Translations under genes and position numbers: made by a program
Part shown: one piece after another, positions 1 to 64,000 of the stretch
Layout: each line of letters starts with the position of its first letter
Position numbering within the stretch: position 1 is the first letter of the stretch
Source of the DNA: Lasiodiplodia sp. COLG20
Taxonomy: Eukaryota > Ascomycota > Dothideomycetes > Botryosphaeriales > Botryosphaeriaceae
Reading direction: 5' to 3'
Length of the DNA: 64,000 nt
NCBI GenBank assembly: GCA_009801085.1
Contig: VNWV01000001.1
Coordinates: 1,488,001-1,552,000 of the forward strand
Notes under the pieces: generated by a model
The model's database searches: none
Seen by the model: the letters and a program-made list of their open reading frames with translations, nothing else
Told to the model about the DNA's origin: nothing

Positions 1-133
1 TCACTCCGCCTCACCCGCCTCACCCCACCACCACCGCGCCGCATCCGCCCAGCGCCAAAAGCCCATCCAACCGCCTCGCCAACCCCTCCAAGCTCTTCAA
101 AACCCACAATCCAAACCTCTCGCAACCGCAACC

Positions 134-430
134 ATGCAAAAACAACTCCTCGCCTTCATCATCGTCGGCATCTCCCTCTCCGGCCTGATCCTCGGCTCCG
201 TCGTCATCTTCTGCTTCGTCAAAGCCTTCCGCGAAGCGCACCTGCTGGACGACGGCATCCCCGGCGCCGAGTACTACCGCGGCCCCAGCTACTCGATGGA
301 AGAGCTCCAGCGCCGCAAGGACCTCGCGCGCTCGAAGAAGCAGCAGAAGCGCCGCGCCCGCAACGGCAGCGCCGACACCAGCATCACCAACAACACCACC
401 AAGCGCGGTCGCTCCAGCAAGCCGCGCTAG
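134..430 (+). CDS. Small single-pass membrane protein, 98 aa, frame open past its TAG
   Basis: The frame starts at the first ATG after a C-rich leader. Residues 6-30 are a strong hydrophobic segment (AFIIVGISLSGLILGSVVIF), followed by a charged region and a lysine/arginine-rich tail (SKKQQKRRARN) that fits a short cytosolic domain after one membrane helix. I do not recognise a family. The frame ends at TAG 428-430 but stays open for 68 more codons to TGA 635-637, and that extension reads like real coding sequence (for example KLKHVPFYWEKG), so the gene may really be 166 residues with an in-frame stop. Seen: frame, helix, stop. Inferred: membrane location. It resembles the other small membrane proteins at 3270 and 12155 in layout only, not in sequence. 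Confidence 0.6.
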   Translation: MQKQLLAFIIVGISLSGLILGSVVIFCFVKAFREAHLLDDGIPGAEYYRGPSYSMEELQRRKDLARSKKQQKRRARNGSADTSITNNTTKRGRSSKPR

Positions 431-637
431 CGCTCCAACAGCTTCACCAGCACTTTCCGTCCCGCTGCTACCCGTGTCATGAATAGCATTAGTGCTAATA
501 CGAGCATGACGCATCTCGTGCCCTTCCGCAGGCAGAGGTCGGCGGAGGATGTCAAGTTGAAGCATGTGCCGTTCTATTGGGAGAAGGGCGCGATGAAGGG
601 GAAGAGGAGCGGGTCCGCGCCGCCGTTGAGGTGGTGA

Positions 638-3143
638 ATCATCGTCGTGGTCCTCGTCGTCGTCGCAGAAGCAGCAAGACTAGCACAACAGGAACAGAAA
701 AAGCGACAGCAGAAGCGACAGAAAACGAAGCAGAAGCAGAAGCGACAGAAAAAGAAGCAGAACACGAAGAAGAAAAGAAAAGAAGAGAGAAAAGGAAATA
801 GCAGCAGTGCCAAAAGCGGAGCGTGGAGCTGATGATAGTTCAGGCCTTCTTAGTGTTTGGCTTTAACATTTGCTCTGATATGCCCAGGCTTGGGGCGTTG
901 GATGGATTGGCAAGGTGCCGCTTCACGCTGCGTATGAAGAGCGCCTCTCTTTTGTCCGGTTACAATTGGTGTTGAGTCTTTTTGCGAGATCTTCCTGGAA
1001 GTGCGCTTGATAACGAATCTCTGCAGCACGACAAGGAGTGTTGCGTCTGTCCTCCTGATTGAGGACCTTGGCCTGGAAGCTGGACATGAAAGGTTCCGTA
1101 GTTCAGCATAGCAATATCATGCAATAGGCCGTCCGTGAATACTTGCCTTTGAACATGTTGACTCTCAGTCCTTCCAATATACAAGAGAGATGGCACAGCC
1201 GATGCGGCAAAGTTTGATCCATGAAAGGTCATGACTATAGCAGCCAAAGGTTGTATTATATATGCTTCATCGTCAGTCATGCTCGTTTCTGATTCTGCGC
1301 GTCAGCGGCGTGCCGCACGTACCCTCGCTCCACGCCTAGTGACCACGGGTCAGCTTCGCAGAGGTCATGCCGCGTGCGCTCCGATCGTTGAAAGACATGG
1401 AGGATGGCCATTAGGCCTTGGGTCACGCATGCCATGAAGAAGTGGTCAAGCCCCAGCACTCCCGAGACGGAGAGAACCTCAAGTTTTTCCCCAGCGGGTC
1501 AACGCCACGGAAATATAACATCTACAAGACCAGGATTGTAGCCTCCACCATCTGTATGAGGTGGGTGTAGCAGACTCAACAAAATGTCCAGCCTGGAGGA
1601 GAAGGGATACGACGCATGATGACCCGTAGGATGTCTGCAGGCAACGTATATTTCACGAAACAGATATCTTGAAAAGAGCACAGAGCAAACAAGGGAATTT
1701 TTGAAATGGAATAATGAATTTTGTAGTAATCGCCTCGCTGCCCATCAAAACAATTTTGAGTAGCCTATCGACTGGGCTTCGTGAGGCGCGCTCTTGCGGA
1801 GACAATCTACACGAGTCCTGCAGCGGACTCCCTCTTGATACGTATGGCCTTGCCGCTTTTTTCTTCTCCTTGACACTACTATTCCTGCTGACCATGGTGG
1901 TGAATGCTCATTGTTTGCGAACAGTATGCTGGGGGTGGGCGCGTGATATCTCTAATGTGACCACGATACATCCAAGAAGACGGCAAAGTCCAAAGAACGT
2001 CGCGTGGCACCACGTGCTCCAGGCATTGTGCACTGCTTGCGCAAGGAGCAAATGGAACTTAGCATCCAGCCTATATATAAGCCATCTGGGCCTCCGTTTC
2101 GCAGCACCAAAAAATTTATATCGAACGCTGCCAGCAGCCCGTACGGCTGGGGCTTGTTGTGGCGCACCTCGATGTTGAAAATTATATATGATTGTATCCT
2201 TACCCGTCTCACGGTCTGTCATCTCTTTTCGCTGACACTTGTGCGGATTGCTTATACCCTTCAGCGCACCCTGACATGGCATGATCTCACACTGGCCCAG
2301 AGAGGAGCTTCGTGGGCGTGGGTTTGTTCTGACTTTGCCGAACCAGAAACGGCGACTGCGGAAAAAAAGCACCGGATCGCTGTACTTAGCAGTATTTGGG
2401 CAAAGAGATTCAGCAGGAAGCTACCTACGCAGAAGGCCGATCCAGCGCGAGGTGGTGCAAGTATGGCGCCAGCGGCGGCCAGAAATCGCCGGGGCAGCGT
2501 GGCCGAAAACAACGTGTGTGTATGAAGCCGCTCATGGAGTCGAAAAAGCCACCACGCGACACCGGAGCTGTCAGATATCTTGTTAGGGCCTTATTCTGCA
2601 GCCGCCAGACCTGTCGCTCTGCTGCACTCTCTGTCTCAAGTCTTACCTGCGCGAGACTACTCTTCAAGGGCGCACGCATGCTACTTTGACGTATGAGGGA
2701 GAGGCCCTCTTGAAACAGCTCCAGGGTCTGCTACTGACGCAGAAACCTCCGAAGGCCAAACATGAAGTGACCTAGTGCTGTTGACCGGCGTCGAGGTATG
2801 AGAAAGAACTTGTCCAGAGGGACGAGAGCAATCCAGGCCAGCAAGGCCGCAAGCCCGCTGAATCCGCTCCATGTCCTGAAGCTTCCCAAGGGCTGCCGGC
2901 TTTCAGCGCATCGCAGAGCGTTCGCGACGCGTTATTCTCCCGCTGGACCCTGGCGTCGTGCGCGCGGCCGCGTCGCGCACATAAACACCAAACTTCCAGC
3001 GCACACTTCCTCCTCTCCTCTCCACCCGCCACCCAGACAACAACGCGTGCGCATCGCAAACTCCTCACGCGCACAGCGCTTCGCAACGCTCCTCAGCCTT
3101 GCGCTGTCTTGTCTCACGGGTCCTCAACACCTTCAAGAATCTC
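638..3143. other. Gene-poor stretch
   Basis: The first part (660-800) is a purine-rich low-complexity tract built on repeats such as GAAGCAGAAGCGACAGA. Open frames on both strands here are short and mutually overlapping, and none shows a convincing protein or splice pattern. 2,900-3,140 is probably promoter and leader of the gene at 3270. Confidence 0.5.
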
Positions 3144-3247
3144 GTACGCATCCACCCTCTCCCTCATCCCGCTTCACCACCACCTCACCTTCACCCTCCA
3201 CCTCTCCAACATGACGCAGCTCACTGACGCGCTCGGCTTTCCCACAG
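3144..3247 (+). other. Probable 5' leader intron of the 3270 gene
   Basis: A GTACGC donor at 3144 is followed by a CTCACTGAC branch-like site and a TTTCCCACAG acceptor ending at 3247, 22 nt before the chosen start codon. Splicing would remove an upstream ATG at 3211 that lies in another frame. This is read from motifs only. Confidence 0.5.
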
Positions 3248-3269
3248 GCACGCGCCTGTCATACGCAAC

Positions 3270-4655
3270 ATGTCGGACACCATGCAGCCCAACGTTGAAG
3301 TTGCAATGTTCATCCTGCTCGCCATCGTCATCCCGGTCGTCGCCTTTTTCGGTATCAAGTGGCTTGTTTTCCGCCCAACTCGCCTTACAATCCACCCTGC
3401 CGGCGGAGCCTTCATGCGCGTGCCCCGCGGTCGTCGCCGTTACATCCTGTTCGGTCCTCGTCTTCCTCCCGACCCCAGCCGCAACCGCGGCAGCCGCTCG
3501 CACCGCCAGCGCACCGTGGTGGTCATCCGAGACCTTGAGAGCGGTCTCCATGGAGGATCTGCTGTCCACAGCCACACCGGCGCCGCTAACACCCCCAACG
3601 CTTCCACGACCGCGATCTCCGGCTCCGCCTGCAGCTGCGCCCACGACCACCACGGCCACGATGGCGGCTCCGAACACTACATCGCCGATCCCGACGACCG
3701 CGAACTTCACATCAAGCGCGCCCGCACCACCGCCCGCGGCGGCACTGCCTTCGGTCCCGTCGCCGTCGCCACCGCTGACCCGCGTACCAACACCATCCGC
3801 GCTCCGCACTTCATTCCCGACAACGTCTCCTCCTCTGCCCACGCCTCGACCGTCTCCGCCGACGGCGGCATCGTGCCTGCTACCACTGCTACCATCGACC
3901 ACGCCGCGAAGACCGCTGATGGCCGCCAGGCCCTGCGCCGTCCCCTGGGAGGCACGATCATCCGCGGCCCCCGTGGCATGAGCGTGCGCGTCCGCAAGGC
4001 GAGCGAGAACCTCAAGAAGGACGCGGCTGATGACGCTGCTGCTGCCAACGGCGGCGCTGGTGCTGCTACGCCTGGTTCTCCCGTCGTCACGCCTGCTTCC
4101 CCCGTCGTCACGCCCGCGTCGCCCGTCTCGCCTGGCTCTCCCATCACGCCTAGCTCGCCCGTTGGCACTCCCGGCTCGCCTATTGTCATCACGCCCGGCA
4201 CGCCTGTCGCGTCTGGCGCTCTTCTGGCTCCGGCTACGCCCAGCTCTCCCCCCGGTTCTCCCATCAGCCCCGCCTCTCCTCCTGGCTCTGGCACCGGCTC
4301 TGGAACGGGATCTGGCAACACCATCGACCGCGCCACGGCCGCCAACACTGCTGCCAACGCCAATGCCGCCGGCCGCATGACTGCTGCGCAGGCCAACGCC
4401 ACTGCTGCCGCCAATACTGCTTCCTTCGAGGCGAACAGCGCTATCCCGGTTGACCCTCGCCACTTCGCTAACCTGGCTGCTGCTGGCAACGACAACAAGG
4501 GCGGCGGTGTTCGTGTCCCTGCTAACAACGGTGGCGTTCCTGTTCCGGGTGACTTCGAGATTCCCGCTCCTGCTGTCGATGACAATGCTGAGGGCGGCAG
4601 CTCTGGTGGTGGACGTGTTGTCGCCTTTGCTGCTGAGCCGGCCAAGGGCTTGTAA
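3270..4655 (+). CDS. Single-pass membrane protein with Ser-Pro repeat region, 461 aa
   Basis: The start is the first ATG after the probable leader intron. Residues 11-34 form one membrane helix (VAMFILLAIVIPVVAFFGIK), followed at once by basic residues, so a short N-terminus outside and a long soluble C-terminal part is likely (inference). The soluble part is disordered-looking: arginine-rich near 80, a His/Asp cluster near 130, then at about 264-350 a run of imperfect TPGSP/TPASPV repeats ending in a GSGTGSGTGSG linker, then alanine/asparagine-rich sequence. Such S/T-P repeats are typical of O-glycosylated or kinase-targeted stretches. I do not recognise a family. The long minus-strand open frame over the same DNA is a shadow caused by GC-rich codon ends. 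Confidence 0.7.
   Translation: MSDTMQPNVEVAMFILLAIVIPVVAFFGIKWLVFRPTRLTIHPAGGAFMRVPRGRRRYILFGPRLPPDPSRNRGSRSHRQRTVVVIRDLESGLHGGSAVHSHTGAANTPNASTTAISGSACSCAHDHHGHDGGSEHYIADPDDRELHIKRARTTARGGTAFGPVAVATADPRTNTIRAPHFIPDNVSSSAHASTVSADGGIVPATTATIDHAAKTADGRQALRRPLGGTIIRGPRGMSVRVRKASENLKKDAADDAAAANGGAGAATPGSPVVTPASPVVTPASPVSPGSPITPSSPVGTPGSPIVITPGTPVASGALLAPATPSSPPGSPISPASPPGSGTGSGTGSGNTIDRATAANTAANANAAGRMTAAQANATAAANTASFEANSAIPVDPRHFANLAAAGNDNKGGGVRVPANNGGVPVPGDFEIPAPAVDDNAEGGSSGGGRVVAFAAEPAKGL
4060..4320 (+). repeat. Degenerate coding repeat, Ser/Pro/Thr units
   Basis: Within the 3270 gene, units of about 12-24 bases reading GSPVVTPAS, SPVSPGSP and SPITPSSP occur back to back with synonymous third-base differences. 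That suggests slippage followed by selection for the peptide rather than a recent DNA expansion. Confidence 0.6.
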
Positions 4656-5169
4656 ATCAAGCGCGGTCTGGCTGCTTGCTTCCACTGACTGACTGATGGT
4701 CGTGGCGGCGAATACACTACGCCTGGGTGAGCAGGTTGGGAATATGGATGGAAATGGATGGTGATTGCTCGGGCTTTTCCTTATCGATAGGACCGCGCCA
4801 TATTGCTGATATGGACACCGGCACAATGGCTGGATACTCAGACGTCTAAAGGACAGACATGGTGGATTTCCTTTTCTCTTTTCCTTTCACAAAGAATCAC
4901 GGGTAGTCACGAATGCAAGGTGACTATCTTAAGAATGACCCATCCATTGTTTGCAGTGAACTTTTGTGGCGTGAAGCCGATCGAAGCAAGAAAGAGCGAA
5001 ATCTATGTGCATACATCTGAGGTGAAAGCAAAAGGGAAATCCCTGCCAGTAAGTGTCCATGTTGTCGTGTCGTAATCTCATGTCCGTCTCGCATTGTCCT
5101 CGCCGCCAGCATTATGTGAACCGCATTTGAAACCATAAAGAAGTACTCAGCCATGAAATGTGCAGTATG
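4656..5169. other. Convergent intergenic region
   Basis: This lies between the stop of the plus-strand 3270 gene and the stop of the minus-strand 5170 gene, so it should hold both 3' ends. I see no conserved frame or other feature. Confidence 0.5.
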
Positions 5170-6634
5170 TCATCTGAAGTCGTGCATTCGGGAGCCGCCG
5201 AAGAGCTCGCGAGCGTAGAGGATGTCGTTGGTGAAGCTATCGTTGTTGAGATTGTCATTCTGCTCTCTGCGTCAGCAACCTGAGTCAGGTCATAGCCGCA
5301 GAACGGGCAGGCTTACCGAGTAGGAGGAGATGCTTGAGCGATGCTGTTTGACTGATGTATTGTTGTCGTGATGTAGTGTCGTGGAAGTCGTAGTCATCCG
5401 CTTCGTCCTGGTCGACGAGCCGGCAGTGGGCATGGAAGGTTGCTCGCTCAGAAGAACGACGAGGGGCTGGGTCCGGATGAAATGGACATCAGGATTGACG
5501 CGCTTCTCAGCATCAGTCTCAACTCTTTGATTCATCTCGGGGGAGGGGACCGCACACCATTCAGAGCCATCGTCATCCTCAGAAGGTCCAGGCTCCTGAG
5601 GCTTGGGAGGGATGACCGGCTCATTGATGACACCGAAGCCCCTCTCATGGGGCCAGACGTACTCCCTAGGGGGCGGAAGAACGCGACGAGGAGTGGGAGT
5701 GTCCGAGATACCGTAGGGAGTGCCACGAACGTGTTCAAACCATCCGCCGTACCGGCTGGGGCCATGGTGGGGATTGGTGTAATACTTGGCCCTGGGAGTT
5801 GAAGGGCCTCGTCCATTATTGTTACCACCGCGGGGTGCAAGGTTGGGCTGGCCGATCCTGGGGCCCGCCGTACCGGTGAACGGCCTCGTGGGGCCGGGGC
5901 GAGGAACTTCTGGGGGCGGGAGTTCGACACGCGCCCTGGGACCAACCAACGCTGGAGGGAGGTGTCCTCCAGCGAGAGTGTTAGCGAAAGGGGTGCGGGG
6001 AGGGGCTGGAATGTCTTCAGTCTCCGTCGTCTCCTCTGTCGCGTTGTCGGCTTCCTTTTCAGCTTCCGGTTCTGCCTCCTTCTCCTCAGAGTCAGACGGG
6101 AGGAAGGAAACAGGAGTGAAGATTCCGCCCCGGCGCTTGCGTTGACGGTCCATGGCGGCGGCAATCTCGGGAGGCGGAGTCGTGTACGAAGTGTCCTGAG
6201 AGAGCCTCTGCAAGGCCTCGGCAGCAGCATGAGCCTCAAGACGCTCATGAGTCTGGATCACGTCAGCTTCGGCCTCTTCATCATCTTCGCCGATGCCGTA
6301 CTGCAAGACGTGTCAGCTGAAGATCCGGAAGAAGGGAGAGGAAGTTCAGACGTACAAGAGGTCCGGAAATAGTGTTGAAGATGCGAACGGCCTTTCTGGC
6401 AGCAGCAGCCCTGGTTCCGTGGGCAGGGGGTGCGTTGAAGTCCCTGACGGGCATGGGAGGAGGGATAGGAGCGGCCGGCATGGCTGGTTCAGTGGGCGGA
6501 AGGACACCGCGAGCGGATTCAGCAGCGGCTTCGAGTGCTTGAGCTTGCCTTCGGGCTCTGGCTTCTTCAAGCTGTGCCTTTCGTGCGTTGATAGCGGCCC
6601 AAGGAGCACCACGCTTGGATCTCTTCGGTGGCAT
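5170..6634 (-). CDS. Proline-rich acidic protein, three exons, 450 aa
   Basis: Exons run 6634..6356, 6300..5317 and 5259..5170. Both introns are phase 0: intron 1 has GTACGT, GCTGAC and TTGCAG (55 nt); intron 2 has GTAAGC, a CTGAC site and CAG (57 nt). Using the second acceptor gives a coherent C-terminus (NDNLNNDSFTNDILYARELF) before TGA, which decided the model. The protein begins MPPKRSKRG, has a charged alanine-rich helix at about 14-43, an acidic Glu/Ala stretch near 150-175, then a long proline/glycine-rich region with PREYVWPHERGFG and PGPSEDDDGSEW. I do not recognise a domain; a disordered nuclear or adaptor protein is a guess. A leader intron is likely at 6825..6689 (GTGAGT, GCTGAC, AGCAG). 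Confidence 0.75.
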
Positions 6635-8430
6635 GCGGGCTGATTGAGTGAGGGGTCGGAAGAGCAGGGAAGCGGAAGGAGAATGAATCTGCTCGACAAC
6701 GTCAGCTCTGGAATATCATCTCGGGTGAGGCACGACGGTAAGAGGGCGAGGCTCAGTGCAGATGTGTGAGCGTCAGATGGGGGGAAGAAGGCAGGTGAGC
6801 TGGGGTCAGTTGTGGTGATACTCACAGGTGAGGGCAAGGAGGGCCTCGCTCGTGGTGAAGGATGGATGGGGGCTCGATCTCAGGATGCTGAGCGGACGGA
6901 GAGGAAGAGGAGATGGTTTGCTGGGAGTGTTGGGAGAATTATGGCGGTCGGCAGTGTGGGCACTGACGTAATGGGTGGCAGATGGGGGAGTTGCGAGCAC
7001 ACAGGGAAGGCACAACGCAGTCCCCAACAGCGGTCCAGCGATGCGCCCACATGCTATGGCAGCTGCAAGCAAGCTCATTGAGCCAGCGGGGCTTGTATTT
7101 GCGCTCTCCATCATGCGAGCGAGGTAGACGGCTTCACCCGGGGTTCTGAGGAGATGCATTGAGCGGTGTCAATCTTCCACTCGCCGCCGGAAGAGAGAAG
7201 AGCAAAGTTGGATTCTCATGAGGACTGGTCTTTCTGGAAGGCCTGCATCTATGGTGGCAGCAGCTGCCATGGTAGACGCTTTCTCAATCAGCTTGCCGGA
7301 GAGGAGTGGCTGAATTCCACCCTCCGCTCATGAGCATGACGAGCAGTTTGAGGAAGGCGCTGGCAGGGGCATGAGAAGCTTGGAGCTGCCCAAGCACGCA
7401 ACGTTTGTGGTGGCCGCCGCTCAAACTGCGCCAGAAGACGAGACAAGCATGCACGCGCAGGGCTGCCGGGTGTTGTGAGCTGTAGCATATGGGCCAGTGG
7501 CAATCTTCCTGACATTTCCGACTGTGGTGTCAGAAAGGTGAGCAAGCTGAAGCGACAATCTCTCGCTGGCCGGGTTGGGCAGTGCAGCAGCGTGAATGAA
7601 CATGACTGGTCCACGCGCTCATTCAGCTGAGGGCGGGCACAGACAATTGAGCCCTAGTTTGCTAGCAGGAGCGGAGTCTCTTGTCGTCGTCAAAAGCTAC
7701 CGGCATGATGCTGGAGTCGAAGGCTAGCGCTGCAACGAGTTGAGGCTGAGTCTCCGCTCGCAGCTTCGCCAGACACTCTACCTCAACCACAGCACCCCGC
7801 CCGCAAACAACACGCAGAATGCGCAGTATAGATACTGCTACAATATCCCAAGGCTCTCCGTTAGCAGCGCCCTCCGTCCTCCAAACGTCGGACGTCCTTC
7901 ACACCGCTCCAGCACGCCGCTCCGCAGCCGACTGCACCTGGCTACCGCCGAAGAAGACACCACGGCGCAGGAGGGATGACATACATGGATGGGCTGGGGG
8001 CTGAGATTGGCGCTGCTGCTATGGCGGGAGAAATGCTTGCTGGTAGATAGAGTCGAGACCTGTAGATTGCTTTCGGTGGCACGCCTGTGGTTTGCCTCGG
8101 CGCCCCTGCCAGGTTACCACGCAGCGTGAACCGCTCGTGGAAAGCGAGTCTCTCCCAAGAGAAACCAGGCGGCAGTCCAGTGTTTGGCGGAAGCGCAGGC
8201 GCCCAAGCCGGCGGCGGCGGAGGTAGCGATCGCGACAACGGGCACACTGTGTAGCCTGGACGCCAAACGGCGGCACGCGAGGCAACGGACAACAGCCAAG
8301 ACGCCGTTTTCGCTACCTGCCCTAGACATGGGCGCAGGCCTGGCGCCCTCAACGTAGCTCAACGGCGACGACGAGGGCGACCGCGGCTTCGACGGCGGTT
8401 CAGCCGAGTGTCTTCCTGACCACCACAATG
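6635..8430. other. Leader of the 5170 gene, then gene-poor DNA
   Basis: 6,635-6,830 holds the 5' leader and its probable intron. From 6,830 to 8,430 only short overlapping frames occur on both strands. None has a start, codon pattern and splice sites that agree. Confidence 0.45.
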
Positions 8431-8439
8431 TCGCAAAGG

Positions 8440-8760
8440 CCACAGCTCTTCCTCCAGAGCCTGCTCAAGGCAAGTTACTCGACGAAAAGAGAAAGGTGGA
8501 TCGGAAGCACCGAGGTAGTGCAATACGGGCTTCCTTTTATCTTCCAAAAATTGGGCTTCAGCGAGAGGCCAAAACCACGCCAGCTGTATATTTCCTTGAG
8601 GGCAAAAGAACGAAATCCCGAACAGCTGGTTAAGACCAGACTACTTCACAATCCTATTTCCGAAACCCCACTAAAGAAAAAAAAGAAGAAGAGGAGAGGA
8701 AGCAAAGAGTCGAGGGCCTTTTGTAGGCGCCAGCGGCTCGGCGGGTCATGGATGCATGAG
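8440..8760 (-). repeat. Dispersed repeat copy R1
   Basis: Read on the minus strand, this has a TACAAAAGG promoter-like box (about 8730), a pyrimidine tract (CTCCTCTTCTTCTTTTTTT), then the block GTATTGCACTACCTCGG. It ends in a segment (GAGCAGGCTCTGGAGGAAGA) that recurs about 395 bases away in R2. The central block recurs in R3 and R4. A short frame includes PVLHYLGASDPPF, similar to LVLHYFGVTRPTF in R4. Confidence 0.5.
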
Positions 8761-8834
8761 CCCGGCCGGGCTGGCCGGGCAACCATCGTCGCCGCAGGCC
8801 AACACTGCAACCGCCATCACCAGTGCATCGAAGG

Positions 8835-9040
8835 TTCCAGATCTTCCTCAAGGGCCTGCTCATGGCGAGCCATCTCAACGAAAAGCGGAGTTGCCCCGAT
8901 CGGGCTGGAGAGTTCCAAAAATTGCCACTTGGTGGCTTGATACAAAGAAGCATGGCACGCTACTTTTGCAAAAGCAGCGCATGAGAGAGAAAGGAAAGGG
9001 AATAAAAGGATCAGGAAGAGGGGTTTATATACCCGCTGGA
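8835..9040 (-). repeat. Dispersed repeat copy R2
   Basis: On the minus strand this has a GGTATATAAACCCCTC TATA-type box at about 9020-9035, a pyrimidine-rich leader, then AATTTTTGGAAC and GAGCAGGCCCTTGAGGAAGA, both shared with R1. It lacks the GTATTGCACTAC block. R1 and R2 look like a diverged tandem duplication. Confidence 0.45.
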
Positions 9041-9059
9041 GACGGCCCGGCACGAGACA

Positions 9060-12000
9060 GCCATTGTAGCCTAGACCAAATTAGGAATTCCGGCTCGTGT
9101 TGGCCAAAGGTGAGGTCGAAGGCTCTTCCACCTGCTTCCGGGAGACTCCAGTTCTCTGAGTTCCCGCGTCCTCTTGGGATAGCCAGCATGTGAGTGGTGC
9201 TGTCGCCCTTTCTGCATTTCTGACGAACGGTCTTGGCGCTCATGGCCGCATCTCCGGCAGAGCATTGATGCTCTGGACCCAGCCTGCTCCCCGACAACCC
9301 ATATACTTCGTCCCCGACTGGTCCTTCGCCGACATGCGGATTATCACGCCATTCACTATCGCCCCAGAACCCCCGTCGTCCGCTCCAAGCTCAGTCATAC
9401 CCTCTCCGCCCGCCAGATACGACCGCGTCTTCGAATCTCGCCCGTCGCCTCGGCCCGCAACGAGCACGACACGCAGAAACCCCGCACGCCCATCACGGAA
9501 GGCTCCAGAGAAGATTTATGTCCGGCACCAAAATACTGACACCCTGATTGCGCAACCTCGCGTGCGCCGAACAGGAGAGATTTTCGTTGCTCGCTGCACC
9601 GAGCAAGGCGTTCAGCAACGCCAAATGCAAGTAGCTTGCCGGCAAAGCTCGAAGACACTTCGTTCGAGGATAATCGCACCATCGATCTCACAGTCATTAA
9701 CATCTCTTGAAACGGTAAGGAGGCGTATGGGCCGTCAGCTTTCCCCTCATCCACGCCGCATCGCGCATCTGAAAGCGCCTCTCCAAGAGCGCCTACTCCC
9801 GCCCCAGACATTCGCTGACGTATCTTTCCAGTAGTTACCTGTGCTTGGAACCCCCGCTTCCTTGCTTCATCGCCCTCCGTCCGCCGCCGCTTCAAGGCTC
9901 GAAAAGACGCTCCGCCGCCCCCACTAGTACCGCAAATACAATCCACAATGCCGCATAATTGGGGAGGGGAAATCTGACAATGAAGGGAGAGATCCTCGCG
10001 GCCGCACTGCTCCGCCTCACAAGGCTGCCGCTGGTTGCGTGCTTGGAGCCGCGGCACTTCACGGGCCTGTCGGGCATGAAACGGCGCGGCAGCGGATGGA
10101 TTGGCGCGGCGCTCAGCCTGCCTGCCATGCACAGCAGCACCTGGCACAGCAAGGGACGCTGGTCCCGGCCATGGACGGTGGAACGGGCAACGTGGAGAGC
10201 GGAAATGGTGGCAGCGCTGCCCTTCAAACTCAAGCACTGCCTCAACGCTCGGCGGCTGGCACCGTCTCAGGCTCAGGCTGGCGATGATTCTTCCGTCCGG
10301 CTGCCACATGCGTGCACCATAGCCGTGCTGCCCGCCACGCTCGAGCGGACTGGGCACGGCGTTCCTCTCTGGACGGCCAGGAGCCGCCGCTACTGCTGCC
10401 GCCACCGCCTGGGCAAGACTGCGGCTAGACCAGACGACAAGAGTGACTTCAGGCTTCCCAGCTCCTCCAGTACGGATGGATGCCTTCCTCCATTGTGCGG
10501 TATCAATGACAACAGCAGTCATGGCCTCTGGCATTCCCCATGGTCTCCCGCGGCTGCTACATGCTGAGGTTCGCGTGCCAGGCAGGCCATGGTCCTCTCG
10601 GCAGGTCCAGTGGTTCCTGGAGGTCTTACGAAGCGGAGATAGGCATAACCACGTTTGGTGAGGCTTGCTATGTGCGAAGGACCCTTTCTATGAACCTACA
10701 GGTTGTGTGAATCCCGCAATGGATGAGAGGTACGTGCCACCCACGTCGAGTTTTATTGGCGCCAATGTCCCTGAGCCCTACAGACTGATCCGCCAGAGGT
10801 AGCACGATCAGGTCAAACAAGTCTTCGGCATGCCCCATGCCCCGCAAAACACGATGACAAGACGAAGGTGCAAAGTGCCTTTTGCCTGATCACTTCAATA
10901 GCCAAGCCAACAGCTTAGTACAGGGAACGAGACGAAAAGATCGAGGTAGGGCTGAGATTTTGATTCAAAGCTTTGACGCGTTCAAGCGGCTTACATATGG
11001 GCCATGGCCAGAGTAGGCTCGTGTTAGTGGACTAGGCCGCGCTCAAGTGCAGATCAGCGCCGTTCGAGTCAACACGTCTATCCGGACCCACCGCAGATCA
11101 ACAGTTCTTTCAGCTACATCTTACGAGCGCAACAATTAGAATCCGTATTTCCAGATCAGGTGCAAAGGGCCAAGCAGGCTTAAGACAATATAGTCCGCTT
11201 CGTTCAACCGAGAGTCAGCACCGCTTGCTACAGGATCTTCACGCATCGCAATGTTGGGGACGATTTCGGCGACAGGTGCTAGATATACTTGCAGGAAAAA
11301 GGGAGTTGTGTTTGGAGAGGCTGCAACGACAAGAAGGTCACACAGAAGGCTCTATTTTCAAGGATCTACTATTGTAGTGGAGTTGACTGCACCACGATGA
11401 TCGTCATCACTGTGGAATACGGATGCGAGTCGCTCGTGCAGATGAACCCTGTTTAAAGCTCCCACTAACCATGCAGTCCTACTCGCCAGACGGAAATGAG
11501 CGAGACAACAGCTTGTGATGCATGTTTCCGCCTTTTTGTCTTCCTCTCTGAGTGTGTAGGGTCCACTCTCATCCAGGTGGCGTGATACTGGAACACATCG
11601 TTGTTGCCGGTACGATGAATCTCCTTCTCTGGCATCGTGCAGGAAAAGGGAAAGCAAGAGACAAGAACCCAATCTCACCGCCACTTCTCCACGACCGCTT
11701 CACGCAACATCGCAGATCTCAAAATACGCAGCAGCAAATGATGTTGAACAAGCCCTCGCGGGGCACAGTGTAATATTGAAAGTTTGAACAGTACTCAAAT
11801 CAATTCCTCAATGCCATGCCACCACGGCATCCTGATGCATGAGTCGCCAAAATACGCCGTTTCCAGTTTCGTGTTAAACGCATGCGTTGATCCCGGCGCG
11901 CGCATGTTCCGCTCTTCCCGCGCGGCGTTCCCCTGGCCGCATCACCCTGCGTAAAAAGTCCCAGTATAATACAGCTCGTGAAGGGTAAAAGAAAACAAAG

Positions 12001-12154
12001 TGCGAAGGCACCGTGCGTGTGTGCGCGCAGCGTCATGAAGTCGGTAGGCGGGCGTCTCCAGTCCCGTTTCCTCGCCGCGCTGCGGTGCGGTGCACCTGTG
12101 CAATTAAATAGTCGAAGATGTGTGTCGCGTGTGTGCCCGTCTTCCAGGGCTCGC
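9060..12154. other. Long stretch without a supported gene
   Basis: Between 9,190 and 10,570 several frames on both strands are open at once (up to 379 codons on the minus strand), which is expected by chance in GC-rich DNA; none has recognisable domains or matching splice sites. 10,600-11,800 contains only short frames. A plus-strand CACTAAC plus CATGCAG at about 11,460 resembles an intron end, but no donor partners it. Confidence 0.4.
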
Positions 12155-12367
12155 TCATGCTTCGGCCATGTTGGCGTGCTTGGCGCGCAGCTTCTCGTTG
12201 ACCTTCTTCAGGTGCTTCTTGCGGAAGTAGATGATGACCATGGCCATGACGAGGAGGGCGATGAAGCCGAAGAAAAGGGCGATGAAGATCTCGTTGTTGG
12301 AAAGCTGCATCTTGGCGGGCTCGTCGGTGCTGGGTGTCTCGGCGTCGTGGGGAGAAGAAAACGTCAT
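12155..12367 (-). CDS. Small single-pass membrane protein, 70 aa
   Basis: I chose the ATG at 12367 because upstream in-frame codons belong to a leader that contains a good intron (GTACGT donor at 12485, GCTAAC branch, CCACAG acceptor near 12426). The product has a short acidic N-terminus (SPHDAETPSTDEPAK), one strong helix at about 27-48 (IFIALFFGFIALLVMAMVII), and a basic tail beginning YFRKKHLKK that ends in AEA. A start at the inner methionine (residue 20) is also possible. I do not recognise a family; one-helix proteins of this size occur as subunits of membrane complexes, but no partner is evident. The leader intron strongly supports a transcribed gene. Confidence 0.7.
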   Translation of the reverse strand: MTFSSPHDAETPSTDEPAKMQLSNNEIFIALFFGFIALLVMAMVIIYFRKKHLKKVNEKLRAKHANMAEA

Positions 12368-12489
12368 GCGGAGACTGAGGCGGAGGTTGGGTGGTTGTGG
12401 TTGTAAGGAGCGTGGGTGCGATCTGTGGATGATTGGCGTTAGCGCATGATCTGCATCATCAATGAGGGAGCGGGCCTGCACGTACAGAG

Positions 12490-13990
12490 AGCGTGGTGTA
12501 TCGAGCAGTGGTCCTCAAATGAGTGGCAGCAAAGTGGCTGTTGCTGGCAGCGAGTTGGTATGCAGACTGGTGGAGAGCAGCGAAGGCGACGGATTCCTCG
12601 TAAAAGAAGGAAACGGGGGACACAGGGCTGCTTTAAACCATCACGACGACGGCGGTGCCCAAATTTACCCACACGACGGGATTCCCTTATCTCTAACGAA
12701 ACAGGGCCACACGCGACTCCACAAGAGCAAAAAGCAAAAATAAACCAACTTTTGCGCCTCCCCCGGTCGTTCGTTTGCTTGGCACCGTTGTCGGCGTCCG
12801 CCCGTATCATCGTATTCATTTCCACCGCCGCCTCGATCCAGCTTCGCGCCGCAATGCGAATGAGTGGTGCGCGCCCGCCCACACCCACCTAGTCAAGTTT
12901 CGCCGGCGTCCGACCGCAAAGAGCGACGTCGTCGCATCGTATTGCACGACTCTCGTTTCATAAATAGAACCTGCTCTTGTTTGGCACTAAAACTGCCCGC
13001 GCGCGCGCACGCACAGGGACGGCACGCCTGGGTCGCCAAAGGAAACAAGCTCTCTCGTAAGGCTGAGGCGGCGAGCGCGGAGTACAGGCCGACCCCTGGC
13101 GCGGGCGGAATGAACATCGACCAAGATTGGCTGTCGGTTATAGGGTGTTTAACCGAGTCGGGCAGGAATCAATGAAACGGAGCCAGTTAGCGCGCCGGGT
13201 TTTTGTGTCGCTATCGTACGCTTTTGCCGAGAAAGGATTCCAAGGATCTGCTTGGCTTCGGCTTCGCCGGGCGACTGTTCCGTCGTATCGCTTGCCGACT
13301 CCTCCGCCGTTGCGGCCCGCCGTTGTCGTCGTCCTGCAGGTTTATCTTTGATTGTTGGTGGCGATGGTGGTGCATTCTGTATGGAGTCGGCCGGCCGCGC
13401 AGGATCGGCGGAAATATGGCTGTTGCCGCGTTTCGGGGGAGATGTGCGGGAGGAGTGTGGAGACGTCGCGGGTTGAAGAGGGCGGCAATGACATGGGTGG
13501 AGGAAAAGGCGCTTGCCGGTTCGCAGATAGAGTTCGCACTGACTCGCGATGCAACGCCCTGGTGTTGCAGATGTTAATTGCTGCCCGCCACCCACCGGAA
13601 GAAAAATGTGTCGCGCGTCATAAAGGGCATTTCTCGCCTCCGCTCGGCACACACTGTGACGTCGGATCGAGTTGTCAGCTGCGATGTTTTCTCTGCGTGC
13701 TTGCAGCACTCACCGCCCGCTCAACTCCAGCATTGCGGCAATACGATGTCAATTTACTACCCGCCGGGACGACCCGCGCGCTATGCTGGCAAGTTGAAAC
13801 AGGGCTGAACAATGTCTTTCGGCTGCAGTGGTCGGGAATTAATTCAGACTTCTAAGCTTCGCAGTCTCGCCGTTCCGCAACCTAAACTATTTTCACCGGC
13901 GTCAAATCAGCTTTGAGTTTTAAGCAAATCAAATTTTCCAGAGATCCCGCCCAGCAAATCAGCCAGTGAAGTGCGCGCTTGAGCTGCCTA
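12490..13990. other. Upstream region and gene-poor DNA
   Basis: This holds the probable promoter of the 12155 gene and then sequence with overlapping short frames on both strands. No convincing gene. It ends where the first snoRNA array begins. Confidence 0.45.
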
Positions 13991-14677
13991 TGTAGCCATC
14001 CACTAGAAGAATTATTCTATTCGCGTCTGAAGTGAGACCCTCAGCCTTGGTTCTGGCTCACCCCGGCTTTTCGTACGCCTCGTGCGTGGACCAAGAGTTC
14101 ACGAAGCGACCCATGTCGAAAAGCTCGAAGTCAGACATGCCTGACACTCACGCTCATAACCTTCCAGTATTATGCTTCAGTTGCTAAATCCCGCACGCAA
14201 TCACTTAGTTCTGCCTACGTAGGTTTCCGTCGCGGAGAAGTCTCCGCACGGGTGAGCCGACGATGCTCCGCTCGCCGTGGAAAAATCCTACAAAAGTCGA
14301 CATTAGCATGTGTTTCAGCTAAGGGTGAAACTTTTCAATGTGTTTCAAGCTGCGGGAATCAGAGATACAGCGTTGTACTCATAGAAGAACTCAAGTTGCA
14401 CAAGTAGGTTTTGTCGTCATGTAAGCCGCAGGAGGATGGTCTTTGCACACTTACTTTTCCGGCTGACCTGACCACTTCAGTGGCCCTGCCTCAGGCGGTG
14501 ACGAACACCCCCAATCCACCTGTGCCTTGTAATTGTGGAAAATTGAACCATTCGAGTACGCGGACAGCGAGCTATCAAGCCTGGGCTCTTGCGAAATTCC
14601 TGCGAAAGATAGAAAAGCCATGTTAGCTGCTGCTTACATGAATCGGACGAGATGAAAACGGTGATAGAACGAATTCA

Positions 14678-14801
14678 GCCTCTCAGTCCAGCTCAAGGTT
14701 GTCATCGCGGAAACCCAGGCGACCCTCAGCCCGGAAGCGTCAGGAGCGGTTCGCTTAACAGTGTAGTTAGGAGCGGCTTTGCCACTCCTCATCATTGAGG
14801 C
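14678..14801 (-). ncRNA. Box C/D snoRNA candidate 1-b
   Basis: C box AUGAUGA at 14795..14789; D box CUGA at 14686..14683; perfect 5-bp terminal stem GCCUC/GAGGC. Possible D' CUGA at 14743 or 14729. Intron donor GTCAGT at 14840, acceptor CAG at 14602..14600 after GCTAACATGG. The bases 5' of D read AACCTTGAGCTGGA. Confidence 0.7.
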
Positions 14802-15004
14802 TCAGAATATGGACAGGGCAGAGTGAGGGAGATGACTGACCTGTCAGTATGCGGCTTATGCCAGGATCGACGAGCGTCTGTCGTCGGCGCAGCGTAGCGC
14901 TTGGAGAACGGCTTCGGTTGGATGAGTCTGACCTGATAAGCGTGAAGGTGGTCAGCAGGCTGTCGTAGAGCGAACAGGAACAGAAACAGCAATGACGCAT
15001 GGGG

Positions 15005-15123
15005 TGCCTAAGTCAGTCGAAGGTGGTGTTCTCATACTCAACCTAAGCGCCAAAACTCAGGCCTTGCGACCGGTTTGGAGCGGTTGAGTTTTTGAATCTC
15101 TTTGCAATTCATCATGAAGGGCA
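15005..15123 (-). ncRNA. Box C/D snoRNA candidate 1-c
   Basis: C box AUGAUGA at 15115..15109, D box CUGA at 15016..15013, D' CUGA at 15060..15057. UGCC/GGCA pairs outside a 4-nt spacer on each side. Donor GTGAGC at 15156. The interior (ACCGGTCGCAAGGCCTGA) is similar to candidate 1-d, so the two are probably duplicates. Confidence 0.6.
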
Positions 15124-15309
15124 GAACCAAAATGTCAGCAACTGGAACTTGCTCACCGGGGGTTCCAATCGCCTGTCTGTGGTCGAACATTCCATAAAGG
15201 GATCTCAGGATGGGCTGCGCAACAAGCTGGGCTTGCCATGACCTAGGCAGTATGGAGTGTCAGCTTTCATGGAGGACAGAAGAACGAAAACAACGGTGAA
15301 ACTCGGGGT

Positions 15310-15420
15310 GCTTAAATCAGACGAAGTTGCTCTCATGCTCAACCCAGGCGCCGATACTCAGGCTTTGCGGTCGGTTTCGAGCGGTGGAATGCGAAGTTCT
15401 TTACATTGGATCATGACGAA
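15310..15420 (-). ncRNA. Degenerate box C/D snoRNA candidate 1-d
   Basis: Paralogue of 1-c by its interior (GACCGCAAAGCCTGAGTATC, CGCCTGGGTTGAGCATGAGA). D at 15320..15317 and D' at 15361..15358 are intact, but the C box reads CATGATCC (15414..15408) and no terminal stem is seen. Donor GTGAGT at 15451. It may be a decaying copy. Confidence 0.4.
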
Positions 15421-15610
15421 AAAAAAGAATTGAATCGCTGGAGTCACTCACCCGTGATGTCCAGCGCTTTTCTGAGGTCCAAGATTTCACAATGCGAGTA
15501 CATGCGGCGTCTTGTCCTCTATAAAGGAGGAAGTCCTGCCGAGATCTCTGGCACTCAATTTCAGCATACTGTACATGAAAGGTGACGTGGAAAGGTGATA
15601 GCCAGACAAG

Positions 15611-15734
15611 TCCACTCAGATGATTCTGTTCGCGTTGCCAACCCAGACCGCTGACCACGCAGCCTCATGGCCAGCGGCGCTGGTTGACTAGAATGTAGCT
15701 AGACTTTTCGGCAGAAACCGGTCATCATCGTAGA
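15611..15734 (-). ncRNA. Box C/D snoRNA candidate 1-e
   Basis: C box AUGAUGA 15728..15722, D box CUGA 15619..15616, terminal stem UCUAC/GUGGA (one G-U pair). The upstream exon ends with two overlapping donors, GTAAGG and GTCAGTG. The interior block CTGGGTTGGCAACGCGAAC is shared with 1-f, 1-g and 1-h. Confidence 0.7.
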
Positions 15735-15864
15735 AAGAATTTGCAGTGCGCATCACTGACCTTACGTATTCTCGAGTGATTTATGAATTTTCCAAGGCCC
15801 TGCTATGACATAATTAGCACGATGCTCAAGAGATTCAGTGACGTCGAGAAAGAATTGTCGTGCG

Positions 15865-15977
15865 TCCACTCAGACAGCTTTGTTCGCATTGTCAACCCAG
15901 ACAGCTGACCTACGCCAGCGGGGTGGTTGACTAAACTGTACTGTTCAACGGGCCATGGCCCGTCATCATGGTAGAAG
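15865..15977 (-). ncRNA. Box C/D snoRNA candidate 1-f
   Basis: C box AUGAUGA 15971..15965, D box CUGA 15873..15870, same UCUAC/GUGGA stem as 1-e. Donor GTCAGTG at 16010; branch GCTAAT and acceptor CATAGCAG at 15802..15800. Just inside the C box, CGGGCCATGGCCCG forms a palindrome. The bases 5' of D (ACAAAGCTGT) differ from 1-e (ACAGAATCAT). Confidence 0.7.
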
Positions 15978-16114
15978 GAATGGGAGGTGTGCTAGGGGGG
16001 TCACTGACCGGATGTGTTCTCGAGTGACTGGTGCGTTTTCAAACTTCCTGCTCGGACTGAATTAGCAAGACGCTCAGAAAAAAACAGCGACGTTGGGAAG
16101 GAATGAGTAGTTTG

Positions 16115-16242
16115 AAAAGTCAGAAACGCTCAATGTGCGCATCGCCAACCCAGACAACCGAACACCTAGTCTTGCAACCGGATGGCCGGTATGGTTGACT
16201 AAACTGTATCCTGTCTGGGCCATGGCCCGGTCATCATAGAAG
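16115..16242 (-). ncRNA. Box C/D snoRNA candidate 1-g
   Basis: C box AUGAUGA 16237..16231, D box CUGA 16123..16120; I find no clear terminal stem. Shares the CGGGCCATGGCCC and AGTTTAGTCAACCA blocks with 1-f. Donor GTCAGTG at 16274, acceptor GAGCAG at 16050..16048. Confidence 0.55.
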
Positions 16243-16381
16243 GCAGGGGTGTGGTAGGGCTGAGCGTCACTGACCTTGGCATTCTCAAACGCGGTGCACG
16301 GCTCTCATGGTCCTGCGATGACTGGAATTAGCCAGCGGTCTTGGAAACACGATGTGGTCGAGGGGAACAGTGGGTGTGGTG

Positions 16382-16498
16382 TCGTGTCAGGGAGAGCTGA
16401 GGTTTTTTCGCATGGCCAACTCGGACAACCAACACCGAGCCATAGAGCCAGATGCCAGCGTGGTTGACTGAAATGTTCTTTCATTGTCATCACAAAGG
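16382..16498 (-). ncRNA. Box C/D snoRNA candidate 1-h
   Basis: C box GUGAUGA 16493..16487, D box CUGA 16390..16387. Diverged member of the 1-e/f/g set (GAGTTGGCCATGCGAA block). Donor GTCAGTA at 16557, acceptor ATCGCAG at 16315..16313. No clear stem. Confidence 0.5.
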
Positions 16499-16674
16499 AC
16501 GTGTGTCTGTGTGTGTATGGGAGTGTGTGTGCGCATTTTCAGTGGAGAGATACTGACCCCGGCGCTTTCCGGGCTTCATCTACTAGATTTATCGAGCTCA
16601 TCCTACTACTTCAAGGTTAGCCAGCTACCTCGAAAGACCAGTGATCGCGAAGCGTAAGTATGGACACAAGTGAG

Positions 16675-16751
16675 CCTCTCAGACTGACACGAATCTGTAG
16701 TAATCATGAACCGAAAGCAAGTAATAGGCCTTTGCAGTATCATCATCGAGG
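16675..16751 (-). ncRNA. Box C/D snoRNA candidate 1-i
   Basis: Compact unit: C box AUGAUGA 16746..16740, D box CUGA 16682..16679, perfect CCUC/GAGG stem, a C'-like CATGATTA between them. Donor GTAAGT at 16797; the next acceptor downstream is near 16,608 after GCTAACCTTG. Size is typical for the class. Confidence 0.65.
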
Positions 16752-16928
16752 AGGGGTGTGGATGTTGAAGCAAAAGGTCTGACTTACCGAGGGCATTTGG
16801 CTCCGTCACTTGGCCGTGCAAAGCCGGTGAGGATCGGCAGCGATGAGGCTGAGGGATTGCCCCTGCGAAATGCTTGATGTTAGCTCAGATCCTTGTAAAA
16901 GCGGGATGATGCAAAGGTGGACAAGTGA

Positions 16929-17083
16929 AGCCTCTAGTCAGGCGAGAAAATTCTCGCTCGATTTTTCTCAACAACGTCAACCCAGGCTCCCATACCCCCA
17001 GCTCCAAGAGCCAAGGCCAGAGGCAGGTGGGGTTGACTTAGCGTGCAGTGTATTGGGCCAAAAGGCACTCATCATACGAGGCT
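16929..17083 (-). ncRNA. Box C/D snoRNA candidate 1-j (long)
   Basis: C box AUGAUGA 17075..17069, D box CUGA 16941..16938, perfect 6-bp stem AGCCUC/GAGGCU with short spacers. The 138-nt C-to-D span is longer than usual and includes the array-wide CCTGGGTTGACG block. Donor GTCAGT at 17118, acceptor TTCGCAG at 16865..16863. Confidence 0.6.
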
Positions 17084-17242
17084 GTCATGTGCAGGCGAGA
17101 GGAGTTGGGAAGACTGACCGTTTTTCGCAAAGTCCACAAGCGGCATGCTCGACCTGAAGCCCTGCGAGGAAGAAAACAAACATCAGCGTCTGCCTTAACA
17201 AAGATCTTGAAACAAACAGCTAAGGCGAGGTGAGGTTCGCTT

Positions 17243-17430
17243 CTCAGGCGCTCAATGTTGCCAAAGCCAACCACAAGGTCAGCCGTAGCATCGCTTCTCG
17301 CCATCCTCACTCCCACACTCGCTTGCCACCGAAGCCAGGCTCTCAACAAGGAGGGGTCTCGGCAGCGCACGAGGCAGTTGCTCCGGCGCGGTTGGCATAC
17401 ACTCAGTGTACGTTTGTTCATCATGAAAGC
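17243..17430 (-). ncRNA. Possible box C/D snoRNA 1-k
   Basis: C box AUGAUGA 17424..17418 lies in an intron with donor GTCAGT at 17471 and acceptor CTCGCAG at 17164..17162. The D box is ambiguous: 17282..17279, or about 17246..17243, where AAGC could pair with GCUU beside the C box. Treat as unresolved. Confidence 0.35.
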
Positions 17431-17756
17431 AGAGGGTGGGCGCGGGCTGTGGCTCGGAGTTCGGAACTGACCTTGCAAGTGTGGGCGCTGTTGGGGCTGC
17501 TCGCAAGATTTTGCGATAAGATCTGGAGGGCGGTGCTAGCGGCGGAGGTATTCGGAGTCTGAGAGAGGACGAAGCGGGAGCGGAGGGAGCCGACGACTGG
17601 ATGGGTTGTCGGGTGAGCGGCGGGAGGCTTTGGAGGAGGGTCATTGGCGCTGCCGACGGGCGCGACGCGCTGCGGTGGTTGCGAAGGTCTGTGAAGGAGT
17701 ACTTGTCAGTTGAACGTTCAGTAAGGAAAGATGAGGACGATGGCGATGGGAGATAA

Positions 17757-17848
17757 TTGGATCAGGGAGGGTTTTGGCGTCAGTGTGACACAGGTCATGA
17801 ACCGGATCACCTCAGCGGTTAATCGCTGTATTTTGTTCATCATAAAAG
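17757..17848 (-). ncRNA. Box C/D snoRNA candidate 1-l
   Basis: C box AUGAUGA 17843..17837, D' CUGA 17815..17812, D box CUGA 17765..17762. The block TGACGCCAAAACC 5' of D recurs as TGACGCAAAA in 1-m and 1-n. The exon upstream ends AAGATAAGTGATC with no standard GT at the expected place. Acceptor TTCACAG at 17691..17689. Confidence 0.5.
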
Positions 17849-18024
17849 AAAAAAGGGATGTGTGATGGCATGAGGAGATCACTTATCTTGAAAGGGCCAC
17901 GGGAGGATGACCCGCATCAATCAAGCTGCGCAGCAAGCTACTTCAAGAGTGAAGATCTGCGGAGTGGTAGACGTTAGCTAAGAGCCCAGCAAGGAAAGAC
18001 AACGACGACAGCAGTGTAAGAGTG

Positions 18025-18132
18025 TAGGATCAGCTATGCGCCTGTTCAAACGCGGGAGATTTTGCGTCATGCGAACCCAGGTAGGTTCGCGTCAGATTTT
18101 AATCTTCGGAATTTTTTTGGTCATCATGAGGA
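18025..18132 (-). ncRNA. Box C/D snoRNA candidate 1-m
   Basis: C box AUGAUGA 18127..18121, D' CUGA 18095..18092, D box CUGA 18033..18030; bases before D read GAACAGGCGCATAG. Close duplicate of 1-n. Acceptor CCGCAG at 17959..17957 after GCTAACGTC; upstream exon ends AAGATACGTGATT. Confidence 0.6.
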
Positions 18133-18305
18133 AAGAGGAAGTGGGATGGGATGAGGAATCACGTATCTTGAAAGAGCCATCGAGGTAAGGTCTGAGTCAA
18201 TCGATCCGGGCGGCAAGGTGCCTCTGCAATGGAGATCTGCGGAGTAGTAGACGTTAGCTGACAGCCTAGTGAGGAAATTCAAGGACGACAGCAGTGTAGG
18301 AAGTA

Positions 18306-18416
18306 TAGGATCAGCCATGCGCCTGTTCAACGCGGGAGGTTTTGCGTCATGCGAACCTAGGTCGTGAACCGGTTCGACTAAGAGCTTAGTCTCTGATTTT
18401 TTGGTCATCATTGTGG
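18306..18416 (-). ncRNA. Box C/D snoRNA candidate 1-n
   Basis: C box AUGAUGA 18411..18405, D box CUGA 18314..18311; bases before D read GAACAGGCGCATGG, nearly the same as 1-m. Donor GTAAGT at 18453, acceptor at 18239..18237 after GCTAACGTC. Confidence 0.6.
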
Positions 18417-18550
18417 GACAGGTGAGGTGCAGTGCGAAAATAAAATGACTTACTTTGGTGAGAAGACGCCAGCTGGGGCATCTTGTAATCTGTCTGACAC
18501 GTTATCAAGAGGCAACCGAATGGAGGGCAGCAAGCAAGGTGAAGGGAAAC

Positions 18551-18643
18551 AGTAGTCAGACAAAATTTTTCGCGTCATTGAGACCGCGACCCGAAGGCCT
18601 GGTTACTAGGCGTGAAGTGCTGTGATTTTTGTCATCATAGAGA
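18551..18643 (-). ncRNA. Box C/D snoRNA candidate 1-o
   Basis: C box AUGAUGA 18638..18632, D box CUGA 18559..18556; TGACGCGAAAA relates it to 1-l to 1-n. Donor GTAAGC at 18679. The exon upstream (18726..18680) has acceptor CACTACAG after GCTGAC. Confidence 0.55.
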
Positions 18644-19016
18644 GGAGGTGAAGCGCGGGAGGATCAAAGGACGGCTTACCTTCTTCGCAAGACGAAGCCA
18701 TAATCGGAGCGGACAGGACGCGCAGTCTGTAGTGTGGAGGGACGTCAGCGCGAATCATAACAAGTTGCGACCAGAGTGGCAAAGTACTCAGCGCGAAGTC
18801 AGGCGACGCGAGGATGAGGCGGGCAGAAAACACTTACCGATAATGCAGTCGCGCCATGAAGAGGCGGACTGGAGTCAAGCGCAATGAAGCTGAAGGCGAC
18901 TCGAGTGGAGCAGAAGCTACAAATATCTTGCATTGGGGCAGTGGAGAGGTTGGGGGAGGAGGAGGCGCGAATGGGAGGAAGAGGTTATGGAGGAGGATCG
19001 GTGGTAGGCGTTGGGG

Positions 19017-19024
19017 TTTTTATA
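19017..19024 (-). promoter_or_regulatory. TATA box of snoRNA array 1
   Basis: Minus-strand GGGTATAAAAACCCC. It sits just upstream of the first exon of the array and resembles the boxes in repeat copies R2 (GGGTATATAAACCCC) and R4 (CCTATAAATACCCC). Confidence 0.5.
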
Positions 19025-19029
19025 CCCAG

Positions 19030-20320
19030 CAAAAAGGCAGATTTCTGCTTGCGCTCGTGCGAGTGGTTGCTAGCGCAACTGCGCTCCTGCCTGGAAGGGC
19101 GGCCGCATGGTGACGGTTTGGGAGGCCGTCAGCTCTGCGCGATTCTGCGGTCTTCTGCGGGCCACCTGTAAGGGAAGGCACGGCAGCGTGGCCGGTGTCG
19201 TAGAGCTTGGAGGAGCGCGAGTAGTCGCTCCGCAGGGCGGCGTGCTGGGTGGCTTGTCTTAGAGGAGTCGCCGCTGGGCGATAGGGTCGTCAAGCCAGCG
19301 GGCCTCCCCCGACGCGCCGCGCCCACTTTTGGCGGACTATGGCATCAAGGGCGCTGTGCTCATTGTCGCTGCTCTCGATACTGCTGAAGCACCACGACTA
19401 GCAAAGTTTTCAAGTCTCTCTGCTTTCCTTCTGAAGTTCTGGAAAGGCCACGCCGTCTACTGATTCACTCTGCCCAGCAGCAAAAACCAACTTCCACAAT
19501 AACACAGTTCTTATGTCATGCATGACTATCTACAGAACACCACAGGATTGAAGCAGAATACCACCACCCATCCATTTCTACAACGCGATGGCAGTGACCA
19601 CACACAGCAATCATTTTCATCGAGAACGTTCACTAAAATACAGAGTCCCGACATGCTTTCACAACTTGCCCTCCGACCTGCACACACCACACGGACCTCG
19701 CATCCTCAGGAATTCTTGACACTCAGGCCACTGTCGTCTCCGGTAATCTCGCCCAGTCCCATCAACCATAGACGTTGATCCACACAGGCCCCACGCGCGG
19801 CTCGCTCGCCATGCCTGCACTACGCCACGGGCCATCGCCAACACGCTTTTCGTCATGTCGGATGACTGCATCGAGCTTGTCGCGGCCAAGCAGCAGATCG
19901 ATCACGGCTGGCCCGGCCACCGATTCCACTCACGACGCCAAGCCCTCCCCCCGATGGGCGTTCACATCGCCTGCTGCGGCCATTGACAATCGGAACATTC
20001 CACGACACACGGGAGGAGCATCTGCCGATGGAACACCAGATATTCTTCTGCCATTCGCGCGGGAGCGTGGGCGATCAGCGCAGCTTTCTCGGCTTTGAGC
20101 TGGGAGATGAATGGCAGCCAGCAACTCGATCGGGATCGAGAGAGCTGATTGGGAAGCTGCTGGGTTGATGTTTTCAGCAGGACCGTGATCATAGAGCCGT
20201 AGCTTGGATATATAGATGGCCGTCTGGGCAGCGGGCAGACCGGCCGACACCACCAACGGTCACAGGTCTCCGATAACCCTCTACAACATGACGGAGCGGT
20301 GCTGAGCGGCTGAAAGTCAA
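19030..20320. other. Gene-poor interval
   Basis: This is upstream of array 1 and downstream of the RING relic. A minus-strand frame near 19,962-20,190 reads like protein (ISQLKAEKAALIAH) but has no supported start or splice sites. Nothing else convincing. Confidence 0.4.
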
Positions 20321-20321
20321 A

Positions 20322-20684
20322 TCAGTGTCTTGAGGCCGCCTTCGTCATTGTCTCCTTTGCGCCGTCGCTGTGCTTCTTGATCTTCTCGGCCCTCGCGCAG
20401 AGCATGCGCTCCCCAGCGGCGACCAAAGTCTCATAGCGGTGATGGTCCTGCTCCCGGCAGTCGTTGTCGTCCGTGTCCCGCGACAGCCGCCGTCCCCGTC
20501 TTCCTGATCCTCTCCACCGCACCGCCGCATGCAGGTCTTCGTACGTAGGTCCGGTGTTGTAGGCATGGCCGCAAACGAGCTGCACAGCGGGAGCGTCGCC
20601 ATCGTCCGTCGGTGTGGGAAGCGGATCTAGGCAGATGATGCACCTGTTGTCCTGGTCGATGGGGCCCATCACGGGGGTCAGCAT
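20322..20684 (-). pseudogene. RING-finger gene relic lacking half of the RING
   Basis: The 120-codon frame starts at an ATG and has the first RING ligands (CIICLDPL, then VQLVCGH), followed immediately by YNTGPTYEDLHAAVRW and a charged tail. A RING needs a further Cys/His pair and a terminal C-x2-C for the second zinc; these are absent, so an internal deletion between the CGH motif and the region normally after the domain is likely. A missed intron is less likely, because no second half is visible in nearby frames. An intact RING gene of another subtype is at 55222. E3 ligase activity is not expected from this copy. Confidence 0.5.
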
Positions 20685-20689
20685 TCAGG

Positions 20690-23600
20690 AGATGACCCCG
20701 GCGGGTTCGCCAGGTGTGGAGACTGGTCTTTCCCAGAAGTGGAGGGTGGGAATAGGAGGGAATGGGAGTCAAGCTCCTCTCTCGTCGGCTCCTGCCGTAT
20801 ATTTCCCAGACACAAGGCATCTATTGTTGGTCATGCCCTGGCGGCCCGTCCCTCGATGGAATGGCGGCGGGGCGAAGTATGGCATGACGAGCGGGTGTGA
20901 TAGCAGGCCGACGTGTGAGGCCATCGTCTGGTCAGGCTGGGTGTCGCTGGAATCGACACTTGGTACTTTTGGCACGCATCAAAAGTCCTCGTGGCTCCTC
21001 CCACTCTCGCTGCCGAAGCGAGCTGGGGTCGATATACCGGCACGTCTAGGCAAGGCGAAGCTTGCCAATCGGGTCAACAGTATGCTATAGCTATATCAGT
21101 GCCCTGAACCCCTCAGCAGAGCGGCGAGAAAGGGGCAACAGCCAGCGCCTGGGAGAAGCCATTGATTGGAATGCTGTGTTTCGACCAGGCCGATGAGCTG
21201 TGTATTGATGCGCTCTTCGGGGAAGAGTGTTCTTTGTTTTCGCCAGCACGAGCGGCGAAAGGGAAATAGAGGCGGACAACTGACCAGTGCTATTCTCCAG
21301 CGGCAGCAACAGTGATGCAATAGACGGGGGCCAGGGTCTTTGACAGTCGCCGTCTCATCGAAAGTCGTCGGCTCGTGACCGTGCAAGGCCGAGATGGCAG
21401 ATTGGAAAGAGGTATATAGCGATCGTTGTCGTCGACAGTCCGCAAACAGGCAGGAAGCCGAGCTAATGACATAGAAATAGCGTGTATCCCGCGCCCTGTT
21501 TCCTGATCCAATCCAATGACAGCGGAAATATTGGCGTCGTCTTTTCCGCGCCGCGAGAGCACGCTGGTGCGGTCTAGGATGGACCTCTCGGCGTTGGGAG
21601 CCCAGCCCAGACCCATGTCAACCATCATGATTTCGAATACGAGCTGGCACCCGGCGTCAGCTTGCTGGCGTGGCCGTCGCGCAGGTCCATGAGCTTGCTC
21701 GCCGCGGGACCCGGCATTCGTTCCGTGAAGGGCGCACCCGCATGGCAGCTGGAACGGAAGGCCCTTGCCCAGGGTCTTGCATGGCCTTCATGTGCTCGCC
21801 CGGGCTGGAGCATCTGCACCCATGCCGAGCCCGAGGCGCTGGACTCTCCTCTGCTCTCGATGGTGTTGACCAGTTGTGCTGTGCCAGTTGGATGCGTTCG
21901 AGACGGACCCGCCCTTCTACGCCTGGCGCCTGGCGTCGTGGTGGCAGATGCTGACAATTTCCAGGGTCCCTTTCGCAATCCCCATGGCCAGAGGGACGAC
22001 AAACTCCTGCTCAATGTAGGGAGTGACCCAGGAAGTATCAAGCAGCCAGACCCACCGTCGAGGATGCTGGCTGATTTCTACTGGGCAGCTTCTACCACAG
22101 GTCAACTTGAGCCACGCCGTAAGCAGCAGGCGGTGCAGGTCAAGAAGCTTGACCCAGGTACGGAAGGCCGCGCCAGACCTTCGTATGACCTCTTGATCAC
22201 TCCGGGGAATTGTCTCGATAAGGTTATTGACGGCGAGCTTGCGCAACAACTCGGACACTCGCCATGCAATCCCAGTCTCCTCCATCATGCTCTTCACGCG
22301 CTCCTCCGCTTCTCCCAACAACACCAGGACGGGTGACACTGTCGCACCCGCTGACCCCTCCGACTGCCTGGCCGCTCCCGATCACCGCGCCACAATCTTC
22401 GCGCACGACGGGTGAAGCGTCCCGGCCGTGTTCTTCAGCGCCTGCTCCCTGCACCTCCCCTTCCAAACGTCCAGCACCCAGAACGACACGGGCGTGGCGG
22501 ATCTGTTCCTGGCTCCGCTTTCGGGAAACCGTGTGGAAAGCTTGTCCCTGGATCAACGAGACTACCAGCGAGGCTGGCAAAACGTTTCCAAGGGCGCCGA
22601 ACCTCCGGAGACCCAGATGCTCAAGGAAACCCGAGGAGGCCGCGAAGAAGAACAACAAGGGACGGGTCATGGGCCTGCTGCTCGTAGCACCACCACCCAC
22701 CACAACAGTGTCGTCGCTTAGGCGAAGCGCGATCCCGTCATGTGCATCGTCTATTCTTCCAACACAGTTGTCGTAGATGACGTGACGACGGAGCTTGGAT
22801 TCTCTCAGACGCCGGCACGGGCGGCACGCCGGGTGGATGGCCTGGTCTGTTGCTTTTGTGCCTTCTGGCGCCGGGCTGCTCACTCTGGCTGGCAGAGAGA
22901 GAGCGAGAGAGTCCGGTAACCTGGTCAATGAGCTCAGGCCGTTTCGGGCGACGAGATGGGCGTTTGCGGACACCAGCTGTCATGCTCCTTCTCTGCCATT
23001 GGCGTGACTTCAGATATGCCTGCGCTGGGGCGTTGGCAGGCGGCGAGCTCCGTGGGGTACCATGCCTCGGTGTAGGCAAAGCTTAACAAGCGCTTGGCCA
23101 AGTAGAAGGTGGTGGGTGGAGAGGAAGGGATCTTGGTATTGTAATACATGGTAGCGCCGGTGGATAGGAATCGCGTAGAGCTGTGGCACGGAGCGCTTAG
23201 AATGGCTGGTGAGGAGCTGTCCAAGGCAGCCTGGCACAGATATATACCGGGGGTCTGTGTGAGACGTGGTGAGCTTGTAAAGAAGGTCCGGCCGAGTTTG
23301 TTGCTATATATCGTTATTAGGAAAGGAACACTAAGAGTCAACTATGCGTCCGCTTGACGATGCTCTGAACCTGCTGAAGTACGCATCCTCAACGGCCGCG
23401 CTTCCTGCACCTCGGACAGCATCGCCACCCATCGCCTGAAACGTGGCCGTCACGACGCCAGAAGACCGGGAACTCCGCATATTTCAGGATGTCCTCGGGC
23501 TGGTTAACAAGCCAGGGCGCGAGATCTCCAACACCGATGCCTGAAAGACCGAAGCTTCAACTTCCCGAAATTGGGGTTTTTGATTGTCGTCTGCAAGCGG

Positions 23601-24175
23601 TCGGGACAGTGAATGACTATGTCGTGATCGGAAATCCAGAACCTCACCCATTGGTCGTTGATGAGGCTAGAACACCCTTCAAGTAAGCATGGGCGAGAGT
23701 GATAGAGGGATTCAAAGCATACCGTAGAAGGGCTTGCGTAGTGGCTCCCACGGCATGGGTGTTCCTGTCCGGTGCCGTGCAAAAAGAGCAGAATATCCTC
23801 GTCAGATGCAAACATGCAAACCCTCCTCACGAGGTGCGCTTTCACTTGTTGGCACGGGTGCGTTGCGCTTAGGCTTACAAAATCAGTCTCCAAAAATCAG
23901 GCCGCAATGGCCGTGCGGAGCGCCGTAGAACCTCAGAGCATGCCGTGTCTTTGGTGATGGTGTGTGTGATATATTCTGGGCCTCCCGGGCCCGCTAACTG
24001 GAAGATGACGCCTAAGAATTCCAGGGATTGATTATGGATAGACCGCGTCGTGACGCTTCGTCGGCAATGGCCGCTCGATACTCTGATAGAGCGCGTCGTC
24101 GTGTCAGAGCTGTGGCTCAAGCGCGGCGAGGACGGAAACGGACGGACGGTCGAAGGATTCGCTGCGGGGCGCGAG
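20690..24175. other. Region of probable decayed genes
   Basis: On the minus strand pieces look coding in different frames: about 22,339-21,917 (RRWVWLLDTSWVTPYIEQEF, VVPLAMGIAKGTLEI), 21,628-21,290 (DDANISAVIGLDQETGRG) and 23,850-23,530 (INDQWVRFWISDHDIVIHC). On the plus strand, 22,428-22,640 (GVADLFLAPLSGNRVESLSL) also does. No combination joins with good splice sites, so I read this as eroded genes or chance frames in GC-rich DNA. Confidence 0.35.
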
Positions 24176-24179
24176 CATC

Positions 24180-24754
24180 TCAAGCGACGCTGGCCGGCCA
24201 TCTGTTCGCGGGGCTTGAAGAGGAGGAGGCTGCGGCGGCTGAGTCCGATCGGCAGGACTGCCAACAGGCACGATGCGGCAGCAGTGGGACATGTGTTATA
24301 GTATACGCTTCTGCTTGGTTGTTGTCAGTAATGGCTGAAAGGGTGGGGGATTGTCTGTCTCACCAATCTTCCAACTCAGCTGGAGGATGCCACACGACCG
24401 CCGCTCCTGCTCCCGGCTCGCCTCTGGCGTAAGAACCATCAGTGAAGAACGAGAGCTCGCCCGTCTTCGTGTTCATCTTGCACGCCAGCTGCGCGTCTTT
24501 AATTGACTCTTCTCAGTCCTTGATAACAATTTCTCCAGGGTACTACTATACCTGGAGCGGACGAAATGGGGCCTAGCCCATCTTTCTGTGCTCGAGAGCG
24601 AGGTGGAAGTTTTCTTTGAGTCTAAGGCTACTGATTCGAATGTGTTTAGGACATCGTTGAACCCCGGGACTGGGTGTATAGTGAATGGGCTATCAGAGGC
24701 ACAAGCAGCTGTCAGCAGATGAAATAATGCCTGATCCTTCCGATAGACCTTCAA
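24180..24754 (-). pseudogene. RNase H-like domain gene, broken
   Basis: One frame reads KDAQLACKMNTKTGELSFF, then TDGSYARGEPGAGAAVVW. That is the first strand of the RNase H fold with its catalytic Asp (FTDGS) and the following G-x-G strand. After an in-frame TGA (24362..24360) the same frame continues with TDNNQAEAYTI, which matches the catalytic-Glu helix (NN-x-AE). Upstream coding potential lies in a different frame (24,754-24,477, ending TLEKLLSRTEKSQ), and a TGA precedes KDAQL. So at least one frameshift or unspliced intron and one nonsense codon separate the parts. The later Asp motif is not found. It may derive from a stand-alone RNase H-like gene or a retroelement; I see no reverse transcriptase. 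Confidence 0.55.
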
Positions 24755-24889
24755 CTATCACTGGCACTGAACTACCTTTTGTATATACCGCGGATAGTCT
24801 AGCCTGTCTACCCACGAACCTCCTCAAACATCTCGCTCTCGACTGCAGCGCCAGCAAAAACAACCAAACTCGACGACCCTGACCGGCAG

Positions 24890-26227
24890 CTAGTTGGAAC
24901 TAGGTGTCGGTAGCATCAATGGTGCCCAGACCGTCTTCAGTCTCAGATCATCTCTCTCTCCCAGCCACACCTCGTAGTCTCCAGGGAAGACTCCGCCCCA
25001 ACCTTCGACGCCCCCGCCCAAACTACTGCGAGAATCTTCGGGAGAGTGTTCGTACCCGAGAGGAAGCTGGCGGATGTGAATGCGTTTGGTGAAAGGAGTT
25101 GGTGGGGCGCCCCAGACGATCAGAGGCATCGGGATGTGGCGAAGGTCCTCGTTGGTGAATGACTGTGTAGGGAACTGGAGGTAGAGCGTGTCGAGTTGAC
25201 CGTGGCAGAGCAGCCTCGTGGAGATATACTGAAGGATCCCGGGGGCGCTGCTGTCCCGATCTTCGGTGTTGTAGAGGGCGAGGTGGCGGAGAGAGGAATT
25301 GTTGCAGTAGGCCATGGCGAAGTACTGAATGCATTGGTTCATGGCCAGCTCGAGCCGCGTGAGGGTGGTGAGGCACGGCCACAGAAACCACGGGAGGCGC
25401 TGCGGGTTCTTGAAGAGCGAATAGGTGCGTCTGCCAGCGGGGATCATGTTGAGGCGCAGGTCGGCGAGGTTGGGGAAGATGTGGTAGAGCGAGTGCATGT
25501 TCGTGGCGTGGTCGTACAGGTCTTGCTCCTCGCTAGACGTGACCCTGCCAGTGTCGATGAATGAGATGTCCAGATGCGTGATGCTGGGGAAAGTGAATCG
25601 GGCCATGTTCCCGAGCTTGGAGGAGCCTTGCGCGAACAAAGGCCACCTGGAGATCTTCATCTGTGCAGGTGCCCTACCGGCGTCGCTGAGAGCTTTCAGT
25701 ACAGCGTAGTTGGCCCGCGGTCCCATATGCTCGACCAGCCCAGCGTGACCAGGGTTGCAGTCTTCTCCGATAAGGCGCTTCGGGTCACCCTCAATGGCCA
25801 CATCTTTGAGGTTGACAAGGCGTGAAGCGATAGTTGTAAGAGCCTCAGTCGCGGAAGGTAAGTATCTCCACTGCTTCTTTGCTTGCTCTTGGAGGTCGGA
25901 TATGTGGTAGTCCTGGGGCAAATCGACCGGCAATGCGGTGGAGATGCACAGGGCGCTCATGCGGTTGCTCACAGCTTCACGGCGCGTGAAGCGGTCCAGC
26001 ATGTCGAGATCGGTGGCGGTAATCTGCACGCGCTTTTGCTGCAGGACGTTCGGCAGAAGGTTGTCAGCAAGCTTTGCAAAGGTGTGGCTGACGGCGCGGA
26101 AGGACAAGATGTCTTTGGCGCTCTCTGGCGTGATCTGGGCCTGCTTGCAAGGCGTAGTGGGTGCTTGGAAGGTGAGGGAGTACTCGAGGGTCAAGAGGAC
26201 CAGCTCGTTCGGGAGAGTGACAGGCAT
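24890..26227 (-). CDS. F-box-like protein, 445 aa, single exon
   Basis: This is an uninterrupted frame from an ATG with a clear N-terminal F-box-like pattern: LPNELVLLTLEYSL at 4-17, then ILSFRAVSHTFAKLADNLL at about 40-58. The rest resembles irregular leucine-rich segments (FPSITHLDISFIDT, LFPNLADLRLN-type spacing, CLTTLTRLELAMN, SSLRHLALYN, QLDTLYLQFP). F-box proteins recruit substrates to SCF (Skp1-cullin) ubiquitin ligases, and ascomycetes have many orphan members. Substrate unknown. The C-terminus is glycine-rich, then EVWLGERDDLRLKTVW. The neighbouring RNase H relic ends about 135 bases away on the same strand. I am sure the gene is real and moderately sure of the F-box call. Confidence 0.75.
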   Translation of the reverse strand: MPVTLPNELVLLTLEYSLTFQAPTTPCKQAQITPESAKDILSFRAVSHTFAKLADNLLPNVLQQKRVQITATDLDMLDRFTRREAVSNRMSALCISTALPVDLPQDYHISDLQEQAKKQWRYLPSATEALTTIASRLVNLKDVAIEGDPKRLIGEDCNPGHAGLVEHMGPRANYAVLKALSDAGRAPAQMKISRWPLFAQGSSKLGNMARFTFPSITHLDISFIDTGRVTSSEEQDLYDHATNMHSLYHIFPNLADLRLNMIPAGRRTYSLFKNPQRLPWFLWPCLTTLTRLELAMNQCIQYFAMAYCNNSSLRHLALYNTEDRDSSAPGILQYISTRLLCHGQLDTLYLQFPTQSFTNEDLRHIPMPLIVWGAPPTPFTKRIHIRQLPLGYEHSPEDSRSSLGGGVEGWGGVFPGDYEVWLGERDDLRLKTVWAPLMLPTPSSN

Positions 26228-26229
26228 GG

Positions 26230-28420
26230 TCTATACGAGAATCGCTTCGACAAGAATTCAGAAAAGTGTGCGCGTGTGTCTGAATGACGGGCGGCTTGGT
26301 CCAGCGACTGCGCAGATGGTTTTCGGAAGTCGGAACGATGCAGGTGGAGTGGAGGAGGAGCGCGGTCCGGCGCAGGAATATTGCTGCAGGAGAAAGACAG
26401 CTGCGCCGTGCACGGTCCAGAGTGGCTAACCCATTCTGGAGTGCGAGTGTCAGCAAGCGGTGGCTAATTTGCATTCACCATAGAGGATATTCGAGACGTA
26501 CGCACCTTATTGAGAGCTTAGCCATGTTGTGCGAATTCCTCCTGCACAGCCGGCAGGATCAAGACTGCGGAAGAAGCAATAGTCTCCCGACATTCGTTCC
26601 ATCTTGCGGGTAACAGTGGATGATGTCACCGTGGTTGTTGGAGGTTGTTTGTTTGACCGAGGCCACACAGAATCCTGCAAGCACACCGAATGGGCTGCCG
26701 ATGTACTGCGCTGCTGGCACCGCGTGCCATGCAGGACATATTCTCCTGTTGCTTGCAGATCTTTCCGTTGAAGGTGGTGGCCACTGTCATGAAAGAAGTG
26801 GCGGTGCCCGAGGGCCGGTGCGTCATGTAGCAAGCAAGCCAACAGAGGACTGAGCATAGCTTCAGCCCTCAAAATCGGCAGCTGTGTTCGTGGAGGAGAG
26901 AATCTCGTTAAATCCAGGCGGTGGATATGCAAGGCTTTTTGGTGGAGTGAACTGAAAGAAGCCAAAGATTCCCACTCCCAGGTCAAGACCTGGGAGGCAT
27001 CGTGAGCGTCACTGCTATTCTCAATCACATTAGCCATGTCATTTACTCCGTGATGGACAGAATCTTACGCGCAGGCTGAGGGTTCCAACGAGCGCCCTCA
27101 GCTTTCAGCTGCCTGGGGCCATGTTGCGAAGGTAAGCCGTAGGATAGCCGAGATCACCCCCGCGTAAATGTTTGTCGGTCGTGGAATTGTTAACAAGGAA
27201 GCGGAGCCCAAGATTACCTGGTAGTAGCATGGAGTCTGAGTACCTCTGTATGTCTGGAATGATAATGTCTCATGTGCTCGTAACGAAGGAGCCCGGTCAT
27301 TTGCAAGAAAATAAATAAGGGATCTGATGGATGATATTGCACATTTGACGCAAACATGGAAAGGCATTGGGACTACGGCTTCGTTTCCATCTATGGCTTG
27401 CTGAAATGAGCAATCGAATAACTTATTTTGGTGTGCTACGTGTATGGCCCAGATCAATTGTTGTTATCGCGCTTTCCCTTTTTCTTTTTCTCCCGTTTCG
27501 CTGTCAATTTTCAACTCTGCTAATCCACAAACAAATATTATGCGCAATGTTCAGGCAGTTTCTTGACTCGGAATTTTCATAATTATTTAGTTTGGCCATA
27601 TTTGAAACTATCCAAACAGTAGTCACCCGCTTGCTTTCACATCCGGCAAAATTCACGGTGTTGAAGTCTATCGTCATCTCGCAACGTCGTACGACAATGG
27701 CATGCTTCGATCTGCTTGGCATCACGGAGCCTTTGGAGCCCAACATTCCCCTCTGTAAAAAGTACTGTGAGTTCATTTCGAGCCGATATTGTTGTACAGG
27801 CTGTTCCGTCCGCTGCTGAGGCAGCTGTTAGCATTGTCGAAAACTCGCTTGCTATCGGATAGTGCGCCCAGTTTGCCCCACAGACATCAGTGTTTGTTGC
27901 GCTCCACTCCAAAAATAAGCTGTTACAAGCAGGCAGGGCTGTTTTCAGGCCGATCTCAGACGCAAACACGTCTAACGGCTTTGCTCGCCGTACTTTCACA
28001 TGCAATTGCTCTTCGCATACCTTGCGACTGCGCGAAGGAAATCCAAGCTGGAAAATCGGGACACCAAAATGGAATCAAATCTGCAACGCTACCAGAGCAG
28101 CAGGAGTTTTCATTCAAAATCACAGCACAAATCTGGTCACAAACGGCAAAGTTGAGATTGATTGTATTACGCCCACAGGCTCTGATCAACAGCTATCGTT
28201 GATTGTGTCTCTCTCATCTCAAATATCTCAAGCAGGATCAGGTCATGGCCACGTCCAACACGATGGTTCTCGGCTCGGTTGCAGCGACCAGGCCGAAGCG
28301 AGGTCACGCCCGTTGCTCCTGTGGACTCCATGTTCATCATATCCCGCATCTCCTTTCTCATCTCCTTCCTCCATGAAACCAAGGCCGAAGCCACCACCAA
28401 TTTCTTAAATCATACTGGAC
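26230..28420. other. Gene-poor, more AT-rich interval
   Basis: A minus-strand stretch at 26,870-26,560 has protein-like pieces in more than one frame (GSPFGVLAGFCVASVKQTT; DYCFFRSLDPAGCAGG) but no single model fits. 27,100-28,300 is the most AT-rich part of the window and holds only short frames. Array 2 begins at its right edge. Confidence 0.4.
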
Positions 28421-28422
28421 TA

Positions 28423-28542
28423 AGCGGGATCAGAGTTTTTCAAGTGTAGCTTAATGCTTTTTGTTCATCGAGTCCGGACGCCCAGCTGAAGCAAGGCGAC
28501 ACAGTACTCTAGACTTGTTCTTTCCATTTCATCATTTCCCGC
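28423..28542 (-). ncRNA. Box C/D snoRNA candidate 2-1
   Basis: C box AUGAUGA 28535..28529, D box CUGA 28432..28429, perfect 6-bp terminal stem GCGGGA/UCCCGC, internal C'-like CGATGAAC and D'-like CTGG. Donor GTGAGT at 28579. One of the most canonical units; bases before D read ACTTGAAAAACT. Confidence 0.75.
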
Positions 28543-28739
28543 GGTTAATAATAAAAAGGCTGTAAGGGGGAAGACTCACAAAATGGAAGCGTAAGCCCAA
28601 GTTCTCGTACCGGACGAAGTGTTTTTAGCTGCACAAAAATGGTGAATGGAAGAAGGACTTACCACGGCGGCTATCCGAGTAAACCACCACCCTGCGTTTG
28701 TCAGTTGATATATTCAAATCCTTTGCATCCTTTTCTCTC

Positions 28740-29095
28740 GGGCTTTTTTTTTTCTCTCTCAAGATCCTCTCTACTCGTTTGTTTTTTCTGGTACTTGCGG
28801 TCTTCTTCTGCCTTCTCTCTCTCTGTTTTTTTTTTTTTCTACCGCGTAAGGACTCCAGCCGAAGCCATCACTGCCCGAGGGATCAGTTCTGTGACCACGT
28901 ATCATCCCCGGATTCGACGGTGAAGCAGCAATGCCAGCGACACCGGGACCAGCGGCCCTAAACGTCTCCTCCGATCGAGTGCGACAGAACAACTCATCAT
29001 CTCCCTCTTCTCTTTGTCTCTTCTTCTCTGTGTTTCTCTCTCTCTCTCTCGTGTTTGTTCTTCTGTGTTCTTCTCTCTCTGCTTTTCTCTCTCGG
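28740..29095 (+). repeat. Two polypyrimidine/CT microsatellite tracts
   Basis: At 28,741-28,842 and 28,999-29,096 the plus strand is nearly pure C/T (long T runs, CTCTCTCTCT). Each is followed by a block containing CCGAAGCCA, suggesting a duplicated module of about 250 bases inside array 2. Confidence 0.6.
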
Positions 29096-29132
29096 AAGTA
29101 AACCTGTCTCATGGGGCCCCATTTTGTGTGTA

Positions 29133-29289
29133 AAGTTGCGCGGATCAGACAGAAACCCCCAGTACCCACTAGCTCGTGTAGCAACGTAGATTTTTTCATC
29201 GAGCGCCGGGAGCCGAAGCCACCTCGTGACCGGAGCCCCGTCGCACTGAAACGTTCTTTCACAGATTTCTCTGGTCATCATCTCAACTT
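29133..29289 (-). ncRNA. Box C/D snoRNA candidate 2-2 (long)
   Basis: C box AUGAUGA 29281..29275, D box CUGA 29148..29145, 6-bp stem AAGUUG/CAACUU outside 2-nt and 6-nt spacers. Donor GTAAGT at 29373. The interior includes one of the purine-rich tracts only at its edge. The spacers make this weaker than 2-1. Confidence 0.45.
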
Positions 29290-29769
29290 GAAATTTTTAT
29301 TCAAGCACGCGGGGCCCCTCGGTTAACAAAACCCCATTTCGGGGCGATAGAAAGCGGGTGTTGGAGAACTTACTGGAGATCTTCGGGGTGGCTGCTGTCG
29401 GTGGTGGGGTCTGGAGGGGCAGGCGGTGTCAGAGCGAGAAGGAGGTGGTGATGGGGCTGCTGGGAACTTACCGCTGTCCGGGATGGTTCTTCGCCACCAT
29501 GGTGCCCGCCCTCCTCTCCCGTTGTGATTTGTGTCGTGAGGTCGATTGTTTTCTGTGGTCGTCTGCGTTAGCAAGCAGTTCGGTACCTGTAGGCAAGTGG
29601 GAAGATCTTACATGGAATCCGAAAACTTGGAGCCACCATGTGCCCATCCACCCTCATACCGAAGGGCGGTCGCGAAGATGCAGTCTGGGAGATATAGTCC
29701 GTGGAATCACAACCAACAGTTAGCAGTTGCACGAAAACAGCGGCGGATGACGACGACATGAGGGTGATT

Positions 29770-29855
29770 CTCGTCAGACAAGTCTTGGGAGAGGGATAAC
29801 GGCGCCAACAGACCCAAGTCCCAAGAGCGCACTACGTGCCAATCATCATGGGAGG
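29770..29855 (-). ncRNA. Box C/D snoRNA candidate 2-3
   Basis: C box AUGAUGA 29849..29843, D box CUGA 29777..29774, spacing typical. Donor GTATGA at 29878, branch GCTAACTG near 29,722. No clear stem. Confidence 0.5.
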
Positions 29856-30037
29856 TATGGAAGGGGGAGGGGTCATACACACAGAACGTTATTTGAGGAG
29901 GCCATGACTCGCGCCGGTCGAGCTACGTGGAGTCCAGGGATGAATGGCGTTCTCGCAGTGAGCCGCAGTCCCTATCACTCTTCTTTGTTAGCTGACAGTC
30001 AAGTCTAATGCGTTTCTTGGAGAAGTTCGCGAAGGAC

Positions 30038-30143
30038 GCCCCCCCTCAGTCTTAGATATGTTGTGATCATATGGCACGCGTGGACAGAACCCAAGCACGG
30101 TTCCGTCAGAAAGTAGCTGAACATGACAATTCATCATCGGGGC
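30038..30143 (-). ncRNA. Box C/D snoRNA candidate 2-4
   Basis: C box AUGAUGA 30137..30131, D' CUGA 30109..30106, D box CUGA 30049..30046, stem GCCCC/GGGGC. Donor GTAAGT at 30169, acceptor GTGATAG at 29974..29972 after GCTAACAAAG. Bases before D read CACAACATATCTAAGA. Confidence 0.65.
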
Positions 30144-30329
30144 ATGTGTTGAGAGAGATGCTGACTTACAAAGGGAAATCGACCGGATCAATCCCAAGGA
30201 CACGGTGGTGGCCGTTCCACAAGGTGACCTGTGGCACTCGAGAAGGAGCAGTACTAAGGTGTTTGCTAGTTGTCGAGTTAGCCTGTGTTCTAATCAAACG
30301 ATATTTTTCGAGTGCTTGAGGACAATTGG

Positions 30330-30437
30330 ATATTCAGAGTTAGCACTAGTTGTAATCGTAGACACCAAGAGCCACGGTGCCATCAGAGAGAGTTAAAAGT
30401 CGTCGAAGAAGGTCTCTACGACGACGCATCATGGGGG
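30330..30437 (-). ncRNA. Box C/D snoRNA candidate 2-5
   Basis: C-like box AUGAUGC 30432..30426, D' CUGA 30386..30383, D box CUGA 30337..30334. Donor GTAAGT at 30474; branch GCTAAC near 30,281 with acceptor AACTAG. The changed last C-box base lowers confidence. Confidence 0.45.
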
Positions 30438-30599
30438 AATGTAAAAACAAAGGTGACGAGAGGCAATGACTTACTAAGAAAGCTACGCGGCGTCGGTCCA
30501 TAGTCCGAGGAGATTGATATTCGTACTAGCGTTCCTATGACTCTTTATAGTTAGTCTGTATTCCACGAACGGCCTGAAACGCTGATTGACAATGTAATC

Positions 30600-30711
30600 C
30601 CCAGTCAGGAAGCTCATAAAGATCATATAACCTGTGTTAAGAAACGTTACGCACGGGTCCATCAGAGGTAATGACTGTTTGAAACTTTCGTTTCAAGGTT
30701 CATCATGGCTA
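30600..30711 (-). ncRNA. Box C/D snoRNA candidate 2-6
   Basis: C box AUGAUGA 30706..30700, D' CUGA 30665..30662, D box CUGA 30608..30605. Donor GTAAGT at 30745, branch ACTAAC near 30,552. Bases before D read CTTTATGAGCTTC. Confidence 0.55.
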
Positions 30712-30878
30712 CGGGAAGAGAGCAATAGCAGAGATAGAAACTTACAAAGAAGGCTTTCCGCTTCATCCGCTGTAGCGCGACCCTTTCATGACTGCCATTC
30801 GAAGAATTCCTGCGAGAAAAAAATAGGAATTAGCCTGTGTCCAAAGGCATGATATCAGATTCCCAAAGTGAAGGGATG

Positions 30879-30996
30879 TGTCTCAGTTGATAGCTCTCTT
30901 TATCAAGATAGCTTTCGTCACCTGAACCAGCCATGGCCATGGCCATGGCGGTTCCATAAGACGCAGTAACAATTCTTTTGACTTTCATCATCGACA
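30879..30996 (-). ncRNA. Box C/D snoRNA candidate 2-7
   Basis: C box AUGAUGA 30991..30985, D box CUGA 30886..30883, perfect UGUC/GACA stem. Donor GTGAGT at 31034, branch GCTAAT and acceptor CTCGCAG at 30812..30810. Interior has CCATGGCCATGGCCATGG. Bases before D read GATAAAGAGAGCTATCAA. Confidence 0.65.
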
Positions 30997-31221
30997 AATG
31001 AACGGCGCCATCATCAAACAAAAACTCGACTCACCGAGGTGAAGCCACCACCAAAGGGCAAAGAGCTGCTGGTGGTAGATGAAAGGTGGACAAGAGCATC
31101 GTAGATCTTCTGTGCCAGTCGACGGGTCCGAGGGAGAGGGCCGTGGCTCGCGCGGGATAAGCCTGTCGTGTAGTTAGTTGATGCCATGAAGAGGATGTGC
31201 GAGAAAAGAAGCAAGGAGTCC

Positions 31222-31323
31222 GCAGTCAGGAGCTCTGTGTTGTCATTGATTACGTCCGCCGCAGCGCTTAAACCATCGAAAAGTGCAATGATTCCCTGGC
31301 GAACCAGGGATCATCATGCGTGT
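31222..31323 (-). ncRNA. Box C/D snoRNA candidate 2-8
   Basis: C box AUGAUGA 31317..31311, D box CUGA 31229..31226, short CGC/GCG pairing. Donor GTGAGT at 31353, branch ACTAAC and acceptor ACGACAG at 31165..31163. Bases before D read CACAGAGCTC. Confidence 0.6.
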
Positions 31324-31467
31324 TGAAGTTGTGTTGCAGGAAGATGCACTCACCATGTCAAGGATTAAACATAGCGTCAACGTCGGAGCTGTGATGGGCG
31401 AGTGAGTCTGCAACGATGATTAGCTTGTGTTCTGACCCAGATGTAAGACAAGAACGCAATAATTGGA

Positions 31468-31575
31468 TGCCTTCAGGAGCTCTTAATCTAATATCTCTTC
31501 ATTGGTTTCAGCTCGCAGCGTCAACCATATGATGTAGGAACTGCTCATTATTGTTTTTGGTATCATCATTAGGCA
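31468..31575 (-). ncRNA. Box C/D snoRNA candidate 2-9
   Basis: C box AUGAUGA 31569..31563, D' CUGA 31511..31508, D box CUGA 31476..31473, perfect UGCCU/AGGCA stem. Donor GTATTT at 31614, branch GCTAAT and acceptor TTGCAG at 31410..31408. Bases before D read GATTAAGAGCTC. Confidence 0.7.
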
Positions 31576-31718
31576 GGGAGGGTCTGGTCAAGGAAAGAAG
31601 AAATGCGGAAATACCTTTGACAAACAACTACCCGAGCGGGTGGTATGAGAGAGCACCCTGCGAATGTGGTTAGCTTTTGTCTGAACAAGAAGTGAGGCAA
31701 AAGACGTGTATGATAGAT

Positions 31719-31824
31719 GGGGTCAGCAGCTCTTTATCTTGGTTTGATCATTGGTTATAGCATGCCAGCGACAAATGCGTCAACCATAAGATGTAGCTTG
31801 ACGCGTTTGAAACATCATTCCAGG
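31719..31824 (-). ncRNA. Box C/D snoRNA candidate 2-10
   Basis: Paralogue of 2-9 (shared ATGGTTGACGC and AACCAATGA blocks). C-like box AUGAUGU 31818..31812, D box CUGA 31726..31723. Donor GTGAGT at 31863, branch GCTAAC and acceptor TTCGCAG at 31660..31658. Bases before D read GATAAAGAGCTG. Confidence 0.5.
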
Positions 31825-33471
31825 CAGGGGTGGGAGTAAGTAAGAAAAGGCTGGCATACTCACAACAAGAGACGACTTGCTTGCCGATGGCAGGCAGTCA
31901 GATCGCAGTTGGATTGGTAGGCGGCGTGGAGCATGGCGGCGATGCGCGGTTGCATGTGTGCGCAGAAGATCTGGCAAGTGTCAGTCAGTAGTTGAGTCAA
32001 GTCGGGGTGAGGTTGCGACAGGCGGAGTGAAGTTGGGAGAGGAGTCGTCGACCGCAAGCTGATATCAAGTGAGGCGCGCGAGAGCTTTGCAAAGACGAGG
32101 AGCAATGAGCGCTGTGTGAAGGTGCAGAGGAGCGGTGGAGTGGAGGAGTGAAGGCAGTGGAGGGGGAGCGGCGTGGCGCGTCGCGGGTCAGATCTTTTTG
32201 GCATCTGAAGCGCAGCAGAGGCGGCTGCGGGTTTGCGCGGGCTGTGAAATGCATCGGAAAAGGGAGGAGAGTAAGAAGAGGAGCAAGACTTATCTTCTGA
32301 GCATGCGGCGCATGTTGCGCAGGTCATGGCGGGCGTTGTCGTGGCGTGGAGGATGAGGAGGCGGAGGTGTTGTGGGTTTGGAGGAACAGGAGGAGGAAGA
32401 GTTTTTTAAGGGCGTCGCAAAGGCAGCCAGCTGGCAGCCGCAGCGGGAGGCAGCAAAGATGGTGCTTGCGGAGTGGGCTGCTGTCGCTGTGAAGAGGCTT
32501 CTCACGATTGCGCCAGGGCTGCAGAAGGAGATATTGGGTCGCAACAATTTTTCCCACATAGTCATGACCTCGCTCGAGCATTTTGACTCCTCCTTGAGGC
32601 CCTCCTGCGTGGGCGCAAGTGCTTTTGGGCGGCTTGAACCTTTGGTGCGCAAAGCTGGTGGAAGTGTCCGCAGCGGCCAACAACAGCGCACGGGCCACGC
32701 TGGAGGAGCAGTACGGCGAGACATTGCAACAGAACGGGCTAGCCCGGGGAAACACTCCTTTGGATGCTTTCTCATGCATCTAGTCAATTTAGAAGAAGTG
32801 TGCAAGGACCCCACAGGCATCAACCTGTGGAGCTCTACGGTGGGTGTAGGTGCGCCGCCGCGTGGCATGGCGCGTGGAGTAAGAGGAGCCCGTCTGGTTG
32901 CAACCTCCAGTTCATTTCACAGCTATTAGACTACGCAGCGAGCCATAGATGGCGCTCTATTTGTGCTCAAATCATTGAGCTCCTGCTTAGTAATTGAAGA
33001 AGAGACGTTCCAGGACTGGACCCATTCGACAGCAAGCGCGCCGGACGAAACGATCTATAGCACTGAGAGGGTGGACTGCCCTGTAGCATACCCAGTTTCT
33101 GGCAACCTTTATTGACATATCTGATGGCAGACGGAGATTCACGGGTGGGCATTTGAGTTCACGGCTATGCTGAGTCGAGAGGTGGGTGGCAAGCACACAG
33201 GTCATATCTCTAGTTTCTATCTCATCAATACGTTCAGCCCAGCTGGACAAAGGAAATACTAAATCCTAGAATCGAGACAACCTTAATTCTCGCTTAGATG
33301 GTAGCGGTCTCATGCTAAATGCGGTGCTGCCGCATCTCTAACAACTGTGCCAACGACTACCTGATGTAGCGTCTCTATTCCTTGAGAATTCGCAACAGAG
33401 AGTGCTAAGCGACCGAGAGAGTTCTTCAGGAGCTTTATTCCTAGCGTAGACTGTAATTAAGCACTACTAGT

Positions 33472-33687
33472 CTATCTGCGCTTCCTAACCTGGCTTTCTT
33501 GCGTGTTACGCACGTGCCTTTTTTTGTATCTGGCTTCCGGATATTTGGCGGTCTTGGGAGGACGATCGTTGTATATCTTATGCGTGCTGTGCCTGGGTGG
33601 AACGAGGCGGGGCGAGGCGAGTGCGGTGACGGCGATGACCGTTAGCAGAGTCGCAAAGATTTGGACAAGTAGAAGAAGAAGATTCAT
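33472..33687 (-). CDS. Possible small secreted or membrane protein, 71 aa
   Basis: From an ATG at 33687 the frame starts with a strongly hydrophobic segment (NLLLLLVQIFATLLTVIAVT, then ALASP) that could be a signal peptide cleaved after ALA or a membrane anchor. It continues into a very basic tail (KKRHVRN, QVRKRR). The layout resembles the small genes at 134 and 12155. There is no intron or promoter evidence and no family I recognise, so it may be a chance frame. Confidence 0.3.
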   Translation of the reverse strand: MNLLLLLVQIFATLLTVIAVTALASPRLVPPRHSTHKIYNDRPPKTAKYPEARYKKRHVRNTQESQVRKRR

Positions 33688-33989
33688 ATCCTGCTCGAAG
33701 ATCGCACGATGAATAAGCTTGTTGACGACTCGAGTAGCTTGGAATGTGCATCGCACTTGCGTGGTCACCAGGTCCACCCCAGTGTTGACATGGCCGGTCG
33801 ATCGGGCAGTGGTTCGGGAGCGGGCGGACGAGGGGTGGGCGAATGGGCGAGCGGGCGAGCGCCAGGAATGGCGGCGGGGGCATAGGGCCCTGTGTGAGAG
33901 CGGCAATTAGAGATTGAGTGGGTGAGCGTGTCGGCGATTCAACTGGACGTGTCAGCGCGTTTCAGCGTCTGGCCAGCGGGCGTCGGGCA

Positions 33990-34085
33990 TGGGTAGGCCT
34001 AATTTCAGCGCAGCGCGCGCGATAGGCCTGCGCCGCTGAAAAATAGGCCTACCTGCGCCGGCGCTGCGCGGAAAATAGGCCCCTC
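33990..34085. repeat. TAGGCC palindrome cluster
   Basis: TAGGCC occurs four times within about 90 bases, separated by GC-rich spacers, and TTTCAGCG / CGCTGAAA arms flank two of them so that a hairpin can form. Function unknown. Confidence 0.5.
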
Positions 34086-36879
34086 TGCAGCGGCGTATTT
34101 TAGCGAACGCGTTGACTCGTAGTTGACTGAAAGCAGGCGTGGAACAGCACTCGCCCGCGCAAAATGGCACGCCGCCGAGCGCGCCCCCCGCCCGCCACTA
34201 CCGCCGGTGCGCCCGCTGGGCTGCTGAGCAGGGCCGCCAGGACAGAGGGGCTTTCGCTGCGGTCTTGAGGCATCTTTGACTGTCTGAGATGGCTCCGGCG
34301 CTGTGTCTCCACGGCGGCTAACCTGGACATCACCGAAGCCCAGCTCCACTGCTACTGCGCCGCTGACGGCGGTCGCTGATTTTGTAGCAGCGCCATCGCA
34401 CTGCCGTCATGCGCAACGGCTGCGGCCGCCAACAATGACAGCACACTCAACTGGGTCGGCCCCAGCGCCATCGCGAAGCCCGCCGACCTGCACAGCAGCG
34501 CCACCCTAATATTCCTTACAGATCAATGCCCACCACCGGCTAGGATACCTGTCCAGGACCTGGATAGTCCGCTGCCACACCATTATATTTCAGTCCGACA
34601 CTCAGCACATTGTCGCCTCTTGTCGGGTACCCCTGCGACCTGGTCGCCGTCCCAGCGCGCATTATCCTCCAAGCTCCGGGACCTTTCATTGCCAGCGCAA
34701 GCGCTGAAAGGAAACTATGCACCATCTAGCTCCAGCATGCTGATTCGGCGCAGAGCAATGCGAAACCTCCACCAACCGCTCGATCGGATCATACCAGATG
34801 ACATGGCCGTCAGTCCTCCTACTAAAAGACGACATGTATCACGAGAAGCTTGAAGGATCCCGACAGACGTCAAGCTTCTGGACCTTCGCTACAAAGAATG
34901 AGGAGGAGTATCAGGAGGCGGCAGCGGCAGGAGCAGCAGCTGGTGTTGCTGCTTGCAGAGAGGCTCATGGAAGTCCTGTGGCAATGCTTGATGCCCTGGG
35001 GCATGTCGAGAATATGGTACCTGCCCTCACCGCTCTATCTATCCATCTGCATTGTCTCCTGATCTTATTAGTAGAACTCACCAGCCATTGGTATCGGAGA
35101 GCTCGGCACGAGTGCACAGACGAGGATTGCAACTGGAAATAATTCATCGCGCAGACAATTCGAACCCGAGTGAAATGCATTCAGAAGCTGTAGGTACACA
35201 CGGATCAATGTAAAACTAGAATAATGGCTGGCCTTCGCTGTTGCCGGTGGGCGGTAAAGGCGTCGCCTCAGTGGGAAGGGCTGTAGCTATCAGAGAAATG
35301 AACACCATCTGGTGAACCTGCTGCCTGGCGTGCTACTCGGTGTTCCTTATGGCCTTCATCTTATCAGAATATGCCATCCCGGGCAAAGAGGCGGCAGAGC
35401 GAAGACCATAGCCCTGCCAACCATCTTGCACCTTTTGCTGTCCTCCACCTTCAACTTGTCGAACGCACATTGAAAACAGCCGCTACCGCTCGCACGAAAT
35501 CTTCATGAAGGCCGTGAAGGCGGAATAAAGCTATACAGATGAGCTGAACCTGTATACACGGCGATTTGGAACACTTCCTTGACCCAGGATGCCAACAGCG
35601 AATAATAGGAGGAGGGATCTGATGCGGACCTGTTTAAGACCAGACCAACACCCGTCTCGCAGCCGGTCTGGGTTGTTTTGTATACGGTCTGATTGCACGA
35701 ATGTAGCCGCGATCCACGGCTTGAATCTCCGCAATGGCATAGCCGACATTGCATTGGACGCCAAGGTATCCATCACAGTCACTGGTTTGGCCAAGTCTGC
35801 CGCAAGTGTAGTAAGTCCTTGTCCATTTTGGTGGTGGTACGAGCCAGACGCTCTGATGGAGCGTAGCGGCGAGGGAGCCGTGGGCCAGCGTCGCAGTGAC
35901 GAATGACACTTCAAATATGCTTAGCAGAGTGCTTCATTTCAGTGTTCAGCAAAGACGGAACAATCAATGCTCTGAGCGGCTTCGCGTGACCAACGAACGC
36001 ACCTCCTGCAATGACACCATGTTTAAGCCATGTAAAGGTATCTCTATCATCCTGGCATGTCCCAAGACATAGTCAAACCCCATTGGCATGCAGCCTTTGT
36101 CTCAGGAGAAGCAATGGCGTTGTTTATGAGTGGCGACCTTTGTCGAGTAGGAGCTGTTGTTTCCACTCAGTCCAAGATGGGCTATGGCCAGCGCAGCGGA
36201 GGCGCGGCCAATGGACGCAGGATAGGACGACCGAGGGAGAGCGAGGATGCAGGATGTAGGAGCATCAGCCGGCGCGGCGGCGATGGCTGGACACATCGGT
36301 AGCGATGAGGGCCGTGTGCGGCGCTGGAGCGGACGGACGGATGAGGTTGGCAGGGCGCGTGCGGGCTCTTTGACAAATGTCGCAAATTGGACCGGCGTCT
36401 GGTGGCACTCGTGCTCTGTCAGCTTGTGCGGAATGGTGCAAGTTTGTGGTTGTGCTGGCGCGGCGGCACAAACGCCTGGCCAGCCTGTCGCACAGGCGGT
36501 CCCGCTCGCTGTGACCGGCCGAGGCTGAGATGGCAACGCGGTCATCGTGCCACCGCGCTGCGCCGAGAGCTGCGGCCAGAGTCGTCACCCACAACTATGC
36601 GCACCCGTCTCACAGATCGCTCCGAGCTTGCTCACCGAACGCCGCTGGCTGGATTGAGCGGGCCCATAGCTATGACCAGCTGGCCGCATGGCGAGCGTGC
36701 TAGTAGCCGCCGAAGGGCGTAGCAGAGCGCGCACGAAATTAAGGCAAAGTTGCGAATGATAGACAGAACCAAACACAAGCAGGCGCAGCAGGGCAAGATC
36801 CCAACCAGTTCCACCACAGCCATCGCAAATCAGAAAAAGATCTCTTCCTCATACGCCAGCTCAAGGCCGAAGATACAAC

Positions 36880-37160
36880 GAAAAGATAAAAGAACAGAGG
36901 TCGCGTCAGCCCGAGATAGTGCAATACGAGCGACACTGTGGTAAGCGAAGTATGAGCGGAGCTCAGGGACCAAGCCACCCGGTTCCAAAAAGATTTTTGC
37001 CAAAAAGGCAGCCGTCCGTAGACAACTCGTTCCCGGTTAGGGGAACAATAAAAGCGCACTGCACTTGGTCCCAGCCTAAAGGCCAGTAGAAGCATAAGAA
37101 GAAAAAAGAAAAAGAGGAGAGGAGTCGGACGATCTGGGGGGTTTAAGTACCTGGGCACCG
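36880..37160 (-). repeat. Dispersed repeat copy R3
   Basis: On the minus strand this has GGTACTTAAACCCC as a TATA-like box, a pyrimidine tract (CTCCTCTCCTCTTTTTCT), CTGAGCTCCGCTCAT, then ACAGTGTCGCTCGTATTGCA. It shares these in the same order with R4. A frame reads TVSLVLHYLGLTRPLF. Confidence 0.55.
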
Positions 37161-37164
37161 GAGG

Positions 37165-38100
37165 ATCGGCGGGCCGGGCAGCTGACGGGCTGGTCGGCTG
37201 GGCGACGCAGGCGCCCCGTAGGACTGGGTCATGGCCTCGCGGAAAGCCGTCTGTGGAAGGCGCGGGGCGGTTGTGCCTGCCCCGTACGTTCGTTAAGATC
37301 CAGAACGGACATCAGTTGGCCAGCGGAGCTTGCCAGCGTGCCTGAAGAAGGGCAGGTGATGCGTTACGCCCAGGGCCATCGTGATCTTTCAGAATCCTTG
37401 GGAACAACCAGGCGCGAAACTGGCAAAATCTGAATACGGGCGATCATAAGTAGTGATGGCAAGGTGGGAAGGAACAGGGCGTTTAATCCCTCATGTGCAC
37501 GTTGGTCCAACCCCATCCGCAGGCCAGCTGTAGCGCCATCCAGAGGCTTAGCTGTGTCTGAAGCAGTATGCGGACACCGGCAATTCAGCATGATAGTAGT
37601 GGCACGGTGTGCAATCTCCAAGTCCCTTAGAGGCGCAGAGCTCTGAGAAATTTCCCTGGAGGTGCCAGCTCAACATATCTCTCTCTGTGGCGAGCTCCGG
37701 CACAATACTGCAACATTGCTCCACGTCAACAACAGCGTGAGAGGGGTGAGGGTGATTGAGGAATGCAGCTTGAGTCGCCATTCAACATCACCGCATGGAA
37801 GCGTCAATTGCGGGCAATTTTCCCTGCTGCGTCTGCGTTTCCTGGCGGTGGAAATAAGGTTCTGCGTGGCGTGCGGGGCGATGCCGATCGAATTTCCTGC
37901 GAGGGGAAAGCGTCGCGCACTTCGCTGTGGAACGCGGCGCGTCATCCCCGCTCGGTGCCACACCACGAAGAAACACTAATGCACATGCACACGAACGATT
38001 AATAGGAAATGTAGACATTGCTACTAGAATTCTAGTCTAAGGGAGCCTTGAAAAGCTCTAGAAGCATGGCCCTGAAAGCAGCAGAACCTGTCCCACCAAC
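37165..38100. other. Gene-poor interval
   Basis: This holds the GC-rich upstream part of R3 (similar to that of R1) and then no convincing gene, up to the 3' end of the gene at 38102. Confidence 0.4.
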
Positions 38101-38101
38101 A

Positions 38102-40933
38102 CTAGTACTTGTATCGAACGGCCTTGCACAAGTGGTCGAGCTTCTCCTCGCGCAAGAAGTAGTCGTGGGCGTCCTCCCAGCCCGTGGCATCGACAGTACC
38201 TACACCGCCATCCATCACCGACTTGTCGAACTTGATGATGCGGTGGAGCATTAGGAATTCGTCTCCAGCACCAGTGGTCTCGGCGACACGGAAGTCCGCC
38301 GGCAGCACACGAGGGTCCACGACATCGGGAATGCGCAGGAAGGAGTCCGTGGCGAAGCGCAACAACCTGAGCTTATGGAAGTGTTCGTAAAGCTCGTCCT
38401 TCGTGCTCGCCGGCACGATGTCGCCCCGCTCCTTCGCGAGCAGGACCTCGATCTTACTCCAGTCCTTGTCCTCCTCCGACATGGCCTCTACCAGGCGCGA
38501 CGCCGTCCGACCCCACGCCCTGGAACCTTCCGGGTGGTCTTCATTGTCCGCCATGAGCGCGTCGAACGCCTTGCCCAACATGGGCACAACGTCTGCGTGC
38601 CAGTCGAACCAGACACCGTAGAGGCCGACGATCCAACAGTGGCGCGAGAGGCAGCGCGCACGGTCCAATGCGGTGATGGAGTGGTCGACGTACGAGAGGT
38701 AGATTGCGCGCAACAGCAGGCGGGAGACGCGTCCGACGTCATCGCCGGCGAAGGAAACCCCCTCCTCGATGATCTCCAGACGGTGATTGCGCATGCCGAC
38801 GATAGTTTGGTGAAGGGGCCTGTGCAAGGCGGCGGCGCAGAAAGCCCGGGCAATGTCGACGGGGCTGAAGGCATCGCCAGCGTCAGTCTCAGAGAGGGCT
38901 TTGCGGAGGCCGGGACCGAAAGCGGGGCATCCGAGCAGGCTCAGGTCGATGTCGGAGTCAAAGGTGTTGATGAGAACCTCCTCAATGTCATCAGGCTGGA
39001 ATTCAGAGCCCTGGGCTTGGTAAACGAGCATGTCTTCGGTCTGGTCGGTATCGAAGCTGGACAGCCACTCGAGATGCTGAGTCTCAAGCCTCCTGATGCG
39101 CTCATAGACTTCCTGCATGTCTTTCAGGTGGCGCCAAAGCGTGTCTGCACTTTTGATAATGGACTTCTCAACATGAGCCGCGACAGCGATGTTGCGAACG
39201 CGTTCCAAGTTCGCGCCATGACCGGACATAGGAATCGCTTCAAGCATAAGCTTCCTGGCACGAGGATTGCGGCATGCTTCAACCATGGTCCTGAGGTGTT
39301 GGACCGACTCGTCATAGTAGTGGCGGAAGACCGACAGGTGCCATACCGGGTACGACTGACGCTTGGCTCTGGCATACACGCTGAACAAAGGCTGAGGAAG
39401 CTTGCCAGGAACATCCATGAATAGGTCCAGGTAGTCGATAACCTGCCAGACGCGCTTGGTGGCGAATTTCAGCATGTGCAGCTTGTCCGTGGCGCGACCA
39501 AGCATGATAATGGAGTAGATCCTGCATTGGACCTGGATGGGCCACGAGCGGATCTCGACCTGGTTCGCCAAGTGCAGCATCTCAAGATGTTCAGTATCGC
39601 CATGCTTCAACGCCTCCAACAGCTGAGTTCGCAGGCCGTTGGTGATAGTGACACCCATGGCCATGAGCTCTCGAGAGAGTGTCAAGCGGCTGCCCTTCAG
39701 GTACTCGTTTGCAGCGGACTCCATGTGGGTGAGGTCATCAGAGGCGTTCATGGCGACGATTCCAGGCTTCCTCATGGTCCAGTGCTTCCAATCAGTTAGG
39801 AGACTCAGGTGCAAGAGGCGAGGGTGACCACGCCTAACCAACGCGCACTTGAAGTATGGGCCTAAGAGGATGGAACCGGGATCGCTGGTTGACGGGTCAT
39901 CCCAAGCAGTCTTGTCGAAAGGGAACTGCAGGAGCTGGCGCTTGCGGGTCTCCGGCAGCGTATGTTTTCCCTGGTTCCACTTGGCGAAGAACCCCCACAG
40001 CTTCTGTAGAACCGGATCATCCTCAGCAGCAAAGTTCAGGCAGACACCGTCTAGCCACTGGTTGAGGATGAGGCAGTAGTCGGTGATTGCATCATCCATG
40101 GCCTCGGTGGTCTCATCGAAGCTCTTGTCATATTACAGGATATCGGATGGGGTGTTCATGCCGTACGGGAAGTTCCGGATGGGTTCAGGTTCAGGGAGGT
40201 GTCGATCCCTGTCGTACTGACCAAGGCCACGCAGTTCCTCATCGTGGCGACGGAAAGAAGCCGCGTTGTCGTTAATGTCATCCAACGCGCGGTTGATAGG
40301 ACCGTTGCCAAACCTGGCTGCCTCTCGCCTGGCTTGATAGAGACCTTTGACGTCTCGCGGATCAGCTGACACCAGGCGCATGATTCGGCGGCCGGTCTCT
40401 TGCTGGTGGATGGGCAGACCTTCGACGAGGATGTTGAGGAGAATCCAATGGGTAAAGAGATTCTCGTTAACTTGAGCGAGCGTGAGTCGGATGGCAGCCG
40501 TGTGCGCGACGCGCGCTTCAACAGGCTGCTCAAGCAGTCGGAGCCGAAGCTCGACTGCAGCGGTTGCAACCGCCTCTTCGACAGTCATACCTTCCTGCTG
40601 GTGCAGGTAGATGACGCGCACCTGGGACTCGGCAGGTAGCTGCTGGAAGGTGTGCAGCTGGGTGATACCCTCTGCCGTGCGCATAACTCGGCCAGGTGTG
40701 GGCGGGCGCCAGGGCGCATCAAGGTCCCGATCGGGCGTGTCAGCTTGGGTGGAGGACGGGAGGAGGGTATGGTAGTGTGTGCCCTCAGGCACGACACCAT
40801 CTTCATAGCCATCAACGGCGGGTGGGTCGGACGTTGACGGGTCTGCTTGTGGGTTCTGCGCATCCGAATCCATGCTGGATGTGGAGGCCGAACGTCTATG
40901 GCGACGAGGCCGCGCCGATTCAGAGTTCGGCAT
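38102..40933 (-). pseudogene. Family member A, about 943 codons with one in-frame TAA
   Basis: I chose the ATG at 40933 because MPNSESARPRRHRR matches the starts of the paralogues at 48717 (MPNSRRSS) and 45245 (MPRPRRLS). The frame is open except for TAA at 40135..40133, and both sides are in the same frame and align with gene B. Conserved landmarks: LPAESQVRVIYLHQQEGMTV near 90, RRIMRLVSADPRDV near 165, RVRNIAVAAH, RARCLSRHCWIVGLYGVW, and near the end VDPRVLPADF. No known domain, membrane segment or signal peptide. No intron with usable phase removes the stop. Either it is a recent pseudogene, the codon is read through, or two polypeptides are made (267 and about 665 residues from the next ATG). 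Confidence 0.7.
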
Positions 40934-40939
40934 GCTCAA

Positions 40940-42470
40940 GTGCGGATGGAGCAATGGAGAAAGGCGTCTAAAGGTCGTTAATAGGCGAGGTTCTGACCGC
41001 GTTGTGTGGAATGATGGTGGGCACTTACAATGCTTGCGCTGTAGGTGACCTGGTCTGGAATATGGCTATAATGAGGTCGAGGTGATCCGGTCGGGGTGCG
41101 CGGTCGAGAGGATGCAGGTGTAAGGGAAGAGGGTGGAATCAGAAGAAGAGGGTCTATACGTCGCCGGCCGGGCATGACGGTCTCCGCTGCGCTTCCCGGC
41201 AAAAGCCCGGCTTCGCGTTGAGCAGGTCCCATTTGGGAAATTAACCGACGCAGGTCAGACGCAGGTACGCCGTAAGCATACCCGCAAACTCGCACGAAAA
41301 TATACAAAGAAGCTAATCACACCTGCTCTCTGCATCTCTGTTGTCTGCCATCATAGGAGCGGAAAAGTAGATATACCATTGATACAAAAGACAGGCCAAG
41401 CAGCCGAAGGCATGGCACGATAATCCTCCTGGTGCCCCGGCGCAAAACTAAGATGAATAGTAGGCTCAACAATCCAGCCATTCTTGTTCAATGGAGGAAA
41501 TCTCAATATAACACTGGCAAAGAAAATGTAGGATAAGCCCGCAATGTTCAGCAACATGTATGCCCTCGTGGCTGGAGCGAATCGGGAGGTTGCACAGGCG
41601 GAATAGCCGTGTTATGCAGCCATGCGACCAAAGCCAGAGAGCACTCAGTGGCTGGTCCGACCTCCTTTTCCCCTCTGTAGACCCCAGGGAAGGGCAGTCC
41701 TGCGCGTCTGGGCGCTGTTCGGACGTGACACAGTGGGCCGCTTCAGCTGTTCGCTGTTACTCGGCAACCGCATTCAGAAGCTAATGGCATGCCATCATTG
41801 ACGACATTCGCGAGGCGACTGCGCATCATAGCAGCGGTGCTACTCACCATTACGGCCGCGCGACGTCAGGTTGATGTTCATGTCGCTGACAGCGGGGCTG
41901 ATAATGCCGTTGCACGGCCCGACAGCCACCTGCATCCTCATGTGTGGACATGCCTGCATATCTCATAATTAGCTAACGTCAAGAGGGGGGAAAGGCCGGC
42001 CGATGCTTACAAGTATGTAGGATGGCCTTGGATGGGCATTCCGAGCATGATGCAATGTTGTCTGAAGGAGCAAGGAGGACGAGGTGGTGGGCGTGGCGGA
42101 CGCCTGGAAAAACAGCAAAGCTGAGATGGTCAAGGACTGGTCGGATCTAGAGGAATATATACATGTATAAGCGCAAATTGAGTCTTAAGGCTGATGAGCA
42201 CGATAGACGGAAGGTTATTCTTCTTGAAGCTTTGCGTCGCTTGACATGCCCGCCGGCGAGGGTGTGCATGACGAACAAGACGGCGGACACGGCGATGCGG
42301 AGGATAGTGCGAAGATTTTAGATCGGTCAAAAAGAAGTACACAGCAATGGCTATGAGGGAATGAAGAAGATATGAACCAAGTCTCTCGTCTGGTAACCAA
42401 TGACAATCGTAAGTCCGAATCGCCGCGAACATCGAAGTGCAAAAGGCCTTCCGTATGCCCCGCTCGTCAT
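40940..42470. other. Intergenic DNA with a spliced non-coding locus
   Basis: Minus-strand splice motifs define an intron at 42010..41954 (GTAAGC, GCTAAT, ATGCAG) and an exon at 41953..41848 followed by a GTGAGT donor at 41847. The next intron holds the snoRNA candidate at 41738. The rest carries promoter sequence of gene A and the 3' end of gene B. Confidence 0.4.
41738..41837 (-). ncRNA. Isolated intronic box C/D snoRNA candidate
   Basis: C-like box AUGAUGC 41829..41823, D box CUGA 41746..41743, perfect CCGCU/AGCGG stem with a 3-nt spacer before C. It begins about 10 nt inside an intron whose donor is GTGAGT at 41847. The acceptor is unclear. Confidence 0.45.
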
Positions 42471-45245
42471 CTAGCCCAAAGACAAGCGCTGGAAGGCAGC
42501 GCACATCTCCTCCAACCGCCACTCATACACAATCCGCGCATGCTCCTCCTCCCACCCCGGCGTCCAAGGCACCGCCTTCCCGCCCTCCAGCACCGGCCGA
42601 TCAAACATAACCAACGCATGCAGCCTCTCCAACACCTCATCCCTCGGCTCCGGCAGCCCCATCTCCCCCACCTTCAAATCCTCCGGCAAGACCCTCACAT
42701 CAACAACCTCCCCCGTCCCCAACACCACAACCGTCGCCTCCCGCAAAACCCTCAACCGCCGACAATGCAAATAAACCTCCCTCCTCACCCCCTCGCCCCC
42801 CACCTGCTCCCCCGCACAAACCGCAACCAACGCCTCAACCTCCCCCCAATCCATCCCCTCCCTCCCCGCCGCCCCCACTTCCCGCGCCAACCGCCGCGCA
42901 TACAACCCCTTATCCAACACCGCCGGCAGCGGCGGCGCGCACAGCCTTAGCACCCCGCACACGGACAGGCTCGCGCCCAGCGCGCCCGCCAGCGCCTGCG
43001 CGTCGCGCTGCCAGGCTAGCCACGCCGCGTGCAGGGCGTGCAGCCAGGCGTGGCGGGATAGCAGCGCGCGCGCGTTGTCGCGGTGGGCCGTGATGGCCGG
43101 ATTGGCGGCGGCGGCGGTGTGGTGGAAGAGCGCGGTGAGGGCGAGGGAGGTTAAGCGGCGGATGTCGGCGGTGGCGATGGAGGGGGGTGGGGTGGTGGAG
43201 AAGGGGGTGTGGAGGCGGCGGATGAGGGCGATTGTGGCGGCGATGGGGGCGCGCCAGCTGGTGTGCGTGAGGCGGCCGGCTAGGTCGGTGGGGTCGGAGG
43301 GGCCTCCTGGGGTGGGAGTGAAGTAGGGGCGGCTGTAGGAGTCGTTGAGGAAAGCGTCGGGGAGCGCTTCGCCGCGGAGGGAGGACGGGCTGCGGTCGGT
43401 GTAGGCGGTGAGGAGGTCTGCGGCTTCTTTCAACGGGAGGGAGGAGAGGTAGCGCGTGTGCTTGAGGCCTGTCGTCTTGATGTGGGAGGATAGCTTCACG
43501 AGGTCGGTCTTGCCCTGCGATAGTGCGGTTGCGCTGTCCACGATGGATTTCTGCTGGAGGTGGGCTGCCACGGCTATGTTGCGGACTTGCTCGAGGTCGG
43601 CGCCGCGGCCGGACGCGGGCATGGCGGCCAGCATCAGCTTTTTGGCGCGAGGATTGCGGCATGATTGCTCTACAAGAGCCCTGAATTGTTGGACAGCTCG
43701 GCGGTGGTAGGTCTGGAAGAGAGAGCGATGCCGCAGAAGATAGCTGTGGTGCATTGCTCTGGAGTATAGCTTGGATAGAGGTCGTGGTATCTCTCTTGGG
43801 GTTGACAGGGGCTCCCCCAGTTGGTTGAGCTTTTTCGTAATGAACTCGGTGGAGATGTAGAGACGGCCGAGGCGCTCCTTGGCGAAGTACATCATGATGA
43901 AGGTAAAGATTCTCTTTTTAACGAGAGAAGGCCACGGCCAGCCGTCCCTCTCCGAGGCCAGGGCGACATCCTGAAAAGACGGCATGTCTTCACTGACCAT
44001 CGAGTCCAACCATGGACGCTGCATGGCAGGGCTAAGCCCGGATTCATGGATGTCAACTATCAGAACCAATCTGAGATTCTCCCAGTGGGTCGACGCTGCT
44101 TCCCACATGGACTTGAGCGCCTCGGTGGCTTCCGTGGCGACAGCTGCAGCCTTGTCAGTGTTCCAGAGTTCCCAGCCACAAAGGCGGCTCAGAAGCTCCT
44201 CGTTGGGGCGGCCAGGCCTGGCCAGCGAGCATTTGAAAACGGCACCGAGGAGAATAGAGGACTGGTCGTCGGTAAACGGGTTGTCCCATCTCGATTGGTC
44301 GATTGGAGCTTCCAAGACCTGACGTTCGCGTTCTTCTCCCACGAAATTATTGAATCCAACCGCTATCTCATGCAGCTGCTTAAAACCGGCCTCCTGGTGT
44401 TGATGATAAGCGAACCTGGACATGATTTCGTGCATCCACTGGTCCATTTCTGCACGATACTGCGACAGCGTCTTTCGCATAATCGGACAACACTCCTTAA
44501 GATACTGCTGATTGTCGAGAACGACGGCTGGGGCAAGGACACCATCTGGAGGGCCCTCAATCGCACTGGCATCAGGGACTGGCTGATGTCTATCATACCG
44601 CCGCAATCCACTGAGGTTCTCCTCGAGCCTGTCGAAGGAGGTAGCGAGGCCATAAAGGGTGTCAAGTGTGCGCTTCATAAGATCATAGCCGCGGCCCATA
44701 CCAACGACCGCATTCTGCGCCTTAGCAATGCACTGGACATCCCGCGGATCGACTGAGACCAGCCGAAGCATTCGCCGCCCTGTCTCCCGCTCAGCTTCAG
44801 GCAGGCCTTGCACGAGGATAGTCAGCATGATCCACTGCGTAAACACGTTCTCGTTCACGCGCTCGAGCTTGACCCTAATCTCTGCCGCCTGTTCCTCCCG
44901 TCGCTGGATCAAGCGCCGCACGATGTTCAGTCCCAGACGCCGCTCGCTAACGACGCAGTCGATAGCGTCGGCGACGGACATGCCTCCTCTCAACCGCAGG
45001 TAGATCACCCGCATCTGTGCGTCTCGAGGCATCCGCTGGAAGGCCCGAATCCGGCTGGTGTTTTGCTGGGTGTGCACGAGCGTGTCCGGGTTGGGTGGTC
45101 GCCATCTTGTGCGGGCAGCGCGGCTGGGATGTTCTGAGGTGAGCACTGGTGGCGCAGTGGGACGGCGTCGTGGAGCATCTCCTCTGTCTGTGTCGGGGTC
45201 CGAGCTGGTAGAGCTGGAAGCTGAGAGCCTGCGTGGGCGTGGCAT
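42471..45245 (-). CDS. Family member B, 924 aa, unknown function
   Basis: A single-exon frame from MPRPRRLSASSSTSSDPD. Residues 1-50 are Arg/Ser-rich and disordered; residues 71-99 hold the family signature QRMPRDAQMRVIYLRLRGGM. Then come GRRMLRLVSVDPRDVQCI, a long helical middle part, SGRGADLEQVRNIAVAAH near 590, a proline/threonine-rich insert, LLSRHAWLHALHAAWLAW near 760, and VVDVRVLPEDLKVGEMGL near the C-terminus. Genes A and C share these in the same order, so they are tandem paralogues. I recognise no catalytic or binding motif; the composition suggests a soluble, mostly helical protein. The last third is much richer in GC-ended codons than the middle. Antisense frames are shadows. Confidence 0.75.
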   Translation of the reverse strand: MPRPRRLSASSSTSSDPDTDRGDAPRRRPTAPPVLTSEHPSRAARTRWRPPNPDTLVHTQQNTSRIRAFQRMPRDAQMRVIYLRLRGGMSVADAIDCVVSERRLGLNIVRRLIQRREEQAAEIRVKLERVNENVFTQWIMLTILVQGLPEAERETGRRMLRLVSVDPRDVQCIAKAQNAVVGMGRGYDLMKRTLDTLYGLATSFDRLEENLSGLRRYDRHQPVPDASAIEGPPDGVLAPAVVLDNQQYLKECCPIMRKTLSQYRAEMDQWMHEIMSRFAYHQHQEAGFKQLHEIAVGFNNFVGEERERQVLEAPIDQSRWDNPFTDDQSSILLGAVFKCSLARPGRPNEELLSRLCGWELWNTDKAAAVATEATEALKSMWEAASTHWENLRLVLIVDIHESGLSPAMQRPWLDSMVSEDMPSFQDVALASERDGWPWPSLVKKRIFTFIMMYFAKERLGRLYISTEFITKKLNQLGEPLSTPREIPRPLSKLYSRAMHHSYLLRHRSLFQTYHRRAVQQFRALVEQSCRNPRAKKLMLAAMPASGRGADLEQVRNIAVAAHLQQKSIVDSATALSQGKTDLVKLSSHIKTTGLKHTRYLSSLPLKEAADLLTAYTDRSPSSLRGEALPDAFLNDSYSRPYFTPTPGGPSDPTDLAGRLTHTSWRAPIAATIALIRRLHTPFSTTPPPSIATADIRRLTSLALTALFHHTAAAANPAITAHRDNARALLSRHAWLHALHAAWLAWQRDAQALAGALGASLSVCGVLRLCAPPLPAVLDKGLYARRLAREVGAAGREGMDWGEVEALVAVCAGEQVGGEGVRREVYLHCRRLRVLREATVVVLGTGEVVDVRVLPEDLKVGEMGLPEPRDEVLERLHALVMFDRPVLEGGKAVPWTPGWEEEHARIVYEWRLEEMCAAFQRLSLG

Positions 45246-45249
45246 CGTG

Positions 45250-46030
45250 ATATCAGGCCTGAGGAAAATTTCGTGTTTGGTTTCGTTGCGGGTGGAGAGT
45301 TGTTATGGAAGAGAATGGAATAAGTAGAAGAGAATTAGCGTAGCTTTCGCGACTGTGAATCATTTCGCAACAACGCCGCAGCATGCCGGCTGAGCATCTA
45401 TCACCTTGACAGGCCATGGCTTGCTGTCAGTGGGAGACAAGCTCGTTGCAGAGTAGTCGAACAATGTCGCGCCATAACACCTAAAGACAGGCCTCCCAAA
45501 TTCCGCTCAAACATGTACCTTTTCTGCATGTTATCTTCAATAATGACCAGTCGTATTTTTCTTCCAGAACAGCGGCAGAAAATTTAAAGTAGATTCCCAC
45601 GTCGGGCAATGCTGTATGTTACGCTTCAACCATGGCGGCTGCGTACCCTTATATACCCTCTGCAAAATGATTCATAGAGGCAAATCACACGATTGGGGTG
45701 TCTAGCGGATTCATTTCACAGTGATCGCAAATACATGTAATTATAATCATCTGGAACATGTGGCCCCAAGCAACTCGGCTAAGCCATGACAATACCATGT
45801 GCTGAGATAAAAGGCCATGTGGACATGGATATGACCCAACCTGATTAGCAAACAGCTGTCGTAAGAAGCATGACGAAAGTCAGTGCTCGTTTTCCTAGTT
45901 CACGAGAGTGTAATGTGTCCAAATTTTCAGATAACAATCTATTGCATTGCGTCTATCAAGAGCAAGATATAGAACAAACAGGAGCTAAGCGCCACAGTCA
46001 AACATGGAAAACTCCAATCAACCAGCGCAA
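45250..46030. other. Intergenic region between genes B and C
   Basis: This should contain the promoter of gene B (right of 45245) and the 3' end of gene C. It is relatively AT-rich, and I see no other gene. Confidence 0.5.
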
Positions 46031-46032
46031 AT

Positions 46033-48717
46033 CTAATCCGTCTCCATCGCATCATCATCCTCATCCCCTCCCAACACCACAATCCTTCCCCCATCCACCA
46101 CACACCCCTCGACCCTCACCCGCCCATGCAACCCCGCATACCCACTCGCCTCGGGGATCTTACTCACCCCCTTCGGCGGCACCAGCCAGAACAAATCATC
46201 CGGCAGGACCAGCGGATCCGTCACATCCGGCGCCAGCAGCAAATCGCTCGTGACAGCGAAGAGCCGCTGCTGCTGCCGCAGCGTCGTAGTACCTTCAGGG
46301 GTCCAGGCCGCGAGCAGCCCGAACTGCCAGCAGTGCCGCGACAGCCAGCGCAGCTGGTCCGGCGCCGTCGCCGGCGTGCGCTCCTGCGCGAGGTACCAGC
46401 CGCGCAGCACCAGGCGGGACAGCAGGGTGACTTCGTTGTGCGCGGCCGCGGGGAGCGGGGAGAAGGCGTCGGCGTGGAGGACGCGGAGGAGCTCGGTGGT
46501 CGGCTTGTGGAGGGCGGCGAGGGAGAGGGTTTTGATGGCTTCGCCTTCGGAGACGTCGATGGTGGAGGAGGCGGAGGAGGCGGTGTCGGTGTCGGAGTCG
46601 GAGGAGGGGGGCTTGCTGAGGATGTGGCGGAGGGGGCCGCCGATGTCGTAGCGCGTGAAGGCGGCGTCGGTGGCGGCGGGCCACATCATGTAGGCCAGGC
46701 TGGAGGTGATGGAGTCCCAGTCGGTGTTGTCGAGGAAGGCGGAGAGGTTGGAAATCAGCTGCGCGTCGTCGAACTGCGCCAGGCGGGCCAGCTGCCCGTG
46801 CTCGAGGTCGCCGACGAAGCTGTCGACGCGGTGCAGGAGCATGGCGCTGTCGACGACCAGCTCGACGCTCTCCTTGACCGTCAGCTCGACGTTGCCTGCG
46901 AAGGCGAGGTTGCGCAGGCGCAGCGTGTCCGTCGGGAGCATGGCCTCGCGCAGCTGCTTCAGCATGGCTTCGCGGGGCTTCTCGTAGCTCGATTGGCTGA
47001 TGATCTGGGCCAGCGCGTTGAGCTGGCCAGTGACGCGGGGGTAGGCGCCCGCGCGGTACGCGATCCACTTGCGGCGGTGCATGCCCATGGCCGCCGCCGG
47101 GCCGGGGATCTTGAACCGGTCGCTGGCGACGAGAGTAGCGGCGTCGTCCAGAGCCCGCGTCAGCTGGCACAAGCCGTCGTACAGCCCCTCGCCCAGAATC
47201 TCGCCCGCCTTCTCGGCCATGCCGAAGCTGAAGATCCTCGCTTGCACGGTGGCTGGGAGCGAGTGCCAGTTGCCGCTCAGAGCCATGTTCGCAGCCTCGC
47301 CGGTGTCGGCGTCCAGGGCGACGAGGAAGTCTGAAAGAGCGCCGGTGGTGTCCGGCTCGTCCTTCAGGCCCTTGATGAGGTGCTCAGCGACCTTGCCCTC
47401 GTACTCGCAAGCGTGGTCGAAGTAGACTTCCGAGACGCTGGCGCGGACGGCCCTCGCGAGTTCGGCGGTCGGCGGCTCCGGCCACTCGTCCCTCGCGACG
47501 ACGCGCTCGATTTGCTGGTAGGTTGCGCGGCCGCAGATTCCGAGGCAACAGTGGTAGAAGCCGATGCACATGACTTCGAACGGGTCGGCTGCGTCCGGCT
47601 CAGCTCCATCCGACTCGATTGCATCAGGCTCGGCGGCATCAGGCTTGGCGGCATCCGGTTTGGCTGCTTCGTAGGTCTTCATTTTCTCCTCGCCAACCCT
47701 TTCGATGATGTCGGAGAAGCAGTCGGCAACGTTGTAGTTGCTGTTCTGCCACAACTCCGGGTACTCGAGCGCGACGGCCTGGGTCGTGCGGTGTGTTAGG
47801 TTGCGACTCAGGATCTGCACCAGCCACCCCTTCATCAGCTGCTCGTATCTCTGGAGAGCGTGCCTGACCTTACCGATAGCCCTCTTGATGCGGGTCTCGA
47901 TCTTCAGGAGGTCGCGTAGCCTATCCAAGGCGTCATCTGCCGGAACGAGCTTCGGCGGGATCGCAGGCGGGCGGTCGTAGCGGCGGAGAGCACGAAGCTC
48001 AGCGTCGTGGCCCTTGAAGACGAATGCCGTCTTGACCATCTCGTCGAGCAGGCCTTCAAGGAAAGGCTTGTTAAGGAGCTGGCGAGACATCCGGGCAGCA
48101 GACATCATGAATTGCCTGTCGTAGGGGTCGATCGACACGAGCCGAAAGATCCTCTCCGCAGGCCCCTTCTGGTCCGGCTCGGGAACGCCACGCACGAAGT
48201 ACTCCAGCGTGTTCCACTGGCAAAACATCTTCTCCGCCGCCTCGTAGCGAAGGAGGCGGATAGTAGCAGTGTGCTCCTCGCAAGCGGCAAGCGGAGCGTC
48301 CAAAAGGTTGGCCTGTGCCTCGGTCCTGACAGTGTCGATAGCCTGCACGGTGGTGTAGCCCTCGTGCAGGTTCAGCCGCAGAACGCGGCGCTGCTGTTCC
48401 GGCGGCATGTGTTGGAATCGCCGCAGCCGAGCAACGTTCTCCTCCTGTTCGTATTGAAGCTCCGGTGTAGGGGGAACCCAGTTGCGTGCCTCTTCGCGCC
48501 GAGCCTCGATGTCGAGACGGCGCTGAGTGCGGCGTCCGATGCGGCGAGCCAGATCGTCCTCATCCGAAGAGGCAAAGGGGTCGATGTTGGAGTTACTGGG
48601 GTTGCTGTAGTCGTTGTAGCGGCGTGGAAGAATGTAGTGGTTGTAGCGGTGGCGTGGCAAGGCGATCCGGTCGCTGCCATCGCTGCTGGAAGTGGAGGAG
48701 CGGCGAGAGTTTGGCAT
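46033..48717 (-). CDS. Family member C, 894 aa, unknown function
   Basis: I chose MPNSRRSSTSSSDGSD at 48717 over the more upstream in-frame ATG, because it matches the paralogues and the upstream codons run through a poly-T/A tract that looks like leader. Landmarks: QHMPPEQQRRVLRLNLHEGY, AERIFRLVSIDPYDRQFM, RLRNLAFAGNVEL, LRWLSRHCWQFGLLAAW, VTDPLVLPDDLFW. A segment of imperfect AAKPDAAEPDAIESDGAEPD repeats lies near 390, and an acidic Ser/Asp stretch (SDSDTDTASS) lies near 740. The protein ends in an acidic tail (GGDEDDDAMETD). No known domain. Codon use is strongly GC-ended in the C-terminal third, which leaves long open antisense frames that are not genes. Confidence 0.75.
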   Translation of the reverse strand: MPNSRRSSTSSSDGSDRIALPRHRYNHYILPRRYNDYSNPSNSNIDPFASSDEDDLARRIGRRTQRRLDIEARREEARNWVPPTPELQYEQEENVARLRRFQHMPPEQQRRVLRLNLHEGYTTVQAIDTVRTEAQANLLDAPLAACEEHTATIRLLRYEAAEKMFCQWNTLEYFVRGVPEPDQKGPAERIFRLVSIDPYDRQFMMSAARMSRQLLNKPFLEGLLDEMVKTAFVFKGHDAELRALRRYDRPPAIPPKLVPADDALDRLRDLLKIETRIKRAIGKVRHALQRYEQLMKGWLVQILSRNLTHRTTQAVALEYPELWQNSNYNVADCFSDIIERVGEEKMKTYEAAKPDAAKPDAAEPDAIESDGAEPDAADPFEVMCIGFYHCCLGICGRATYQQIERVVARDEWPEPPTAELARAVRASVSEVYFDHACEYEGKVAEHLIKGLKDEPDTTGALSDFLVALDADTGEAANMALSGNWHSLPATVQARIFSFGMAEKAGEILGEGLYDGLCQLTRALDDAATLVASDRFKIPGPAAAMGMHRRKWIAYRAGAYPRVTGQLNALAQIISQSSYEKPREAMLKQLREAMLPTDTLRLRNLAFAGNVELTVKESVELVVDSAMLLHRVDSFVGDLEHGQLARLAQFDDAQLISNLSAFLDNTDWDSITSSLAYMMWPAATDAAFTRYDIGGPLRHILSKPPSSDSDTDTASSASSTIDVSEGEAIKTLSLAALHKPTTELLRVLHADAFSPLPAAAHNEVTLLSRLVLRGWYLAQERTPATAPDQLRWLSRHCWQFGLLAAWTPEGTTTLRQQQRLFAVTSDLLLAPDVTDPLVLPDDLFWLVPPKGVSKIPEASGYAGLHGRVRVEGCVVDGGRIVVLGGDEDDDAMETD

Positions 48718-48719
48718 GA

Positions 48720-49899
48720 TGTTTTTTTTTTTTTTTTTGGTGGTAGATAGGTTTTCAAGTTGAGCTTGCGGGAAATGAAGAGATTTTGTAAGTAGAAGTG
48801 GAAGTATAGAAAGGTATGGGTGCAAAGCTCGAGTCGAAGTGTTGGGCGATGTTTCGTAAAAGTACGCATCTCCTGGAGCTTAAGTATATCGGCATCTCTG
48901 CCATGTTCATAAACTTTGCCTGAACAAGTCCGGAAGTCAGGACGAAACAATGTGAGAGTTAACACTTCCATGTTGATCAAGCCGTGGAGCTAGCTGTGTA
49001 CACCAAACTGATCTGCTGTGGCGGAGCTACCACTGAAAGAATGATATATAGAAAAGTATAATCCAAGAACTCACGCATATAACAGACAGAGTCGATGTCT
49101 GCGAAGGTTCCACTCCAAAGCTATGTTACGTCTTTATAGGAAGTGCAATATGCAAACACCTATACGCGTCATTGTCGTTTATGAAAGTGCAACATCCTTC
49201 CAGGGCGTTCTGGACATGCTGTGTCAGACCGAATACTTCAACTACAAACAATTAGACTGCTGGTTTCTACAATCAGAGGTTTCGAGCATTATTGAAAGAT
49301 GTGTCCAATTGCCTCTGATTCTCACCATGCGTGATGCAGACTCACTGAAACATTTCTTTGTTCTAACATGTTGCATTACTCGCTGAGGACTTTCTTTGTA
49401 TTCGCTATCAGATGCAACAACATCACTATGCCTTTCAATCAAATAAAGAAAATTCTCTCTCTGATTTTTCAGCAATCAGAGATGGACGCCTTTCCTCTCC
49501 CGCGGATGGTGACGCCTTTAGGTCAAGGACACTGCTTGTGCATTTAGTGCACCGATCCTATATCGACTATACCATAGCAATCCAGCTCATAGACCGTGCT
49601 CAATACTTGGGTAGAATACACACATCTAATGGGTGAACAGATAGAACGTAATGAGTAAAGCATGCATCCTCCGCAAAACGCTGGCAACGGTAACAATGCA
49701 TTGGCAGATGTACGTTGGAATATATACAGCCTGGCTCACTAGATCTTATCTTTCACAATGGACGCGCAATTTCTTTTAATTGATGACAATTGGTATCTAA
49801 CCATTTTCCATCTATGATCTAATTCGACAAAAGGGTATCAAACATCTGTGCGGTACATGAGCGTCTTGACTGTATTTGGTAATCCATATCTCCAATGCC
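48720..49899. other. Intergenic region between genes C and D
   Basis: 48,721-48,738 is an uninterrupted T tract just 5' of gene C (its leader on the minus strand). 48,850-49,890 is AT-rich with only short frames; no gene seen. Confidence 0.5.
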
Positions 49900-51978
49900 T
49901 CAGGCCCAGGGCTCCACATTCTCCGCCACAATCTCAAGCGTGCCGCCCTGCAGCACACCACGATTCCCGGGCATCAGCACAAACCTCCGCAACTGCGCAT
50001 ACCGCGTGACGACGCTGTAATCGTCCTCATTCCTTGCGTACTTGCCGAAGCTTGGCTCGTCCATCGAGGGATCGACCGACGGCGGGGTACCAACGAAGAT
50101 GTCAGTGGCGCCCATGAGGTTGTTGACGACTCTCACCTGGCGCTCGAGTCTCGCCTTCGCCTCGTGCATCTCGCGCTGAACAGCGTCCAATGCCTCCGGG
50201 CCGGCCGCTTCGGCGACCAGTCGGCTCCGCTCCCTGACCATCGCCCCTCCCGCCACGCTCGACCTCTTGAGTTCCTGCACGTTGGACATCCAGGACTCGA
50301 TCAAGCCACACGTCCAGGACAGCCCGGTCATGAGGCATCCGATATCGTGCCGGTCCTTCTGGCTGGCGCGGAAGTAGTGGGCGCCGTAGCAGAAAAGCCG
50401 GACGAGGTGGAGTGTCTCGGGGTCTTGGATGAGCGACGAGAATTCGAAGTGGTTGTCCGGGTTGAGATGTTGCTGGAGGATGGTGGCCTTCGACCAGAGG
50501 AAGAAGACGCCGAGGTGGTGCAACATCTGCCTGCGAGTGGTCTCGTGGCTGAAGTCGCAGTGAGGTCGGTAACGTCCCAGGAGCTCGACAACAGCCTCGA
50601 AGTCGTGGTGTTCGGCTGCTTTGCGGACGGCGCGGCGTTGCCAGAATGACAAGCCCTCGACGTAGGCCGCCACGTCACTCATCTGCGCGTCAATGCCTTC
50701 CATGCTCTTGGCGAGGATCTCTTGCAGATCGTTGCCGCTGCCGCTTCCCAGATCCCGAGCCATGTGCACCTCGTAGAGGCTGCCAAGGAGCTCCTTCTGC
50801 TGCTGCACGAAGGCGTGTTCTCGGATGGCGTTGTTCAAGGCGTCAAATATTGGCCCGCCAATGTTGTTGGCGTCGAAGGCCCTCCGCATCCTCTGCGCGC
50901 GCTCCAAGAAGCCGTCCGAAACGGTAATTGCCAGGGAGCGCAAGATGCCGTTCCTGAGGCGCGCTTTCGCGAGAAGGTCGACCTCGTGGTAAAGTTTTCT
51001 CCTGGTCTGCCTGGCGTTGGCTTGGTCGATCCAAGCGGACCGGCCCCTCGCCCCACGGACCGCAGCCCTCCAAATCATCATCGCGGCGGGGTCCGTTGGG
51101 TCGATCCAATCCCCGGGCAAGACGATGGAGCCCTCGCTGCCAATCCTCCTCGCTGCGCCAGGCAGCATCTTGACCGCGCCCAGCAACTCCCTCAAGACTC
51201 TAAGCGCCTCCCGCGCGCCGGCCGTCATATCGGTCTCTTGCCTCTCCTCCAGGAACCGGACAGCCCTGCTTTCCAGCGCAGTCAGCTGCTCCGTCAACTC
51301 GACGGCCAGCAGCACGACGCGCATGTCATCCAACCGCATCCTCCCCCCACCATTCGCGCACGCATACTCATACACGCGCTCGAGGTTCTCCCCAATCGTG
51401 CCCACGCTCCACTCCCGCATGTCGTCCGTGTCGAACGCAGCCAAGTGCTCAAGAATGAACACAACCATATTGCCATGGCTCCGCACGTCCGAGTCCTCGT
51501 CGCTGCAGAAGTGCGCGACTTCCGCCAGGATGGTAGCGCAGACGTGCCCGGGGCAGGTGGTGTCGCGGCCGAGAGAGCTCGTCGCGGGAGTAGGAGTGCT
51601 GGGGAGTGGCCTGCGCAACGCCATAGAAAAAGTAGCGTTGTTGTAGGCGTCCGTCTGCGGCCGGAGGGAGCTGATGACGGTGTAGGCGTCGTCGTACCAG
51701 GCCAAAAGGTAGGCGCGGTAGGCGTCGCGGCGGGCGAGGACGGCGGCTAGCGCGGCGTTGAAGTGGGCTAGCTGCGCGTCGTGGGTGGGGGCCGGGGTGG
51801 TGGTGGGAGGAGGGCGGACGGGGTCGGTTGGTGTTAGTCGGGGGAGGCTGGAGGGCCCGCGCGGTTGAGAGGATGGGACTGCGGTGGTGGGGGTGGATGA
51901 AGGCATGCTGCTGGTTCCGTGTTGCTGGGGGTTTGAGGAGGAATCTGCGGTGCGGTTGTTGTTGTTTTTGTTTTGCAT
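49900..51978 (-). CDS. Large unknown protein D, 692 aa, distant relative of A-C
   Basis: I chose the ATG at 51978 (MQNKNNNNRTADSSSNPQQ). In-frame codons upstream lie in the leader, downstream of a TATA box at about 52,100. The N-terminal 90 residues are low-complexity Asn, Ser, Thr and Pro. Then comes a mainly helical region (DAQLAHFNAALAAVLARRDA, LEHLAAFDTDDMREWSVGTI, QKELLGSLYEVHMARDLGS, HLGVFFLWSKATILQQHLN). Position in the cluster, size, strand and a similar ending (RRFVLMPGNRGVLQGGTLE) suggest membership of the A-C family, but the signature motifs are weak or missing, so homology is inference. No known domain. Confidence 0.65.
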   Translation of the reverse strand: MQNKNNNNRTADSSSNPQQHGTSSMPSSTPTTAVPSSQPRGPSSLPRLTPTDPVRPPPTTTPAPTHDAQLAHFNAALAAVLARRDAYRAYLLAWYDDAYTVISSLRPQTDAYNNATFSMALRRPLPSTPTPATSSLGRDTTCPGHVCATILAEVAHFCSDEDSDVRSHGNMVVFILEHLAAFDTDDMREWSVGTIGENLERVYEYACANGGGRMRLDDMRVVLLAVELTEQLTALESRAVRFLEERQETDMTAGAREALRVLRELLGAVKMLPGAARRIGSEGSIVLPGDWIDPTDPAAMMIWRAAVRGARGRSAWIDQANARQTRRKLYHEVDLLAKARLRNGILRSLAITVSDGFLERAQRMRRAFDANNIGGPIFDALNNAIREHAFVQQQKELLGSLYEVHMARDLGSGSGNDLQEILAKSMEGIDAQMSDVAAYVEGLSFWQRRAVRKAAEHHDFEAVVELLGRYRPHCDFSHETTRRQMLHHLGVFFLWSKATILQQHLNPDNHFEFSSLIQDPETLHLVRLFCYGAHYFRASQKDRHDIGCLMTGLSWTCGLIESWMSNVQELKRSSVAGGAMVRERSRLVAEAAGPEALDAVQREMHEAKARLERQVRVVNNLMGATDIFVGTPPSVDPSMDEPSFGKYARNEDDYSVVTRYAQLRRFVLMPGNRGVLQGGTLEIVAENVEPWA

Positions 51979-52095
51979 TTTGTTTTCGGTATAGGTGTGT
52001 GGTATAAGTATGTGGATTTGGTTGCTGCAAGTGTGTGGTATGCGTAAGGTGGAGGGAAAAGGCTGCGGACGAGAATTAAGGTCCAGGAGAGTGAT

Positions 52096-52104
52096 TGTAT
52101 ATAA
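52096..52104 (-). promoter_or_regulatory. TATA box of gene D
   Basis: Minus-strand TTATATACA, about 120 bases upstream of the chosen start codon. Its position suits a short leader. Confidence 0.45.
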
Positions 52105-52433
52105 GCGCAAGAGGTGCCTGTGACTGCAGGCTGTCGAGGCGAACAACTCTGGAGTTGGAAAGAGTTGTTTCTGGACTTGAGAGAGCGCATGTGTACTGTG
52201 AAGGGGGATGGTAGACACTGTGCAGATGAACAATGCCAACCGTTGCACCTTGGTATAGGACATGACAGATAAACAAGCAATACACTCTCTCCGTACCTCT
52301 CATATCAAGCTTGAAAGTGGTATACCAGAATAGTTGTCCTACTCACGCCGAAAGAAAGACAATATATAACTTGGGGAGGGGTTGGGAAAGAACAGTAGAA
52401 AGTAGTCTGTGCTGCCGAGCGCCAATTCCCTGA

Positions 52434-53726
52434 CTACATGTCACCGATAGCACCATGCTCCTCGCAGCACGCGTACTCCTTCACATCGACGAAGCCCCTC
52501 ATCCTGTAGTACAACTCTTGGACGTCGCTCGCCCGGTCTAGCCCATCATCCATTCCGAGGAAGACTAGGTCCGTTGAGTGAGGCAGTACACGTAGGATTT
52601 CGGCCGCGTAGTAGGCGTTTCTCATGTCAAGGATGGAGCTTTTCAAACGGGCACAAAACTCTGGTGATGTGTCCATCTCTTCGTGATCTGCCTCCAGCTC
52701 TCTGAGAATCGTGGTCAGGTGGTCGGAATCGTCTAACGGAACATTAAATTCCATGGTCTGCATGAGTTCTTGGAAGGCAGACTCCCTCATCGCGAATCCC
52801 TCCTCACCTGGCTGGAAGGGGTTTTCGTCTCTCAGGAACTGTATTGCGGCGTTAACCTTGTGAAAAGCCTTGGTCCATTTCCAAATAATGCCCGTTGTCC
52901 ATCCAAACAGGGTACGGTTCCTGAGGTGGGCTGTGGGATCAAACGTCCGGGCATGGTATAGAAAGCGCATGATGATGTACTGAATGGCCCAGGCTTGGCG
53001 GTGAAAGTGGTATGGGATGGCGGCCAAGCCATTGCGCTGTACCCTGAAGTGCTCGATGAGCATAGGTATGTGCGCGTAGGCAACCTTGAGTGCATGGTAG
53101 CGGCGGAGATGATAGTCGAATTGATCTTCTGGGATGGGAAAAGCATTTGCGATGCTGATAACGAAGGCTTGGTAGTTGCACTTGATGATTGAAGCGTTGA
53201 TGTCTCCACGTAGGGTACGCGGAAGCCTGGAGATGGCGGTGTCCAAAGCGATATCTTGCTCGGTCCAGGAAGTCCTTTCTTCAACACAAGCCTCCAGGAT
53301 ATCCGCGACGAGGCTTCGCGAATAAGTCCTCTCCCAACGGCGTTGCATGCCATCAACCTTGTAACGGAGTTGAGTGACAAATTTCCATCGCTCATCCCAA
53401 CATGCATTCATTATGAAGTCTTGCATGACCTGAGGAAGCCCATCGCGCCCTCCATGGCAAAAATGGTAGTGAATCATGTACCAGTTGAATCCATGCCAAG
53501 GCAACGCAAGCCTGCGAATGATCTCGTTCGCATTGTGTCGAATAGTCTCGTTCGGATCCATGCACTGCGTTGTGGTGCCCTCAAAATGGCCAAAGAGCAG
53601 CGAAGTTTGCCGCTCGTACTCCAGTGCGGCGGCGCTCCATCGCTTGTGAAACGGCAGCAGGATCTGACCAACCGCAATTGCGCTATATCCGTGGTGATCG
53701 GGGTCCGGAACAGGATTCTGCGCCAT
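52434..53726 (-). CDS. Unknown protein E, 430 aa
   Basis: Start chosen at MAQNPVPDPDHHGYSA. In-frame ATGs further up (53918 and others) precede sequence that reads like leader, though a longer protein cannot be excluded; a TATATATA box lies at 54051-54058. The product is helical and rich in His, Trp and Tyr: WHGFNWYMIHYHFCHGG near 60, PYHFHRQAWAIQYIIMRFLY near 240, TTGIIWKWTKAFHKVNAAIQ near 280. It ends VKEYACCEEHGAIGDM. No catalytic motif recognised. It is the last gene of the minus-strand run A-E and may be a shorter, far-diverged relative; the evidence for that is position and composition only. Confidence 0.65.
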   Translation of the reverse strand: MAQNPVPDPDHHGYSAIAVGQILLPFHKRWSAAALEYERQTSLLFGHFEGTTTQCMDPNETIRHNANEIIRRLALPWHGFNWYMIHYHFCHGGRDGLPQVMQDFIMNACWDERWKFVTQLRYKVDGMQRRWERTYSRSLVADILEACVEERTSWTEQDIALDTAISRLPRTLRGDINASIIKCNYQAFVISIANAFPIPEDQFDYHLRRYHALKVAYAHIPMLIEHFRVQRNGLAAIPYHFHRQAWAIQYIIMRFLYHARTFDPTAHLRNRTLFGWTTGIIWKWTKAFHKVNAAIQFLRDENPFQPGEEGFAMRESAFQELMQTMEFNVPLDDSDHLTTILRELEADHEEMDTSPEFCARLKSSILDMRNAYYAAEILRVLPHSTDLVFLGMDDGLDRASDVQELYYRMRGFVDVKEYACCEEHGAIGDM

Positions 53727-53729
53727 CGC

Positions 53730-55221
53730 GCCGTCGTAACGTGGTGTATTACAGGTGAACGAAGGACAGCGACGATGTTGGTGAAAGGTGTCGGAGGCAG
53801 AGAGCGCGCCAGCGCGTGAGCAGCACAAAATCGTCATCACGCGTCTGTTGCCCTCAGACTTCCCAAAATGGCGTAGCCTTAGGTGCACAGGCCAGCTGAG
53901 AGGCAGGCAGGCAGGCATCCTCCACGACGTCTGAGTGGATTGCTGAGGCACATCTTCACTTCAAGCGGAAGAAATTGAATCGCACAGAATGAAAAACGGC
54001 CGCAGCATTGTCGCTGAGTAGCTACTCTGTCATGCCCTTCCACTGTCGTGTATATATAGCTGTAAGCTAATGGAAAAGATTGTGTAAGACTGTTGTTTCC
54101 GAGCTGTCGTGCTAGATGCTGCTTGCCAACCAATCCGTTTGTTCAAACGTTTAGAACAAAGCCGCCAATGAGACAGTTTCCGAGCAACTACGTCTGTTGC
54201 ATCATATGATGATATTTTTTTTTCCTGCAGTAATACTGATCTCCCGTGGTCAGAACAAACTCTCTTTAGTTCCAGTCGGGCCCTGAGACTCTATCATGTG
54301 TAATATCCCACAAAGGTGATGCGGGGTCCAGCAAAGATTGCGTACTGACGCAAGACACCCGCCTACCAAAAATTGTGTATTCTCCATCAGCTTTCTAAAA
54401 TTTTCCGCAGCCTATTAATTCCCTTCTGATGAAGCTATTAGAGATCCTAAACATTTACGGTGAGATCAACGGTATAACCTCATTATTCGGGAAATCTCAC
54501 GAGCTCTAGCGAAATATAAAGCACGTGTGGGCAATTGCAGTGACTATCCAGGTTAAAATGCTCAAATTAATTTCAGACATCGGCGTCCGGACGTTAGCTT
54601 GAACTACCCTTGTCAGTACAATTAATCTCACTCTATAATTCTGAGAAACGAGGAAATGAAGGAGAATGTCATTATTGTTGCGTTTGGACGACTCTTTAAC
54701 TCATTTTTAACACTCACTATAATCATCCGCATAGCTATGATTTGTTGTCTCAAATTTTATCGTCGCAGTTTTTCTGATACATTCTGATGCCCGCCGCTTC
54801 AGAGAATCCTGCAAAACGTTCAAGTGCCCGCGACAGCAGACTAGTAATTGTATAGAGAAGATGAATGGTGGAGGTCTGGCCTTTAACATCGCCAACATGC
54901 CATCCATAATCCCACCACACCATGCCTTTATAGTCACTGCGGGCCAGCGACGATCTTGAAGGAAAAGATGTAGTCTACTTTGTAATGATAGTGCTTCGTT
55001 CTAATGAGACTGGAGGCAGAGCTATGTCCTGTTTGAGAGATCCAATTTGGCGTGCATGGTGTTTTCAGTCCGTCCATTCCCACAGCACCGACTGAATGCT
55101 CAGAACAATAGGAGTCCTTCCACCCAAAGAGGGTTAGCGCTGAACGGCGCAGCTTAAGATCTCAACACCACGCACCCATCGCCCACCACGCCACCATCTT
55201 CGTCAAAACTCCGCCACGAAG
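53730..55221. other. AT-rich intergenic region
   Basis: This contains the upstream region of gene E and then about 1 kb with no substantial frame on either strand. It separates the minus-strand cluster from the plus-strand genes to the right. Confidence 0.5.
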
Positions 55222-55988
55222 ATGCCCTCGCCCGCCGCCTCCCGCTCCTCCACCTCCTCCCCCCGCGCCCCCATGCGCCGTTGGTTCGCCACGGCCATGG
55301 AGAGGCTGCGTCTCCGCCGCCGTCGCCGCAGCCAGAGCCCGCCCGCGTCGCCGTAAGCTGCTCCCACCTGTCGTCTGACCCCAGATCTTTTCTGACACCT
55401 CGCCGAATAGCGCTCCGCCCGCCACCGCCGCCACCACCACCGCTCCTCCCCGCCCGCCGCGCTTCGTGGGGCCCAGCCCCTTCGAGACCTCGCCGCCGGC
55501 GCCGCCTCAGCAGCAGCAACAGCAGAACCAGCAGCAGCAAGGCTCGCCACCGCCTGCTCCGAGCCGCCCGGCCCCGCCGCCGCCGCCCGACCCCGTCCTC
55601 CGCCCGCGCGCGCGCACCATCCCGCTGAGCGAGATCGCGGCGGGCAGGTCGCTGGTCTCGTGGATGCCGCCTGAGCAGAGGCACTGCGTCCTCTGCCAGA
55701 AGCCATACGACGGCGCCGTAAGTTTCTCCACCACTCCCTTTCCCCTAAGATCTTCTGGAAATCCCGGAAGATCTGGATGAGGATGCTACACTGATGTGCC
55801 TTTTTCTACAGAACACCGACCTCGAGAGGCGCACGCCGTGGGAGGAGAGGGAGCAGGCCGTCCGCGTGCCCGGCTGCAGCAAGACGGGACGCGAGTCCCA
55901 CATCGTCGGCCGCCGCTGCCTGGAGCGCTGGGAGGCCGTGGGTAGCGACACGGCCTGCCCGCTGTGCGCCCTGTTCGAGGGCAAGTAA
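55222..55988 (+). CDS. RING-finger protein, three exons, 204 aa
   Basis: Exons 55222..55352, 55411..55717 and 55812..55988. Intron 1 has GTAAGC, CTGAC and AATAG (58 nt); intron 2 has GTAAGT and CTACAG (94 nt). Phases agree and give one continuous product. The N-terminus is basic and Ser/Pro-rich (MERLRLRRRRRSQSPP); then come Ala/Thr/Pro, a glutamine run and a proline run; then IPLSEIAAGRSLVSWMPPEQ. A C-terminal RING at about 138-200 is split by intron 2: CVLC, then PGCSK with H in RESHIVGRRC, then CPLC close to the end. The HIVGRRCLERW form is common in ascomycete RING proteins of unknown target. A role as E3 ubiquitin ligase is the family expectation; the substrate is unknown. Confidence 0.8.
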
Positions 55989-56173
55989 AGAGGGGGCGCG
56001 CTGGACGGTCCTGCTGCCCTGCTCTTCCCCAGTCGTCGCCGTACAAGGCTCCAATTTCTTCTATCTCGATCCGCACAACACGTGCCCTCTGCCTCCAGCA
56101 TGGCGCCCATCACCACCTCGCCCTCCCTCTTCATTCCGGTCTTGCAGATTATACGGGCTTTTTTTTTTTTTAA

Positions 56174-56503
56174 TCAATCAACCACTTTCCGGGCCTTTCG
56201 GCCATCAAGGACGCGACCCACCTCGTTACCGCCCAGGCTGATGTCGACAAATCCTCGAGCAAGGTCAAGGAGGCTCAGAGTCGCGACATTTTCCTTGTGA
56301 GCCTGGACTGGATGTTGGACTCCGAGCAATCCAACGCGAAGGCCGACGAGATGCAGTATACCTTCGGCAACGCAGCTTCTAACGCCACGCCCGCCTCAGG
56401 GTGCTCTGCTGCTGCTGCCGCTGCCAGATTTGCTTTTTTGCTTTGCGTTTGGGGCTTGTCCCCGTTAATTTTAGATTGCCTTGGTCACGGCTCTGCACAA
56501 TGA
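56174..56503 (+). pseudogene. BRCT-domain fragment resembling fungal PARP
   Basis: From 56183 one frame reads FPGLSAIKDATHLVTAQADV, then KSSSKVKEAQSRDIFLVSLD, then WMLDSEQSNAKADEMQYTFG. The THLVT strand, the S-KVK-AQ helix, the V-LDW helix with conserved Trp, and the following Y-FG are the second part of the BRCT domain found near the N-terminus of fungal poly(ADP-ribose) polymerases. The first part of the domain is almost entirely missing, and no WGR or catalytic region follows: the frame drifts into alanine-rich and hydrophobic sequence and stops. There is no start codon near. I take it as a gene fragment left by duplication or rearrangement. Confidence 0.6.
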
Positions 56504-56907
56504 ATCCTTTCCCCGTCTATGCTTTGCTTGCTCTTGAGTGATTGCCAGTGATATCACGAGATCAGCTGTCGACTATAAATATAGTACGTCTTATCGAACC
56601 TTCAAAAATGGCATATATATCTATGATTATAGGCCGGTCGCTATCGGTGTGCCGCAGAGTCTCGTGGTGACAGTCACCGCCTGCCTATTCCCTTCCAGTT
56701 AACAAGCTTATATAACACTTCAGCGCATAACACTGGCACCGCTGTCTCCCTGGAAACCCGATTTATCCGGCGCCAGCCCGGACATTCACAGCCCGCTTGC
56801 GCACCCATATATCCTCCACCTCCACCTCCGCCTCTTCCTCCTCCCTCCCACCCTCAACACCTGGACCATCCGTAACCAAGCACACCCACCGTCAAATAAC
56901 ACCCACG
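56504..56907. other. Promoter region of the 56908 gene
   Basis: AT-rich at 56,570-56,640 (several TATA-like words such as ACTATAAATATAG), then a C-rich leader directly before the start codon, as is common in filamentous fungi. Confidence 0.5.
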
Positions 56908-58139
56908 ATGACGACCCAAATCCCCATCCTGGACGATGCCTTCTTCAACGAGCAGTTCCGCATTACGAGCGACTACATCGAGCGCGTCGCCGCCATGACC
57001 GCTTGCAAACCCCCCGCGCACCCAGGCCGCCTCCACCCCTTCCTTGGACAAGTCATGGCCGCCCTCCGCGCGCACGACGCCGCGCCCGGCTTCGACCCGC
57101 CCCAGGCGCACCACCCGCCGCCCATCCACTTCCCGGAGCACGTCCGCTTTATGACTGCCGAGGAGGTGTTGGCCCGCTGGGGCTGGGAGGAAAGGGAGGC
57201 GCAGGAGAGTCCGGAATACTACGGCCGTCTTCTCGAGTATGTATCTTGCCCCTGATGTTGATTAGAGAACGACAAGGCTGACTGCAATCTACCACAAACA
57301 GCATGCTCCGCTCGATGCAGGCCGACGAGGCTACCGCCGACCTCGCCTGGGAGCGCCTTGCCCGCCACGGCTGGAACGCCTGGCCGTACTACCGCTTCCG
57401 TGCCGATGACGAGGACGACGACATGATCGGCACCCCTGCCGACCTCGACTTGGACGACGAAGCGAACGACGACTGGGAAGACGAAGTCAGCGACGTCGCC
57501 ACTACCCACAACGACGCCGACAGCCCCAGCGCCAGCGCCAGCCCCACCCTTCCCAACGGCCTCACGGAAGAAGAGCTCGCCGGCTTTGACCCCGTCATCC
57601 GCGCTAACATCCTCCGCCTCGCCGCCCAGGACGCCGAGGAAAACCTCTCCAACGTCGAGACCATCGACGAGGTCTCCGGCTGGGCCGTCCCCCCTGCCAC
57701 CTCCGACGACGAACTGACCGACGACGAGATCCGGGCCTGGGCCACCTCCTCCTCCCAGGACGAGGACTACGACAAGGAGGAGTACGACGAGGGCTGGGAG
57801 ACCGACGACAATGAGGACGAGAACCACGACAACGAGGAGAACGACGACGACGACGAGGACGACGAGATCGTCTGGCCAGGCTGGGCTGCTCCCGGCGTCG
57901 GCTACCCGGATCCGCATGACCACGCGTTCCCGATGTACTTGGTCCCCCATGTCATGCACGAGAACGCTTGGAGTGAAGGGGGCTCGACGCAGTACATGTA
58001 TGTGCGCGGAGGCCTTGTGTGCTGTGATTACTCGGGCCCGCCGCGCAGGTTCGAGAGTTGCCAGGGAAGGGTTGTGGGAGATGGTGTTGAGGATGATGAC
58101 GGGAGCGATGACATGGACATGGATAGTGGTGATGAGTAG
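56908..58139 (+). CDS. Acidic unknown protein, two exons, 388 aa (pair member 1)
   Basis: Exons 56908..57236 and 57302..58139; intron with GTATGT, GGCTGAC and AAACAG (65 nt, after two bases of a codon). The N-terminal part is folded-looking: PGRLHPFLGQVMAALRAHDA, then FPEHVRFMTAEEVLARWGWE. It is clearly similar to the gene at 59130, with the intron in the same place. After the intron come MLRSMQADEATADLAWERLA and HGWNAWPYYRFRADDEDDDM, then a very acidic region (long Asp/Glu runs near 285-320) and a C-terminus with IVWPGWAAPGVGYPDPHDH and a short acidic tail. No known domain. Long acidic tracts are common in chromatin or RNA-associated proteins, but I make no functional claim. Confidence 0.75.
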
Positions 58140-59129
58140 GCGGAGGCGCCGCTTAGTGCTGGCTCTACGATGCGGATAATTGGATGGTGATTTTTTCCAC
58201 AGAGGCATGATGCTGGCTTTACGAAAGAAATAAAAGGAAGAGGGATTTAATTTAGCTTGACTGTTGGCCTTGCAGCCATGCAGACTGTCTTCGACGTCTT
58301 ATCTCCAGCGAAGCGGAGGGCGAGCTCCGAAAGCGCAACAAAGTAGCGTAGCTAGAAATTATGGTAAAGACTTGGGGCTCAGAGGATCTCCGGGCATATC
58401 TCTGGGATGCTGTAAGCTCAATGAAAAGGAAATTCTTGTTCCAGTCTACGATCAAGAAAGTGCCAACCTCTCCAGTGTCGTGTCTCTTGCCATTATTGCC
58501 TTGCCGCCGCTACTCTTGTCGCCGCTTTTCGAAGCCATCCCCATAGCCGTTCTCATAGAATCCCCATCGCCGTCCTAGCAGTCTGTCCTTGCAGGAATTT
58601 CCACCGCCGTATACCTTATAGCTAACAGAAGTTTATTTATGTCATTGCCATGCCTTTAAGAGGACTACCCAGCCTTCGCTATTGACACCTCCCTGCGCTT
58701 TGGTCCTCAGATATCCCGTCCTCAAATCCACGCTGCGAGTATAGTATGATTACTAAAACAAGCTAAACCAAGCTAAGACGTTTAGGCGCAGGAAGTTTGT
58801 AGTAGGCCGTTTTCTTTGTCTTACTCTAGCAAAGCGGAGCCCTGTTTGGAGTATTCGAAGTGTCCAGAAAAGAGAACACACTCACAGGATCCATCTACCT
58901 GCTCTCTGATAGCACTCAAGCTAAAGAAGCACTCCGCTGTTAACACAAACACCACACCGCTGTCTTTTCCCGAAACACCAACACTCGACCTGCAAGCAAA
59001 CAATCACAGCCCACTAAACAACATTCACTGCCCACCAGCGTACGTATCTATCGCTTCTCTTCTTTCTCATCCTCCTACACTCCATTCTCCTTACCATTTC
59101 CACCTCTAACGACGAAAGACTGAGCAAAA
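58140..59129. other. Intergenic region of the tandem pair
   Basis: This holds the 3' end of pair member 1 and the promoter of member 2. AGCGAAGCGGAG at 58,309-58,320 and AGCAAAGCGGAG at 58,828-58,839 hint at an old duplication about 520 bases apart. No gene seen. Confidence 0.4.
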
Positions 59130-59973
59130 ATGCCAGACGACATCCCCCTCCCCCGCGCCCTCATCGTCGGCAACGGCCGCAACTACTCGACAGCCTACCT
59201 CGCCATCCGCAACAACATGCACCTCCTCAACGAATGGGCCGCGTCTTTCCCCCCACAACACCCCGCCCGCATCCACCCCTTCCTCCTGCACGTCCTCAAC
59301 AGCCTCGAGGCCGAAACCGATTCCTGCCCAGGCTTCGACGTCGACACTCTCTTCGCCGCGCCTCGCCTGCCTCTGCGCATCCCGCCGCACGTCGTCCGCA
59401 TGCGGCCCCAGGACGTACTCGCCCGCTACGGCTGGGTCGAGCACGAGAATATGCGGGGGCGGGCTTTCTATGATGGGTTGGTTGAGTGAGTCCTTGTCCC
59501 CCTCCTGCGGTCCCCTGACCTACACAGCTGACAACTGTTCAAGAGCTCTCCGCCGCACCCGCGCCCCTTCCCCCATCACCGCGGCACGCGCCTGGCACCG
59601 CGCGGCTTGCGACGGGCTCGCTTACACCACGTATGCCGATCCGGCGTATATCCCAGCCGACCGCCACTGGTCGGACGACGACGTCGACGTCGACAATGAC
59701 GAGGGCAGCGGCCGGACCAGCGTCGTGCGCAACAGCGGTGGCGCTGATCCGATCGACGGACCTATTCCGGGATCGCCGCTGTCGGAGCTGGATGGTCGGC
59801 TGGGTTGGAGTGGGCCGTGGGATGCTGGCCTCAGGCGTACGGTGGGTGTGAGGAGGAGTCAGACGGGGGTGAGGAGATTGGGGGGACGGAGGTGGAGGCC
59901 GTTGGTGAGGAGGGGGGTGGTTCAGGAGGAGAGGGCGGAGGGTGGAGGGCCTAGTGCTGATGCTGATGCTTGA
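59130..59973 (+). CDS. Unknown protein, two exons, 261 aa (pair member 2)
   Basis: Exons 59130..59485 and 59544..59973; intron with GTGAGT, GCTGAC and TTCAAG (58 nt), in the same codon phase and homologous position as in the gene at 56908. Shared core: HPARIHPFLLHVLNSLEA, then PGFD, then PPHVVRMRPQDVLARYGWVE. After the intron ALRRTRAPSPITAARAWHRA matches the start of exon 2 in the neighbour, but the acidic part is short (DDDVDVDNDEG) and the C-terminus is Gly/Arg-rich (VRRLGGRRWRPLVRRG) instead. So the pair arose by duplication and the tails diverged completely. No known domain. Confidence 0.75.
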
Positions 59974-59979
59974 AGGAGA

Positions 59980-62180
59980 GGCTTGGTTTTTGTTTTGCGA
60001 GAAAGGGGATCTGGATGGACTTGGGTGTCGACTCGCATGGCTTCGGGTAATTACTGCCGTCCGAGCCTGGATTTCGATGCTTGTTTGGACTTACGAGGTT
60101 GAGAGGTTTTTTCCATAGCGGCAGGTGGCTTTTCCTCAATTTAGATATCTTGGGAGATGCATTGTAGTCGGGATGTTGTGTTGCATGCCTGTGTTGTTCA
60201 TCGCCACTGCCATGATCGGGGTTGAAAGATGCACGTTCTATTGTGGCCATGACCAGCCAGTTGCGTTCGGCGGGAGTATTGGTTTTCCGTTGCCTGCTGG
60301 CAGCCTCAAGAGGTACGGGCACTCCTTCAGCGCTCTTCTTCCGCCAGTGCCTGAAGGACCAGCAAGTGGCAGTGTATATTAGCTTAGATGAGCGCTCGAT
60401 CCTGCATCAAGCATCAGCGCTGTGGCCTTCGCACACGGTCCGCCTCGTTTCCTCAGCAGAGCCATCCTGATCAAGATCTCCATCGAGCTGTGAGACCATT
60501 TACCGAAGAGGTTGCGCGTTCGGGCGCGCAGGATCAGCTGCAAGCCATGTCTCCCACTCGTCAGCTCTCGCGTTCATGACTCCCAGTAACATTTTGACCG
60601 GCCGAATCCACAACCTTGGCTCTCTAAATGCTTTCGAGGGCCATCTCGAGTGTCTCTATCAGTCTCTGTGTTGTCCAGAAACAATACTTGCGTGTCGGTA
60701 GCCAGTAAGTCTGCTCTCACACTTTATTCTCGTCACGCCCGCGTCGAGACAGCCTCGTTGTCAAAAGTGCAGGTCCACCGTCTTGCACGCGCGTTGCGCG
60801 CATCGCGCGCAGTAATAGCTGCCGACCATCCATACCCGTACAGGTATTATCCATGCCTGGCACGAAAAGAGGGTGCTGGGAACGGTGGAGCCGCTGCGGC
60901 TGAACGTCTGCGTTGGTAGTTCTTTGTCCTTGCGCCAGGAAACAGCGCAGCGGGCGAATGGGGCGGTTTTTAATCGTGATGAAAAAAAATTCCTGCATCG
61001 CATCAGTACGTGCAGAAGCAGAGAAGCACTGCATGCTGTGACCATGAGAAGATCAGGCGAGGCCCGCGACTATCGTTTCACGGGCAAAGCTACCACTTTG
61101 AACAGCCACGATCTTGGTGCCGCGATGCCGGACAGGCTGCACTTAGCCGCCGAGAGCAGATAGCAGGGTTTTTCGGGCCTGACTTGCGCCTCTTGTGTGG
61201 CATCCTTGGCATCCTTCGCGGGTCTGGCGCATCTGGACAGTGTCATCTAAGCTGCGGCGAGGAACCGTGGGGCGCGTCGACCTGATCCGCACTGTGTCTT
61301 TCACTATTTGCAGGTACACGAGGCTGATCAAGCCTGCACCTGCCCCGGAGCTGTGCAAAATCTATGACGGCGCCAGATCCCGCTGGAGGATCAGGTCTCA
61401 CTTGTGCGCGAGTGCAGGCAGGCATGTAGTCGAGTTCGAGCGGTCTCAATCAAGCTCATTATTACATAAATCCAGGCATTGTGAGTCAGATTTGAGCGTA
61501 GCGGTGGCCTTGCGTTTTTTCGTCGGCCAGCTCGCGCGCGTCAGCGGTCAGCGCCGAGCCTGGCGGGAAGATCTGGGTTGCGCTTTGCTGGCATATACAT
61601 GTGGCCAAACCTGTGCGCTCTTCGTCAGAACGTATGATGGACCTGTCACGTACTTGAGACGTGAATCTGGGTATTTTGATGGCTCCATGCTTCGTGGCAG
61701 TGTCGTTTCGCGAAGTGAAGCTGTCCGTCGCGCCGTGGCCTCAGCTCACCACCATTCACGTCGGCAAACATGCCATCATTGAAAAGCAATTAGAGACTAC
61801 TTGTGCGTGCATGCCTTGAGCTGATTCTAAAAGAGCCTATTTGGCCTGGAATGGCCGCCCACCGCAGATGATGCGTGCTCATCTCCGCGCAAGCATGACG
61901 GGCTGGCGCAGTCGCATTGTCATCCGTCTACCCGCTCATAATTAGCTCTATGGATGGGTCAGTGGAGCCGCTTTTACGTCAACGAGCACTACTCTAGAGA
62001 TCTTAGGTCACTGCAAGTGTCGCAATGCTCGCTGGCGGATCGCGTCGACGCGTCACGATAAGCGCATTACCACCGCCACCACCAGCTCACCGCGGACACC
62101 AGGACGCAGCGCTGCTCTGTGCATCTAAATGCACGACACGAACACGAACACAGCGCAACGAGGCCAATCCACAGAGGTCA
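59980..62180. other. Gene-poor stretch
   Basis: Only short overlapping frames; a plus-strand frame at 61,195-61,780 has no start context, splice sites or recognisable motif. Nothing I can support. Confidence 0.4.
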
Positions 62181-62545
62181 ACTCAACACTTTACTGCGCC
62201 TCAACTCCATTTTCTTTTCCCAGATCTTCTCTTCCCAGATTCTCTCTTCCTCAAAGACCGGCTCAAGACCAGTCGATTGAAGAAAAGATAAAAAGGTTGG
62301 TCGCGTCACCCCGAAGTAGTGCAATACGAGGGACACTGTGCACCTGTGACATGAGCGGAGCTCAGCGGCCCCAGGGCGGGTGCCAAAAAGTAGTTTAATC
62401 AGGAGAAAAGCCCCGCGTAGGGACATTCTAGAGATTAAACTAAAAAGAACAGCAACTGCGCTTGATCAGAGCCAAAAGGCAAAGAGAGCGTTGAAGAAGA
62501 AAAAGAGGAGCTGGGGCGAGGAGTGGAGGGGTATTTATAGGCGCG
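62180..62545 (-). repeat. Dispersed repeat copy R4 with an 82-codon frame
   Basis: On the minus strand this has CCTATAAATACCCCTCC at about 62,540, the pyrimidine tract CTCCTCTTTTTCTTCTTC, CTGAGCTCCGCTCAT, then ACAGTGTCCCTCGTATTGCA. An ATG frame (62426..62178) reads MSLRGAFLLIKLLFG, later TVSLVLHYFGVTRPTFLSF and EEERIWEEKIWEKK. In the R3/R4 comparison of the HYxGxTRP block, several differences are synonymous, so a short peptide gene family is possible; an RNA repeat or remnant mobile element is as likely. Confidence 0.5.
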
Positions 62546-62549
62546 CCAA

Positions 62550-64000
62550 GACCGCTGCATCTGGCCCCGCATGTGCGCCCGCTGGCTTGGCAACAGGGGC
62601 TGGACGAAGATGGAAGCGACGCCTGTGGGCGCCTGGCGAGGCAGCGGGGCTGGTTGCTTCTTTGGGCGCGGGGTCCAGGCGTGACTGCCTGGCTCATGGT
62701 CATTGGGTGAGGCATTTGGCTGCTCGTGATGGGGGTTGGGCGAGCACGAGGCTCTAGTCGCTGCGGAGTTTGGCAGGCGCACCAGCTTGAGATCGTTGGG
62801 GTCCTCCTGCCGAGGTGGCTCGAAGATCTGGACATGCGGGTGAGCAGCGGCCGCGCTCTCGTGTTGGTGTGGACGCCGCGGTATGCGAGAAGTGGTCACG
62901 TCCTCATGTCAACAGAGGCCCTCGCTGCTCTTTTCTTGAAGAATTTTCAACGTACCCGGGATCGACAGCTGAATTAATTCCATCCGAGGACGTTCTGGTG
63001 TGGTCGCTGGCCCGAAGCCTCCTCATTCTCTACCGGTGAGCATGTGGATTCCGAACGCAGACTCTCAGGCACAGCAACACCGCGCCTGGATGCTGGTTTT
63101 AATGCCTGACCGGAGTCACAGACCCTTTCTGGACACAATTCAGGTGATAGATTCTCTGTTCCTTCAGAGTGGGCCTCGTTCTGACCCACAGCCGCTGGCT
63201 CGCCGCAGCGCTGACCTTCACTATTTCTTTTGACTAGACAGTCTTGAGAGAGAGTAAGTGCCTCCGCTTTGGAGCTTGACGATCTTTTGCAAATATTCGA
63301 CCAAGCCTTGAGCGCAAGTGGAATACGAAGGCGTGCCCAAATTTTCTTACGCCTGCTACGCGGGAGATCCTCCATGTCAACAATTCACGAGATCATGAAA
63401 CCCGCTCGGATCGCCTACCGCTGCCCTCAGCTTCTGTCCACCTCTTCTAGCATACGCGCATCCTGCCACACACACACATCAGTATGTGTCAACTCTGTTT
63501 GTAGCATCATTGTGGTTTCACAACCAGCCCTACCTTTGGTCGGCCACAGACCTTCTACAGCCCACCTAGCCAGGCGCACCTCCGTCGGGACGGTATATTA
63601 ATTGGCTACGGCGAAGCAGATCTCCAATTGGACCAACATGGCGGCGTGGCGTAGCGCATAATGGATGAATAAACGAATGGGCTGCCACAATGTCCCCAGC
63701 TGGCGTCACCGGAAACGGCCAGATCGAAATGTGACAACGAGGAAGGGGGCCGAATAAGATGAACATGTCGCGTCCAGGTAGGATTAGCACCGAATCCGGA
63801 CTTGCCAAAGTGGCTCCACGGCAGTCGGAGTGGCACGAGCAGAGCCATAGCTCTTTCAAAGGAAACACAGAAATAGAGAAGCCCCACAATTTCTGATCCG
63901 CTGCTTCTTGCCATTCCCGACTCTTCCTCTCCAGCTACAAATGCTACAACAAGGAGCTCCTGTGGGCCTTCATACCTACACTTGAAGTGGTGCTCTACAA
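62550..64000. other. Gene-poor right end
   Basis: GC-rich upstream part of R4, then short frames on both strands without support. No partial gene recognised at the edge. Confidence 0.4.

Follow-up and report, generated by a model that had tools for sequence, protein, structure and literature searches.

In the mammalian SNHG14 transcript, SNORD116 occupies 29 introns and SNORD115 occupies 48, according to a passage of PMC11608373. The mammalian SNORD115/116 copies are described as highly similar in an excerpt of PMC5748676. As far as the cited portions of the fungal literature go, reported snoRNA clusters are short, with seven members at most, and composed of different rRNA guides; the seven-member example is cluster I, snR72-snR78 (PMC3596301, excerpt). 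For Neurospora crassa, the cited section of PMC2780460 gives snoRNA genes as mostly singletons and orphans as 2 of 55 C/D snoRNAs.

Analysing a 64-kb window (the whole stretch of DNA under study), we find 16 consecutive introns on the minus strand at about 18990-14290, 15 of which carry a box C/D snoRNA-like unit, one per intron. The DNA comes from Lasiodiplodia sp. COLG20, a plant-associated fungus. We consider it likely that this locus, array 1, is a tandemly expanded, orphan box C/D snoRNA host gene resembling SNORD115/116, and treat it as putative.

Intron layout and host gene of array 1

The putative non-coding host gene, with 17 exons and 16 introns, spans 14037..18990 on the minus strand, both transcript ends being assumed. 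A TATA box (TATAAA) lies at 19019..19024 on the same strand, and transcription was assumed to start near 18990. The upstream TATA box named in the earlier note is present, one of 10 such motifs in the window, both strands counted. The first intron (18727..18837) has no C box and holds a CTGA about 53 nt before its branch point. The units follow on the minus strand, given here from C to D: u1 at 18556..18638 (intron 18679-18494), u2 at 18311..18411 (intron 18453-18237), and u3, a duplicate of u2, at 18030..18127 (intron 18162-17957, weak donor GTGATT). Next come u4 at 17762..17843 (intron 17882-17689, weak donor GTGATC), u5 at 17244..17424 (intron 17471-17162), u6 at 16938..17075 (intron 17118-16863), u7 at 16679..16746 (intron 16787-16603), u8 at 16387..16493 (intron 16557-16313) and u9 at 16120..16237 (intron 16274-16048). 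The remaining units are u10 at 15870..15969 (intron 16008-15800), u11 at 15616..15728 (intron 15760-15536), u12 at 15317..15414 (intron 15451-15243), u13 at 15013..15115 (intron 15156-14933), u14 at 14683..14795 (intron 14840-14600) and u15 at 14359..14420 (intron 14454-14288). Searching the genome at the DNA level for other copies of array 1, we recovered only the locus itself.

The earlier note had described about 14 minus-strand introns with RUGAUGA and CUGA. The array itself was borne out, with 16 introns and 15 units as the actual count and an exact RTGATGA C box in 13 units; the C boxes of u12 (ATGATC) and u15 (ATGACGA) are imperfect. All 15 units have the D box CTGA, placed 52-61 nt ahead of the branch point, where the stronger of two branch-point candidates was taken for u4, u6, u9, u10 and u15. 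The C box begins 32-47 nt from the 5' splice site in 14 of the 15 units (64 nt in u8). From the first base of C to the last base of D, the previously claimed 65-140 nt fits 13 of 15 units and fails for u5 (181 nt) and u15 (61-62 nt). Performing dinucleotide shuffles of all 16 introns, we find that C and D are both in place in 13 of 16 real introns against a shuffle mean of 0.01 (maximum 1 in 2000 runs).

The same intron layout is seen at this genome's own U14/snR190 locus (L021). There, D lies 50 and 51 nt from the branch point, and the C box of U14 starts 42 nt after GTCAGT.

We also checked the exons. Internal exons measure 38-217 nt, and their lengths do not keep one phase. The longest ATG-started frame in the joined exons has 130 codons and was equalled in 318 of 1000 shuffles, taking the assumed ends 18990 and 14037. 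A 91-codon frame spans exons 1-5; a homologue of its 91-residue product was sought and none was found. Pfam gave no match for 19 long frames of the window. The joined exons are without coding signal, as judged from the longest frame not exceeding shuffles and from the lack of a homologue of the 91-residue product. That the locus holds no snoRNAs at all, being a many-intron protein-coding gene or a set of chance motifs in repeated introns, could draw on the 91-codon frame. It could also draw on the units being repeats of one another, which makes the motif counts not independent. The geometry test, the mixed exon phases and the ordinary length of the longest frame argue against it, and we find this explanation scarcely credible.

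Terminal stems, which in box C/D snoRNAs draw C and D together, had been claimed at 4-6 bp for six units. The count is correct (6 of 15), and 31% of mismatched 5'/3' flank pairs have such stems as well; we therefore rejected them as snoRNA evidence. The terminal stems of the genome's U14 and snR190 are 0 and 3 bp. Rfam returned no snoRNA match at the gathering score in the window, nor at E 10 in 13500-19500. The genome's own U14 also stayed under the Rfam cut-off, with 37.1 of 64 bits.

Paralogy and the D'/C' stem

Judged by their sequences, the array 1 units are diverged paralogues. Eight neighbour pairs show C-to-D identities of 61-83%, i.e. 17-39% of positions differ, and all eight are more similar than their shuffles (z 3.3-9.8). 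In seven of the eight pairs, the C-to-D part is more alike than the preceding exons. The exception is u3/u4, with 69% for the preceding exon, 74% for donor-to-C and only 61% for C-to-D. The short segments from branch point to acceptor often match as well as C-to-D in the neighbour pairs.

The D' and C' boxes themselves are degenerate, and a 7-bp stem joins them in 11 of 15 units. Three of its seven pairs have changed on both sides, giving a covariation score that 2 of 500 shuffles reached. Across the 11 units, 74 of 77 cells pair, which was matched by 1 of 20000 permutations. The stem is missing in four units, u7 and u15 among them. Single-unit folding energies reach z < -2 in only 5 of 15 units (u6, u9, u10, u11 and u13), u12 stands at +1.5, and few units have a longest helix exceeding that of their shuffles. 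Model R1 detected u1, which is outside its training set, at E 0.01; at E 10 it did not recover u2, u3, u4, u5, u7 and u15. Among 15 other loci searched with R1, the sole match was the genome's U14, a weak one (14.4 bits, E 0.3), and a stem before C' was seen by eye in U14 as well. Paralogy, the D'/C' stem and the seemingly orphan guides are three points absent from the earlier note.

A relic would be a formerly active cluster whose copies are decaying and which no longer makes stable RNAs. The imperfect C boxes of u12 and u15 and the first intron with CTGA and no C box would suit such decay, as would the four stemless units and the guides without a match. On the other hand, D is intact in every unit and C exact in 13 of 15 despite the divergence between neighbours, and the D'/C' stem carries compensatory changes. 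A relic is therefore very unlikely in our assessment. We find a snoRNA array to be the best reading because the intron layout far exceeds chance and matches that of U14/snR190, the stem covaries, and the exons carry no coding signal; the intronic box C/D array in a non-coding host that had been proposed is retained on these grounds.

Guide segments and array 2

The remaining rival is a conventional fungal cluster, whose guides would serve the 2'-O-methylation of rRNA or snRNA, the sites or the target sequence being peculiar to this lineage. It gains from the C/D boxes and intron layout being those of true guides. A methylation guide for rRNA has at least 10 pairs ending at D or D', with the methylated base at D+5. 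Compared with yeast rRNA, the D guides were not above shuffles: 0 of 15 fell within the best 5% of 250 shuffles against 25S, 18S and 5.8S. Using the same yeast rRNA, the controls snR38, U14 and snR190 from this genome were recovered at their known sites, with 0, 1 and 2 of 250 shuffles as good. In pairing to listed yeast sites, no unit rose above the maximum of its own 20 shuffles, and by this comparison none carries the guides of cluster I (snR72-78). The D' guide of u3 pairs over 12 nt with 25S, and 10 of 250 shuffles were as good.

Scanning 112 D and D'-like guides of both arrays, reported only if the score was at least 17 or the box was D, we obtained five for which 0 of 40 shuffles were as good; about three were expected. 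These belong to u5 (a D'-like box, and the only one of the five from array 1), v2, v3 (twice) and the D box of v5, and none lies at a listed yeast site. The v units form array 2, eight units (v1-v8) of like design on the minus strand at 29774..31818 (about 31860-29700), with D 51-57 nt from the branch point in 8 of 8. Array 2, the smaller of the two and a separate finding of the earlier note, lies some 10 kb upstream of array 1.

We also compared the guides with U6, U3 and U2, the last as ten copies (the second copy in the window and nine of 31 listed). Judged on pairing alone, the D guide of u13 came out best at 12 nt, and nothing was convincing. The tRNA set comprised 30 loci from 60 matches, 16 distinct sequences, one of them (L049) left untrimmed, which brought its flanks into the scan. 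Its best candidates, the u4 D guide (1 of 60 shuffles) and the u13 D' guide (4 of 60), were set aside as unconvincing given the number of guides tested. In about 2 kb upstream of a partial 18S, a region that includes another 18S fragment, the best D guides were u10 (1 of 60) and u13 (4 of 60). Candidates for snR74 sought by the canonical pattern were rejected, the three matches being two 18S pieces and one unrelated site.

A search of the assembly with one conserved pattern gave no native 25S, and native 18S is present only in broken pieces. Lineage-specific targets would thus be missed, which favours conventional guides, as do the u3 D' pairing and the u5 D'-like box. The yeast results speak against them, and known targets lie in conserved rRNA, for which yeast sequences sufficed to recover three controls of the same genome. 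Overall, a conventional cluster appears improbable. Tested on yeast rRNA, the array 1 guides look orphan. Most likely, the units are orphan C/D snoRNAs that would act on non-rRNA targets or be guide-free.

Proposed mechanism and comparison with known systems

Based on established snoRNA biology, RNA polymerase II would transcribe the host gene from its TATA promoter into a non-coding RNA, from which 16 introns would be spliced out. Once debranched, 15 of these would be trimmed to C/D snoRNAs of roughly 62-181 nt, and the snoRNP proteins on C/D (Snu13, Nop56, Nop58, Nop1) would protect the RNAs. Coupling of snoRNP assembly to splicing would predict the fixed D-to-branch-point distance. The gene probably grew by tandem duplication of exon-intron units, with 11 of 15 units retaining the stem-joined D'/C' second motif while the guide segments diverged.

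Compared with U14 and snR190, whose guides address 18S-C414 and 25S-G2395, the array units are without such guides. The fungal non-coding snoRNA hosts in the cited parts of PMC3596301 and PMC2780460 share one C/D snoRNA per intron, polycistronic organisation and a UHG-like host with short ORFs; array 1 differs in being 15 paralogues without rRNA guides, as tested on yeast rRNA.

Array 1 could be a fungal counterpart of SNORD115/116, a possibility we regard as doubtful. Such a lineage-specific host would keep the stem-closed C'/D' scaffold while tandem duplication remade the guides, yielding a diversified set of C/D RNAs whose targets would be mRNAs or other RNAs outside the ribosome; a sister array of like design would lie about 10 kb upstream.

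If the orphan reading is true, a filamentous fungus would let a whole-array deletion serve as a simple test of the role of orphan C/D snoRNAs. Like SNORD115/116, array 1 places paralogous C/D units in tandem, in successive introns of a single host that appears non-coding, and its guides seem to have no target among the RNAs compared. It differs in its 15 diverged units, its fungal origin and its D'/C' stem, and its RNAs are predicted. If one transcript does carry 15 diverged orphan paralogues, expansion of the SNORD115/116 type would extend beyond mammals.

Intron anatomy and host gene of array 1

Array 1 (minus strand, about 18990-14290) can be read as 17 exons and 16 introns. The donors are of the GTRAG/GTCAG type, with two weak exceptions (GTGATT and GTGATC), and the introns have YAG ends. 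Most carry a GCTAAC, GCTAAT or GCTGAC branch point; departing ones are found with the box C/D snoRNA-like units u1 (TGATAAC), u4 (ACTGAC), u5 (GCTGAT) and u11 (GCTGAA). Fifteen introns have a C box, 32-47 nt past the donor in all but one (64 nt). The D box, CTGA, lies 52-61 nt upstream of the branch point in 15 introns; five introns offer two branch-point candidates, of which we used the stronger, the alternative being 34-52 nt from D. Performing 2000 dinucleotide-preserving shuffles, we find C and D both in place in 13 of 16 introns against a shuffle mean of 0.01 (maximum 1), and D alone in 16 of 16 against 1.52, although the introns are not fully independent in this test because the units repeat one another. 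The earlier note had claimed about 14 consecutive minus-strand C/D introns; the series stands, while the count becomes 16 introns and 15 units.

Once the exons are joined, no frame opening with ATG is longer than 130 codons, a length reached by 318 of 1000 shuffles, and the exon lengths share no common phase, which bears out the previous claim that the exons have no shared reading frame. A 91-codon frame over exons 1-5 gave no homologue at E 10. Judged by its sequence, the array 1 host is not a coding gene. Following established snoRNA biogenesis, the host would be transcribed by Pol II, spliced and debranched, and exonuclease trimming of the introns would be halted by the C/D snoRNP. The fixed D-to-branch-point distance fits snoRNP assembly coupled to splicing. 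The window covers bases 1488001-1552000 of contig C1 in a 43.5 Mb assembly of 88 contigs. Over residues 60-500, a minus-strand frame at 46033-48879 is 82% identical to a protein of Lasiodiplodia hormozganensis, followed by matches at 58-59% (L. theobromae among them); from this we take the fungus to be related to Lasiodiplodia (Botryosphaeriaceae, Ascomycota).

A stem between D' and C' and the kinship of the units

A stem, NNNAACC/GGTTNNN, lies between D' and C' in 11 of 15 units (u2, u3, u5, u6 and u8-u14). An eight-unit alignment shows two-sided changes in three of seven stem pairs, with a covariation score of 0.316 that 2 of 500 shuffles reach and that falls to 0.082 or less with the partner slid. 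Over the 11 hand-read units 74 of 77 cells pair (1 of 20000 permutations as good), with arms picked by eye, one bulge omitted, units related and the inner AACC/GGTT almost invariant. A covariance model built from the eight units recovered u1 (E 0.01), which had not been used to train it, as well as w1 close to array 2 (E 0.17); even at E 10 it gave no match to u2, u3, u4, u5, u7 or u15. Its only match among 15 other loci was U14 (E 0.3). In u9, u10 and u14 a hairpin directly follows C, at the guide position.

Repeats in array 1 cross unit boundaries, for example 144 nt at 75% identity covering the ends of introns u2/u3 and the following exons. In the eight pairs of neighbours compared, the C-to-D segments are 61-83% identical, above shuffles every time (z 3.3-9.8, z rising with segment length). 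The preceding exons, which vary in length and may not be true counterparts, pass z 3 in a single pair, and in seven of the eight pairs they resemble each other less than the C-to-D segments do. The u3/u4 pair is a counter-case, as its exon (69%) and donor-to-C segment (74%) are both above C-to-D (61%); a further point against is that z climbs to 5.2 in the stretch from branch point to acceptor.

Search for guide targets of array 1

We checked the guide search on U14, snR190 and snR38 of the same genome. The sole U14 match found scored 37.1 of 64 bits, below the Rfam cut-off; its D guide pairs over 14 nt with 18S and points to C414, the known U14 site. snR190 occupies the adjoining intron, and its D' points to 25S-G2395. 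D lies 50 and 51 nt from the branch point at this locus, and the U14 C box 42 nt past GTCAGT, an intron layout like that of array 1. The intronic snR38 (1442-1640 of locus L014) has an imperfect C box and points to 25S-G2815, seemingly using D'; its host is presumably the elongation factor 1B gamma gene, as with yeast TEF4. All three sites are methylated in yeast. Only 1, 2 and 0 of 250 shuffles were as good as the true guides of U14, snR190 and snR38, respectively; therefore, the method detects true guides of this genome using yeast rRNA.

When the array 1 D guides were set against yeast 25S, 18S and 5.8S, not one of the 15 beat the 5% level of its own 250 shuffles (best u15, 48 as good), a test that lineage-specific rRNA targets would escape. 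No unit paired with the listed yeast methylation sites above the maximum of its 20 shuffles; among the controls, snR190 (20.5) would fall inside such a shuffle range, and U14 and snR38 (26) above it. What came closest to an rRNA-guide candidate in array 1 was the D' guide of u3, matched by 10 of 250 shuffles, and one u5 D'-like box (0 of 40). The yeast 25S target sequence was checked. One conserved pattern did not find native 25S in the assembly; 18S occurs as broken, partly duplicated pieces at the end of contig C67, and no other rDNA in the assembly came up with the patterns tried. Two public bacterial records are probably contaminated: rDNA resembling that of yeast sits on a Planomonospora contig, and a contig of an Armatimonadota MAG carries the 5.8S/ITS end of a fungus.

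Ten U2 copies, U6, U3 and 16 distinct tRNA sequences gave no convincing guide target. Because the stem-closed C'/D' module is kept, the guide segments have diverged and a hairpin follows C in three units, we argue for orphan snoRNPs, which may have non-ribosomal targets or a guide-free role.

U2 itself forms a large diverged family, with at least 31 genome matches, 30 over the cut-off. The window holds two minus-strand copies, at 62295-62492 and at 36895-37096, the latter outside that list. The first 80 nt differ among the copies examined, and the branch-point-pairing stretch reads GCGCAGTTGC in the 62295 copy versus GTGTAGTATC or GTGTAGTAAC in eight better copies.

Neighbouring C/D units and known systems

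Array 2 (31863-29700, minus strand) comprises eight intronic C/D units, v1-v8, with an exact C box in six, D 51-57 nt from the branch point in all eight, and a D'-C' stem seen by eye. Against rRNA, 0 of 40 shuffles were as good as the v5 D guide and 3 of 40 as the v4 D guide. Downstream, on the same strand, the D guide of w1 (29145-29281) can form a 16-nt duplex with positions 2674-2689 of yeast 25S that would select A2678, a position absent from the yeast sites listed for comparison (0 of 250 shuffles as good). The minus-strand C/D-like units w2-w4 (28883-29000, 28430-28535 and 28238-28340) differ from most of the array units in that each has a terminal stem of 6 bp; a strong rRNA guide was sought in them and none was found.

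Array 1 is a real, unusual locus. In Neurospora crassa, 45 of the 55 C/D snoRNAs lie in introns and there are six C/D clusters, of which five have UHG-like hosts with short ORFs only; snoRNA genes are mostly singletons, and orphans number 2 of 55 (PMC2780460). Fungal cluster I comprises seven members (PMC3596301). Among the open-licence PMC papers listed in the searches, none was seen to describe a fungal orphan C/D array. In SNHG14, 29 introns belong to SNORD116 and 48 to SNORD115, for which no targets are known (PMC11608373). The class is known, and the array 1 variant seems new for fungi within the literature searched.
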